64,000 nt of DNA from Ilex aquifolium (Eukaryota > Streptophyta > Magnoliopsida > Aquifoliales > Aquifoliaceae), in assembly GCA_951799425.1 (NCBI GenBank), contig OX637397.1, positions 6,253,001 to 6,317,000 of the forward strand, read 5' to 3'. Below are positions 1-64,000 of the stretch, piece after piece. Positions within the stretch are counted from its first letter, which is position 1. Each line of letters begins with the position of its first letter. Position numbers and translations under genes: made by a program. Under the pieces are notes generated by a model. The model made no database searches. It had not been told where the DNA came from and worked only from the letters and a program-made list of their open reading frames with translations.

Positions 1-653
1 TACGCCAATTATTTCCTCGAGCTCAGATACTAACTATAGTAGTTCGAGTGAATTTAGAACATATCCTCTACTGCCTCTACGAGATTGAAAAGAGAGTTTG
101 AGAAAACGAAAGAGAGAAAATAGGGTTTTTGCAATAAGAAAATACTTTGGGAAAACTAGATACTAAGAAAGATAAAAATGACGGCGTTGCAATGTTCATT
201 AAATATACCCAATACGACGTCGTTCCATAGACTTTTTTCCCCCTCTCTTAAACGATGGATTAAATCTCTAAGTTAGAAGGTAGAGATAATATTTACGTTC
301 AATTTTATTTTGGGCCCTTCCTTTAGAGATTCATCCAAGTAATTGGCTATAAAATATTTAGGATGAGAAGTTTATATGTAATCAAGAATAATTAGCCAGA
401 TTCTCTAAGAGGTCCAATTATATCTTTGCTCATAAGAAGTTAAAAATAAATAAATAAAAGTAAACTGAATTATTTTTAAAAAAAAATTGGCCAGAACGCC
501 AATTTCATGGTGCATTGGGTTGAGAGAGAAAAGAATACTAGTCCAGTATTTTATGATTCATGGATTACACGAATATGACATGACCGTTACAAGACGTGCT
601 TTGGTCGATATTCTAAACCAGTTCTAGCCCTTCCCTTCTCATTTTTTTTCTGT
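1..653. other. AT-rich intergenic DNA, no gene seen
   Basis: No reading frame with recognisable content was found on either strand. The stretch is AT-rich with short homopolymers. It contains a short ACGACGTCGT palindrome near 217, a motif that recurs in the TIR element at 34.5-35.4 kb. It ends at the first MITE. Confidence 0.5.
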
Positions 654-825
654 GAGCAATGCTATGTATCCCAAATCTCCAACCCAAATTTTCATCCCAA
701 ATCAAGAGAGACCATTGGATCGGTGAGTCCTATTTAAAAAAGTTGATGGGACCCACTCATCCAATGGTCACCATTCATTTGGGATGAAAATTTGGGTTAG
801 AGATTTGAGATACATAGTATTTCCC
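654..825. mobile_element. Mutator-type MITE with perfect 9-bp target duplication
   Basis: A 172-bp element. Its left end (GAGCAATGCTATGTATCCC) and the reverse complement of its right end (GGGAAATACTATGTATCTC) begin inverted repeats that stay alike for about 45 bases. The 9 bases TTTTTCTGT occur directly before it (645-653) and directly after it (826-834). A 9-bp duplication is typical of Mutator-like elements. It has no coding capacity. Confidence 0.85.
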
Positions 826-1317
826 TTTTTCTGTTGCTAAATAAACTTTTTGTCCTTTTTCACTTGAATTTCGATTTTACAAGTTTTTTACAATTGGCGT
901 AAGAATTGTTAGTCTTTCTTTATCCCAAATATTTACGATATAATTAATATTATTAGCATTTATTAAGTATAAAAATCAATGACAACAAAAATTAATGAAA
1001 CACCAATTATATTTAGCTGTCCATTATTAGTGGAGTCATCAATGTAGGATTTATGTAATCTGATGATAGCATCTTGGTGGCTCCTAATGGAGTAAATATT
1101 CAATGTAGGGATTATATCACGTCGTGTCACATCCAGAAAAGAGATAAAGTGAACCCCACTTTTTTAAATATGATGGTTGTTATTTTTAACGGATGGAGAA
1201 TTTTGTTCGCTTATTATTAAATGATGAATAATATTAACGTAGTATGACCGTTACATTGAATATCTCTTCCTCTTAGTGGCAATGGAAAATTTAGAAAATT
1301 GTTCATCTTTCTTTAAC

Positions 1318-1498
1318 GAGCAATGTTATTTGGACATAATTTATTTATCTAATTTGCTGACCTAATTAACTACAACCATTGGATTGACTGCAAGCCTCAT
1401 CAAACGTTGAAACCTAGTGTTAATCTAATGGTTACAATAAAACTAAATTATTAGGTCAACAAATTAAGTCAGATTTTTAGGTCTAAATACCATTACTC
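1318..1498. mobile_element. Mutator-type MITE, 181 bp, copy A
   Basis: An inverted-repeat element starting GAGCAATG and ending CATTACTC, with terminal repeats alike over about 43 bases. The flanks are TTCTTTAAC (1309-1317) and TTCTTCAAC (1499-1507), a 9-bp duplication with one change. It has the same length and ends as the element at 2368-2548 and is clearly the older, more diverged copy. Confidence 0.82.
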
Positions 1499-1566
1499 TT
1501 CTTCAACACATTAATGACATAGACAAAGCTCGGATATGCTCGACCAATTATGGTCACCTAACTTCA

Positions 1567-1778
1567 AGGGATAGTTCAAGTGGTAACAGAGACGAGTTAT
1601 AAATTCAAGCGTTCTGAATTCGAATCTTGGTAACTCCTTGGGGTTTGATTATGAGGAATTTATCTCACATGAATACTCTAGTTTCAGCGTGAATAGTCTG
1701 TCTTTGATTGGATCGAGGAGAAAATTAGTAGAGATGTACATAAACTGATCCGAACACCTCGACCGCTGGATAAAAAAA
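1567..1778 (+). mobile_element. tRNA-derived SINE
   Basis: It begins with an A-box-like TAGTTCAAGTGG, has a B-box-like GAATTCGAATC at about 1616, and ends in a short A-run (1771-1777) after a body resembling plant tRNA-type SINEs. The two boxes are the internal RNA polymerase III promoter. No convincing flanking duplication was found, so the outer limits are approximate. Confidence 0.6.
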
Positions 1779-2367
1779 TGGAAAGTTGGAAACTATTTGT
1801 TACTCATGCAAATTTATTAGTTCTGTTTTTTTTTTTTTTTTTTATTATGAACTTTCTTTCTTTGGCAATAAGTTCTCATGTTACTCTTTTTTCTTTTCTC
1901 ATGGAAACTTCATTTCTGTCTTTTGAACATCTTCCAAAAAGTGGTACTTGTTCATCCTCTCACTTGGTCATTAGACTTTTGATTTTTAATTACAAATATT
2001 GAATAGTATTAATTAAACCTACCTTTTTTTTTTCTTGAAAAAAAAAATACAATAACTGCTTTACAGCTCATGCCGACCGTTGGACCGGTGAACCCCACTA
2101 GGTTATATTAATGTCTAATGGTTTATAGTTGCACTAAATGAAAGAAGTTAATTAGAAAATTTGATAAGAACAATATTGTCATCTACACATACCTTAGTCA
2201 CCATTTGACCAATATTAAATGGCTTCCCCACTAACAGGATGAAAATTATTAAATAGATTTCAAAAATTAATTTAAAAACTTAATTTGATGAATCATGAGT
2301 AAATATTAAATATAACGGTGATACCATGTCAGTAATACTGATGTAGTATCATAAACCAATAATAAAA

Positions 2368-2548
2368 GAGTAATGCTATTTGGACCTAAAAATTTGACCT
2401 AATTTGCTGACATAATGATGTGGTTTCAGTGGAACCATTAGATCAACACCAAGTTCCAATGTTTGATGGAACCTATAGTCAATCCAAAGGTCATAATGAA
2501 TTATATCAGCAAATTAGGTCAGATTTTTAGGTCTCAATAGCATTGCTC
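2368..2548. mobile_element. Mutator-type MITE, 181 bp, copy B
   Basis: Near-perfect terminal inverted repeats of about 43 bases (left GAGTAATGCTATTTGGACC; right, reverse-complemented, GAGCAATGCTATTGAGACC). It is flanked by a perfect 9-bp duplication ATAATAAAA (2359-2367 and 2549-2557). Same family and same length as 1318-1498; its better-preserved ends suggest a more recent insertion. Confidence 0.88.
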
Positions 2549-2931
2549 ATAATAAAATATCATTCTTACATGGAGACATAGTGTGTAGTTATTTACTTAC
2601 TTGGAGGGTTGATTATTAATTCTAGTGGGGCTCATTTGCTCATTTGTTTTGATATTATTGATTGGTGATATCACGTCAGCATTGTCACGTGGTATTATGT
2701 GATATTACCGTTGTAACGAATTTTTTCTCGATGAATCGCTATCATCGAATAGATAGTAGGTTTTAATAAATAGTGGAACTCATAGTTAAATCAATTATAC
2801 ACATAACAGTCACATCATGAAGTCAGATTTTTAAGTAAGTTTTTCAATTCTATAGAATTGCTCGGATGAGATTACAAAACCTACAAGCTTCTAATAAATC
2901 CTATATAAATCACTTAACTTGAAAGCCCTGA

Positions 2932-2934
<3 letters not shown>

Positions 2935-2972
<38 letters not shown>
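2935..2972 (+). repeat. (TC)n microsatellite, 19 units
   Basis: A pure TC run directly upstream of the zinc-finger start codon, most probably in its 5' leader. It can be read in frame from an upstream ATG at 2932, which would add 17 residues of alternating Ser-Leu. Pyrimidine runs are common in plant 5' leaders, so I treat it as untranslated. Confidence 0.9.
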
Positions 2973-2974
<2 letters not shown>

Positions 2975-2982
2975 CAGTAACA

Positions 2983-3696
2983 ATGGTTGGGAATGCCTGG
3001 CACTTGCGATATAGAAACATGCATCAGCATAAGGATGTGAGAGGAAGGCCAAACAGGCCTGTCCAGTTTTCATGCAGGCTGTGTAACCAGGTATTCATGG
3101 GGGCTCATGCCCTTGTAATCCACTATGAGTCTCACTTGATACAAGATGAGATCCATTCAACAAGGCAAAATGATATAATTATAAACCCACCCCAAATTAC
3201 TTTCCAATCACAAAACAGGCCACAAGAAATCAGGGTCTCTCGCCAAAATGGTCGTCTGCCACTGCAGCAGGTGGCTAGAAACCCTACTTTGGGTGGTGCC
3301 ACCCAAGAAATAGTTGCTACTCCTCCGCTGAGGCCACCGGCCTTCCCACCGGTGGGAGGCAGATTTGGCGGTTTGCCACTTGCAAACCCACCACCACAGT
3401 GGCAAACCGTGATTGGAGAAAACCATAGATTCCGGCTGCAGCCACCTCGACTGTCTTCACCGCCGTTGGTGGTTGCACCGATGACAAGGAACCATGCCCT
3501 TGGACCACATCCGGTGCCGTCTTTCCGACAAGCTGATCGGACAGTGATGACTGAGCCTTCTAGTGAATGCACAAAGCCATTTATCAAGCTATTGGATAAA
3601 CCAATCAAAGAGGTGTTTGATATTGTTGACAGTGATGATGAGAGCTTGAGCAGCAAATCTGATAGCAAGAAGCTTGATTTATCCTTGAAGCTTTAG
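2983..3696 (+). CDS. Single C2H2 zinc-finger protein with C-terminal EAR motif
   Basis: Probable small plant nuclear transcription regulator of 237 residues from a single exon. The ATG at 2983 is preferred over the in-frame ATG at 2932, because the latter only translates a TC microsatellite. One finger is visible at residues 31-51: C31, C34, H47, H51 (C-X2-C-X12-H-X3-H). The usual plant QALGGH helix is altered to a GAHALVIH form. The middle is rich in Pro, Gln and Arg. The last residues, LDLSLKL, form an LxLxL (EAR) repression motif, known to recruit TOPLESS-type co-repressors. Single-finger-plus-EAR layout is typical of small plant C2H2 repressors. The target genes cannot be read from the sequence. 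The minus-strand frames over the same DNA are shadows. Confidence 0.85.
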   Translation: MVGNAWHLRYRNMHQHKDVRGRPNRPVQFSCRLCNQVFMGAHALVIHYESHLIQDEIHSTRQNDIIINPPQITFQSQNRPQEIRVSRQNGRLPLQQVARNPTLGGATQEIVATPPLRPPAFPPVGGRFGGLPLANPPPQWQTVIGENHRFRLQPPRLSSPPLVVAPMTRNHALGPHPVPSFRQADRTVMTEPSSECTKPFIKLLDKPIKEVFDIVDSDDESLSSKSDSKKLDLSLKL

Positions 3697-3918
3697 AACT
3701 AAGAAGATGAAGCTTGTTATCTGATTTTTCTTTATTTCTTATATGTTGTTTCATTGTTTTGGTTTACATCTTGCATGCAATAGATTGTTCTCGTTGCTCT
3801 AATAACAAAGTATGAAAGCAAGATGAAATTTGTAAGAATTTTTCTTTAGAATAATATATCTCATTGCAACCGCGTAAAACGATTTGAATAATAAGATTTC
3901 AGTGATTAATATCTTAAG

Positions 3919-4126
3919 ATACTGAGTTTGAATTTAGAAGACACGTCATATTGACTCAACACTTGTTGTTTGACAGTTGTACACATTCTTTATGTAACAG
4001 TTTTAAATTTAAATACATGTAATTGAGATAATTCTCGCTATAAAAAAATAACCGCATCCCAGTATAATTGTCAAACAACTCGTATTGAGTCAAAATGGCG
4101 GTTCTTATAAAATTCAAACTCAGTAT
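3919..4126. mobile_element. Fold-back/MITE-like inverted repeat
   Basis: The ends are perfect inverted copies for 17 bases (ATACTGAGTTTGAATTT and its complement), and further inside TTGACTCAA...GTTGTTTGACA matches its inverted partner over tens of bases. The stem is about 70 bp and the unique centre short. A TA duplication is possible but too short to be sure. No coding capacity. Confidence 0.6.
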
Positions 4127-4535
4127 ACACATTCTTTATGTAACGGTTTTAAATCTAAGCATGTGTAATTGAGATGATTCTCACTATAGAAAAATAACTG
4201 CATCCCAAAATTAGTATATACATATATCATTACTGCAATATAGTTTTTACATACATTTCAGTGGTTAATGCCTCTACTTAGGAAGAGATAATGACATCAA
4301 ACAATGTGCTGACAAAACTCTCTGAATTCAAAATTGTCCCATTGTACATCATTGCCATCATATAGATTTCACACACATTTTGCCCGTTATACTGTCTCTA
4401 CCTAATCAATGTGCTGACACACATTCTAATGTAGATTTAAAACTGTCACATTCTTTATTTATCAAATCTAAAATACGTGTAATTAAGATGATTCTCATTT
4501 TATAAAAAGTATATCATACCAAAATTAAGGTTTAT
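3976..4535 (+). repeat. Three degenerate direct copies of an AT-rich unit
   Basis: A unit beginning ACATTCTTTATGTAAC and containing TGTAATTGAGATGATTCTC and CGCATCCCA recurs near 3978, 4128 and, more diverged, 4449. The first copy lies inside the fold-back element, so the others may be partial duplicates of it. The 4536-5770 stretch that follows is AT-rich and I see no gene in it before the ENTH-gene leader. Confidence 0.5.
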
Positions 4536-5770
4536 GTAAGTCATCGCAGTCATGTAGATTTCACACGCATTTCGCCTACCTTTACTTAAATAGAGATAAT
4601 GACATCAATCAATATGCTGACACACATTCTTCAGATTTTCTTTAATATACAAGTGGTTCGCGATCTATTATAGTAAGCGATCTAACATTGAAGAAATTTA
4701 AAGGAAATTATATTGGAGGTGATGTAAATCCCAGAAAAACCATGCCTGGTTTAGCTAGGACGATTAGCCCATACATTATCGTAGCTCAAACCTAATAACT
4801 CCCATTTATTTGGCCATTCAGTTATATGGGTCGTGCTATTTCATCTTTAATACACTTTCTTTTGATTTCATTACGTGGCAAATCATATACCATGTATGGG
4901 GTAGGCGTTGATCACTAAATGAAATTGAAGATAAATGCAGTAGAGGAGATCTCAGTCTGAGATATGTACCCCTAGTTGCTAGCTGGTCGCATTATTAACA
5001 ATGACACTTATTATGTAGTCATAATCATCAATCAAAAGAAAGGAAAAAGAAAAGCAACGATAATCACGATTAATTTCAAACAAAGGAATAAATAATGCAC
5101 CCGCATGAGTAGCCTAGCAGTGTAGGATTAACTTGGAGTAAATCGTAAATTTGAACATGCATTATGGGTTTAACCCTCGATAATGACTCTCTAATTGAAC
5201 TGATACTTGTGATTAGTGGTTAGTGGGTAATTGTTAGTATTCGGAGTCTACTCTGCACGTGTTTGTCCAATAATCCAATGTCATGTGGCTCTGAATTATA
5301 TGAATTTTCTTGTAAAAAACAATGGAAGAAATACACACATATATATCTTCTTGTTTTAACCTAACTCATCAAATAGGATCTTCCTACTTTGTTTAATCAG
5401 ACAATTAGAAGCATTAATGGGTAATGAGTGGTCTATAATGTGGCTTCAACTTGAATCTCTATTTCTTAGTTTCATTGCCATTAATATCTCAGCAAGAATT
5501 ATGGGTACCCACATAATGTTTTCCTTCTCTCTCTCCTTCCCACAGATATCTATATTTCCTATGAGAAAATCCTTAGATCTGTCACAGGAAGTGGGTTATG
5601 AAACATTCTCCTCCAACAGAGAAACGAGAAACTAGGGTTTTCATTCTATGATCTTGTCATTCATTAAGTTGGATGGCATTTTTATTTTTATTTTTATTTT
5701 TTTAATTTTTTGGTAAAACATAGAGTTGAATACAATTTATTATTTTTTTTTTCTAGAAATTGTAGGAACC

Positions 5771-7597
5771 ATGGTACTAGATGAGATTAAAAGGCAGGCA
5801 TCTTCTTTTCTACGTGAGAAATACAACAATGCAAGGCTGGCCTTGGCCGATGTTACTCAAGCCGAATTGTAAGTATTTTCACACAATATTCTTGGTTTCA
5901 AAATGAGAAATTTTAGCAATTTTAAATTCATTTTCACATTCATCGTCTCTTTTAAGGTTGATCGAGGAAGCGACAAATGAGGAACCATGTAGCCCTGATG
6001 CAAAAACAATGACCAAAATAGCTGAAGCATCATTTGACATAGATGATTACTGGAGAATTGTGGATGTCCTCCACAGAAGGTAATTCTGATCCAAATCCGC
6101 CTTCGTTTTTTATTCATAAATAGAAATAATAGAATATTTTTACACGAAGAATTTGAATATTCGAATGACTTGTCTAGTGTTCGAAAACAAATGCAGGTTT
6201 TACAGCATTGATTGGAAGAGATGGAGACAATCCCACAAATCCATGGTACTGCTTGATTTCTTACTTACTCATGGTCCTGCAGACTTTGCCGAAGAATTTC
6301 AAATAGATATCAATGTCATTCAAGAGCTTGGAACATTTAAGCACAAAGATGAAAAAGGGTAAAATGTTGTTTGATAATGCTTTTTTGAGTAATTTTTAGA
6401 TTAGTATTTATTTTAGATTATTTAATTATTATTAAACGATACATACTCCTTCAATCAGGGGCGAAGCTACACGGGGTAGTTGCCCCACATAAATTCACAA
6501 GTTCATATGTTGCCCCCCATAAATTCTTAGAAATTTATATAGTGCCCTAATCGTTTTCATTTTTGGTAGGTTTGTGGTCCACTCACTCCCTTAATTAATG
6601 TACGAAGACATATATTTTAATTGAGTAAAATAGATGTAAAATACCCTCACGCATACATATATACCAAAGACAATCCCGTATGGATTGATATTGATTTCTT
6701 GATTTTCACGTAGTAGTGAAGTCTTGGATCTTAATATTTTTCTTATATTTTAGCTCAAGAATTCTTCATTTGAAAATAACCCTCAATTCAGTCCTCATTA
6801 ATGGAGGTCCGAAAAAGTTTTTTTTTATACTAGTTGGTTAAGTTTTTTTCTCATATTTTTGCCCCCACTAAGATGGATATCTGGCTCTTCCCCTACCTTC
6901 AATGTTTGAATATTCAGAGTATATGAACAGATTAAATTCATTAAAGCTCTTTTGACTTATGTTCTCACTAAATATTGTTCTTCATTTTAGGTTCGACTGG
7001 GGTCTTAACATGCAAAAAAAATCAGAAAGGATACTGGAGCTTTTAAAGGGAGGGGAAACCCTTAGGCAAGCGCGTTTCAAAGCTCTCAAAATCACAAGTG
7101 AAATCCAAGGATTTGGGAATCCATTACTCTCTCCTTCATCAACATCATCGTCCTCGGGGATGTCGAGATTCTCAGCATCATCATCCTTTGGCTCATATTC
7201 TACAACAAGCGCTAGCTCTGCGTGGAGCGAAATAGATCATGAACTAAACAAAAATGAACTATCAACACCCACAAAAGAAGTCATTGAAACCTATTCACAA
7301 GGAGGAATCAGAAGTGAAAAGCTTGATACTTCACCAAATACTAGCCAGTATGTTGAAGGATCACACCCATTGGATTGTCCTCCTATTGAAGAAGATGACG
7401 GTTTACTTGATGTTGAAGAAGAAGAAGAAGAAGAAAATGAAGAAATGGAAAAGCCAGAAAGTTTTATAAGTGGGATATGCTCAAAGCTTGGTTTTAGTCC
7501 ATCAAGATGTGATAATGGGAAAGTTTCCTATAGAAGTCTTTCTGATGTTGGCAAGACAATGAAGAAAAAGATGGATCGCCAATATTCTATGAGATAA
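5771..7597 (+). CDS. ENTH/VHS-domain protein (epsin/CALM-like)
   Basis: Four exons: 5771-5868, 5957-6079, 6197-6358 and 6991-7597, all with GT/AG borders and joining in frame to 329 residues. Residues ~5-160 form an ENTH-type helical domain: an N-terminal helix, then WRIVDVLHRR, WRQSHKSMVLLDFLLTHG, and FDWGLNMQKKSERILELL. ENTH domains bind phosphoinositides and clathrin coats during vesicle budding. After it come a Ser-rich linker (~175-205) and an acidic run (268-282), followed by a basic tail. This short type, without long DPF/NPF arrays, matches plant proteins annotated only as 'ENTH/VHS family'. The function is inferred from the domain. Intron 3 carries a hAT element. The leader probably includes part of 5400-5770; a short frame there (5417-5635) is not convincing as a protein. 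Confidence 0.85.
6456..6895. mobile_element. Non-autonomous hAT element in intron 3 of the ENTH gene
   Basis: A 440-bp insert beginning CAGGGGCGAAG and ending CTCTTCCCCTA (imperfect inverted ends), flanked by a perfect 8-bp duplication CCTTCAAT (6448-6455 and 6896-6903). An 8-bp duplication plus CAGGG-type ends define the hAT superfamily. It encodes nothing recognisable. It lies wholly inside the intron, so splicing need not be affected. Confidence 0.88.
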
Positions 7598-8331
7598 TAA
7601 ATTATAAAGTTATACGAGAAACATGTATATAAGATTTCTAAACTCGTCCTTACGAGGTCTGGGGAGGCAATTTGGAAAATATTTTTGCCAAAATAATCTA
7701 GCACCACACTTACATTTGTGCCCATGTGAATCTCTAATTGTACAATTTCGATGTTCGAATTTTGTTGTTTCCCTTTCCCAATAAAGAAAGAAGGTCAACT
7801 TTCACATATAATCCATAAGCTATATAAGGGTTGGGAGGCCATTTTGTAACAACAATGTTACTTGTACCTAATTTAGGGATGTAATATATATTATTGTTTT
7901 CAAATAGCATTTGGGGGCCATTATGTTACTTGTTCTTTGGATTCACGGTGGTGTTCATTCAATGCTGGAATAATCTACTGATAAACTATTAGACATATGC
8001 ATCAGGTCATCAAATTAAATTTCAATAGCGTTGTTCTCTTTTTAAATATATTTTCTTTTGGGTGGGGGACGGGGGGTGCCTCAGAAAAGACAAGCCTGCA
8101 AATCATAAAAATGTCGTATTTAGTATATATTTACGTCTCCTACCTATTGAGATCGAGAAGTAAATAGTAAACAATTTTTATTTTTCGTTTTATAAAGGTA
8201 GGATTCTCGACTCAAAAGGTATGTCGGATGGGTGGATGGAATTTTTTGATGCATTTTAAGGTGAACATAATTTCATTGACGTCTATATAACAAGTTGAAT
8301 GAAACATGAGATGGTATATATCAAAATTAAA
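7598..8331. other. Intergenic: 3' ends of two convergent genes
   Basis: This holds the 3' flank of the ENTH gene (+) and that of the PP2C-like gene (-). AATAAAG-type polyadenylation-like signals occur near 7781. A short G-rich run occurs near 8061-8077. No other gene or repeat was recognised. Confidence 0.5.
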
Positions 8332-11300
8332 TCAGTCAAACCGAACGACTAAGCAAGAAATGGTGCTTCTGCTCATTCTAGTTAAAGCCTCCTTTGCTAA
8401 GTACTCAGCAGCTGCTTGTGAGTCGTCTATGCGCCTGATCAGGTTCACAGCCTCTTGATGCTTCATCACCTGTTTATATCACAAAACAAAGCAATAGATT
8501 GTGACTTTATCGTATCGGATGAAGAACATATAGTGCACTTCTACGATTCATGCTAACAATTGTCGAAAATAAGAATGGTAGACATGAATGGACGCTAGGT
8601 TGAATTAGGGTTGCAAATGAAACTTAGAAGTTCATGAACATCTTGGGATCAATATGGATAAAGAATAGTTTATTTATCAAACGAAGTGAGTTTGAGATCA
8701 ATTTTAAAGTTCATTCAATAAACAAGTCGATCCCAAGCGATTTCTCTTGTTAGCCTATATATAGATATGTGTGTGTGTGTGTGAATAAACAAGCAAATTC
8801 GTTTAATCTTAAGCCCTTGTTTAAGCTCGAACACAAGCTCAGGCTTGGATCATTTGGTTAGATGAATCGAGTTTAAGTTTAGACAAAAAGTTAAGCCTCG
8901 AGCTTAAATAAGATGTTTGAAATTCGTCAAAGTTCTGGGTGGATCCTGAAAACTTCTTTGTAAACAAACTACTCAAGCTCGGTTAAGTTCATTTGCATTC
9001 TTAGTTTGAACAATAACTCCTCTCCCCCTACCCGGATTTCGGACCCTAAGTACTAGTTGGCCTTGTGCCCGGGTAGAATGAAAGAGGCTGAGTGACGATA
9101 AATTGATAATAACTATTAGTTCTTTGAAGTGTTTTATTACCTCCCATATGCCTGTACTTGCTAAGATGAGAAATTCAGTATCTTGATCAATTCTATCACA
9201 TCCGACAAGAACTTCTGAGCTTTTAGAGGGCTTGGTTCCTGCAGCACATCCGGATTATATAAGTACTTTAGGCAAAAAGCATAATAGAATTAAAAAAAAG
9301 AAAGTGTAATTACTGTTGAGATGAATAGACTAGATATAAATCTAATTTTTGACGTTATTCGTGCAAAGTGACTATAATTATATTCAAACTTAAACTTTAC
9401 AGCCGTTAACCCAACACTTATACCACTGCACCAGACAATGATCTCTGAAATCCTCCCAACTCTTTAAAAATTGTTGGGCTTTTTGTAGGAGTAAGATATA
9501 CAGGATTGTATGGGGACAAGGACTAAGCTCTAGGAAATAAGATATAGTTTTCAGAATTTGAGGGTCATGTTAAAAAAGCGTAAAATATATTTTTGGTCTC
9601 CAAATTATGTGTTTTGTGTTAGTTTAGTCCCCAATCTTTTAATTGTGTCAATTTAATCTCTCAATTTCCAATTTATGTCATTTTGGTCCAATCAAAAACG
9701 GCCGTTTGAATTGGCCAACGAAGACGTTCAAGTGATCACACTTGAAGAGTCACTTTGGTTCCTCAAATTTGTAACTTATATCATTTTGGTCCTTCACATT
9801 TATAGTTTGTGTCACTTTAGGCCCTAAAGTTTTCAAAGAATGCGTGTCAAGTGTGATCAAGTGATGATCTCCGTCAGTAATTCTAATTGCCTTTTTTATT
9901 GAACCAAAGTGACATAAATTGAGAAGTTGAGGGACTAAATAAAAAAAATTTAAAAGATTGGGAATCAAACTGACACAAAGTGTATAGATTGGGATAAAAA
10001 ATGTATTTTACCCTAAAATAAAACTAAAAACAGCTTTGCCATATAAAAGTGTAATTTCTAAAACTTGAGGGCCATGGCCTCCCTAGGCCACAAAATTGGC
10101 TCTGTCATTATCTGGGGAGAATAGGTCAAGAAATAGAAACTACTTTCACAAAATTTAGACAAAGGGTTGAGTTATTATCTAGTTTTGTGTCCATTAATCA
10201 AGGTCCAAAGGAGGGATGAATTGGGTAATGAATTCAGACTTAGATACACATCTAATCTTTAATATTATTTATACAAACTAATTGCTATCAAATTCAAATC
10301 TATAAATATAAAGTTGTTAACCCGATACTTTTACCACTGCACCAGACAATAACCCTTTGCTTTTGTAAAATTTAGATGTATTGATGAAATTTCATGCACA
10401 AATTGGAGGGAAAAGAGTGACGTACCTTGAATGAATCTACGTGACCAATGTCGCTTTGTGATTTGCCGGTCACTTGTGGTGATTTGATGAGCCTCACCAT
10501 CTCTGCAAACAACAGCTCGGTAGTCGGCCATGGAAGCTATCACAAGCTTTTCTCCATTGATAACAATGGCGGATGCTGAACCCACTTTCCATAACTCTTC
10601 TGGCTTCTGTGTTTCTCTGATTTTTGCTCTTGCACCAATGTATGCCTTTCTCATTGTTTCTTTGCTCCTCTTCCTCATTTGAGACTGCCAAGACATTGTG
10701 TAACATTCAAGATAATGAACATGGTCTCCCCCCCTAAGTTTCTAAAATTACTTTTTAAGTCCCTTGATTTTAAGAAATTCCACACCCCCCCCCCCAAAAA
10801 AAAAAATTAAATCCCTTATGTTTTTTCTTGTTCTTTGATGATAGGCCAACGATTCTTTGTTATTGCAAGAATAATTTTGTTTGGCCTATGGCATGATTGT
10901 CATGCAGTGATTTGCATTTCATCCAATACATTGTGTCTCAATTTTTCACAATACTAGAATAACTACAATTAGTTTGTTTAGAACTAAATTAAATAGGTAA
11001 TTTTTATGGATTTTGGAGTAAAATAAGTCATGTTTATTTGGTCGACCTCATCTTTTTTACCAGCTTATGCAGCAGATTTTTTAACTCAAAAAAATTTATT
11101 TAGGTTGATTCAAGAAGCTGATTTTATGAGCTTTCTTTCGGCTTTTTAGAGTTTTGTCGTGAATCCCACATAACTTTTTAGCTTATTATATTCAAAAAAT
11201 ATTATTATAATTGTAAAAAATTTTGAAATTCATATTTTAAGAACTATTATGCATAATCTATACATATATGTAATTATTTTTTTTTATTTTGACACAAAAG

Positions 11301-13377
11301 TCAGAAAACTAGACAATCACTCCAAACAGACTTTTCTAATTTTTTAAATAATACCCTAAACGGTTTTAGAGAACTTTTTAACTCTAACCTTTTTACGAAA
11401 CTTTCCAAACCATAGCTCTTCGCCTAAAAAATTCAACTCCAAACAAGATCAATCAATCCAAGTTGCTTCAACTTTATTTAGATGGGTACATCGTCAATAC
11501 ATAGTAGATGATGTAGCTTTCAAGGAAAGGTAATAACGTTTCGACCCAATTTGTTGACAAATTGCACTCTTTGGTAAAATTTAAAAGTTTGTCTAAATAT
11601 TGGATCAAATTTACCGTTAATCCAACGTCAATAATCGATTTGGTCAATAAATTTGGTTGTTAAACTCCAAGTAGGATTATTTACAAAAATGAATTATAAA
11701 AAAATGAATTAGAAAAGATCTATATCCGTCAATCATGCACATTTTAACAACGATTATATCGATGTAACTATAGGAAATAAAACAAGTAAAAGTCTCGTTT
11801 ACCTCTTTAAGCTTCTTATCAAATAAATGTGATTGCATGTACTTGGTAATTCCGTCACCAATTCGAGCATCGAAAACTCCAAAAAACCACACTTCATGCT
11901 CTTCAATTTGCTCTCTCTGTACCACAATTGAGTCCGAGTCCAACTCACTTGACTCACCTTTCAGTGACCTATCCTCCACAACATAATACCCATGAGAAAT
12001 GGGCAGCATCCATGAAGGCTTCTTTGCATTGATCTCAGACTCTCTTTTTTTGTTCCCACCACCTCCTATAAGGAATCGTCTTAGCCGAAAGACCTGCCCC
12101 AGTTCAATAAAATAAGTCAAGCTAGCAACAAATTAATTAATGAGTAAATTACATATGTGACCCTCAAACTATGATATTCGTGTTAATTAAGCTCTTGAAC
12201 CTTTTTTTTTTGTATCAATTGAGCCCCTGAAATATCTAATTGTGTCAATTGAGTCTTTCTGTCTTCCTCCGCTAGAGTGTGTCACTTACATGACTATATG
12301 ACATAAAATGACAAAACGCTTAATTGACACAATTAGAGAATTTAGGGACTCAATTGAAACACTAAAAAAAAAAAAAACTGGGATTTAATTGACACAACCA
12401 TTTTGTGTCACATGAGTAGTACACTTCGTCACTTTCCGTTAGAAGTGTTTCAATTATTGAATCTTTCGCGTCCTTACTTTATCTAAATAGAATTGCTGAT
12501 AAAAATTGTACATCGTTATATAGTAAAGATAGAGAAAGAACGAATTTTTTAATCCTTAGATTATATGTAATGTAACATAGTAATTATCCGAATTTTGTTC
12601 ACCTCTTAGATCTACGAATTTATCCATCTTCCATAAAGGAGCCGAATGAAACCAAAAACTTATTTCATACCCACAATTAGATATTGTGGGGAACCCTAAT
12701 AGGATAAGGTCTTTCACTGGAAAGGGGTCCGAATGGGAAAATGGGATGAGTCGGATTTATGAATATTTTTTTGTACTTGTGCATGTGTAATACGTAAACT
12801 TTGGATGCACAAATCACCAGCAAATTACACGCATTGGGTCAACTACAGTTAGACTAGCCAATCGAGACTCTGGCCTTTATGGGCAATCAAGAAATACCAG
12901 ACCAAAGACAGAAAGCTCAATAAAGCCGAAAGAATCTTTCTCAGAAGATGGCGAAGGAATACACGAAGGCAGGTTTCAAAGCGACTTCCGACGCAACCCC
13001 AAGTCATCCGAGATATCCTAATAGGTGAAAGCTACAATATTTTCTCAAGAGTGGCTCATCAACAACTATTCAAAGAAGATGACTGATGAGAAAGTGATTA
13101 AACATATGAACATGTATGTATATCTCTATGCCTTACAGTACAGTTCATTGTTTTCTTACAAACTAGCATTTCAGAAATAGAATTTTATACAAGGGCAAGG
13201 GCCTAAAGTCTCGAGTGACAAGGGCAGCGATTCAAAAAAATATAAAAGAAAGAGCGAGTTTCTCCTTCAAATTGGATTAATGGGTCGTTAGAAATGATCT
13301 ATCGCAAGTACAGAAACCATTAATGAAAACTTCCAATGGTCCAAACACCTAAGATGTACATGCTTGGTGGGTGGGCG

Positions 13378-13421
<44 letters not shown>

Positions 13422-13460
13422 GGCTACCTTGAGCTTCAGGTGAAGATTCTTGAATCCCAT
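8332..13460 (-). CDS. PP2C-like protein with degenerate active site
   Basis: Five exons on the minus strand: 13428-13460, 11803-12093, 10426-10684, 9141-9238, 8332-8469. All borders are GT/AG and the frames join to 272 residues, close to a minimal PP2C domain. PP2C landmarks are present but damaged. The metal-binding VFDGHGG box reads FGVFDARIGDG (D86 kept, GHGG lost). The GDSRAV box reads MADYRAVV. The ASDG box reads FLILASTGIWEV (metal-binding Asp replaced by Thr223). The final DNITV strand reads STISCLVV. PP2C enzymes need these acidic residues to hold Mg/Mn, so this protein is predicted to be inactive and perhaps a binding or decoy pseudophosphatase. The frame is fully open, so it is not a dead gene. 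It resembles plant proteins annotated as PP2C-like. The first exon encodes only 11 residues and was placed by its donor site and phase. Confidence 0.78.
9578..10013. mobile_element. Long-TIR MITE in intron 3 of the PP2C-like gene
   Basis: The left end GCGTAAAATATATTTTT and the right end (complement GGGTAAAATACATTTTTT) start inverted arms that stay alike for about 115 bases. Phrases such as 'tttggtcc' and 'tttagtccc' repeat through it. No clean target duplication was seen. The structure resembles long-TIR Mutator-type MITEs. Related-looking but unbounded pieces occur at 12143-12420 and 29035-29340. Confidence 0.6.
13380..13422 (+). repeat. (GT)n(GA)n compound microsatellite at the PP2C-like exon 1 border
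   Basis: A GT run passes into a GA run and stops a few bases from the donor splice site of the 33-bp first exon of the PP2C-like gene, so it lies at the very start of intron 1. A second (GA)n run sits at 13566-13588, in the leader or promoter of the same gene. Confidence 0.9.
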
Positions 13461-14967
13461 GTTTATGCTGTAAGCTGATTGGATACCCAAAATAAGTTCT
13501 TAATTGGTGTCTTGATGATTATGATAATCAGCTAAAACGTTAACAATATCAAAATTAAACAGAGCTGAGAGAGAGAGAGAGAGAGAGGGCGGGCAAATCT
13601 GAGGTACGAGAGAGAACCCTTGGCTATGGCCTGGTATAGTACCAAAAATTTTAGGTACCTATGTTGTTTTAGGTGACCAACTAATTACATAGAACCAAAT
13701 CAACCAATCCCTTAGACACGTTGGAGACCCTTTAAACCATGACTCTTTAGTCTTTTTCAAGTAATACACCGAATTGTCAATTTGCATCCAACCACTTATC
13801 ACGCAAAGGAAAGTGATCAAATCTGACTAACTCTACAAAAGTAGTTCACTGACAGGGAAACAAAGGTAATCTATTTTTGTATACGGTACTGCGCCACTTA
13901 TTTTCCACCAATTAGAACATGACACGTAATATTTTTTATATTTTGTTATTTTACTTCAACTTGGTAGCTACCTTTCTTGTTTTATTAGTAGTATAGATAT
14001 TTTATTATTTTCTAGATCAATGATTATAAATAAACTAACTCAAAATCGACGATTAAGATCCATTTTTCGGTATCATACCCTAAATTTTTTTTTTTTTGTA
14101 GGTGCAATCATCTAGTTTACGATATGCACATCGCATATGCAAGATTGAATGTATATTATGTTAGAATTATGCCCGGACGTGTTTGATTAAGGTCTTCTGT
14201 TGATTATATCCCAGGTAGACTCGAAGCATGATACAGACAAGTCAGTCCAAGTTAACCCCGTGCGTGACGGTGCTGGGGTGCTGCTTGGTGATTCCAGGAA
14301 GGGGCATAGTGCAAAGTTTGACTTAAGCTAGAATTAGCCCGTCTTGTACGATGCACGGAATTTATAGTAAAAAAGAAAATTTTAATCGAGAAGGAAGACC
14401 TACTCTCTCAAGTAATTGGTTCGCTATAATAGATTAGAAGGATGTAAGAACGAACTTATGAAATCAATTACTTTCCTGAACGGCAGAGTCAAGTTCCTAA
14501 ATGTGTCTTTTGGCTTCGTGTTTATTGCATATATTTTTGATGCATGCAATCACTTACAAACCAAGTGGGATCATCCACAAGCTCCCGATGAAAATGCCTT
14601 CGGAGAATTCTTTTGCTCCGGCATTGCTCCGAGAGGAGAGCCATACACAGTAAAATCAAGGAAATCACTCGCTCACTTTCTTCAATCAACTTCATCAGCC
14701 ATATTTATAAGCTCTGCTCATTGCCAACTGTTGAAAAGCACATCCAGGCCAGTGAAGTCTGTATATATTACTCATCCACTTCCAAAAAAGAGAAAGAGAT
14801 AATGCTGAGTAATTTTTTATGTTCTGTTTCGTCAGAGGGATAAAAATTAGAAGGGATAAATTTTCTATCCTTCAAGGAAAGAAAGTAGAAATGATACATT
14901 TTCTTTCATTTGTGTTTGATAGGATGAATGAAAAATAAAAATAATTAATTTTTTTTTTTTTGTACCG
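13461..14967. other. Promoter side of the PP2C-like gene; no supported gene
   Basis: The proximal part is the likely promoter and leader of the minus-strand PP2C-like gene. A 128-codon open frame at 14416-14802 lacks an ATG start (it begins with TTG), shows no known domain and has no exon signals, so I do not call it a gene. The remainder is AT-rich. Confidence 0.5.
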
Positions 14968-14975
14968 ACTAAGAT

Positions 14976-15578
14976 TAGGGGTGATAATCAAGTCATGTCG
15001 TGTCAGGGGTGTTGAGTCATTGCAAGTTCGTGTCGAACATTAATCAAATCTAACTCAACTCATTTAACTAATCGTGTCGTGTCGAGTTGACCTGTTTATT
15101 TTTCGTATCGTGTTCGTATTCGTATAAACTCACATAAACTTTGAATAAAAAATTTAACGCTAATATTTTATTTTCACTTAATTGAATACATGCTCATACT
15201 TTTTCTACAAACTAAAGATTAACTTAAATAAATTTAATAATAATAATGAGTAAAAGTATCTTTTTTATATAATAATATGTCAGTGCTTAATAAATAGTTA
15301 CAAATAATTAACATTTTATATCTATAATACTAGTTAAAATATTAATTTTGTGTTACCATAAAAACGAGAAAATAAAGAAAATATTAATTCTTAAATAAAC
15401 GGGTTGATAGTGTCAATTTTATGTCTGACGGGTTAAACTCAATATGAACCGTTTATATTTTGTGTTCGTTTATTAGGTCATTTTCGAATTCGTATTAAGT
15501 TATAATCAAGTTCATGTCATAAAATTCGTGTCAAGTTCAAATCGTGTCATCGTGTTGAGTCGAAAATTTTCACTCCTA
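14976..15578. mobile_element. Non-autonomous hAT element, 603 bp
   Basis: Ends TAGGGGTGATAAT and (complement) TAGGAGTGAAAAT, flanked by a perfect 8-bp duplication ACTAAGAT (14968-14975 and 15579-15586). The inside contains many 'cgtgtcgtgtcg' phrases, in both orientations near the ends, typical of plant hAT MITEs with subterminal repeats. No transposase. Confidence 0.9.
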
Positions 15579-15940
15579 ACTAAGATGGAAAAAATATATT
15601 TTTTATTTTAAATTTTTATTTTAACTTTTTTTAAAAAAAATATAAAAATATAAAAAAAATTAATGTGTACATAATATATGTATACATCAAAAGATATATA
15701 AACAAATAAAATATACTTCAACACAAATAATTAATTTTTCATCTATTTTCCTTCCGATTTTTTAGGGATTCATCTTGGTAAATTGAAAAAAAAAAAGTCA
15801 TCCATCAACTTTTTCATCTTCTTATTTTTCTTCCTTACCAACCATGATGTTTTATCTATCTCTTTAACTTTCCATCCTTCCAACTTTTCCTCCTTCCATT
15901 TTTTTCATCATACCAAACTGAACATTAATATAACCATGAG

Positions 15941-16138
15941 TAAGGGTGTCAACTTTAACCTGTTGATACAAACCCGACACGAATGATTATAAAATTGACA
16001 CAATTATTAAATACGCATAATAAATAGTCTAAATTAATATTTAAAACTCAAAAACACACAAAATTTTTTTTTTTTTCGTGAGTCTTAACACGAACACGAC
16101 ATACGGATCACACAAACACGACACAATTGACACCCTTA
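15941..16138. mobile_element. Short hAT MITE, 198 bp
   Basis: Ends TAAGGGTGTCAACTTT and (complement) TAAGGGTGTCAATTGTG. Flanks ACCATGAG (15933-15940) and ACCATAAG (16139-16146) form an 8-bp duplication with one change. Subterminal 'cacgacac' repeats link it to the element at 14976-15578. Confidence 0.85.
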
Positions 16139-16690
16139 ACCATAAGCATAAAACACACAAATATTACCATAGTGCAGTCCAAACCATGGCATAACCCTAA
16201 AGCAAATTACCGCAAAACAAATGGCCACACCTGCCCCCCGCCGCACAGCAAAAAGATAAAAACAAAACTCACCCACCCAAGATCAAAAAAAAGTGAGGCT
16301 ACTAGGGTTGATAATTTTTTTTTTTTTTATCAGGGGGGGTTGATATGAACAGTCTTCTTTAGTGGCACAGGGTCACCTCCCAAAAGAATAGAAAAACCAA
16401 TGAAAACCCATTTAATTGGGAAAAAAACTAACGAATAAAAAATACCCACCCACATATAGCACAAATGTAGATTAGGCACACGTCTCACATATCCTGAAAA
16501 ATTAGGTTGACATCAAAGTAGAACCCTCAACAAAAACTAAAACTGAACACTGATGTCTCATAGAATACAAAACTTAGTTCTTAACCTGGTTCTTAAAACT
16601 ATGAAACAGTAAAATCAGCCAAAAATCAATGCTGGAGAACAACTTGGGGAAATTTCATAACAGAATTCGGAATCCCATAAAATCTTATAC
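16139..16690. other. Spacer and 3' flank of the eL14 gene
   Basis: A-rich and C-rich low-complexity DNA with no reading frame of interest. The part nearest 16690 should contain the 3' UTR of the minus-strand eL14 gene. Confidence 0.4.
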
Positions 16691-18903
16691 CTAGGCGCTC
16701 TGCTTTTTCAACTTCGCAAGCTCCTGCCTGACCAAACCAGCCCTCTGCACATAGATATTTATGCAGAATATCAGCTAAAATGAATCACAATGTAAACTGA
16801 AACAAAGAAAGTGCAGAGAGTGAATCTTTGGACATATTTTGGGATCCAATCAAACCAACCTTGATCTTTGCCAACATGAGCTTGAACCTATCGAAATCAT
16901 TAAGAGCGGCCCTTCTCTTCTGAACAATCAGCTTTCTGCCCCAAGAGCTGTTCTCCCACTTGTTCTTAACATCTGCCATCAGAAAACACATCCAAATCTT
17001 TCATATCATACTATATACACACAAAGAAGCTTGACACTTTAACAAGTACGGCTACAGACCTGCAGCCTCCATCGCTGCAATCAATGCCTTCTTCTTTGGG
17101 GTCCTCGTGATGTCAATTTTGATATCTGTGAGTGACAGCCTCTTAAAGTTCATCTGGCATCTTACCATGTCAGGGGCATCCACAAGAGCCTGTGAAGATT
17201 TAACATGAAATTTTCCAGGTAAGATGACGAACATACACTTTGCAGTAGCAGTAAATTTTTCAATGTTCAAAATTGCATGTATAGAGAGAAAGAGATATGC
17301 CAAAATACAAATATATCATAACAAGTAATATATCAAAAAATACCAACGAGTAAACGATTTAAATATCTAGGATCAATCAATAAAAATGATGGAGAGATTG
17401 GAGATGGTGTAACTCATAGAATCAACACCGGTTGGCTTAAGTGGAAGAAAGTTTTTAACATATTATGTGACAGAAGGATACCAATAAAATTGGACGGAAT
17501 GTTTTACCGAACAAGTATAAGGATAACAATGTTATATGGGATGGAATGTTGGGCAATTAGGAAATAAAATAGTGATAAAATAAGTGCAACAGAAATGAGA
17601 ATGTTAAGGTGGATGTGTAAAAAAACTAAAAATGATAGAATACGAAATGACCATATTAGAGAAATGGTAGGAATAACTCCAATTGAGGATAAATTGAGAG
17701 TGAATGGTTAAGATAGTTTGGTTATGTTTAACGGAGGCCGATTGAGACACCGGTTAGAAAAAATGATAATTTCTCTTAATAGTACTAGGAGTAGAGGTAA
17801 ACCTAAATTAATATTGGCCGAAATATAAAAATATTTAACTTAAATGAGTGTATAGCACATGACTCAAATGAATGGCGAAGACGGACTCATATAACCGACC
17901 CCAAATAATTCAAACATAAAGCTTGGTTGGTTGTTTGGTTGGTATCATAACAAGTAATATAAGAGAAATAAATGTGCTTTCTTGAAAGGATAAACGATGG
18001 GAACAACAATCAAATATCATATCCAATTTAGATGGTCAGCACCTATCAGCACAAGTTAAAAACATTATCTTTCTTTGAGTTTTAAAACATGACAGAAAAT
18101 TGTAACAGCTCAATGCCCATCATAGATGCTCACTATTTCAATGCCACAATTATATAGAAGATTCTGACAATCCTAATCAAGAGTCAACCATACTTTAAAC
18201 CCATAGAATTAACGAACAAAATAAAGGCATTGCAACACCAACCCCAGAATTTCGATTAATGAAATACTAGTTACCATGCATCGTATCAATACAGTAAACA
18301 GCCTAAGCACTGTTTAGCTAAAGCCCAACTGTTCACATTTTTCTACAATGAAAGAACACGAAAAAGATCCAAAAGACAGTTCAAATCTGAGATGTTTATG
18401 TACACGTAACTGATCCTGAATACTTCTTGAAAAAAAAAGGCCCAACTTTTTAATTTCCATTTTCATTAACCAAAACAGTTCAAAATTTAAGCCCACGATT
18501 TTCATTCAATCTCCAGAATTTCCTCGGAAACCAAGAAAAAATTTCCAAGTCCACTCAAACTGATCCTAAGAGACCTTTCTAGCTAAAAGCCATGTATATT
18601 TCCAATTTTCATAAACAAATCTCAAACTTTCTCAGCAACCAAACAGGAATGGTAAAGAAAGAGATAAATATTACTCTGTTATGGTCGATGACATCGACGA
18701 TAACGACGAGCTTCCCATATTCCTTCCCGTAGTTCACCAAGGCGACCCTCCCGATCTCAATGAAACGCTTGAACGGCTACAAAAAAAAAAAAACCACAAG
18801 CACAGATCATTCAATCAATGGCTGAAATGGTGAAATTTGACAGATTAAAGATAGAAAAACAAAGGCGTAATTGAAGGTTAAGAGTTGCCGAAGATCTCAC
18901 CAT
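16691..18903 (-). CDS. RPL14: 60S ribosomal protein L14 (eL14)
   Basis: Structural protein of the large cytosolic ribosomal subunit. Five exons on the minus strand: 18901-18903 (ATG only), 18675-18776, 17060-17189, 16860-16972, 16691-16744. They join to 133 residues, the normal plant eL14 length. Recognisable stretches are the N-terminal [18 protein letters not shown] with the KOW-like segment that follows, [39 protein letters not shown], and a Lys-rich C-terminus. Splitting directly after the start ATG is a known plant ribosomal-protein gene layout. A telo-box lies just upstream. Intron 2 (17190-18674) carries an RTE-type LINE relic. No damage was seen in the reading frame. Confidence 0.95.
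17351..17944 (+). mobile_element. 3' end of an RTE-type LINE (relic) in eL14 intron 2
   Basis: Read on the plus strand, the DNA encodes the C-terminal part of a plant non-LTR reverse transcriptase, broken by stops: RFKYLGS, then [27 protein letters not shown] and IREMVG-type stretches. It ends in a GGTTGGTTGTTTGGTTGG tail typical of RTE elements. It is antisense to eL14, 5'-truncated and dead. Confidence 0.85.
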
Positions 18904-18974
18904 CTTTCAGGTCTGGAGTTGGAGACCAGAGAGGCGGGTAGAGAGAGAATGAAATGAGGAGAGACTGTGGGCGC

Positions 18975-18982
18975 TAGGGTTT
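18975..18982 (-). promoter_or_regulatory. Telo-box upstream of eL14
   Basis: On the minus strand the sequence reads AAACCCTA, about 70 bases before the start codon. Telo-boxes are well known in promoters and leaders of plant ribosomal-protein genes. No clear TATA box accompanies it. Confidence 0.55.
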
Positions 18983-19573
18983 TGGGATCATCTTTATAGG
19001 AGTGTGGAACGGATTGGGTTTTGGAGCGGTTAGTATCTCTAGCCGGGTTTGGGCATGCATGGACTAAATATTTCTGGTGGAGCTAACCAAACCCGACCCT
19101 ATTCCAATTAAATTTTCGGTTAAGATTTTTAATACTTAAATTGGCCTTAATATTTAGATTGGGACTTCGGGTTGTTGGTATTTTATCCCGTGCCCAAACC
19201 CAAATTTATGAAATCGGGTTGAGCCCGTATAAAATTTAGGTTTTAATTTTAGGGATGAATAAAAAATTGAACTCGATTTTTTTTCTAATTTAATTTTGAT
19301 TAATAAGAAACTCGAATACAATTTGAGTTTAACACAAATCACAATCCGAATTATGTAAACCGAGCTCAACCCAAATTCATAATTTAATTGTTAGTTGTGC
19401 TCGGATTAAAGTTACTCAAGTTAAAATTCAAGTGAACTTGGGTTAAAGGGGTTTTATCTTAGATTGAGCTTGAATTGCCCTTCAACCCACCCTAACGCGC
19501 GAGTAATCAAATGGAGACTAGTCCAATATAATCCATTTTAAGTGTTAAATTATACGTTTTTATTTTGGTCTAA

Positions 19574-20220
19574 GAGCAACTCCAATGTTTGCTAACTATT
19601 CTGCTCTTTTAGCTATTTTGACGAGCAACACTACAAAATTCAACTCCAACCCACTATTCATTCTCCTCGCCAAAATATTTAGAAGTCTTCATTTTAGCCA
19701 AATCTGAAGAGGCTAAATTGCTCGCCAGTTACTGTTTGGCTCTCTCTCCTTTCAGTCCACTACCTCTTCCCTACCAGGTATGTCTTCCTTCCTCAAATCT
19801 TTCCATTTTTGCTCCCTACCACATACATTCACTACCACTCACAAAACAACACGAACACTCACCACTAGCACAATGACACACACTATCGCATAGGCGAAAT
19901 TGCTCTCTCCCTTTGGTCGCTCTGCCTCCTTGTCGAATTGGAATTTTTTTGGCATTTTTGAATTAGGTCTGAGAACCAGCAAAAAAAAAAAATTAGGCCT
20001 GAAATATTTAATTCAATTCTTATGGTTTTTGACTTTTTTTGAATGGTTATTGTCATTTTTGAAATATATTATTGAAAGTTAATTAAAATTAGTTGAAGTA
20101 GTTAGTTAAAATAGAGAGCGTAATTGGAGTGAATTTTAAAAAGTGGTTAGTTAAAGTAAAGAATTTAATATTTAAATATATTTTGAGTAGTTATTTTGCT
20201 GAACAGGATTAGAGTTGCTC
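19574..20220. mobile_element. PIF/Harbinger-type MITE, 647 bp
   Basis: Ends GAGCAACTCCAATG and (complement) GAGCAACTCTAATC (12 of 14 alike), each flanked by TAA (19571-19573 and 20221-20223). A 3-bp TAA/TTA duplication and GAGCAACTCCAAT-type ends are typical of plant Harbinger-related elements. No transposase seen. Confidence 0.72.
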
Positions 20221-22479
20221 TAACGAGACTAAATTAAACTCTTAGACAAAATTTAAGGATCACTAGTTATAACTTACATTTTTAGGCCCCATTGAGCTAG
20301 TTCGTGGGCAGGCAGTATTTGCACTTCTATTAAATAGCTTAATGTTTTTTTTTTTTTGAATATTGTACTTAAATAAATAGTAACTAGCGTCCGATTTGTG
20401 TGATACATGAAATTTATAATTTTTTTTTTCAAGTTCACCATTTTTTTTCCATCTCAGTATTTAAGAAGTTGAAAAAATAATAGGAATAATATAATTTTAA
20501 AAACTAATCTTTAAAAAATATTAAATAAGTAATGATTAATCATGAGAGAGTTTATGCTTAGTTATTCAAGATAATTGGTAGAATATGATTGGATAAAATT
20601 TATTACTTGTATTTAACTAATTTTGAAATTTTATTAATTTAAAAAAGAGAGAGAAAAGACTTTTGAAGCCGTCTCTTCAAAATATGAATTCTATAATAAT
20701 ATTAGGTTTTCTTAAAAACCAAGATGCATAAACAAATTATATTTATTAATAGTTTATTAAAAACAATCTTTATACATTGTGCTCATAATTTTACTATGAA
20801 TAAACAAATCTATAGACATTGCAAAAGTAGAAAAACAAATCTACTCTAGTAGTAACAGGAAAGAAGGGGGTTTGATGTCCATATTTAAAATATTTTTTCT
20901 TTTTTATGTTAACTAGACACATAATTATTTATAATTACATATAATTCCCAAAAATTATCTCTTTTAACACTCACGTCTTTCTCATTTTCTTCTGACATTG
21001 GTCTAAATTTTTTTTGTCATAATTTTTAATTATTTAATTATCAAATTAAGTGGAAGGTGGCTTGAGAAATATTCCCTCCCACTTTCTTTTTTTCTTAGAA
21101 TTTTCAATTACTTAATTATCACACATAGTTTTAATCGATTATATTCTAACACATGTCTCATGTAATTACCCCTCTATCCCACTATTTCATTCCACTCATT
21201 TAAAAATTACCAACCTTACTTTTCATAATTATTTTATCGCCCTAATTTTTCATAATTATTTTATCTAAATCATTAAATAGTATGATGCTAATAGGAAAAA
21301 AAAAATGAAAATGAAAAAAGAACCAAAAGGAAAAGGGAGGTGTGCAAATTTCGTGCATCGTACGGACAGTCGTTAGTATATATATGTATACACGTTTTGG
21401 CTCTTCTCTAACATCCTACTTTTATTAGATTCAAACTTCTGGACACATATCCATCGCAGGTTCTTCATCATCATCATCCTCTCAATTTCTTCGAATTTAT
21501 AAACATGATAATTTTACGTTAATGATACGCCATTGTTGCATGTTGATAGATCTGTTTGTTTGAATATCATCTGTAGCTGAAGTGTTTAGGAAAAGATCAA
21601 ATCATTATAATGTTATCATCTTAATTTTTTTTTCATATATAAATGCACATAACACTAAGGTACCGAGAAAAAAAAAAAAAATCGGTTCCATACCGGAAAT
21701 CATCCTTGATCATTGATCTTGATTTTAGGCATTGATCGTTTAAATAATAAAATGAAATAAAATAATAAAAACTTATTATGTGTGTCATCAAGATTGAATT
21801 AAAAAAGGAGGTACGATACTGAAAAAGTGTTTTTCGATAGCAAAGTCTAACCCTATGAATGCATGCATATGAAGAAATATGAATGTGTTCATAAGTTGTG
21901 TTATTTGTAATTTGTTTCTCCATTGTTTGCATATTGCATATTAGAGATTGGGCTACAATGTAAATAAATAATATTTTTCTGGGTTTTGTGTAATGTTTTC
22001 TGGTATAAATTATTAGGGTTCTTATAAATTTGGGTTAAACTGTATGGTAATTTTTGTTTTTGATCATAAATGGTAAAAGATTTTTTAATTTTACACCGTG
22101 CAGATGTATATTTTGGTTGTTTTCATGTTCAATGTTATATCACAATTACAATAAGAAATCAACTATTATAACACAAAACAATGCATCTTTAATATGAGTA
22201 GAAAAATAAAGCACTCAAAAGACGTGGAGAGAAACCCGAAAAAAATGATAGAATTGAACCCCGAGAACTTAGTGTCATTTACCTTTGACAAGAATTGACC
22301 CTTAACCTCCAACTTGATTGTGTTACGGTTTCTATTTACAAACCTATGGTTTTTTCATCTCATTTTAAAGCATAAAGGCTCATGGAGAATGGGAATTGAT
22401 TCAATCTTGTTGCCATTTATCTATACCACTAAGATACTTGTTTGTGAATTTTGATTCTTATATGCAGTGAATTGAGAAA
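20221..22479. other. AT-rich spacer, then GLTP promoter and leader
   Basis: 20.2-21.3 kb is very AT-rich with no gene seen. Near 21378 a TATATATGTATA stretch could be the TATA region of the GLTP gene. 22463-22468 (atgcag, just 5' of the start) fits a 3' splice site, so the GLTP leader may contain an intron. The frame at 21633-21932 (-) is not supported. Confidence 0.45.
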
Positions 22480-25400
22480 ATGGAAGGAACTGTGTTTACC
22501 CCTGCTTTGGAGGGAATGAAGCATGTCAAGTCTAAGCAAGGGGAACTGCAAACCAAGCCTTTCTTGGATGTGTGCAAACACTTGTTGCCTATTCTAGGTG
22601 TGTTTCATTGCAATTTTCAAACAAAGTGACTTGAACGAAAAACGCCTTCATTATGCATTGTCTCAATTTAGTTCAATGATTCATCACCCACTATGAATTT
22701 AATACATATTGCGGGTGATCTATTATTGAACAAAATCGAGGACGAGTATATCGACAAATATCCGAATCCAATAGTAGTATCCTACTTTCAGCCACTGCAT
22801 AATGGGGAAGTGGAATGCCTGATTCCTACCAAAAAAAAAAAAAACACTGTTATCCTATCACTATAAGATGGTCTGAAAAATCTTTAAGCTTTGTGGCTGT
22901 TGTTGATCTTTTTTGTTCTAAAATTCTTATTTAAGCTTACACTCCATTAAGAAGAAAGAAAATTCTATGGTTATATTGGAATCAATTTGCATTTTAGTTA
23001 ATTCCCCCTGTTGATTTTTAGAATTTAAATTGTTTCTCTTTTTTCACAAGCATGCAAACATTTACCAATTGTCATCCTTAATATTTGTTAGTTTTTGGCT
23101 TGGATTTTGCGATGAATTGAGCTCGTTTAAATTTTGATATCAGATAAATTTGGGGCTGCTATGACGGTAGTGAAATCAGACATCAGCGGTAATATATCGG
23201 TAAAGATATATTTTTCTCATTTATTTTGACTTGCATTCCCTGAATCACAACAAAAATGTCACTACAACCTGTTAGATTGTGCTCATAATATCCAAGGTAA
23301 AGGTGATGCTGCTATAATATATGCATATAGACTTCCACAGAAGTGATGTGAGGATGCAAATCCAGCTACACTGACTATTCAGCAGATAACATGCTTAAGC
23401 CTAGCCATGATTTCCTATTTGGTTTCTGCTAAATCAAGAATAATCAGGAGAAAAACACAAAGGATGTTGGCCTTTTCAGGTCTATCGAATTTGCACTGCA
23501 CATCTCCGGGTCATGTACAACAATCTGAGGTCAGTGTTGTCTGGCTGGCTTGACGAGAGACACGAATTTTATCGCTAACCTTGCCAATACATGAGGTTTT
23601 AGTTTTCTTACAACATCAAGAATGGATTTATATGCAATTCTATGTCTAATTTGAAGTCATCCCAGCCAGAGATTCCTTATGAAGAGGGGATAAATGTGGG
23701 TCTTGAAACATGAACAATTGAACCTTAGAGAATGGTAATAAGGATTGAAGATGAATGCAGATGATAAAGATGGAACCAACATAACAGTTATAGGCCAAGC
23801 AGCACACGTCAGAAATGAAGTTTGGTTTGAAAAACTTCTATCCGTAATACTAATTAGATACGATAACAACTTATAGAATTTCATAAGGGTTTAAATCTGA
23901 TAATATACCTTTTATGAGCATACATATACCTCCTTACACAATGGTAACTTTAGAGAGTAGTTCCATATTACAGTGATTATTTTTTGCATTCTTTGGGTGA
24001 AGGATTGCGAAGAAAATATCAAAACAAGAAAGGAAACATCGTAATTCTGTTTTGAAATAATCTGGATGATTTAATACTCGGACATGTTTGAACTGTCTTC
24101 ACAGGCACTCATCCAGCTTAATATTGATATTTTGAGCTATGTTCGATACCTTTTGTTTTGTCTAATCTGACTGTCATTTAGATCTTAACCTGCACTGTAT
24201 ATGCATCTAGAAGCAACAAATTATTTCTATTTATTCCAGATCTAATCATTTTCATTGTAAAACATTGTAAATTGCCCTCTTTTTTTGTTGCAGAGGTTGG
24301 AAACTAAGTATTCTTCCAATCCGTCCAGATTCCATTACTTGTACAGTTTGGTACAAGCAGAAGTTGAAACAAACACAGCAAAATCATCATCAAGTTGTAC
24401 AAATGGTCTTCTATGGTTGACAAGGTACATGACAAAAAGAAAAGGGAGTGTTCTGTTTCTGAACCATTTATATTTTATCGCATGTACAAATGCTAAGACA
24501 TATATTCAAGGGATTAAAGAATGGAAAGTACCATTACAGATATGAGTGCCTTGAGAGTTAGAAGTGCACATCAATGCAATACCTTGTTGCTGAGATAAAG
24601 TATTCGGGCATTTTTGCAAACAAACTTTGAATGAATTGTTCAATGTCAATTACTCACTGGAATAGTTTTTCCGGTATTAGGTTTAGATATCTGATACCAT
24701 GTTCATAATTCTGCAGATCAATGGATTTCCAAGTGGAGCTGTTTCGTAACTTAGCCCAGAATCAAGATTGGACAATGGCACGTGCTTGTACCGATTCTTA
24801 TGGCAAGACTTTGAAGAAATGGCATGGGTGGCTTGCTTATTCAAGTTTCACTGTAACGTCAGCCTTCTTCATCAAATCATTCAAGTTCTAAATAGAAAAA
24901 AGATGTTCAATAATTTAGAAGTTTTAATACATTAATCTGTTTTAGCAGTGTCACATATTTTTCATACAAAAAACATTAGCATCCTTTGAACGTCTTCAAT
25001 TGTCACTCAGTGTTTCTAAGAGCTTAGTGAATTTGCTGGTTGAATTACATGTGTATTTGTATCTTTTTAAATCGAAATACTTATTTTTTAACTAAGACCT
25101 TTTGACTTTGTATCCATACAATCACAGGTTTGTATCAAGCTTGTTCCGGATAGGAAGAAGTTCCTGGAAGTGATCAGGGGCACAGGGGATATCTATTCTG
25201 ATATGGAAAAATTTAGCACAAACTTTTCACCACTTCTTCGAGATATCCACAAGTTTCTGGTAAGATGCTTGAAGCTGTTGAACCTTCTTTCAAAATCCAA
25301 AATTCATAATAATGTTGAGTTTTAAATTACTGGAAGGTTTGAAGTTTAGGAAATATAGAAGCAGGTCAAGGTAGACTCAGTTTTTTGGTTATGACATTGT

Positions 25401-25896
25401 ATAGTTTGAAGACAGATGGCTCCACTTCTATAGTGGCTTCAAGCAGGAAGATTTATTGTTGGGTGTGTAAGTCTTCTTCCCCCTCCCCCCCAAAAAAAAA
25501 AAAAAAAACCAACATACGCACGTGAGGGGATGGTTCACCTTAAATTATGACTAGGGGATTCTGCACATGGTCACCCTTGTGCATGATTATAAAAGAGTGA
25601 GATAGAGGTGAGGGAGAAAGATATGAGTGAGAGACCAAGAGAGATAAACCATATAGATTATTGAATACAGTTAATAGAGAGTTATGGGTAGTTAAAATGG
25701 AAACAAACAAGAGTACTATGGGTATTTTACATTCGACAAAACCCCTCCCTCTTCCTTTATAATAGTAATAGATAATACAAGAATTTGTGGGGAAAAAAAA
25801 AAGAAGACATCTTTATAATAGGAATTTCAGTTTTGGTTAATACATATTCTTTGGATGCAGGATAGTGTTGGCTTGGACAATATGAAAGCTTTATGA
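22480..25896 (+). CDS. Glycolipid transfer protein (GLTP1-like)
   Basis: Cytosolic carrier that moves glycosphingolipids between membranes. Six exons: 22480-22597, 23144-23199, 24294-24424, 24717-24852, 25128-25259, 25861-25896. All GT/AG, in frame, 202 residues, the family's usual length. Known sugar-binding and pocket residues are in place: D52 and N56 with R59 where animal GLTP has Lys, W99 in NGLLWLTR, and H138 in KKWHGWLA. The C-terminus VGLDNMKAL matches the plant GLTP1 type. The N-terminus (MEGTVFTPALEGMKHVKS) is also typical of plant GLTP1. ACD11 is a related but different subfamily. The gene is convergent with the UBL gene that ends at 26567. Confidence 0.93.
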
Positions 25897-26338
25897 TGAG
25901 AGAGATCTCCTTATGAGTAGCTTTTGCTTTTCTTCTCATTGGTGTCTTACGTCCCTCTCTATCACTTTTTCATGTATTCTTTTGTTTATTCTTTATTATT
26001 CTATTGATATGCATTTAGACAAGAAGCAATACCAGCTCAGCAAAGTGTTCACTTCCTTTTTGCCAGGTTTCATTCAATTTGTTGTGTATTGGTACGAACC
26101 AAAGGGAAAACATAAGGTTTCAACAACCAAAAGTACATACATAGATTTTACTTTTTTTCAACACCAATACAGCAGCCTGCTTATAATATGTCCACAAAAA
26201 AGATTTAAATCAGATGATGGCAGATACCTGATCATAAGTACATACTCTGTATAATCGATAAGCACCAACAATTAGAGACCTTGTGTGCGGATACTTTTGC
26301 CAAAAAGGACAATATTGTAACATGTCTATGGCTCTTCT

Positions 26339-26566
26339 AAAGCAACAACCAAAGCTGTGTTCTTCCGAACATGATAACGGGCCAAAGAAAAGTGATCTTG
26401 GAGTGACTTCTTAGGAGGAACATTTCTTTTAACTGGTTTTTTCATTTTCTTTTCAATCATATGCTTCAGATGATGAATGGTAGTGGAATTTGGAATATAC
26501 CTGGACCAGAATCTCCAGTTTCACACAATTTCTTGGAGTGTAGTAAAGTTGATGGAGTCATTCGAG
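26339..26566 (-). pseudogene. Decayed fifth UBL unit of locus 1
   Basis: Directly past the stop codon of locus 1, the DNA still aligns with the fifth UBL unit of locus 2, but frameshifts and stops break it. It preserves recognisable pieces of the last strand of that unit and ends with a codon pattern like that of locus 2. It is presumably now part of the 3' UTR. Confidence 0.7.
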
Positions 26567-28818
26567 TCAGGTTATGTAAAGAATGCAATCATTCTCAATG
26601 CCGTAACTAGCCAAACTTCGACTATCCTCAAGTTGTTTTCCAAAATACATAAGCTTCTCGGCTTTAACTGGCATGTCCTTTTGATCAAGAATCATGTTCT
26701 TAACATCTCCGACAGTGTTATCTAGGCACAAAACAAGTCTTATGTTATTAACCAATCCCCATCTACATCTCCGAACCAATATATGAATTGTGGGAGGCGA
26801 CAATTTTAAGATAGATTCTTCTTTGATGTCATAACAAGCTAAAGATTCTGAATCCTGAAGTATCTTTCCTGTATATATTAGAACCTGATCACTGACCGAG
26901 AACCCAACCATGCTTCCAACTATAGCTTTGACATCACGAACAGTGTACCAGACCTTAGTTTCAAGTTTCATGATCTTTCCAGCTGATGACATTTCTACGG
27001 AAAATGACAGCACATCTCTTGGATTGAAAACTAAATGAAGGGTTGAATTCCCCTGTATTCCAAGAGAGGCCAGTGTCATGCTATCTTCAAGTAGCTTACC
27101 AGCATAGGTAAGGGTGTACTGACCCACTTGGATCCCCTCTTTGGCCTGAATAAGGAGTTTTAAGTTCTGAATGGTATCATGAGGCTTTGCTTCAACCTCA
27201 ATGGTTTTCTCATTTGATAGAATATTGACCAATAGCCTCAATGCAACTGAAGTTTGGACAACAAGATGGAGAGTGGAGCTATTCTGAATGTCATAATCAA
27301 CTAGCTTTTGGTCATCCTTGAGTAGTTCACCAGCAAAAAATAGCTCCTGAAGATTTTCCGATATGCTTTCCTGGTTACATAACAATGCTTTGACATTCCT
27401 AATTGTCTCAGATCTCTTAGCTTTAAAGGCCACAGTTTTGATGATTTTCATGTATATATTTATCTGCAACAAAACATTAACAGAAACAAAATAATATTGA
27501 AGCACATTAACCCGGGATCAATAAGAAAACTCTGATTTTCTATATACAAATCGGAAAAATTAACAAACAAACAAACCTGAGAAACAATACTTAGGTGCAG
27601 TTTATGCATTTGCAATGGAAAAATATCTTAGAATTAATCTGATTCACACAAACAAGGATTATATTTGGATAAAAGTACTGTTATGGGCAATGAGGACTAT
27701 CAACTTCCAATAAGGAACTTCTAACTTCCATGTAGCAAAAAAAAAAACTCATTCCTACCAAAATCTTTAGGCGAATTTTCTAACTCGCAACCATATATTA
27801 TCATAATATATATAATAGTTTTATGATCATGTACAACGCAGACTACACTGTATACAGCATAAATTAACAAAACCAGCCTTCCAGAGGCAATCCCCCAACC
27901 ACACAACAATGGTTCCAACCTAATTTCTGATATTACACAGTTCAGGAATGATTCTGTAAATGCCTGCCATTTTTTGTTTGGGGGCTTTTAGTGTTGAAGA
28001 ACATTGCATTGATCATCCAAGTAATTCCTCTCAGGAACAAAAATTACAGCTTAGCTTGACACAGTTCTTGTGCTAGACTTGATAGTTGTGTTAGTTTCTT
28101 TCATTTATTTGGAACAACTATTATGTTTATGTATAAGATCACAATCTCCAAAAATTCTCTGGTTCTTCAACTATAAAACAGAATGACAGCAGTTTAGAAA
28201 AACATTCCATACAGTTTTTACACCATTCTATTCCAGGATTTTCAATGGAAAGCAATTCCACAAAAACTCGTTATCATGTTTGCCTGATATTTCCAACAAA
28301 TGATCACAATTGTTTCATAAGGATTAATACCATATTCGCATACTAACATAAGGGTTCTGGTTGAGCAGAGTTTTTTTGTTTTGGTCACATCAGTCTAACC
28401 CATCAAAGAAGCCCAAGATCTACAACTATTCAATCTAAGAAACAACTAAAAACCCATATGATGACCCAAAAGCTTCCACCCAAATCTACTATTTCTTTTG
28501 GTTAGAGAAAATTAAATGCAATGACAGGAAAGAAAAAATCAAGACTTTTAAATCTTCAGAAGAAAAAAAGTGTTTGCCCTTGTTTGATCTCTCTTTGCAA
28601 TGTCTTGTTTTCTCAGCAGCCATGCACGAACACTATACTAAATGAATGAATAAACAAAGTCTAAACCAACAAAAAAACAGAGGTCATATAAAAGTAATAT
28701 TAGCAGAGACCTCTTCTTCTTCTTCTTCTTCTTCTTCAGTAGGGTTGCTGTTGCTGTTGCTGTCGCTGTCGCTGTCGCTGCCGTTTGATGACATTGGTCG
28801 ACCTCCAGGAGATTCCAT
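26567..28818 (-). CDS. Tandem ubiquitin-like repeat protein, locus 1 (four units)
   Basis: Two exons: 28711-28818 and 26567-27463, giving 334 residues. Exon 1 encodes a Ser-Asp/Ser-Asn repeat followed by a Glu run, all written by trinucleotide repeats. Exon 2 encodes four consecutive ubiquitin-like folds (about 37-109, 110-187, 188-262, 263-334), each with the (L/I)xxAG(K/E)xLxD-type loop and the LASYGI-like turn of ubiquitin. None ends in Gly-Gly and no Ile44-type surface can be assumed, so these units should be neither cut apart nor conjugated. A scaffold or ubiquitin-mimic role is an inference only. The start was chosen because the same exon 1 with the same phase-0 donor exists in locus 2. 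Compared with locus 2, the fifth unit has been lost. Confidence 0.72.
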
Positions 28819-29869
28819 GGAGAGCTATGAAACCCAAAATCTAGATATATATAGAAGTCTTGAAGATCAGACTCCAGAATATGAAAGGTTTTTCATGGGT
28901 TTATTAGCGGGGAAGAATTCATGAACTATTTCTCCTGTGTCATACCAGAGGTCGACGAGTTTTTGGCCTTCCCAAAGAGCCAAAACATACATGTTCTATT
29001 CAATTTTTTATTAGCAGATTATCTATGATAAATGAGCAAATTGCACTTTAACCTCTTCAATTATGAATTTTTTCTCACTTTGTCCCCTAAATTATCATAT
29101 TTTTTAATATTGTACCTTCAACCATGTGATTACTTTCACATTACCCAAATGTTTAATGAAAAGTTATTTTATTTTGTCTCTTGACCTATATAATTTTTTT
29201 CACTTTGCCCTAACACAGCAGCAATCTTCGTTCCAAAAAATAATAAACGTTTGTGATTAGAACAATGTAAAATAATCAAAGTAGTTGGGGGGACAATATA
29301 AAACTTCAATAATAAAGTGGGCAAAAAAAAAAAAAAGAGTCATAGTTTTAACCATGAGAACTTTAAGTAGGACCCTTTTCTTTTGTATATAAGTAAATCG
29401 TCAATTATTATTTGTGAATATTCTATCAAAAAATATCCAAAAAAAAAAAATAGATCCATAATATTAACACTAACCTCCTTTTAAAATCGAAATGACCATA
29501 GTTTGTGAAGTCTCCAGCACAAAACATCCTTCAAAACGGTTAGAAGGGGAAAAAAAAAATCATATCCAATTCATAAGATTCTCTTTATAACCATCGTTGA
29601 AAAAACGAGTCGTATTAGTTTAATGTAAATTATATTTTATACACTTGAAGATCCAAATTCTATGTGGTAATTGAACTGTAATTTTTTTTTTTGGCAGAAA
29701 CAATCGATTTTTCAAACTTTAAGTTGTTTTTCTATTAAGTACCCTTTTGTCCAAAATTCATCAACAATTCTGAAAAAGAAAAGCGTCACGTGAACATCAT
29801 ATATGTTAATTGGGAGTTAAGTTAGATTAAGCAACCTCCAATGGTATAATTTATGTCTTCAAATTGTAT
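28819..29869. other. Spacer between UBL locus 1 and a hAT element
   Basis: Probable promoter and leader of UBL locus 1 near 28819-28960, then AT-rich DNA. 29035-29340 carries 'actttgtccc'-type phrases in both orientations like the MITE at 9578-10013, but clear ends were not found. Confidence 0.4.
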
Positions 29870-29877
29870 GTTTTAAC

Positions 29878-30398
29878 AAGAGGTGGCAAATGGGTGGATT
29901 GAGTTTGTTATGGGTTGGGTTAAATTGGATTGGACTAAAATAAATCCAATTAATTTTTCACTCACCTAATAAATGAGTTATAATGAGTTGGGTTTATAAC
30001 GGGTTAAATTAAACCGATTAACCTACAAAATAATTAAAATTCTTAATAGACACATTAGTACATCAAAACACACATATTTGTAGTACACCAAAAAAAAAAC
30101 ATACACACACTAATACATCAAAACACACACAAACTAATACACTAAAAATATACACACCAATACATTAAAATACATACTAATACACAAAAAATAAACACAT
30201 ATACTAACACAAAAACTAAAACACATTTAATAATATAAAAAATACAACATAATGGGTCGGGGGTCGATTGTGGGCTATGGGTTGGTCCGTGAGCCGAGGG
30301 TTGTGGGTCGACCCATGAGTTATGGATCAACCCATGGGTCGTGATTTGGGTCGACCCGTGGGGTCGTGGGTGGTGTATTAGTGTGTGTATTTTTTGTG

Positions 30399-30429
<31 letters not shown>

Positions 30430-30692
30430 TTTGATAGATTAGTGTAATAGTGTGTATTTTTTGGTATATTAGTATATTTATTTAATTTTATTACTTGTGT
30501 TATTTAATAAAAAGATAAATATTTAACCCAATGAGTACCCATTTATAATCCATATTAACCCGCTTAATTAAAATAAATCATATATTATCCAACTCATTTA
30601 GAACCCATATTAATTAATATAGATACCCAACTCATTTATTTATGGGCGAATTAGACTAATTAATGGGTAATGGATTAAAATTATCACCTCTA
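29878..30692. mobile_element. Non-autonomous hAT element, 815 bp
   Basis: Ends AAGAGGTGGCAAAT and (complement) TAGAGGTGATAATT, flanked by a perfect 8-bp duplication GTTTTAAC (29870-29877 and 30693-30700). The inside has 'gggttggg/gggtcgacc' repeats and a GT microsatellite (about 30403-30430). No transposase frame. Confidence 0.9.
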
Positions 30693-30700
30693 GTTTTAAC

Positions 30701-31670
30701 TCATCTTTTGGATTTGAGCCCTTCAATTACTTATGTTGATGCTTTTTTCCAAATTTTACTAAAATATATTTGTCTGGTTCAAGTTTTTTTTTTTTGGAAA
30801 AGTAACTTTTTTCTTCGCATAGATAGCACCGGAGTTCGTTGTCAAGGACATGAACGAGTCCGGTTGGGAGAACACGAGCAAATCCCAAGGTGGGGGAGAG
30901 TTTGTTGGGAGTCTATTGAATGGTTTGGAACTGATTATGATTGGTTAACACTCGATACGAATCCAAAATGACAAAACGGCACGATTGAAACTTCAAAGTA
31001 AAGGCAGCATTGTTGTCTGATGTAACAGCTTTTGGCAAAACCTACGTTGATCTTCTGTATAAGAATTTGACTTGGTTCCATAGTTACTGTGGTTAGACAT
31101 CAGTATTAAACTGATTTACTAAAGTGTAAGTGTGATTAACTTTAAGGAAGAGATCGACGATCCAAATTCTTTTACCCCATTCAGAAAGTCTTTCGTAGGA
31201 GGTGAGAAGGGCCCTTACTCCGTCCCACAGTGTATTACTATCGGCCCTACCAATCTCTTTTGGTATTCTGGGAACATTAAAAACCTGCTGAGCTAACGAA
31301 TCATACTTAGGCTAACAAAAACTTAGATTTTCTCCAGCAAAAACACCTAATGCAGCTGCTTCGGCCAGAGTCAGGGTGAGTCCGGTGAGAGAACCATTTG
31401 TGCAGGCAATTTCTGGCCAGGTTCAGTGGTTCAGTGTTGTTCTGAGTTTGAGTAGAATTGTTCGTTGTAGTTCAGGTGGCAAAGTAGTGGTATCTTTCTT
31501 TCTATTACCAACAACACCCTTCGCCTGCTCCCTCGCCAAAGCAGCATAAGCAGACTTCTATTGTGGGGTTGGACTGAGTTGCAGGGATTTGAAAGCAAAA
31601 GCAAAATGTAATGAGAAGCCCACCAGATGACTTAAAAAACTTCAATCTGTTCACAGGGATGGGAAGGTAA
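30701..31670. other. Spacer with an exon-like fragment near 30822-30953
   Basis: After a T-run and an acceptor-like 'cgcatag', a frame of about 40 codons starting IAPEFVVKDMNESGWENTSK runs to a stop near 30950. It looks like a stray coding exon, but I cannot assign it to a family. The rest of the stretch to 31670 shows no gene; a 99-codon minus frame at 31505-31804 is created largely by the poly-G run. Confidence 0.35.

Positions 31671-31704
<34 letters not shown>
31671..31704 (+). repeat. Poly-G tract, 34 bases
   Basis: An uninterrupted run of 34 G, followed by a purine-rich GGTGG-type stretch. Such runs are very rare in plant DNA and can fold into G-quadruplexes. The true length may be uncertain because of sequencing slippage. 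It lies about 150 bases from the start of UBL-locus-2 homology. Confidence 0.9.
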
Positions 31705-31705
<1 letters not shown>

Positions 31706-32164
31706 GGTGGAACAAAGAGGTTTAGAGGGTGGCGGTGGTGGAGCAGCCTGCCAGTGGTGCGCATTTGATGTTTGTGTGTGTACATATGCTGCATCTCCCG
31801 TCAATTAATGAGACGGATTAAATCAATGTTAAAAGTAGAAGGATAAAATTGAGAAAAAAGAACATGTATTACTATGCAGACATGCATTTAGAAAAGGAGC
31901 AATATTGACCTACAAACCCAAGGAAAAACAAAAGATAGCAACAGCAAGCAAAAGTATAAGTACAAATATGGGCCACCCAAACAACAAAGTAAACAGTACA
32001 TAACTTGATTTTTCTTCTTTCTCAACACCTATAGTACTAACTGTTTTTAATATGTCCACAACAAGATTTAACTAAAAGCAGATGGGGGCAGATACCTGAT
32101 CACAAACCATTAGAGACCTTGCATCCAGGTAGTTTTGCCAAAGAGGATGATATTAGAACACGTC

Positions 32165-35100
32165 TCAACGCTCTTGTAAAGCAACAACCAATACTGTGCT
32201 CTTCCGAATATCATAATCCACCAAACAAAAGTGATCTTGGAGTGCCTTCCCACAGAGGAATACTTCTTTTACCGGGCTTTTCAGTACAGTTGCAATCAAA
32301 ACCTTTAGATTACAAATGGTTGTGGAATCTGGTATACTTGGAAAAAACTCTGTAATTTCAGAGAATTTCATATGGCGCAGTAAAGCAGATGGACAGTACA
32401 GTTGGTGGAGAGTGGAGTGCTTCTGGATGCCGTAACTAGCCAAATCTCGACCATTGTCTAGTAATTTTCCAGCATACACAAGACTCAGGACATTCACGGG
32501 CAAGCCTACTTTATGAAAAATCTTGTTCTTCACATCTTGGACAGTGTCCTGTTGGTACACATCAAGCGTCATGGTTACCCCATTCCATCTCTTAACAAAT
32601 ATCTGAATTGTGGAAGGCACCATTTTTAAGATAGCTTCTTCTTTGATATCATAACAAGCTAAGGTTTTTGAATCCTCAAGTACGTTTCCTGCATATACTA
32701 GACTCTGATCACTGACCGAGAAGCCAACCATGCTTCCAACTATTGCTTTGACATCATGAACAGTGTACAAGACCTTAACTTCAAGTTTCAGGATCTTTCC
32801 AGCTGGCATTTCTACATAAAACGATAACACATCTCTTGGATTGAAAAACAAATGAAGGGTTGAATTCCCTGGAATTTTGAGAGAGGCCAATGTCATGCTA
32901 TCTTCAAGTTGCTTACCATCATAAATAAGGCTGTACTGATCCAAGTGGATCCTCTCTTTAGCCTGAATCAGCAATTTTAAGTTCTGAATGGTATCACGAG
33001 TCTTTGCTTCGACCTCAATGGTTTTCTGCTTTGACGGTATGCTGACAAATAGCGGCAATGCAACTGACTTTTGGATAAAAAGATGGATAATGGAGTTGTC
33101 CTGAATGCCATAATTAGCTAGCTTTTGGTCATCCTTCAGCCATTCACCTGTGAAAAATAGCTCCTGAAGATTTTCTGATATGCTTTCCTTGTCACATACC
33201 AATCCTTTAACATTTCTAACTGTCTCGGATCTCTTCACTTTTAAGGCCACAGTTTTGATGATTTTCAAGAATATAGTTATCTGCGACAAAACATCATAAG
33301 AATTAAAAGAATTATTATTTGAAGGTAATCTATTTGGGACCAATACGACAACCCTGATTTGCTCCATACAACTCTGACAAATTAACAGATAACCCTGAGA
33401 GGCAATAATTGGCTGCAGTTTATATACATGTAGTGGTACAATATCTTAAAATTAATTTAGTCCACAAAGACTGGTTATACTTAGATATGCTGACAAAATT
33501 CCTACGAACAGTTACAGGCAACGTGGACTGTCAACATCCAACAAGGAACTTCCCGACTTCCAAATTGCAAATCACATTCATTTCTACCAAACTCTATATG
33601 CTAAAGTTTCAGTTAATTTTCAATACATGTAATTTTATAAAAGCTATCATAGCATAACGGCCATGTATTTAAACTATCCAAACCAGTCTTCAAGTTGAAC
33701 CCAAAACACTCGACAATAATTCCATTCTAATTCTGTAATCACATTGTTCAAAAGTGATCCTGCAACTTCCAGCCATTGTGTTTTTTTTTTTTTTTTTGTT
33801 TTTTTTGTTTTTTTTTTTGGGGGGGGGGGGGGTGTGTGTGTGTGTGTGAAGACCTTTGCATTGATTCAAGTAATTCCTGTCAATGTGAAGACCTAGAGAC
33901 TCCTTTCCATTTACGAAAAAACCATGGAAAAATAATTTGGTGTCATTTAGGTAGATTTCCATTCCCAATAAAACAAAATTACAGATTAGCTTGACACAAT
34001 TCTTGTGCTAGACTATGTCAGCTTCTATCATTTCTTAGGAACAAAATATGAGTATAAGATATTAATCTTTGATAATTTTTTGGCACTTCAGCAATTAAAC
34101 AGAACTAGACGCAAGTTGCAAACCATCCATACAATCTTCACACCATCCTATGCTAAGATTTTCAATGGAAGTTTAAAGTTGTGCTATTCTAGATAAATAA
34201 CCACCATTGTTCCATAACTTCTTGTTATGATATTTAACAAATAGAACATACTGATGTTTCTATTTTCCTGAACTTTCCAGTAGCCAAAGGAAAAAAAATG
34301 AGTGCAAACTGTTTCATTAAACATGCAAACAGTTTCATTTCACTATAAAATATCCGTCTATACCTTCCAATAAGAACTATAAAAATCCAAACCAAGTCTC
34401 CCATCAAAGAAGCCCAGAATCTATTATTCTGCCATCTAAGAAGCAAGTAAAAACACATATGATGCAACCATAACCACAGTTGTCAATTGCGATTCGTATC
34501 GTGAATCGAAATCCTAAATTCGAGAATCGTGTATCGTAAGATTCAATACAAAATTTGAACAAAAATAAAAAATCATATCTACATATTTAAAATAGGCAAG
34601 ATATTGAATATTGAACATTATTACATTCTAAAAATAATCAATTGACATAATAACGTCGTCTAAATGGAAAGATGCTACCTTTTTGCTTCATTTTCATCTT
34701 TTGTTTAACTATTTTCAAAGTCAACAACTTGAAAAAAAAAATTCATTAAAGAACCATGGCTATTCAAGAACCAAAACAATGACACCAAATACAAATTAGG
34801 TTATAAAAATAAATGGAAAAAGAACAAATAAGAAAATTAATTGAGAAAGAACATACAGGCCAACATTTTGAAACAAAAAATTCGAACCTAACAAACTATC
34901 CATGAAAGAATTGAGAGCAAAAATCTAAGTTTATTTTGAAAAATGGTGACGAGATAGAAAAATCCAATATAAAAAAAAGAAGCAAAAAGGCATGCTAGGG
35001 TTTGCTGACTACTAAGAAAAAGAAGAAGAAGAAGAGGAGGAGGAGGAGGAGACATACCTTCAGCCGATGATGCAAGAGCTTTAGCCGTTACCTTTAGCTT

Positions 35101-37636
35101 CAAACAACACAAGGCGAACTTTAAATGAAGCGAGAGAGAACGAACAACGATGGTGAGTTTTTATTAGGGCGTGGGTTACTCTATAAACAAAACGACGTCG
35201 TTTTACTGTTTAGTGGACAAAACGACGTCGTTTTGCCAAATATTTGGATTTAAAAAAAAAATGACTGAATCGTGCGATATGACTCGAATAGTACAAATCG
35301 TACGATTCAGGTGAGATTCAACCCTAAAAACGATTTTCATTTAAGATACGAATCGTTTTGTGCCTATATTGAACCGAATCGTACGATTTTGATAACTATG
35401 CCCAAAACTAGTACCCAAAGTCACTAATTCTTTTGTCTGCTTAAAAAAATGGAATGAGAGAAAAATAATAAAAACTTTGTTTTTTTGGTCAGGAATCAAA
35501 ACTTTTAAACACAAGAAGTTCTACGAGTAACTGATATTTTGGCTTAGACATAAAGCCGAAGCTACTAAAAAAATGGACACTAGTTCGAATCACATCATGG
35601 GCGAGTGCAGCAACAAAGGGTTTTAGACAATCACTAGTGAGAGAAGGTATTACCAAGCTTGGTCTCCAGCTTTGATGGGCAACGCCAGCTCAATGAAATT
35701 TGAGGCCTAAGAAGACAACTTTAAATGAGGCTTTTGGAAAGTTTTTAATTTTTTTTCAGAAAGACAATTTTAAATGAGGCATTCTTATATTTAAATGTTT
35801 GTGCAAATATTGTTTACTAACTTTCTAAAATTTAAAAATTTCTCACATAAAATTCAATCTTCTTGTTTTTCGAGATAGCTAATCCACTTGGACTTTCTTG
35901 TGACATTATCAATCTTAAGTAGGTCTTTATCAACTTTAATTTTTAAAAAACTTCAATATAAAGCAATGCATGTGATTGGATATGAATTGTTTTTTTTTTT
36001 TTTTTTTTTGGTAAGTGATATGAAGAAATTGAAGAGCGTATTTGAATATAAAAACGTAATTTGTTATTTTGCATCTCAAAAAACAAGAGGAATGAATTTA
36101 AGTAAAAATATTCTAAAATATAGAAAGTAAATAAGTATTATCCATAACAATATTTAAATACAAAAAATCCTCATTTAGAGATGTTGCCTTAGGCATTAGA
36201 TATCATCCAGCCAGGCTTACGAGATCCAGAAACAAAACAATTTGAAATTGAATCATAATTAAAAACCCACATTACAGAGGAAATGAAAATGTTGTATTTG
36301 AGAAGTAACGAAAGATTGATCGACCAAGTGTTTGATACCTTATTAGAGTGTTTGAAATCCTTGAGCAGATAATGGAGATATAGTGCATGCCATTTGTGAT
36401 TGTAGAGACTAGATAAAGAAGACTCCAAAGAAAGAATGCGAGAAGACTAAAAAGACGATGTGTGCTTTTAGCGTTTCAAGGATAATCTTCTATCAGCTAG
36501 ACACAAATCTCAGTCTTCACATGGGATGTATTTATAAAGGCAACAACGCATTACACGAAGAGTAATATCTTTTATCTAGGGAGTATGAGGGCTGAATTTA
36601 GATAATATATAAATTTAAATACATTATCAATAATAGTCTATTTTTGTGTAATCATTAATAGTCTGTTACCAAAAAGAAAAACTAATCATTCATATTAAAA
36701 AACATGGGATCAATGGGGCATTAGGCAACTGCATGAGTGGTCTATGCCATTGAAATGCCCTAGTGATGGGAGAGGTGAACGAAGTATAAAACAACAAAGT
36801 ATCTCCCCTCATTATTCAGTCTTTATGTTAACCCGACACTTTTACCTTCGCGCCAAATAATAGCCCTACACAACTGCTAACAACTTAAAGAAAAAAAGAA
36901 CAAAAATTCCTGCAATTCTTTAACGTCGACTGAACCCATGACAATAACCCAACTGATTAATTTTCTCTTTATAGACAACGTGAAAAAACAAAAAAAAAAG
37001 AAGGAAATTTTGTTTGATCTCTGCGCTTTGTGTTGTTACTCTCACAAGACTGAATAATCAATTATAACAACACTACAGTTAACAACTTACAGATTTAAAA
37101 AAAAAAAAAAAAAAAAAAAGAATTGCAATTCTTTAATATCAACTGAACCCATAACAATAACCCAACTGATTGACTTTCTCTTATTGTTTTTCGAAAAAAA
37201 AAAGAAGGAAATTTTGTTTGATCTCTGCGCTTTGTGTTGTTCTGTCACAAGAAGGAATCAGCAATTACTACAAAAAGATAAGGTCATAAAGAAAGGTGAT
37301 TACATATATGGGAAGCTAACACAATAACCCAATTACATAGAATGGGAAACTAACACAATAACCAAACTGATTGATTTTCTCTTTTACCGAAAAAGCGAAA
37401 TTTTTGTTTGATCTCTGTGATTTGTCCTGCTTTCTCAACAATCATACACAAACAATATCACACTAAACAAATGAAATGAACAATGATTGAACAAAGAGGG
37501 AGTGGTCACATTAAAGTGATCACATATAATGGGAAGCTAAGAGGAATGGTATAAGTGTATAGACCTCTTCTTCTTCATCAGTAGGGTTGCTGGTGTTACT
37601 GTGTGATGATCTTTGTAGACCTCCAAGAGCTTCCAT
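32165..37636 (-). CDS. Tandem ubiquitin-like repeat protein, locus 2 (five units)
   Basis: Two exons: 37565-37636 and 32165-33280, joined in phase 0 to 395 residues. Exon 1 encodes 24 residues ending in TDEEEE. Exon 2 encodes five UBL units in a row (about 25-95, 96-174, 175-248, 249-322, 323-395). Each unit shows ubiquitin-like strand and loop patterns, for example YDGKQLEDSMTLASL and YAGKLLDNGRDLASYGI. The last unit is the most diverged and ends ALQER, with no Gly-Gly anywhere. This is the most complete copy in the window and serves as reference for loci 1 and 3. The 4.3-kb intron contains a TIR element and a tandem repeat. An alternative start at 33367 lies in the intron and is less likely, since the exon 1 structure is shared with locus 1. 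Confidence 0.72.
33780..33848 (+). repeat. T-run, G-run and GT microsatellite in UBL locus 2 intron
   Basis: Long T runs are followed by about 12-13 G and a GT repeat. Low-complexity DNA only; open frames over it are artefacts. Confidence 0.85.
34474..35402. mobile_element. TIR element in UBL locus 2 intron
   Basis: The left end contains AGTTGTCAATTGCGATTCG; the right end, reverse-complemented, contains AGTTATCAAAATCGTACGATTC. The arms stay rich in 'cgattcg' phrases. It contains two copies of the palindrome AAAACGACGTCGTTTT about 33 bases apart (near 35189 and 35218). No clean target duplication, so the superfamily is left open. Confidence 0.6.
36872..37440 (+). repeat. Three imperfect tandem copies in UBL locus 2 intron
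   Basis: A unit of roughly 200 bases containing AATAACCCAACTGATT, a purine-rich run and GAAATTTTGTTTGATCTCTG is present near 36940, 37156 and 37362. The third copy is shorter and more diverged. A weak single match lies at the same place in the locus 1 intron (near 28580). Confidence 0.65.
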
Positions 37637-37774
37637 GGCCAGGTATGAAACCCTAACGTTGGATTCACAATTCATGACCTATCTTTCTCCGGCGTAATAC
37701 CAGAGGCCAACAAATAGTGAAATGGGGACATCCAGTAAGAGAGCCCAACACCTGTCTTTGTCTTGATGCCACGT

Positions 37775-38288
37775 GGCTAATCTCACTTTGCACTCCAAAA
37801 GATATATCGATTTTTAATTTGTACCCTTAAATATTAAAAATTTTAATTTATACCCTAATTGTTTTGAATTGGTAATAATGTGGACCTTAACCAAACTGCA
37901 GTTCAGTTTTCAGTCATAAATTGAAGCACATGAGTGACAAGTGCTTCGGGCATGAAGATGAGGTCTGTTCATAGCTGCAAATCTTTGCCTACGAACAATT
38001 TGGTATCGTTTTACATATCAAAAATAAAGTTTTCTTAATCAAATAGAGGCTAAATCTATCATGTGCAAATATGAAACATCAACAATCTGTGTATTTATGC
38101 CTAAACTCATGACCGAAACCCTTTCAATTCACGTGGTTCAATTTATGACGAAAAACTGAACGATAGTCTGGGTAAGGTTCACATTTCTACTAATTCCTAA
38201 CAATGAGAGTATAAATCGAGATATTTAATGTTAGAAGGTACAAATTAAAAATTAAAGCATCTCTTTAGGGTATAAAGTGACATTAGCC
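37775..38288. mobile_element. Long-TIR MITE, 514 bp
   Basis: Arms begin GGCTAATCTCACTTTGCAC and (complement) GGCTAATGTCACTTTATAC and stay alike for about 100 bases. No perfect duplication at the edges. The long arms suggest a Mutator-type MITE. Confidence 0.6.
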
Positions 38289-38907
38289 CTTTCTCCAATA
38301 TGTTTTTTTTTTTTGGACTGTATTTTCTCGTAATATGTACGCTAGTCACTTTAATCTGAATTTTGAAAAAAAAAAAAAAGACTTTCATCTGAATTCAAAT
38401 TTTATTTGAAAAATTGGTCCACATTCAATTAATTATTTGATAATTTTTTTTTGGGTTTTTATTCAAATTTATTAAAATCGGATATTTAATTCAATCCCAT
38501 TAACTTAAATTGTATTAATTTTAACAAATTGTAACCGAATTTCAAAGTAATTTCATTAAATAATCCTGAAATTAAATGATATATTAAGATAAAATCTAAG
38601 TTGTATTATAGTCGAATTAAATGCTGATAAACTCAATTTTGAATAAGTGAAGTATGATAGAACGGATTGGGGTTCAAATTTGAATAATCAATTAAAAGTG
38701 AGGGGTATTTTAATAAGATTAACAATTTCACGACTCATGAGTGTAACATAAAGTAAATATAGAATTAGCAAGCTTAGACTTAATGTTAATGAGTTCAAGT
38801 AGTAAATAGATCACTATGTTCGACACGCCTAACAAATGAGTTGTTATAAAATTTAGTTACACATGTCGTGGACTTTGTTAAACCCAACCTGACATATTCA
38901 CGACATG
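38289..38907. other. AT-rich spacer
   Basis: No gene recognised. Very AT-rich, with short T and A runs. Ends at the hAT element. Confidence 0.4.
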
Positions 38908-39513
38908 CAAGAGCGGAGTCAGACATTTTTTTCAATGGGGGCAACCTAAACTATATGAATATTAAAATTATTAATGTTTACAAAAGTGTAGTTTCATTAA
39001 TAAAACGTTAATTAAAGTCACAACTCATATATATAAGCGCTATACAAAAAGAGCCAATAAAAAAAAACTCACTATAAAATTATCTATAAGACCTAATCAC
39101 CTAACAAAAAATTTTAAACCAAAAAATTTGACTCAATCATATATAGTTGAATTTTAACAAACAATCGAAACAAACGTAAACTATGACTATTCTATTAAAC
39201 TAAACTTGGGTATATGAATTACTTAATCAATCACAATAAAACTTTTTAAACTACCAAATCAAAACAATTTAATCTAATATATAATAGAGGCATTTAGCCT
39301 TTTAAAGGTTTTTTTTTTTTTTTTTTACATTTATAATCAAGACCCATATATTTGTCAAAATATCATAACTACCTATAAATCTTTTAAAAAAAATTCAATA
39401 AGGGCAAATATCTAATAAATTTTTAAAATTTTGAAATTATGCTTACTCCTCAAAAATTTTTAAAATTCCAATGGGAGCAGCTGTCCCACTGCCCCAATAT
39501 AGATCCGTCACTG
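38908..39513. mobile_element. Non-autonomous hAT element, 606 bp
   Basis: Ends CAAGAGCGGAGTC and (complement) CAGTGACGGATCT, flanked by ACGACATG (38900-38907) and ACAACATG (39514-39521), an 8-bp duplication with one change. The inside is AT-rich with no coding frame. The CAGTGGCGGA-type ends are common in plant hAT derivatives. Confidence 0.8.
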
Positions 39514-40057
39514 ACAACATGAACCCAATTATAAATGGACTATTAATGAGTTTGGTACTGATTAATCAAATTTTAATAAGGCTCAATTCCACAATATAAA
39601 ACTGACACGACATGTTCCATTTTTTATCCTAATTTTGGTTGAACTTGGAAGCTAGTTACTTGTTCCGCCCTCCAAATCCGTACGTCCTTGTCCGCTAAAG
39701 TAACATACTGGATATATAAGATCTACTTATAGTATCATAAAAGTTATTGTCAATACCATGTTTTTATTTTTTTTCCTTTAATATGAGATATGCATATTAT
39801 TTTATTTTATTATTTTTACTATTAATGATTATAATTAAATTTAAACAAAATTAACGATTCACAATAAATTTCGGTACGATACAATATTACAGTACAATCC
39901 ATATAAGATTCATTCTAGTTTGATACACACGTACTTCTAAGTTTGTACCCCAATAAAGCCTTGTAATTTTTTCTCCATCTAGGCCACAAACCTTCTAAAC
40001 TTTCCTTCTCCAACTGGAGAAGATCACAAGGCAATTAGCTTTAATTGATCGAATTCA

Positions 40058-40560
40058 ATGAGTAATGTTTGCAAGTGCTGGAGAATGCTTCTTATGAACG
40101 AAGAAATCCGAAAGCCTGTTGAAATTTCATGGCTAATGCTTCCCCAAGGCCAAATTGGCAAACACGTAAGTCTGTATCCATGGGTTTGTGGTGTTGTGGA
40201 TCTTCCAAAGGTTGGTTGGTCATGCTCATGACGGGATCAGAATTCAATCCGAACCCTTTTTTACTAAATTCGATTATTGGAGCCCAACTTCGTCATCCTT
40301 CCATTTTGACCAGCCCATCTTTCGACAAATTTGTGGATGATCAACTACCAAAGATCGCACTTTCATTAATAGAATTGAAGTTTCTTCTGTTGATGCTGCA
40401 GAATGTGTAGTTGCAATAATATGTATGTGATGATCTCGAGGTATTTGTATTGAGTTGACCAGGGGACGAAAGATGGAACATCTTCCATGGTGATGATCAA
40501 ATCTATGGGGACATGTCATTTCGTAACAATGTGTTTGCTGTCTTAATTTCCGGTGAAGAG
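40058..40560 (+). pseudogene. F-box (DUF295/SKIP23-like) pseudogene fragment
   Basis: Pieces of a plant F-box/DUF295 protein appear in shifting frames: CKCWRMLLMNEE and ISWLMLPQGQIGKH in one frame from 40058, then CGSSKGWLVMLMTGSEF and NPFLLNSIIGAQLRHPS in the next frame, then weak matches to the later GDERW and NNVFAV strands up to about 40560. Intact DUF295 F-box proteins are roughly 350-400 residues, so this is a shortened, frameshifted relic. It has no F-box head. Confidence 0.7.
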
Positions 40561-40706
40561 AGTCGGGTTGTAATTTGCACTAATTTAATTGAGACACAAA
40601 ATTGATGATCATGGTACAACCATTCCATCAGCATAAGTACATCCTGGACTGATATTAGCTCAAGTATTATGTCTATCTGTCAATTTTAAAGCCAAAAGGA
40701 CAACAG

Positions 40707-40708
<2 letters not shown>

Positions 40709-40748
<40 letters not shown>
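40709..40748 (+). repeat. Poly-G tract, 40 bases
   Basis: An uninterrupted run of 40 G. Like the tract at 31671, it lies about 110-150 bases from the left edge of UBL-family homology (here 40858), though the bases between are not alike. Confidence 0.9.
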
Positions 40749-40749
<1 letters not shown>

Positions 40750-40857
40750 ACAGTCCGATCCAAAACATCCCCCAAATCATTAAAAAAAGATCGTACTAAG
40801 AGCACAAGACTCCAACCTTTAGTGGGATATCAAAAGGATAGTGGTAAAATTTAATAT

Positions 40858-41227
40858 GTGTAAAGTTAAAATGCCGATATGCATTTAGAGAAGGAGCAAT
40901 ATTGGCCTACAAACCCAAGGAAAAACAAAAGGTAGCGGCAAGCGAAAGTATAAGACAGATACATGTCACCTAAACAAGAAGGTAACAGTATGTGTATAAG
41001 TTGATTTTACTACTAGCTCAGCACCTATAGTACTAACTGCTTTTAATATGTCCACAAGAAGTTTTAACTAAAATCCTGATCATAAGTACATGTTATGTAT
41101 AATTGATATGCGCCAACCATCAGAGATCTTGCATCCAGGTAGTTTTGCCAAAGAGGACTGTATTAGAACTTGCCTAACGCTCTTGTAAAGCAACAACCAA
41201 CACTGTGCTCTTCTGAATAGCATAATC
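40858..41227 (-). pseudogene. UBL locus 3, 3' end (left piece)
   Basis: This aligns with the 3' end and 3' flank of UBL locus 2 (31.86-32.21 kb). Homology stops exactly at TAATC (41223-41227), where the LTR element begins. It resumes at 58799 on the far side. A frame break occurs relative to the locus 2 stop. Together with 58799-59625 it formed one gene before the insertion. Confidence 0.85.
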
Positions 41228-42400
41228 TGTTAGACCAAAACAGTTTTTTAAGTATAAAAATTAAATTTTTAGTCGACTTTGAGCCTAAATTAAAGTGGGA
41301 CCCGTTCGTTATTTCGAATAAAGTTTCGTGAGTTCATATTCTACTCCGTGAGGAGAATAATATAGTATATTTACTTGCTCAAATCGAATAAGAAATAAAT
41401 GAGAAAATAGGCTCCAAAGTGACCCTCTTGAAATGTGAAAATAAAGGTTGTGTAATGTGGGATTTGACACAAATCCCACATTGGTTGAGGAAGAAGTTCT
41501 ACATGGGCATATATAGGCCAAGTTTGCTCTATGGGATTGAGCCCCAAGGGTTACCACAGTTTTATGAGCGGAGTGAGCACCTACATGCCTTCGGTTCTAT
41601 CACACACCTGCCTGCCACGACCCGACCCGGCTGGGCCGGGCTCGGGTACGGATATTAGTGTGGTCAAGCCCTATCTTTTTGGATAAAATTCATTTAATTA
41701 ATTGGGCGAGAATTTCTTAATCCGAAATTAATTGGGCACTGGTTCGGATTTTGCTTCCCTCCAGTTCGAAATTGAGTTGTGTCTGTTCATAGAGAACAGT
41801 TACACAAATGGTGTCTTTTGGCTTGCATTGAGTTGTGCCTGTTCATACTGGGTTGTGCCCTTTAGTATAGTGGATGTCCAAAAAGTCACCAAAGTGTCTA
41901 TGAATACTCAGGCTCATTATCATTCTGCATTCAATTCATTCATCAGTCTATATTCAGAGTTAAGCCAGACATTAGTGCATAGCATTTCAGCATTAAGACA
42001 ATCTGCATTTGGAGAGTACACAACATAATTTTTGATTCGCTGAACGAGTAGATTGGAGTGCTACTTCTGCTCGTGTAAAGATCATTGTATCTTGGGAGGC
42101 AGACGCTTGATATTCCATAAGCACCGTGTGTGGGGGGGAAATTTATCTTAAAGACATAGTGTCAAACACTAGTATTGATCTACCTAAAGTTCAATAACAG
42201 TTCTTGTTCTTCAATCAGATCAGTATTTATATTGGTTATACAAACAGTTACGTGTAACTCTTTTGTGTAATTCTTTCGTGTAAAATTATTTATGTGTAAC
42301 TGTTTCGCATTTGATTGTTACTGTTTTGTTATACATTACATGTTGTAAATCAGAAATTTCAATAAGTGATTTTATTATATTTGGAATACCACAAACAACA
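41228..42400 (+). repeat. 5' LTR
   Basis: 1173 bp, TG...CA. It contains a GGCATATATAGG promoter-like TATA segment near 41505. Compared with the 3' LTR it has about 140 extra bases (about 41625-41763), with GACCCGA-like and CGAAATTGAG edges, and it retains its first ~45 bases. No standard initiator-Met primer site follows it at 42401. Confidence 0.85.
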
Positions 42401-42795
42401 ATCTTAAGACAGCTTTCCGAATTTGTATAGTTGCTTGTTGTGTTTTTGATACATGTTTTAATTTTTTAGACTGTTCTAAAATATTGCAAATTGTTAAAAC
42501 CTGTTTTGTTTACAATCTGTTATATTTGAAGAGACTTGAAATTTTTGTGAAAAATTGCATGTTCTGTTTATGTGTTTAATTCTAAACAGTTACACCAAAC
42601 AGTGACTCTAATCTAAACAGTTACACCAAATACTGACTCTGTTTTAAACAGTGACACCATACAAAAACATTAAAACAGTAACTTCAAAACAGTGACACTG
42701 AATAGTAACATAGATTGTCTCTGTTTTAATAACTTGTTTTGAAAACTGTTACTGTTTTCCTATTTTGAATAATTTGTAATCTGTGTTTATCAGAA

Positions 42796-44310
42796 ATGGC
42801 TGTAAATGATAATAATGTTTCTGCTACTACAAATCATGTTATGCCTGTGGTGCATATTTCTATTTCTACTCATTTGTCTCATGGGGAGAAATCCAAAAAG
42901 TTCAATGGAAATGATTTCAAGAGGTGGTAACAGAAAATGTTGTTCTATTTCACTACGTTGAATCTTGCAAAGTTTCTTCGTGAGGATGCTCCTGTTTGTA
43001 GTGAGAATGAGACCGACCGCCAAGTTGTTGCTGCGGTAGATGCATGGAAGTATTCTGATTTTCTGTGCAAAAATTATATCCTCAATGGATTGGATAACAC
43101 ATTATAACACATTATATAATGTGTATAGTTTAATCAAGACGGCTAGAGAGCTGTGGGAATCTTTGGATAGAAAATATAAGACGGAGGATGCCGGAATGAA
43201 GAAATTCGTTGTGGACAAATTCTTTGACTACAAAATGGTGGATTCCAAGACTATCATGAGTCAAGTTCAAGATCTTCAAGTGATCCTACATGAGATTCAT
43301 GCCGAATGGATGGTGCTTAGTGAATCTTTCCAAGTGGTTGTAATTATTGAGAAATTACCGTCAAATTGGAAGGACTTCAAAAATTATTTGAAGCACAAAC
43401 GCAAAGAAATGAAACTTGAAGACTTGATCGTGAGATTGAGAATTGAGGAGGACAATAGAGTCTTCGAAAAGAAGGTTGGTAATCATTCGATGGAGTCAAA
43501 AACACATGTGATTGAAGAGGGACATAAAACCAACAAAAAAAAAAGTATGTTGGCCAACAAGGGGCCAAGGGTGGTGATTCCAAAAGGTTGCTTTGTGTAT
43601 AATAAACTGGGGTATCGTGCAAAGGATTGTCGAAGCCGTAAAGCACAAGTGAACCACAAGAGGAAGGCTGCCCAAGCCAATATAACCGAGGTAGAAAAAC
43701 TATCTGAAAATGTTTTTAACATGAGTTTTTTTGCTGTAGTATCTGAAGTCAACTTGGTGGGAAATACCAAGGAATAGTGGATGGACACCGGGGCCACTAG
43801 ACACATAGGTTCGAATAAAAAGATATTCTCTTCATATGAAGCAATTAATGATGGAGAACAACTCTTCATGAAAAATTCATCCACTTCCAAAGTTGAAGGC
43901 AAAGGAAAGATTATATTGAAGATGACTTTTGGGAAAGAACTTACTCTTAATGATGTGTTATATGTTCCAGAAATTCGAAAAAATCTTGTGTCTGGATCGT
44001 TGTTGAGTAAGAAGGGTTTTAAGTTGGTTTTTGAGTCCGACAAATTTGTACTCACCAAGAGTGTGATTTATGTACACAAGGGATATATGAGCGATGAGCT
44101 CTTTAAGATGAATGTAATGACAATTGTATCAAATTTTAATAATAAGAACACATCTTCTGCTTATATGCTTGAGTCTTCCAATGTATGGCATGGTAGATTA
44201 GGACATGCTAATTTTGATACTATGCGTAAATTAATGAATTTAGAATTGATGTAAATCATAAATGTGAGACATGTGTTGAATCAAGATTAACAAGAACATT
44301 ATTTCATCAC
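42796..44310 (+). pseudogene. Ty1/Copia gag-protease remnant
   Basis: Gag begins at 42796. A stop (TAA for Gln) interrupts it near 42930, and a small duplication shifts the frame near 43095. The long open part is 43100-43777. The zinc knuckle is damaged: C-FVY-N...Y...DC, with Cys and His each replaced by Tyr. A TAG precedes the protease, which keeps its DTGATRHI active-site box at about 43783. The GAG-pre-integrase part (WHGRLGH) follows; its frame breaks at 44254 and homology ends near 44310. No integrase, reverse transcriptase or RNase H was found. The element cannot be active by itself. Confidence 0.88.
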
Positions 44311-44415
44311 GTTTACTATTTAGCCAGTAAGTCCGATGAACTTTCACTAGGGAAGGTTCAAGGTCAAAAGCTACCTATCTCGATGCACGATCTTTCCAAA
44401 AATGGGCTTTCACTA

Positions 44416-44998
44416 GGGCAGTGGAGTATGTAGCGCCTCCACCGCCACCATCGCAAGCAGCTCCACCTGCACATGTTAGCTCTGTTATTAAGGTTATAAG
44501 AAAGACAGCGTGATGATTCTTTTGTTTATCATTTCATATGTAGACTGAAAAAATATGAAAATTCATGTATTATCATAATTATGATTTTCAAAATTTTATA
44601 GAGCTAAATAAAAATGACATGAAACTTGGGTGAAAGTTTCAATTTTTGAGACATCACCCTGGAGGTCATGGTCCACTTGGACATAACCTTGTCATGCCCC
44701 TGCAACTGGGACTGATGATACTGTAACTTTCGTCATAGCAAGTGCTAGCATCTTAATACCCGAATTTGCAACAAGAAAAAACTAAATGTATGCCCAAAAG
44801 AGAATTTAGGTCAAGTTATAGAAGAATAGTTCAAACTGCTTCATTAGTCATATACACTAGTAATACCAGATATATGAAACATTTTCTCACAATACAATGT
44901 CGATGGAAAATGTTTGGCCAGAAAAGGAAAAAAACTAGAAAGAAAACAAAAATCAATGAAACATAATGACTGCAGAAAGTGTTAGATTATTAATTTAC
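44416..44998 (+). repeat. Orphan, 5'-cut copy of the proline-exon repeat unit
   Basis: From GGGCAGTGGAG onward this matches the 790-bp units of 47.9-51.1 kb: the second part of the proline exon (VEYVAPPPP type), then the intron sequence to 'agtgttagattattaattt'. The first part of the exon and its acceptor site are missing; the break joins the Copia remnant side. It lies upstream of the start codon of the gene it resembles and so cannot be part of that transcript. Confidence 0.8.
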
Positions 44999-45241
44999 AA
45001 TTTCTGTGCAATGCTGGAGACATATAGAGATAGTGTGCCATTTTTGGAACTCCTTTTTTTTATCAAACAATGCTTCTGAGTGTGGGTTTGAAGATTGACA
45101 TTGCAGTTGAAAGATCACACAGAAGTAAACCCCAAACAATTCTATCTTCTTGTTCTATATATGTGTTTCTATCCACCCAAACCTTAAACTATACCAGCCT
45201 TTCTATTTTCCTTCCCCCTCTCTCTTTGACACATATCTGCT

Positions 45242-48200
45242 ATGGCTTCCTTTTCTCTCTCTCTCTCTCTCTTTCTTGTCTTCCTCGCATTCACTGTGCC
45301 TGCTGATTCAGAAGCTGTAAGTCTCTTGGTTTCCTTTCCTTGTTTCTAATGGCTACTAAGATTTATAAGGAATGTGTTCTTGATGTTGGCTTGTCCGAAC
45401 CCTTCTGTTGTTGGTGTGGCTTCTGATGTGTATGTAGGTAGAGGTTAACTTATTCACCCACTACCTGTGAAATAGATTAAGTTATTCACCACTACTCAAC
45501 AAATAGATTAACCATTCATCAAAGACACCACCAAATTGTCACTCCCCTGTTTCACTAACACAGAGAATTAGACCCATTGATCTTGGTTTTAACAATTTAT
45601 GTTTCTATTTTCAATTTCGGTGGGTAAATTGTGTTATTTTGATTTTATGGTAGTCGTGGTTCGTGATGGCTGCTTAACAGAAGTAGAATTAGAACTTTGG
45701 ACGTATCTTGAATTTCAAAAGTAATAAAAATTATTCTTTCTGTTGTTAAGGCTAAAGGTTCGAAATCAAATCGTCATCAAGATTATTACAGACATTATTT
45801 TTGAGTAAATTAAAATACAAAATCATTCTCTATGCACCCTTTTGTTGAATTTTATTAGAATTTTTTGTTTTGTTTGTTTGGTAGAGGGGGCTTGACAATT
45901 TGGGTGGGTGTAATTAAATGATTGAAGAGAAATATGATGGATTACAGACACATGTTGGACAGTGATTGGAAGATAATGTGGTGTTCTTTATTCTTTGTGT
46001 TACACTAGGAGTTCTCTGATGTTGTGTTTGCTAATTTTTTTGTAACATTGATTTGCAGCCACCACTTCCCACTAGGAGTGTCAGCCGCAAAGCGTTCTGG
46101 CCACCATTGCCAGGATCTCCATTATTGGCAGCTCCACCTGTATAGGTTAGATTGCTATTGAAATGACAAGAATGACTTATGTTTCTTTTTGCATTTCGTT
46201 TTATATGAAGACTAATAGAATTATGAAAACTCAAAAACCTCAACTTTTTCTAACTATTGTGTTATCCAAAAAAGGGAGAAGAAAAAGCTTTGAGAGAAAA
46301 CTCTATTTATTTAAGCAGTTTATTTTATACCAAAAGGTGGTTAATCAATTAACCAAATTTCTCTTATTTGTTTCCTAAGCAGACATAATTTTGTCCTTGT
46401 TTGTAGCACAATTTTTATGCTAAATGGCATGCCAAGTAAAAAATTTCGAAGGTTAAACAACTGTTTTATGTAATCAATCGTGAATGTTAAAATGGAAATG
46501 GAGGATCCCATACATGTATGTTTAAAGAAAAAAAAAGCTTCCATGGAAAGCTGTTGCAACCTATAGGAGGTGCTCTGCTTACAGATATTTTTCTGGAATC
46601 ATGTACATATCTGAAATATGCTCTAAGACATTTAGCTAGTGCTGCTATATTATATTTCTCCATAGATATTTGCATGCCAATCTTCTTCAGCTTTTCTTGT
46701 GTGGTGTAAAGAAGGTATAGAAAAAAATAAGGCTCTTTTAATTCCATCAGACCACCTATCATTGTTCTTTAGTTATCTTTTATGTTCATCAATCTCCAAC
46801 CACTTTGTTTTTCATATATGTTGCCTGTTTAAGTAGAATATGTGGTCTTAAAGCGGACGTGTGTGCCCGGTGCCACTGAATCTTGTGGTTGCCCTTTTGA
46901 GGGTTTATAGTAACTAGCTAGAAGCCTAGATTGTATCAAATAACTTGAGAAAGAGTTAGAAAATTGCGTCAACTCTTGGTTTTGAATTACACTCTGAAAA
47001 TTTGTTCTTTTATATTTCGGATGCACTGCCTCTCCCTTGGCATTGATAAAGGAAAGCATCAGAAGAATTGAAGCATGTTAGTTTTTACACACTCAGTATA
47101 CCTTGCAGCATATGAAATCTGTTCAGGACAACCGTTGACATGGATCACCATTTGAAGGTTTAATGTGCATTTCTAAATGTTTTGTAGTCAAAGAAAATAG
47201 AATTTTGTATAGCAACTTGAAATACATAATACATGATCAACATTCCACTTTGATATTGAAAAGCTATTCATGTTATATTGTGTGTTGTTAATTTACAAGT
47301 TTTGAATTCGTGAAACTTATGTATTATGTATTATCATAATACATAACTATCAAAAGTTTTATAAAGCTAAATAAAAATGACATAAAATTCTGCGTGAGAT
47401 TCCAAATTTAATAGGAAGGAGTTGTTCTCATTGCACTTGGAAGTTCATTTCATGAAGTTTATCTAATTTTTCCACCTTTGTTAAGTATTCGGTTGGTAAT
47501 AGGATGAGAATTCGATTTTGGGAGAATACTTGGGGGTGCTATGTCTTTTGCTTATAAGGTTGTCTAGACCCCAAAATTCATATATTTCAAGTATGATATA
47601 ATTCAATGGATTTTCTTGTCGTACTTCTTATGCTGTGCTCATAGGTTTTTTTAGCCCTTCTTTTTGTTTTTGTTGTATCTTTCTTGTATTTACTTTGCTC
47701 ACAAGGATTCCCAGTTCTCTTATGTACTTTATCATGATTTTTTTATGATTAATAGAATTTTCGTGTTTCCTATCAAAAAAAAGTAGTAGTTGTACTCTCA
47801 GAATTCTACTTCTACCAAACGAATATTAACAAATTTTATTTTGCTGATTTTTCTGTTTCCTCCTTAACAATGAGAACAAAGTGGTGTGTTATGTTGTGTT
47901 TGCCAAGTAATTTGTGATACTGTTTGTAGGTCCCTTTTCACCGTCCAGCTCCATGGGCAATGGAGTATGTAGCGCCTCCACCGCCACCATCACTGGCAGC
48001 TCCACTTGCACATGTTAGCTCTGTTATTGAGTTTATAAGAAAGACAGTGTGATGATTCTTTTGCTTATCATTTCATATGTAGACTAAAAAAATATGAAAA
48101 TTTATGTATTATCATAATTATGATTTTCAAAATTTTATAGAGCTAAATAAAAATGACATGAAACTTGGGTGAAAGTTTCAATTTTTGAGACATCACTCTG

Positions 48201-51200
48201 GGGGTCATGGTACACTTGGACATAACCTTGTTATGCCCGTGCAATTGGGACTGATGGTGCTGTAACTTTCGTCATAACAGGTGCTAGTATCTTAATAGCC
48301 GAATTTGCTACAAGAAAAAAACCAAATGCATGCCCAAAAGAGAATTGTGGTCAAGTTATAGAAAAGAATAGTTCAAACTGCTTCATTAGTCATATACACT
48401 AGTAATACCAGATATATGAAACATTTTCTCACAATATAATGTCGATGGAAACTGTTTGGCCAGAAAAGGAAAAACTAGAAAGAAAACAAAAGTTTGCAAA
48501 AGTTTGCGAAAGTGTTAGATTATTAATTTCATGTATATATAGCTGAATTGATCAATTTGCGGAGGAAAATTGCTTGGTGATTTTGCAAAAATTTGTTTGG
48601 AACTGACCATTGATATAGTAAGTAAATTTTTTTGAAGCGTAAATGTCTTCTTTGTGTAAATAAGTGTGACATGAGTGTTAAATGGAGGGGGATTATCGCT
48701 TACATGAACTTAGATATTGTTTGCACGGTCCTTTTCACCACCCAGCTCCATGGGCAGTGGAGTATGTAGCGCCTCCATCGCCACCATCGTTGATAGCTCC
48801 ACTTGCACTGGTTAGCTCTGTTATTGAGTTTATAAGAGAGACAGTGTGATGATTCTTTTGCTTATCATTTCATATGTAGACTGAAAAAATATAAAAATTC
48901 ATGTATTATCATAATTATGATTTTTAAAATTTTATAGAGCTAAATAAAAATGACATGAAACTTGTGTGAAAGTTTCAATTTTTGAGACATCACCCTGGGG
49001 GTCATGGTACACTTGGACATAACCTTGTTATGCCCCTGCAATTGGGACTGATGGTGCTGTAACTTTCGTCATAGCAGTTGCTAGCATTTTAATAGCCGAA
49101 TTTGCTACAAGAAAAAACTAAATGTATGCCCAAAAGAGAATTGTGGTCAAGTTATAGAAGAATAGTTCAAACTGCTTCATTAGTCATGTACACTAGTATT
49201 ACCAGATATATGAAACATTTTCTCACAATACAATGTCGATGGAAAATGTTTGGCCAGAAAAGGAAAAACTTGAAAGAAAACAAAAGTTTGCAAAAGTTTG
49301 CGAAAGTGTTAGATAATTAATTTATATATATATAGCTGAATTGATCAATTTTGCGGAGGAAAATTGCTTGGTGATTTTGCAAAAATTTGTTTAGAACTGA
49401 CCACTGATATAGTAAGTAAATTTTTTTGAAGTGTAAATGTCTTATTTGTGTAAATAAGTGTGACATGAGTGTTAAATGGAGGGGGATTATCGCTTACATG
49501 AACCTAGATATTGTTTGCAAGACCCTTTTTACCACCCAGCTCCATGGGGAGTGGAGTATATAGCGCCTCCACCGCCACCATCGTTGACAGCTCCACTTGC
49601 ACAGGTTAGCTCTGTTATTGAGTTTATAAGAAAGACAGTGTGATGATTCTTTTGCTTATCATTTCATATGTAGACTGAAAAAATATGAAAATTCATGTAT
49701 TTTCATAATTATGATTTTCAAAATTTTATAGAGCTAAATAAAAATGACATGAAACTTGGGTGAAAGTTTCAATTTTTGAGACATCACCATAGGGGTCATG
49801 GTACACTTGGACATAACCTTGTTATGCCCGTGCAATTGGGACTGATGGTGCTGTAACTTTCGTCATAGCAGGTGCTAGCATCTTAATAGTCGAAATTGCT
49901 ACAAAAAAAAACTAAATGTATGCCCAAAAGAGAATTGCGGTCAAATTATAAAAGAATAGTTCAAATTGCTTCATTATTCATATACACTAGTAATACCAGA
50001 TATATGAAACATTTTCACACAATACAATGTCGATGAAAAATGTTTGGCCAGAAAAGGAAAAAACTAGAAAGAAAACAAAAGTTTGCGAAAGTGTTAAATT
50101 ATTAATTTCATGTATATATAGCTGAATTGATCAATTTTGCGGAGGAAAATTGCTTGGTGATTTTGCAAAATTTGTTTGGAACTGACCACTAATATAGTAA
50201 GTAAATTTTTTTGAAGGGTAAAAGTCTTCTTTGTGTAAATAAGTGACATGAGTGTTAAATGGAGGGGGATTATTGCTTACATGAACCTAGATATTGTTTG
50301 CAGGGCCCTTTTCACCGCCCAGCTCCATGGGCAGTGGAGTATGTAGCGCCTCCACCGCCACAATCGCTGGCAGCTCCACTTGCACAGGTTAGCTCTGTTA
50401 TTGAGTTTATAAGAAAGACAATGTGATGATTCTTTTGCTTATCATTTCATATGTAGACTGAAAAAATATAAAAATTCATGTATTATCATAATTATGATTT
50501 TCAAAATTTTATAGAGCTAAATAAAAATGACATGAAACTTGTGTGAAAGTTTCAATTTTTGAGACATCACCCTGGGGGTCATGGTACACTTGGACATAAC
50601 CTTGTTATACCCGTGCAATTGGGACTGATGGTGCTGTAACTTTCGTCATAGCAGGTGCTAGTATCTTAATAGCCGAATTTGCAACAAGAAAAAACTAAAT
50701 GTATGCCCAAAAGAGAATTACGGTCAAGTTATAGAAGAATAGTTTAAACTGTTTCATTAGTCATATACACTAGTATTACCAGATATATGAAACATTTTCT
50801 CACAATACAATGTCAATGGAAAATGTTTGGCCAGAAAAGGAAAAAACTAGAAAGAAAACAAAAGTTTGCAAATGTTTGCGAAAGTGTTAGATTATTAATT
50901 TCATGTATATATAGCTGAATTGATCAATTTTGCGAAGGTAAATTGCTTGGTGATTTTGCAAAAGTTTGTTTAGAACTGACCACTGATATAGTAAGTAAAT
51001 TTTTTTGAAGGGTAAAAGTCTTCTTTATATAAGTAAGTGTGACATGAGTGTTAAATGGCGGGGGATTATCGCTTACATGAACCTAGAAACAAAATGCTTC
51101 TGAATATTGTAACCAATAATAAGGGGTGCTCCGTGTAAGATTACTTTCTGCAAATTTGTGAAATTATGTATAAATCTAAGCTATGCTCGAAGACAACAAA

Positions 51201-51484
51201 TTTGGCATGATACTTTCCCTTTCTAGCGAAGTCTTCTTAAGATGCAAGTGGTCAACGCTCTTTCAAAGTGGAGTTTCCTTCTCTAATATTTTAACGGTTA
51301 TTTTTAGGGCTTATATGTGATATACAGGGGTGGCAGCAATACCAACAGCGGTATTGCCATCTCACAGCTGGCATGGACGATTTTAGGAGTATGTGCTGCA
51401 CTGGCAGTCCCAGGCATAGTTTACTATATGTACTCAGGTCAGCCCAGTGAGGTGAGTGGTCAGCCTGTGCAGGAGCGACAGTAG
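45242..51484 (+). CDS. Unrecognised secreted/membrane proline-repeat protein gene with tandem exons
   Basis: I do not recognise the family. Exons, all phase 0: E1 45242-45316 (ATG, Leu-rich signal peptide ending near PADSEA); E2 46059-46145 (proline-rich, ends in TAG); four copied 84-bp exons at 47930-48013, 48727-48810, 49521-49604 and 50304-50387 (each like PFHRPAPWAVEYVAPPPP plus APLAQ); last exon 51308-51484 (58 residues: Gly/Asn stretch, one hydrophobic segment of about 25 residues, Gln-rich tail). E1 has a TATATAT box about 90 bases upstream. The E2 stop means that full translation requires skipping E2, which phase 0 allows. The acceptor is intact for copies 1 and 4 and changed for copies 2 (CAC) and 3 (CAA). 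Topology would be type I: extracellular proline repeats, one membrane anchor. It could be a live gene, a relic, or a gene making only the short E1-E2 product. Confidence 0.5.
47921..51090 (+). repeat. Four tandem ~790-bp units, each with one 84-bp exon
   Basis: Exon starts are spaced 797, 794 and 783 bases apart. Each unit holds the acceptor, the 84-bp exon, the donor GTTAGCTCTG and about 700 bases of nearly identical intron, ending with CGCTTACATGAAC. Units 2-4 also share 'agtttgcgaaagtgtta', and all introns carry 'tttggccagaaaagg'. The copies are much closer to each other than to E2 or its intron, so the amplification is later than the E2 duplication. Confidence 0.9.
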
Positions 51485-52746
51485 ATTGTGACACTGCCTC
51501 CACACAGGCGGGAGCCTCCATTCTTTGCGTCTGCACAGGCTAGGGCAGAGTGGCGTCAGGGTGAGATGCTGGACGAGTGATGGATAAATGTGTGTTTGAT
51601 CGTGTTGTTTGATAATCGTGTTGTTTGATTAGACTTTAAAACTTTTACTTAAAGGATTTTAAGTCTGTGTTGGGACATATATATGTTCATGTTAATGGAA
51701 CATGAACTGAATTATACTTTTAGAATATGAATATCCATTGTACTCTAGTTTTATAATTCTAATTATCTATTGCTCTTTCAAGATGGGTGAGAGGATTTAG
51801 AAGCGATGGAACAAACGATGAATGCATTAAGGAAATATATGAATGCATTAAGGAAATATTGAAGTGAGTACTCGTTCGAGATGAGGAACATAGCAGCAGT
51901 AAGGTGTGATTTGATAAAAGTTTTAAGTTTCCAAAAGGACAACAGGAAGGTACACATGAAATCGATATCAATAGAGTCAAATGGTGGATCTTGTAAAATT
52001 GGGATTATGCTTTGTTTCATCGAGTATAGTTAAGAGTAAATGATTTTCCCATTACTTGAAGGTGAGATGTTATTGATAATGCCGGAATGGCAGAATCAGA
52101 AGCTATAGAGCTTTTCAAAGCCCAATTGAAAACTTTGCTATTAAGGGGGTTTTGTAGTGAATACAGTGGTGTCCTCCATAGTCATGGGTAGGCTGCATCG
52201 GATGGGTAGGCTGAGAAATCTCTGTTGAAGGGGACCTTCAATGTCCATTATGCACTGGAAACAGGAAAGACTATTTAGCTGGAGAACAATAGGCAACCCC
52301 ACTAGCGTCAGGTACACTCGGGGCATGGCGTTGTCAATGGGCTACGGGGTGGCCTGTGGCCCAGTCCAAATACTCGACCCAAAGACCAGCCAACTATTCA
52401 ATATTAGAAGTTAAATAAGATAAATTATAAGGTCCTACAGAAGTTGGTACACAAAATTAGACTTATTAGTGAATAAGTCCATAGTGAAAAATGTTTTGTG
52501 AAAAAGTCATTTGATGATATATAAAGACTTGAATATCCTTTTACTATGTAGCAGTCGTCTAAAACGGTTTTGGAAAACCAAAAACCATAATAAATCCTCT
52601 TTATATAAATTGGTATCTCTCTCACAACGCTCAACTTCAGAAATCACTTAACATCTAGTAAAAATTTATTTTCTTTTTTTTAGGAATATGTTTTAAAGTT
52701 TTTGGAACTTTTTGAAATTTAAAAACTAAAATTAAGGAATAACAAC

Positions 52747-52787
<41 letters not shown>

Positions 52788-53204
52788 AGGAGTTTTAGAG
52801 ATTACATGACAACAATTTGGGACTCAAAGTTATAGGCTTTCATCTTCGAGATAACAGATTTTATTTCCTTTTTTTTAGGGATATGATTCAAAGTTCTTGG
52901 AAACCTTTAGAATTTTAGTTATCTTATCTTAGAAAGTACTAAAATTAAGGAAATTTTGAAGACACACTATGATGTCACACTTTCTATATAAAAGGGACAA
53001 CCATAGTGTTTGAGATGTGAATTTTTTATTTGATTTTTTACTATGGAGTTACACTACCTATCTACAATATATGGAATCACTTTTATAGTCACTTTCAACA
53101 ATCACTTTGTTAATATACTTTGTTTTCACATAGTGTTGTTTTGTTTAAGGAACCCTTTGTTGTCACAGTTTTTCATTATTTTAGCATATGAATTTATAGT
53201 GTGA

Positions 53205-53520
53205 CAAGGGATTTGGTAAATTTTTTCAGATGTAAAGACGTCATTGGTGCAGTGGCTTAGAGACTACGATTACACACACACACACGTTCATTTGGTTTAA
53301 TACTGTGACAACGAGTGTGACATCATTGGCTGAGTGGTGTGAACACGATAATTACACACACATTTCTTCGTTTTTAATAGTGTGACAACAAAGTATGACA
53401 TCATTGTTTTAGAGCTTAGCCACTACGATTACAAACGCGCGCTCCTTTGATAATTGTATAACAACACAGTGTGGCTGCATTGGTTCATTTGTTGATACAA
53501 TCACAATTAACAAAATCAAA
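53205..53520 (+). repeat. About four degenerate ~85-bp repeats
   Basis: Phrases GTGTGACATCATTGG, CTACGATTACACACACA and variants recur in the same order about every 80-90 bases, near 53240, 53305, 53395 and 53465. The copies have drifted strongly. Confidence 0.5.
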
Positions 53521-54778
53521 AAAATAGCATTATAGTCATAAAACTGAAACCAAAAAAATTACTGTACAAACAATTACATGTACCGAAAATATAGAGCCAC
53601 ATAAATGAAGAGGCGAAGAAATCAAAAATAGAATTTACATATCATATATCATTTTATAGAAATTATATGAGGTTGTAACGATATGAATGAAAATTATAGT
53701 GTAATAATACAATACCGAGAACATGGAGAAAACGAAAAAAAAAAACTAACTTGGACTAATAACAGTTTGATTGAAATAAAGAAACAAAAAATGTGACCAC
53801 TCAAACAATCAGTTGAACCAAAAAAATAGAACCAAACAAAAGAATAAAAAATGAATGAAAGTTTAATTTCGAACTTGATCATGGTTGAACGTTATAGAAG
53901 AAGAAAAAAAATGAAAACTGGTTGGAGAAGAATAATGACGATCACTTAACGTTAACTAGTTTGAAAAGAAGAAAAAAACGAAAACTGGTTGCAGAAGAAG
54001 AAGAATGATAATGGTTGATGGTTGGAGAAGAAGAAATAATATACGTTTGATAGCAAAGATACTGAGAATATAATTTATCCATTAAATTAGAAAATATTTA
54101 ATATAATAAAACAAATTCAAAAAATAAAATAACTGTCAAATCTAATATGCATGATTTAAGGGGAGAACAAATTTGTCAAAGAAAAATCAGAAAAAATGAA
54201 AAAGTGTACTTAGACACAATAAAGTTAGAAAGATGAGGATTAAAAGACTTAACATTAAGAGTTATATACTTTAAGGCCAATAAATATAATTTAATGTACC
54301 CCTTCACAATTCTCTGTAAATTATAAGTTATAAACTGCAAATTTATTTTGTAAGTAATAAGTTATAAGCTATACGTGTCTGAGTTAGAAATTATGAGTTT
54401 GATGATATAACTTCATTGAGCCCCCTTCAAGAGCCCATGTTTTGAGCCATGGAGCATGCCATGGTGCTGGATCCCTAAACCGTGCCCGACCCGATAGCTT
54501 CACTGTATGCGATATGGCCAGGCCCAAACGGAAGAAACTTTAGCCGATTGTCTCAGGCTCTGGGCCTCAGAAAACTTGACCTTACAAAGGGAGTTGCTCG
54601 CTAAGATTCATCAAACAATTGAACCAGAAAAGATTAATACTGTTATGCTGAACAAGATTTTTTTATTAAATTTTTCATTCTAGATAATGTGACATAGTTT
54701 TCTGTAAATTTTAACTATCAATGATCCTGTTGTAGGTAAATTTATTAAAAAATTTAATCTAAATGAAAGATGAAATTG

Positions 54779-54870
54779 TGAGTTGGAGGTCAAGAATTCG
54801 AGTTGTAGAAACATCTCTGCTTGCAAGGGTAACAGTGCATAAATCTAATCTTTTCCAGACCCCTCAATGA
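54779..54870 (+). mobile_element. SINE fragment (3' tRNA-like part)
   Basis: It contains GAATTCGAGTTGTAG and ends with a CAGACCCCTCAATGA stretch, as in common plant tRNA-derived SINEs. The A-box end is missing or not recognisable. Confidence 0.45.
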
Positions 54871-55294
54871 CGAAATTCTCGTACACTGAGTACGCCCTTT
54901 TTAAAAATTGCCATCATTAGTTCATCACTTTTGCTTAGTAAGAATTTCTTGTAGGCAATATAATTAGGTCGGACCCAAAACATTTATTTTATGAAAGGTC
55001 AAAATACATGGTAGAAGACATGGATGACCATGACATTAGCAATATTTATTTTATACTCCTCTGAAAATTGATAGAACAATATGTAAGGTAAAGATTTGAA
55101 AGAGTTGGTGTGGTAGATATTATTTTTCGAATTTTGTAATAAATAATTTATTAGATTCTAAATTAAATTCATATTCTTAGTGGATTTTTCTTATAGGCCG
55201 AAGTTGGACATATTTGGATTACTTTTAAATTATATATGATAGCCTAATTTTATAGTTGATCAACAAGGTGAAAGGGATGTGTTGTTGACCTTTA

Positions 55295-55473
55295 GGGGTC
55301 GTTTAGTAGCTGAGTCGCTAAATTCAAATGTCTCAGGTTCAACACTTCATATATTCCCTAAGGATTTGTCACATTTGTTCGTCAGGGGACATGTTCTAAA
55401 TCTACTCGAGTTACAGTAACTAATAGTCAAGCTCGAGCAAAGCCTCGACACCTTGTAGCAAAAAAAGAAGAAG
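55295..55473 (+). mobile_element. tRNA-derived SINE
   Basis: It has an A-box-like TAGTAGCTGAGT, a B-box-like CAGGTTCAAC (55334-55343) and a body ending in CTCGACACCTTGTAG plus A-rich tail, like the SINE at 1567-1778, whose tail reads ACACCTCGACCG. Confidence 0.5.
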
Positions 55474-55687
55474 AATGTGCTGTTGGATTAAACATTATCT
55501 GGGTCCAAGTGGGAAAAAAAGAAAAAGAAGACAATTGCATAGCTAAAATTCAAACATGACAAAGTTTGTACCATATTAATCTTGAGTATAAGTTTGGTTT
55601 TCGGTATTGAATTTATATTTATAGATAATCTATGTGACAGACACAAAATTTTAGAAAGCCAATAATCAAACTTTACAATGTATGCAG

Positions 55688-56936
55688 TTGAGAGATGTAC
55701 AACTTATTAACTTTAGCAATGGTCGGAATATTTGTCATCGTTGCCGCTCTACTTCTATCATGACAAATCAAGACTGCAAACCACTTATTCACGACGTGCA
55801 TCGTTTTTTTGAAGCTTTGAATCTTAACGTCAAAAGGGACATTACTGTTTTGCTGGTCGACAACAATGAAATATACAAACATTCACGGAAGGAAAAAAAA
55901 GTAAGACAGCTATAGATAAAGGCATCAAGATTAATCAACACGATTGAAGTTCATATAACTCTATTCTAACAACTTTATTATCTTTCATGCACGTACAGTA
56001 TGGACCTGTTGTTGGGTTGACGCTACGTTTAGCAAAAGTCGTAATGAGTGTAAGAATTTACAGTATTCGTGGTAAATTAGTTTATATTTTGAAAAAAGGG
56101 GCAACAGTAACAAAATGTCACATAGAAGAACAGTGAAAGCAACAATGCCAGAAGACATTCATCAAAATAAGAGTCTAAATTGTTTTTCTTCTCATAATAA
56201 TAGATTACAAGGTGTTCACAGATTGGAGGAAAAATTCAGGTGCTAAAAAAGACCAAGAAGCAAATTGGTGGGAAGGTTCCAGGGATTCTACTTTTGTTTG
56301 GTCTACCTACGTAAATTCTCATCAATGTCATGATATTTATTATAACTTAATTTGGTCTTTGATAAGAAAATGAGTATGTATATGCCTATTCGTTTATATA
56401 CATGTGAGGTTAGCAGTTAATCAAATGGCCACTGCTTCCATCGTTAGACTGTAAAGTTGCGGGTTCGAATCTCGTCGTCCCCCTCCCCTATAATAGTGGT
56501 TGAAAAAAAAAAAACTTCATTTTAAAAAAGAAAAGAAAAAAAGAGAGTATGTATATACCTGTGATGTTTATTTTTTCCTATATGACCTTGGTCCTAAAGT
56601 TTTAAGCAAATAATAAATGGTGATTTTATTCGTTCTGGCTATGTATCTCCAACTTCTTCATTGAACATTGAAACTTTCGATAATAAAAAATATAAATCTA
56701 TCGTTGTTGTGACTGTAGTTAAGGGCAACATTATAATCTTAGGCAGAGATAGGGTTTTTAACTCGAGGAGATTGAGACAATTAGTTTATGTTAATAGTAG
56801 TTCTACACATAGTTTTCCTTTCAAGTAGTTTTGAATTTGCTTGAAAGTTTTAAATTTATAATCCAGCCTACATGCAGGGTGATGACAGGAGCAACCCTAG
56901 CACACGAAATGATGCATGCATGGATGGGGCTTCAAG
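55688..56936 (+). pseudogene. DA1-like (LIM/zinc-peptidase) gene fragment
   Basis: Four consecutive exons of a DA1/DAR-type protein with good splice sites: 55688-55900 (NGRNICHRCRSTSIM... and FFEALNLNVKR, matching the region between LIM and peptidase), 55999-56049 (YGPVVGLTLRLAKVV), 56222-56310 (KVPGILLLFGLPT) and 56878-56936 (TGATLAHEMMHAWMGLQG). The HEMMH motif is the zinc-binding site of the DA1 peptidase, a family that limits organ growth by cutting ubiquitin-pathway proteins. The upstream UIM and first LIM parts and all exons after the HEMMH exon are missing, so it is a gene piece. The exons present join in phase and carry no stop. It sits inside the LTR unit. Confidence 0.78.
56408..56515 (+). 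mobile_element. tRNA-like SINE in a DA1-like intron
   Basis: It has TTAGCAGTTAATCAAATGG, a perfect B box GGTTCGAATC (56462-56471), CGTCGTCCCC and an A-run (56503-56514). It is too short and mismatched to be a tRNA gene. Confidence 0.55.
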
Positions 56937-57830
56937 GTTATCTTACACATGAATATATATGCACATACACACACAGTATATATATCATTTTCTGAGAGAG
57001 ATGTGAGAAGTCTTTCTTCCCACTTTTATTAATTAGCAATGCACGACATGAGTTACATGTAAACAAATCAAATAATATTATTTTTATATGTGTAATTAAA
57101 TTAAATAATAAATTAGGTGCCAAATAATTAATCCGTATTTTAATTGTTGATTTATTCTATAAATTTTTGAGTACCTAATCTGTTATTTATTTATGTATCT
57201 CTTCGACCATTTTAAGAATTTATACATATAATTATATTATAAAATTATTAATTTTTATTTTGTTAAATAGATTGATTAGATCACTTATAATATTATAATA
57301 TTATTAATTACTAAAAAATAAAATATAACATATATTTGACTGTATAATTCAAGTTGATAACTAAATATATATAATAATTTAACAAATATATGATTTTACT
57401 TCTTTATATAACTATATATATTTTTTTGACAATAAACACACAACACACACACATGACCACTACTACACCGCCACTTAAAAGTGGTAGTGGAGTACTATAT
57501 ATAATTGTATGTAATAGGTAGTGGGGTGACGTGGTGGTGGTAGTGGTAGTGGTTGTGGTGGTGGGATAGTTCCAAACACTACTTTTTTTTTAAGTATTTA
57601 TGAGAAGTTATAAGTCTTAGAAGCATTTTTAAAAAGTTATCTCAAACACATATTTAGGGGCCTATTTTCCCTATTAAATTTGAGGTGTTAATATTAACCG
57701 TCGGATTAATTTTAAAGTAAAATTTAAAGAGATCTCAATCGCGAAAAGTAAAAGTCATTTTATTTATTTTTAAGATTTGAATTGTATTATACTTTATTAT
57801 ATAGATATGTGTATTCTAACCGAGTCAAAT
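56937..57830. other. AT-rich DNA up to the 3' LTR
   Basis: No gene was seen and no 3' end of Copia pol or polypurine tract was recognised before the LTR. A GGTGGTGGTAGTGG-type stretch lies near 57530-57563. Confidence 0.45.
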
Positions 57831-58798
57831 TAGTCAACTTTGAGCCTAAATTAAAATGGGATCCGTTCGTTGTTTCGAATAAATTTTCGTGGGTCCATAT
57901 TCTACTCCGTGAGGAGAATAATGTAGTATATTTATTTGCTCAAATCGAGTAAGAAATGAATGAGAAAATAAGCTCCAAAGTGACCCTCTTGAAATGTGAA
58001 AATAAATGTTGTGCAATGTGGGATTTAACATCAATCCCACATTGGTTGAAGAAGAAGTCATACATGGGCATATATAGACCAAGTTTGCTCTATGGGATTG
58101 GGTCTCAAGAGGTACCACAGTTTTATGAGCGGAGCAAGCACCTACATGCCTTCGATTCTACCACACACGCCACGACCCGAAATTGAGTTGTGTTTGTTCA
58201 TAGAGAACAGTTACACAAGTGGTGTCTTCTGGCTTGCATTGAGTTGTGTCTGTTCATACTGGGTTGTGTCCTTTAGTATGGTGGCTCTCCAGAAAGTCAC
58301 CAAAGTGTTTATAAATACTCAGGCTCATTACCATTCTGCATTCAATTCATTCATCAGTCTATATTAAGAGTTAAGCCAGACATTAGTGCATAGCATTTCG
58401 GCATTAAAGCAGTCTGCATTTGGAGAGTACACAACACAATTTTTAGTTCGCTGGACGAATAGATTGGAGTGCTACTTCTGCTCGTGTAAAGATCATTGTA
58501 TCCTAGGAAGCAGACGTTTGATATTCCATAAGCACCGTGTGTGGGGGCGAAATCTATCTTAAGGACATAGTATCAAACACTAGCCTTGATTTACCTAAAG
58601 TTCAATAACAATTCATATTCTGCAATCGGGTCAGTATTTATATTGGTTATTCAAACAGTTACGTGTAACTCTTTCGTGTAAGACTATTTCTGTATAACTG
58701 TTTCGCATTTGATTGTTACTGTTTTGTTATACATTACATGTTACAAATCAGAAATTTCAATAAGTGATTTTACTATATTTGAAATACCACAAACAACA
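57831..58798 (+). repeat. 3' LTR, first ~45 bases missing
   Basis: This matches the 5' LTR from AGTC-ACTTTGAGCCTAAATT to the terminal AACAACA. The TGTTAGACC start present in the 5' LTR is not found; unrelated AT-rich DNA stands in its place. It also lacks the ~140-base stretch that the 5' LTR has between CACGACCCGA and CGAAATTGAG. Confidence 0.82.
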
Positions 58799-59625
58799 TA
58801 ATCAGCCAAAGAAAAATAATCTCGGAGTGCCTTCCTGCCAAGGAATACTGTTTTTACCGGCGTTTTCAGTACATTTGCAATCATATGCTTTAGATTAAGG
58901 ATGGTAGTGGAATATGGTGAACTTGGACCAGAATCTGTAATTTCAGATAATTTCATTTGGTGTAGTCTGGTAGTAGATGAATAGAAAATTTGGTGTAGAG
59001 TCGAGTGCTTCTGGATGCCGTAACTAGCCAAATCTCGACCATCCTGTAGTAATTTTCCAGCATAGACAAGACTCTGGACCTTAACGGGCATGCCTACTTT
59101 ATGAAAAATCTTGTTCTTCACATCTTGGACAGTGTCCTGTTGGTCCACCTCAAGCGTTGTGGTTTCCCCATTCCATTTCTTAACAAATATCTAAATTGTG
59201 GAACGCAGCATTTTTGAGATAGCTTCTTCTTTGATATCATAACAAGCTAAGGTTTTTGAATCCTCAAGTAGGTTTCCTGCATATACTAGACTCTGATCAC
59301 TGACCGAGAAGCCAACCATGCTTCCAACTATTGCTTTGACATCATGAACAGTGTACAATACCTTAACTTCAAGTTTCATTTTCTTTCCAACTGGCATTGC
59401 TGCATAAAACGATAACAAATCTCTTGGATTGAAAAACAAATGAAGGGTCGAATTCCCTGGAATTTTGAGAGAGGCCAAAGTCATGCTATCTTCAAGTTGT
59501 TTACCTGCATAAATAAGGCTGTACTGATCCAAGTGGATCCTTTCTTTAGCCTGAATCAGGAATTTTAAGTTCTGAATGGTATCACGAGTCTTTGCTTCGA
59601 CCTTGATGGTTTTCTGCTTTGACGG
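58799..59625 (-). pseudogene. UBL locus 3 (right piece), truncated pseudogene
   Basis: On the minus strand this aligns with locus 2 from mid UBL2 to near the end of UBL5. Reading from 59625, the frame is open to 59191, where a CAG codon has become TAG at the start of UBL4. The same frame then continues open through UBL4 and UBL5 to the LTR junction at 58803. The 5' part (exon 1, UBL1, start of UBL2) has been cut off at 59626 by a second LTR element and would lie beyond the window. Confidence 0.85.
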
Positions 59626-60320
59626 TGATGGTGTAAACCTGCGTGAATGAACTATGGGATTGGATTATGTGGTATGAACGATCTGTGTGGGGTTTGATGT
59701 GGCATCTGAGCTACAAGGCTCATGTATCGATGGACGAATGCTCTAATTAACCGATGTGTAGTGCGTGTGAGACAGCAGAAGTATAGTGGTTCACCGGCTA
59801 ACGAGCTCGGCTAGTCCACTCTCTAATAGAGGCTCTTGCTCCTTTCTCTTTATTGATGAATCGAACGTGTTACAGTAGAATACTCGGGGTTCCCCTCAAT
59901 GGAGGTTGTCCCTCCCTTTTTGTATATTCATGCTTACCTCTAATTCGGAATTATATCCTACATTGAAGGGATTGCTCCCTATCTTCATCTATAATCTCGA
60001 AGTTACCTAGACTTCCTATAGCTGGCTCCCAATGGCTTGGTTTTTGTCTTTTATCATGGGATCCTCTCCTTGATTGTAGGAGAGGATACTTGCTGGTAAT
60101 GTGTTACGCGCCTTGGATTAGCTGAATTCCCATTATGAATATATCTGCTGTCGACTTGCTGTCCTCTTAACATTTATTGTCTTATGTCTTCAGCTGGGAG
60201 TACAAGTGTTGACTGGTCGAGCTCAGATCGTGGCTGGGTGAGCTCGGTTTATTTTCCCCGTCCCCCAGAGCTGAGCTCTTTTCCTGAGCTCGTGTCTGGG
60301 GTTTATTTTAAGTATCATCA
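59626..60320 (+). repeat. LTR of the second element
   Basis: 695 bp, starting TGATG and ending CATCA, inverted termini as expected for an LTR. It is followed by GTTGCCCCCCAGCCC. The end was set by the CATCA and the change in base composition; the partner LTR is not available to confirm it. Confidence 0.65.
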
Positions 60321-60971
60321 GTTGCCCCCCAGCCCTTGCCTTAGGATCTTAGGCAGGGGCTGACCTGTATTCCAGTCAGAGTTAAATATGCACATGGCTA
60401 GCACGTGACTTGAAGATTTTTGACGGTTAGTAGAAATCATGACTCTCCTCGATTCCCGCGCATGTCTCAGCCCACGTTCCCCAAGCTTTAAATGCCCCAA
60501 AACGGCTACCAGAACCATTTCTGCGCACTATTCATCTTCTTCTCCACTCTTCGTCTCTATTCCCCTTGCGTTTTCAGACGATCTTACCCGAACTTTCCTG
60601 ATTTCTTGCTTGACAACAAATTCCCAACCTTCGTCTTGAAGACTCGCATCGTCTCCTTCCCCCGAATTTGCTCCAAGTTCCTGTTTGCCGCTGTTCCTGA
60701 GTTAGGTACGTTCTTCGCCCCTTTCACCTCCTCCTCTGCTCTGGATCCCTCAGATTCGAGGTGGGTGCTACATTTTTGGGCATTTCGGTTCTTTTACTTT
60801 TGGAATCGTGACCATTGCCTAGCCCCACTTCCTCATTTTGTAGATTGGAGCTCTATAGTCCACATTCTTGCCGTCGGGAGTTACTGTGCTGACCCAAGGG
60901 TCATTAGGGAGAGTTTGATCAGTGTTCCCCCTCTTTATCGCTCATTTAATCTTCTTTTTTCTCTTCCCACT

Positions 60972-63613
60972 ATGTCGGCTTCTTCTGGAGCCACTCGCTC
61001 CTCTGTTTCGCTACTAGGGGGTCGATCTGAAGACACCGATTTGGGGGATATTGGCGATGAAATTGACAACTTTCCCGGTGTGGGGGCTGGAGAGGCCGAG
61101 GTCGGCACCGAGGCACCCCCCTCCTCCTCTTCTCCTATGCCCCCCAGACCTGATAAAGGCAAAGTTAAGGTGAGTGGGGTCGGGGTTGAAGAAAAGGTTT
61201 CGTACTTGGGGTCTGCCTTCAGGCATTCCGAGTCTGTGGGCTACAGTAAAGAAGCCCCTGAGCTAATGAAAATTTATAAGGTTCGGTATGGTTTTCCTCC
61301 TGGGGTCGAGCCCTGGTGCCCAGATAAATCCGTCTACTATGTAGAACTAGTACGCAATAGGGTCTGCTTCTTTCTTGCCGCCTTTGATAACGGTCTTCGC
61401 TTTCCTTTACACCCCTTCATCAAGGCTGTTCTGCAACATTTTCATGTGTGTCCTTCCCAGATTTCCCCCAACTTCTATGGTGTCATGGTTGGTTTTCTAG
61501 TCATCTTCAGGAAGCATAAACTTGGGGTTCCTAGCGTTCCTCTATTTCTAGAGTTCTTTAATGTTAAGCCGACCTCTGAAGGCTTCTTGTATGCCTCTAA
61601 GCGTGCCAACGTTAGGCAGCTTATTTCTAACATTCCATCCTCTCATAAGCACTGGAAGGAGCATTTCTTTTTTGTCGGGGGCACCAATTGGGAGTATAAT
61701 CCTGCTGATAAGACAGACACTCTCGGTATCCCTACGGCTTGGGCTGAACCAGACAACTTGCGTGAGTCTTTTCTTGAGTCGACTGAGCTCTGGTCTGGAA
61801 TTTATAGGCCTCTTGCCCTTTTCTTACTTGCACACTTTCTTCTTTTCAGGTGAACGTTTTGAGCTCAGCCCTGAAGATAAGAAGGTGCTAGCGAAGTTGG
61901 CGAAGATCAAGCCGGAGAAGTACGCCGACCTGATTGAGTCAAGATATTTGGTGCAGCTAGGTCTGAGCCTTCCTGTGGTGACTTTAGCGATTCCATTATC
62001 TGTTTTAGGGGCTGACGAAGGTAATTTCATCGTCACTTGCTTTCCTCTCTTCATCATCTTTCCTTCTCTTCTTTTTTCCTTTACATTTCCCTACTTTTTC
62101 CAGACCTCCCAGGTCCTTCTACCATGAAGGCTACTCCAGAAGAGCTTCAGGCCAAAATTGCAGAGCTGATGGAGGGTGGCAGGTCTGGGAAGCGCAAGGC
62201 TCGGGTAGGCTCTGGGAGTGGTCCAAACACTCGAGCTAAAATCCCCAGATTGGAAGTGCCTTCTCCCCCTTCTGCTACTACAGAATTGGTTCCCATCAAG
62301 GCACCGCCCTCCTCATCCGGCACCCCTCAACATGCAGTCATCTCTCCTCCTCCAGTGGCCCATCCTGGGTCGGGGCCTGCTCAAAAGGGAGATCAGGCTT
62401 CCCCTTCCTCCTCTGAGGTTAAGGAAGCTTTGGGAGTGATCCCTGACCTCCAACCCGGAAAGTTCTCATACACTGCTTCTGGGAAGACTGAGAGAAAATC
62501 TGAAGGAGATGAGGATTCCTTTTTTGACAACATGGATCTTGCTGCAGGGGCTCTCTCTTCTATTTTCTCTGAGTCTGATGTTCTGAAGGCTGCTTCTATG
62601 CCTCTTGAGGAGTCTATTTCTTCAGCTCTCCAAGGAGCAGCTGCTGTAAGCGCTACCACTTCTCCTTCTTCACTTATTTTTGTTTTGTGGACTCATGCGT
62701 TCTTTCGCTTTTTCAGGCTGTCCTTCATGTGAATGGTCTACTGCATCGGGTTCGGTCCCAAGAGAGCTCTTTTCAGGTCTTGAAGAAATATAAGACCAAG
62801 GTTTCTGAATTGTCTCTTGAGAACGAAGATCTCAGAGCTCGGATGGAGAGCCTCAAAGAGCAGATGGAGACCCTCAACGAGCAGACGGTGAAGCAAGCCT
62901 CCGACCTCAAACACACACTGACAGTCAAGGTCAGAGCTGAGGAGGGGGAAAAGAAAGCTCGAGATGAGCTGAAGTTGGTTAAGGAAGACCTGCAGCTTAA
63001 GGTCGAAGCGTGGTCCAAGGCTAACCAAGAGGCCTTTGATGCCAAGAAAGAGCTCATCCAGGCCAATCAAGATTATCTTGCTCTCAGTGAGGCTAACGGC
63101 AAACTCTGTGAGGAGCTCGAGGAGCAGAAAGGTTTGGTCCAACAGAGGGTCAAAGAGATCGCTGAGCTGAGAGATGAGGTCACCACCTTGTGGGCTACTG
63201 GATGGCTTGCCTTTAGGCGCAAGGCTATCAAAGCTTTTCCAGACCTTGACTTCAATTTATCTATCCCCACCGAAGAAGAAATGGAAGAGTCTAGCTCTGA
63301 CAATGAGGAGGATGCCTCGGTTCCTTCAGCTGCAGCCTTGAGTCAAGACATACCTGCCCCTGGGACCTCTGGAGCTCTTATCGTACTTTCTGAGCCTCCG
63401 ACGGTGATTCCTGAGCTCCTAGCTGCAGATCCTGCTGTTCCTGTTTCTGCACCATTTTCAGCTGACTTGGTGACTGAAGCCCTTGCCCAAGATCCGGAAT
63501 CAACGGTAGTGGGGACCCAAGACATTTCTGGAAACTTTCCCCTTGCTTCTGTTGCTGAGGGCTCATCTGCTGAGCTGCGAGATCCTTCAATTACTCCCCA
63601 TCCAGAAACTTAA
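60972..63613 (+). CDS. 'Putative gypsy-type transposon' (Transposase_28-like) protein with coiled coil
   Basis: Four exons: 60972-61761, 61850-62020, 62104-62645 and 62717-63613, all GT/AG and in frame, giving 799 residues. Exon 1 starts MSASSGATRSS, has an acidic/Pro-rich stretch, then a domain (~95-255) with YKVRYGFPPGVEPW, LPHP-like PLHPFIKAVL, and LVIFRKHKLG, characteristic of plant 'putative gypsy-type transposon' proteins. Exon 2 has LSPEDKKVLAKLAKIKPEKY. Exon 3 is Pro/Ser-rich with a basic KRKAR patch. Exon 4 is a long coiled coil (~520-665; LSLENEDLRARMESLKEQ) followed by an acidic, Ala/Pro-rich tail. No protease, integrase or reverse transcriptase is seen. Its role is unknown; a gag-like or structural role is an inference. 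An upstream in-frame region to 60492 is open, so the start could be earlier. Confidence 0.7.
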
Positions 63614-64000
63614 ATCTTTTTAATTGTAATTTTTTGTAAGGAATTTTTGAGATGTAACTTTGACTTTGGCTAGGACCTTGTGCTACTTTGTGGTCTTCAT
63701 CTTGTTTCTCCATTGCTATTTTACCATATTCATATATACCTCTGACTTTCGCTCGCATACTTACTTGTTTTGCTTTGCATACTTACTTGTTTTGCTTTGT
63801 TTTTGTTTTATGCTTTATACACATATCCTCCTTCCCCCTTTGCTTTGAGGGGTGCTGTGTACTTCTTGAAGCAAAATTACTAGATTTGAAGAGTACAGGA
63901 GACTTGGTGCTATGCTCAACGGCTTCTCCTGAGCTTTTGAGCTCGGTAGTTGGTCTCTTAGGGATCCAGTCCCTATTCTTCTTTATTCTGAGCCGCTCAG
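63614..64000. other. Non-coding tail inside the second LTR element
   Basis: T-rich DNA following the stop codon. No further gene before the window ends. A short frame at 63660-63848 is low-complexity. Confidence 0.45.

Follow-up and report, generated by a model that had tools for sequence, protein, structure and literature searches.

The locus at 45242-51484 of the window is most probably a degenerating duplicate from an unnamed family of secreted or membrane proteins, one in which the middle exon has recently been duplicated in tandem. The window is a 64,000-nucleotide stretch of an 800-Mb assembly (G000:C7:6253001-6317000), and the family itself looks genuine and unnamed in the libraries searched. 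Its members would be small proteins encoded by three phase-0 exons, comprising a signal peptide, a proline-rich part, and a hydrophobic segment with a short tail; the hydrophobic segment is probably transmembrane. We propose that an extra proline exon (exon 2, probably derived from an earlier duplication of the middle exon) was gained, and that the copy on contig C7 then amplified its middle exon and the accompanying intron into tandem units of about 790 bp, with a truncated unit upstream. Full coding ability would have been lost since, through a nonsense codon closing exon 2, the loss of two acceptors, and a premature stop in the tail. Thus, the window copy is probably not a working gene, and the modular protein proposed in an initial annotation of this DNA is probably not made.

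The family can be seen at several stages within one genome, as open members, as an amplified middle exon, and as a 142-kb array, and provides a compact case for how duplication of exons, growth of arrays and decay succeed one another. Functional work would be worthwhile on the open members on contig C6 rather than on the window copy.

Exon plan and lesions of the window copy

The signal-peptide exon, the diverged proline exon, the four exons of 84 nt and the last exon with its single hydrophobic segment, all described in the initial annotation, were found in the sequence, on the forward strand. Exon 1 (45242..45316; 75 nt, 25 codons) encodes the signal peptide (MASFSLSLSLFLVFLAFTVPADSEA) and ends at the donor GCT/GTAAGT, the slash marking the exon boundary here and below. 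Its signal-peptide coding part includes a TC microsatellite at approximately 45253-45272; a related copy, B, is 14 nt longer at this tract and its frame is broken there. Exon 2 (46059..46145; 87 nt) is the diverged proline exon, with a CAG acceptor and an in-frame TAG at its end (46143-46145). The four 84-nt exons follow: the proline-rich exons 3 (47930..48013; acceptor TAG, donor CAT/GTTAGC) and 6 (50304..50387; acceptor CAG, donor CAG/GTTAGC), and between them the open copies exon 4 (48727..48810) and exon 5 (49521..49604), in which the acceptor position reads CAC and CAA, respectively. All four share a common open frame, with PAPW and EYV/EYI-APP cores in each, and with their introns they form units of 783-797 bp. 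The last exon (51308..51484) encodes 58 residues with a single hydrophobic 19-mer at residues 16-34 (best 19-residue mean 2.03), followed by a polar tail and a TAG. As claimed earlier, every drawn exon is in phase 0 and has a length divisible by three. We consider this layout to be more than chance because two diverged paralogues, described below, have the same three-part, phase-0 plan.

Upstream of the ATG, by 79-88 bp, a TATA-like box (TCTATATATG; 45154..45163) was read by eye. The same or a similar box is found in copies B, C, D, E and G, and a weaker one in the relatives P35-P37. Further upstream lies a truncated fifth unit of proline exon and intron (about 44416-44992, forward strand), which the initial annotation had missed. 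It starts within about 170 bp of a broken copia gag-pol remnant (43040-44251) with Retrotran_gag_2, Pol_BBD and gag_pre-integrs domains.

Continuous coding through every drawn exon fails in this copy, owing to lesions that the initial annotation also overlooked. The final codon of exon 2 is TAG (46143-46145), compared to CAG in copies C and E and CAT in copy B, and a transcript containing the whole of exon 2 stops after 53 codons. In alignment, the acceptor AG of exons 3 and 6, and of copies B, C, F and G, is replaced by AC in exon 4 and by AA in exon 5; for exon 5, the nearest AG lies one base downstream and would shift the frame. Without their acceptor AG, exons 4 and 5 do not count as ordinary exons, and we rejected the reading in which all four tandem exons are usable. 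The TAG of the last exon falls in a tail that is open in the consensus of the C6 array and also in locus L034, past that locus's own earlier TAG. With nonsense in exon 2, two dead acceptors and the lack of coding constraint reported below, the suggestion that these exons are freely spliced in and out of a working gene finds no support.

Relatives elsewhere in the genome

Searches with exon rather than intron queries, with very common words skipped, gave match counts that are lower bounds. The tandem exon had at least 10 matches in the genome (5 on C7 and 5 on C6), and exon 1 at least 11, namely the window, 8 on C6, 1 on C15 and 1 on C5, the last being a 33-base CT tract that we discounted. For the last exon, at least 150 matches were scored out of 173 candidates: the window, C6:38136261, C15:25117150, and 147 inside the C6 array. 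Most of the copies found are clustered on C6, with remnants on C15, and similar exon boundaries and upstream sequence are seen in other copies as well.

In copy C, exons 1, 2 and 3 are open with GT donors, and the alignment to the window stops shortly past exon 3. Copy D has an open exon 1, with exons 2 and 3 absent from the aligned stretch, while copy E has exons 1 and 2 fused in a single open frame, and copy G, on C6, has open exons 1 and 3, with exon 2 absent from the aligned part. Lesions also occur in copy B (a frame-breaking exon 1 length and a middle-exon donor reading AT), copy F (exon 1 with its frame broken, a stop codon within the middle exon, and an AT donor), L034 (an in-frame TAG and an acceptor that has shifted), L033 on C15 (a one-base deletion at the exon start and an in-frame stop), and P37. 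We considered whether an insertion had split a single gene into copy G and L034; because of a 61-bp overlap between the pieces, they may instead be two partial copies. Between L033 (5423-6000) and L034 (7162-7749), 591 columns downstream of the last exon are 92.9% alike, compared to 77.9% over 529 columns of the last-exon region, indicating that the exon region has diverged faster than its flank.

Two relatives on C6 are open throughout, each with three phase-0 exons and GT-AG sites: P35 (L035+L040; C6:38150401-38157900), of 141 codons, and P36 (L036+L038; C6:38182601-38190600), of 146 codons. P35 is open only by way of an internal donor, CAG/GTTGAT, as the longer exon meets a stop. A third relative, P37 on C15, has lesions in exon 1, at the acceptor of the middle exon (CAT) and in the last exon. 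When the last exon of P35 was compared to the genome (E up to 1), five places were recovered: P35, P36, P37, the window and C6:38136267. The match in the window (C7:6304314; 39% identity, E 0.0748) is weak alone and is backed by exon order, splice phase and upstream sequence. The window locus thus belongs with P35 and P36, exon 1 by DNA and the last exon by protein. P35 and P36 may be expressed as anchored proline-rich cell-surface proteins. The gene reading of the initial annotation therefore holds for the architecture of signal peptide, proline-rich part and membrane segment, which is open in both of these relatives, and is not supported for the window copy as a working gene.

The largest group of relatives forms a tandem array of 169 units over 142 kb, from C6:37917896 to a unit at 38059766 (loci L011 and L015-L028), with a unit spacing of most often 848 or 833 bp. 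Every unit has family-related proline and membrane sequence joined without an intron, and in 133 of the 169 the first stop comes at 125 codons or later. Per site, the units diverge from their consensus by about 1.1-1.3%. The three codon positions varied almost equally (1.18, 1.10 and 1.10% at positions 1, 2 and 3, with 168 of the 169 units aligned); we therefore rejected a selected frame, and the open frames of the array most likely stem from recent copying. A nonsynonymous/synonymous ratio of 0.82, together with stop changes at 0.33 of expectation, gives a weak hint in the other direction, toward constraint. Taken as a whole, the array reads as a gene-derived satellite.

Coding constraint and alternative readings

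Pooled over pairs, exons 3-6 differ at 53/504 positions (10.5%) and their introns at 173/3862 (4.5%). About half of the excess in exons is attributable to base composition, and the remainder amounts to 20 changes against 15.3 expected (p = 0.14). Separated by base class, over five units and counting only columns with a majority base, exon and intron rates showed no significant difference at either G/C sites (17/246 vs. 53/974, p = 0.36) or A/T sites (3/141 vs. 28/2090, p = 0.44). Relative to the consensus of exons 3-6, 15 of the 20 exon changes are nonsynonymous and 5 synonymous, which fits the nonsynonymous fraction of 0.795 expected without selection (p = 0.58). This expectation was derived from the substitution spectrum of the noncoding part of the C6 array, in which G-to-A and C-to-T changes are commonest, followed by C-to-G. 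No change to a stop was seen in these exons, compared to about 0.8 expected, numbers too few for firm inference. Given a 15:5 ratio as in neutral sequence, and pairwise dN/dS values from 0.60 to 2.69 across the six pairs, purifying selection on the tandem exons was rejected; exons 3-6 show no sign of it, and no secure sign of positive selection.

Longer comparisons gave mixed values. Against P35, dN/dS was 0.19 for exon 6, 0.23 for the last exon, 0.52 for exon 2 and 1.56 for exon 1, and in all of these but exon 1 the silent sites were close to saturation. For exon 3 of the window it was 1.32 against copy B, 0.86 against copy C and 0.27 against copy G, and for the last exon 0.71 against L034 and 1.75 against the array. 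The low values among these (0.19, 0.23, 0.27) suggest former coding constraint.

It is conceivable, if unlikely, that the window locus still works as a gene. Splicing along exons 1-3-6-last, or from an upstream GT in exon 2, would then give an anchored proline-rich protein of 139 or 166 residues, with the number of middle exons tuning how far the outer part extends. Several open paths do have GT-AG sites. The path 1-3-6-last has 139 codons, the paths 1-3-last and 1-6-last give 111 residues each, and 1-last gives 83; use of the alternative GT after 46139, which lies six bases ahead of the drawn exon 2 donor, avoids the TAG and yields 166 codons. Every GT-AG reading that extends to the last exon omits exons 4 and 5. 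A product lacking exon 2 would also fit the family layout, as in the aligned part of copy G and in the single middle exon of P35 and P36. The kept TATA-like box, the low ratios against P35 (0.19 and 0.23, at silent sites near saturation) and four tandem exons that are all in frame, with their stop changes at zero against about 0.8 expected, a difference too small to carry much weight, point the same way. However, exon 2 has a normal acceptor and a plausible donor and would often be included, stopping translation; the tandem exons are without constraint, and the tail is shortened.

A broader version, which we hold to be rather improbable, takes the family as a lineage-restricted plant group of anchored proline-rich surface proteins in which tandem copying of a phase-0 exon makes the outer part longer and more diverse, with protein change outpacing silent sites in the open members and the window copy live and alternatively spliced. 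Between P35 and P36, 2 of 75 positions differ in exon 1, and divergence is 11.8% for the core exon and 17.7% across the opening 141 nt of the last exon; of eight noncoding blocks, seven differ by 7.0-14.6% and one shows 0/47. When exon 1, 30 core-exon codons and the first 47 codons of the last exon are counted, there are 4 synonymous changes in 73.1 sites and 33 nonsynonymous in 232.9, a ratio of 2.6 (Fisher p = 0.062), while dN/dS over the whole last exon is 0.66. These figures do not establish positive selection, and are at most suggestive of protein change running ahead of silent change in P35 and P36.

Exons 1 and 2 also join in frame to give a 53-codon ORF ending at the TAG, which could encode a short secreted peptide without a membrane anchor. 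We regard this as highly improbable. Stops ahead of later exons usually trigger nonsense-mediated decay, so a transcript with this stop upstream of the later exons would normally be degraded; moreover, copies C and E have CAG at this position, and the TAG is most simply a lesion. Least credible of all is a transposable element carrying captured gene pieces, for which the broken copia next to the truncated unit and the spread of copies over three contigs could be cited, as the matches (at least 10 for the tandem exon and at least 11 for exon 1) are clustered rather than dispersed, and open three-exon relatives exist.

Relation to named families

Consistent with the initial annotation, which knew of no plant family with this layout, no named family was recovered. 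A Pfam profile search gave nothing above cut-off, nor did NCBIfam, a prokaryotic library, for the window product and P35, and a search of the PDB with the window product only gave no match at E up to 1. Sub-threshold hits to T4SS_pilin (E 0.039, 14.5 bits against a cut-off of 26.6) and YkuD_2 (E 0.12, 12.2 bits against 27) were taken as chance. Among the publications surveyed, judged by titles and abstract openings, none dealt with such a family.

Tandem exon duplication is a general class of gene expansion, and the window locus shares with it a phase-0 exon and flanking intron repeated head to tail in four full copies. It differs in that two of the four copies are without an acceptor and coding constraint is not apparent, and so it resembles duplication followed by decay.

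By composition, the window product comes closest to several classes of proline-rich wall and surface proteins, which we compared using two readings: a mature seven-exon reading with the exon 2 stop omitted, and a skipping reading of exons 1-3-6-last. Classical arabinogalactan proteins (AGPs) carry a C-terminal GPI-anchor signal with a hydrophobic tail at the end, whereas the hydrophobic segment of the window product has a polar tail behind it, which speaks against such a signal. Like AGPs and AG peptides, which belong to the hydroxyproline-rich glycoprotein superfamily, the window product combines a signal peptide with a proline/alanine-rich part, and exons 2-6 have 55.0% P+A+S+T and 19 AP/PA/SP/TP pairs. 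Under published criteria, however, classical AGPs have at least 50% P, A, S and T, and AG peptides 50-90 residues with at least 35% PAST (PMC5073881); the seven-exon reading, at 47.3% PAST, and the skipping reading, at 42.0%, lie below the AGP level, and with 203 and 119 mature residues, respectively, both are longer than an AG peptide. Extensins resemble the window product in runs of four to five prolines with tyrosine close by, and differ by the same criteria, which require at least two SPPP (PMC5073881), as the window product has no SPPP and no SPPPP. Proline-rich proteins (PRPs) are matched by 22.7% proline in the mature reading; they are defined by at least 45% PVKCYT or by repeated PPVX[KT]/KKPCPP motifs (PMC5073881), and by composition the window product falls short at 37.9% PVKCYT. 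By layout, the window product would resemble a chimeric proline-rich surface protein.

Elsewhere in the window, frames with ubiquitin-like domains lie on the reverse strand at 26570-27517, 32168-33445 and 58744-59190, and two of the three have four matched stretches each. They are apparently a local family, and a frame at 59191-59664 looks related to them. Unbroken runs of G were also seen, 34 bases long at 31671-31704 and 40 at 40709-40748.
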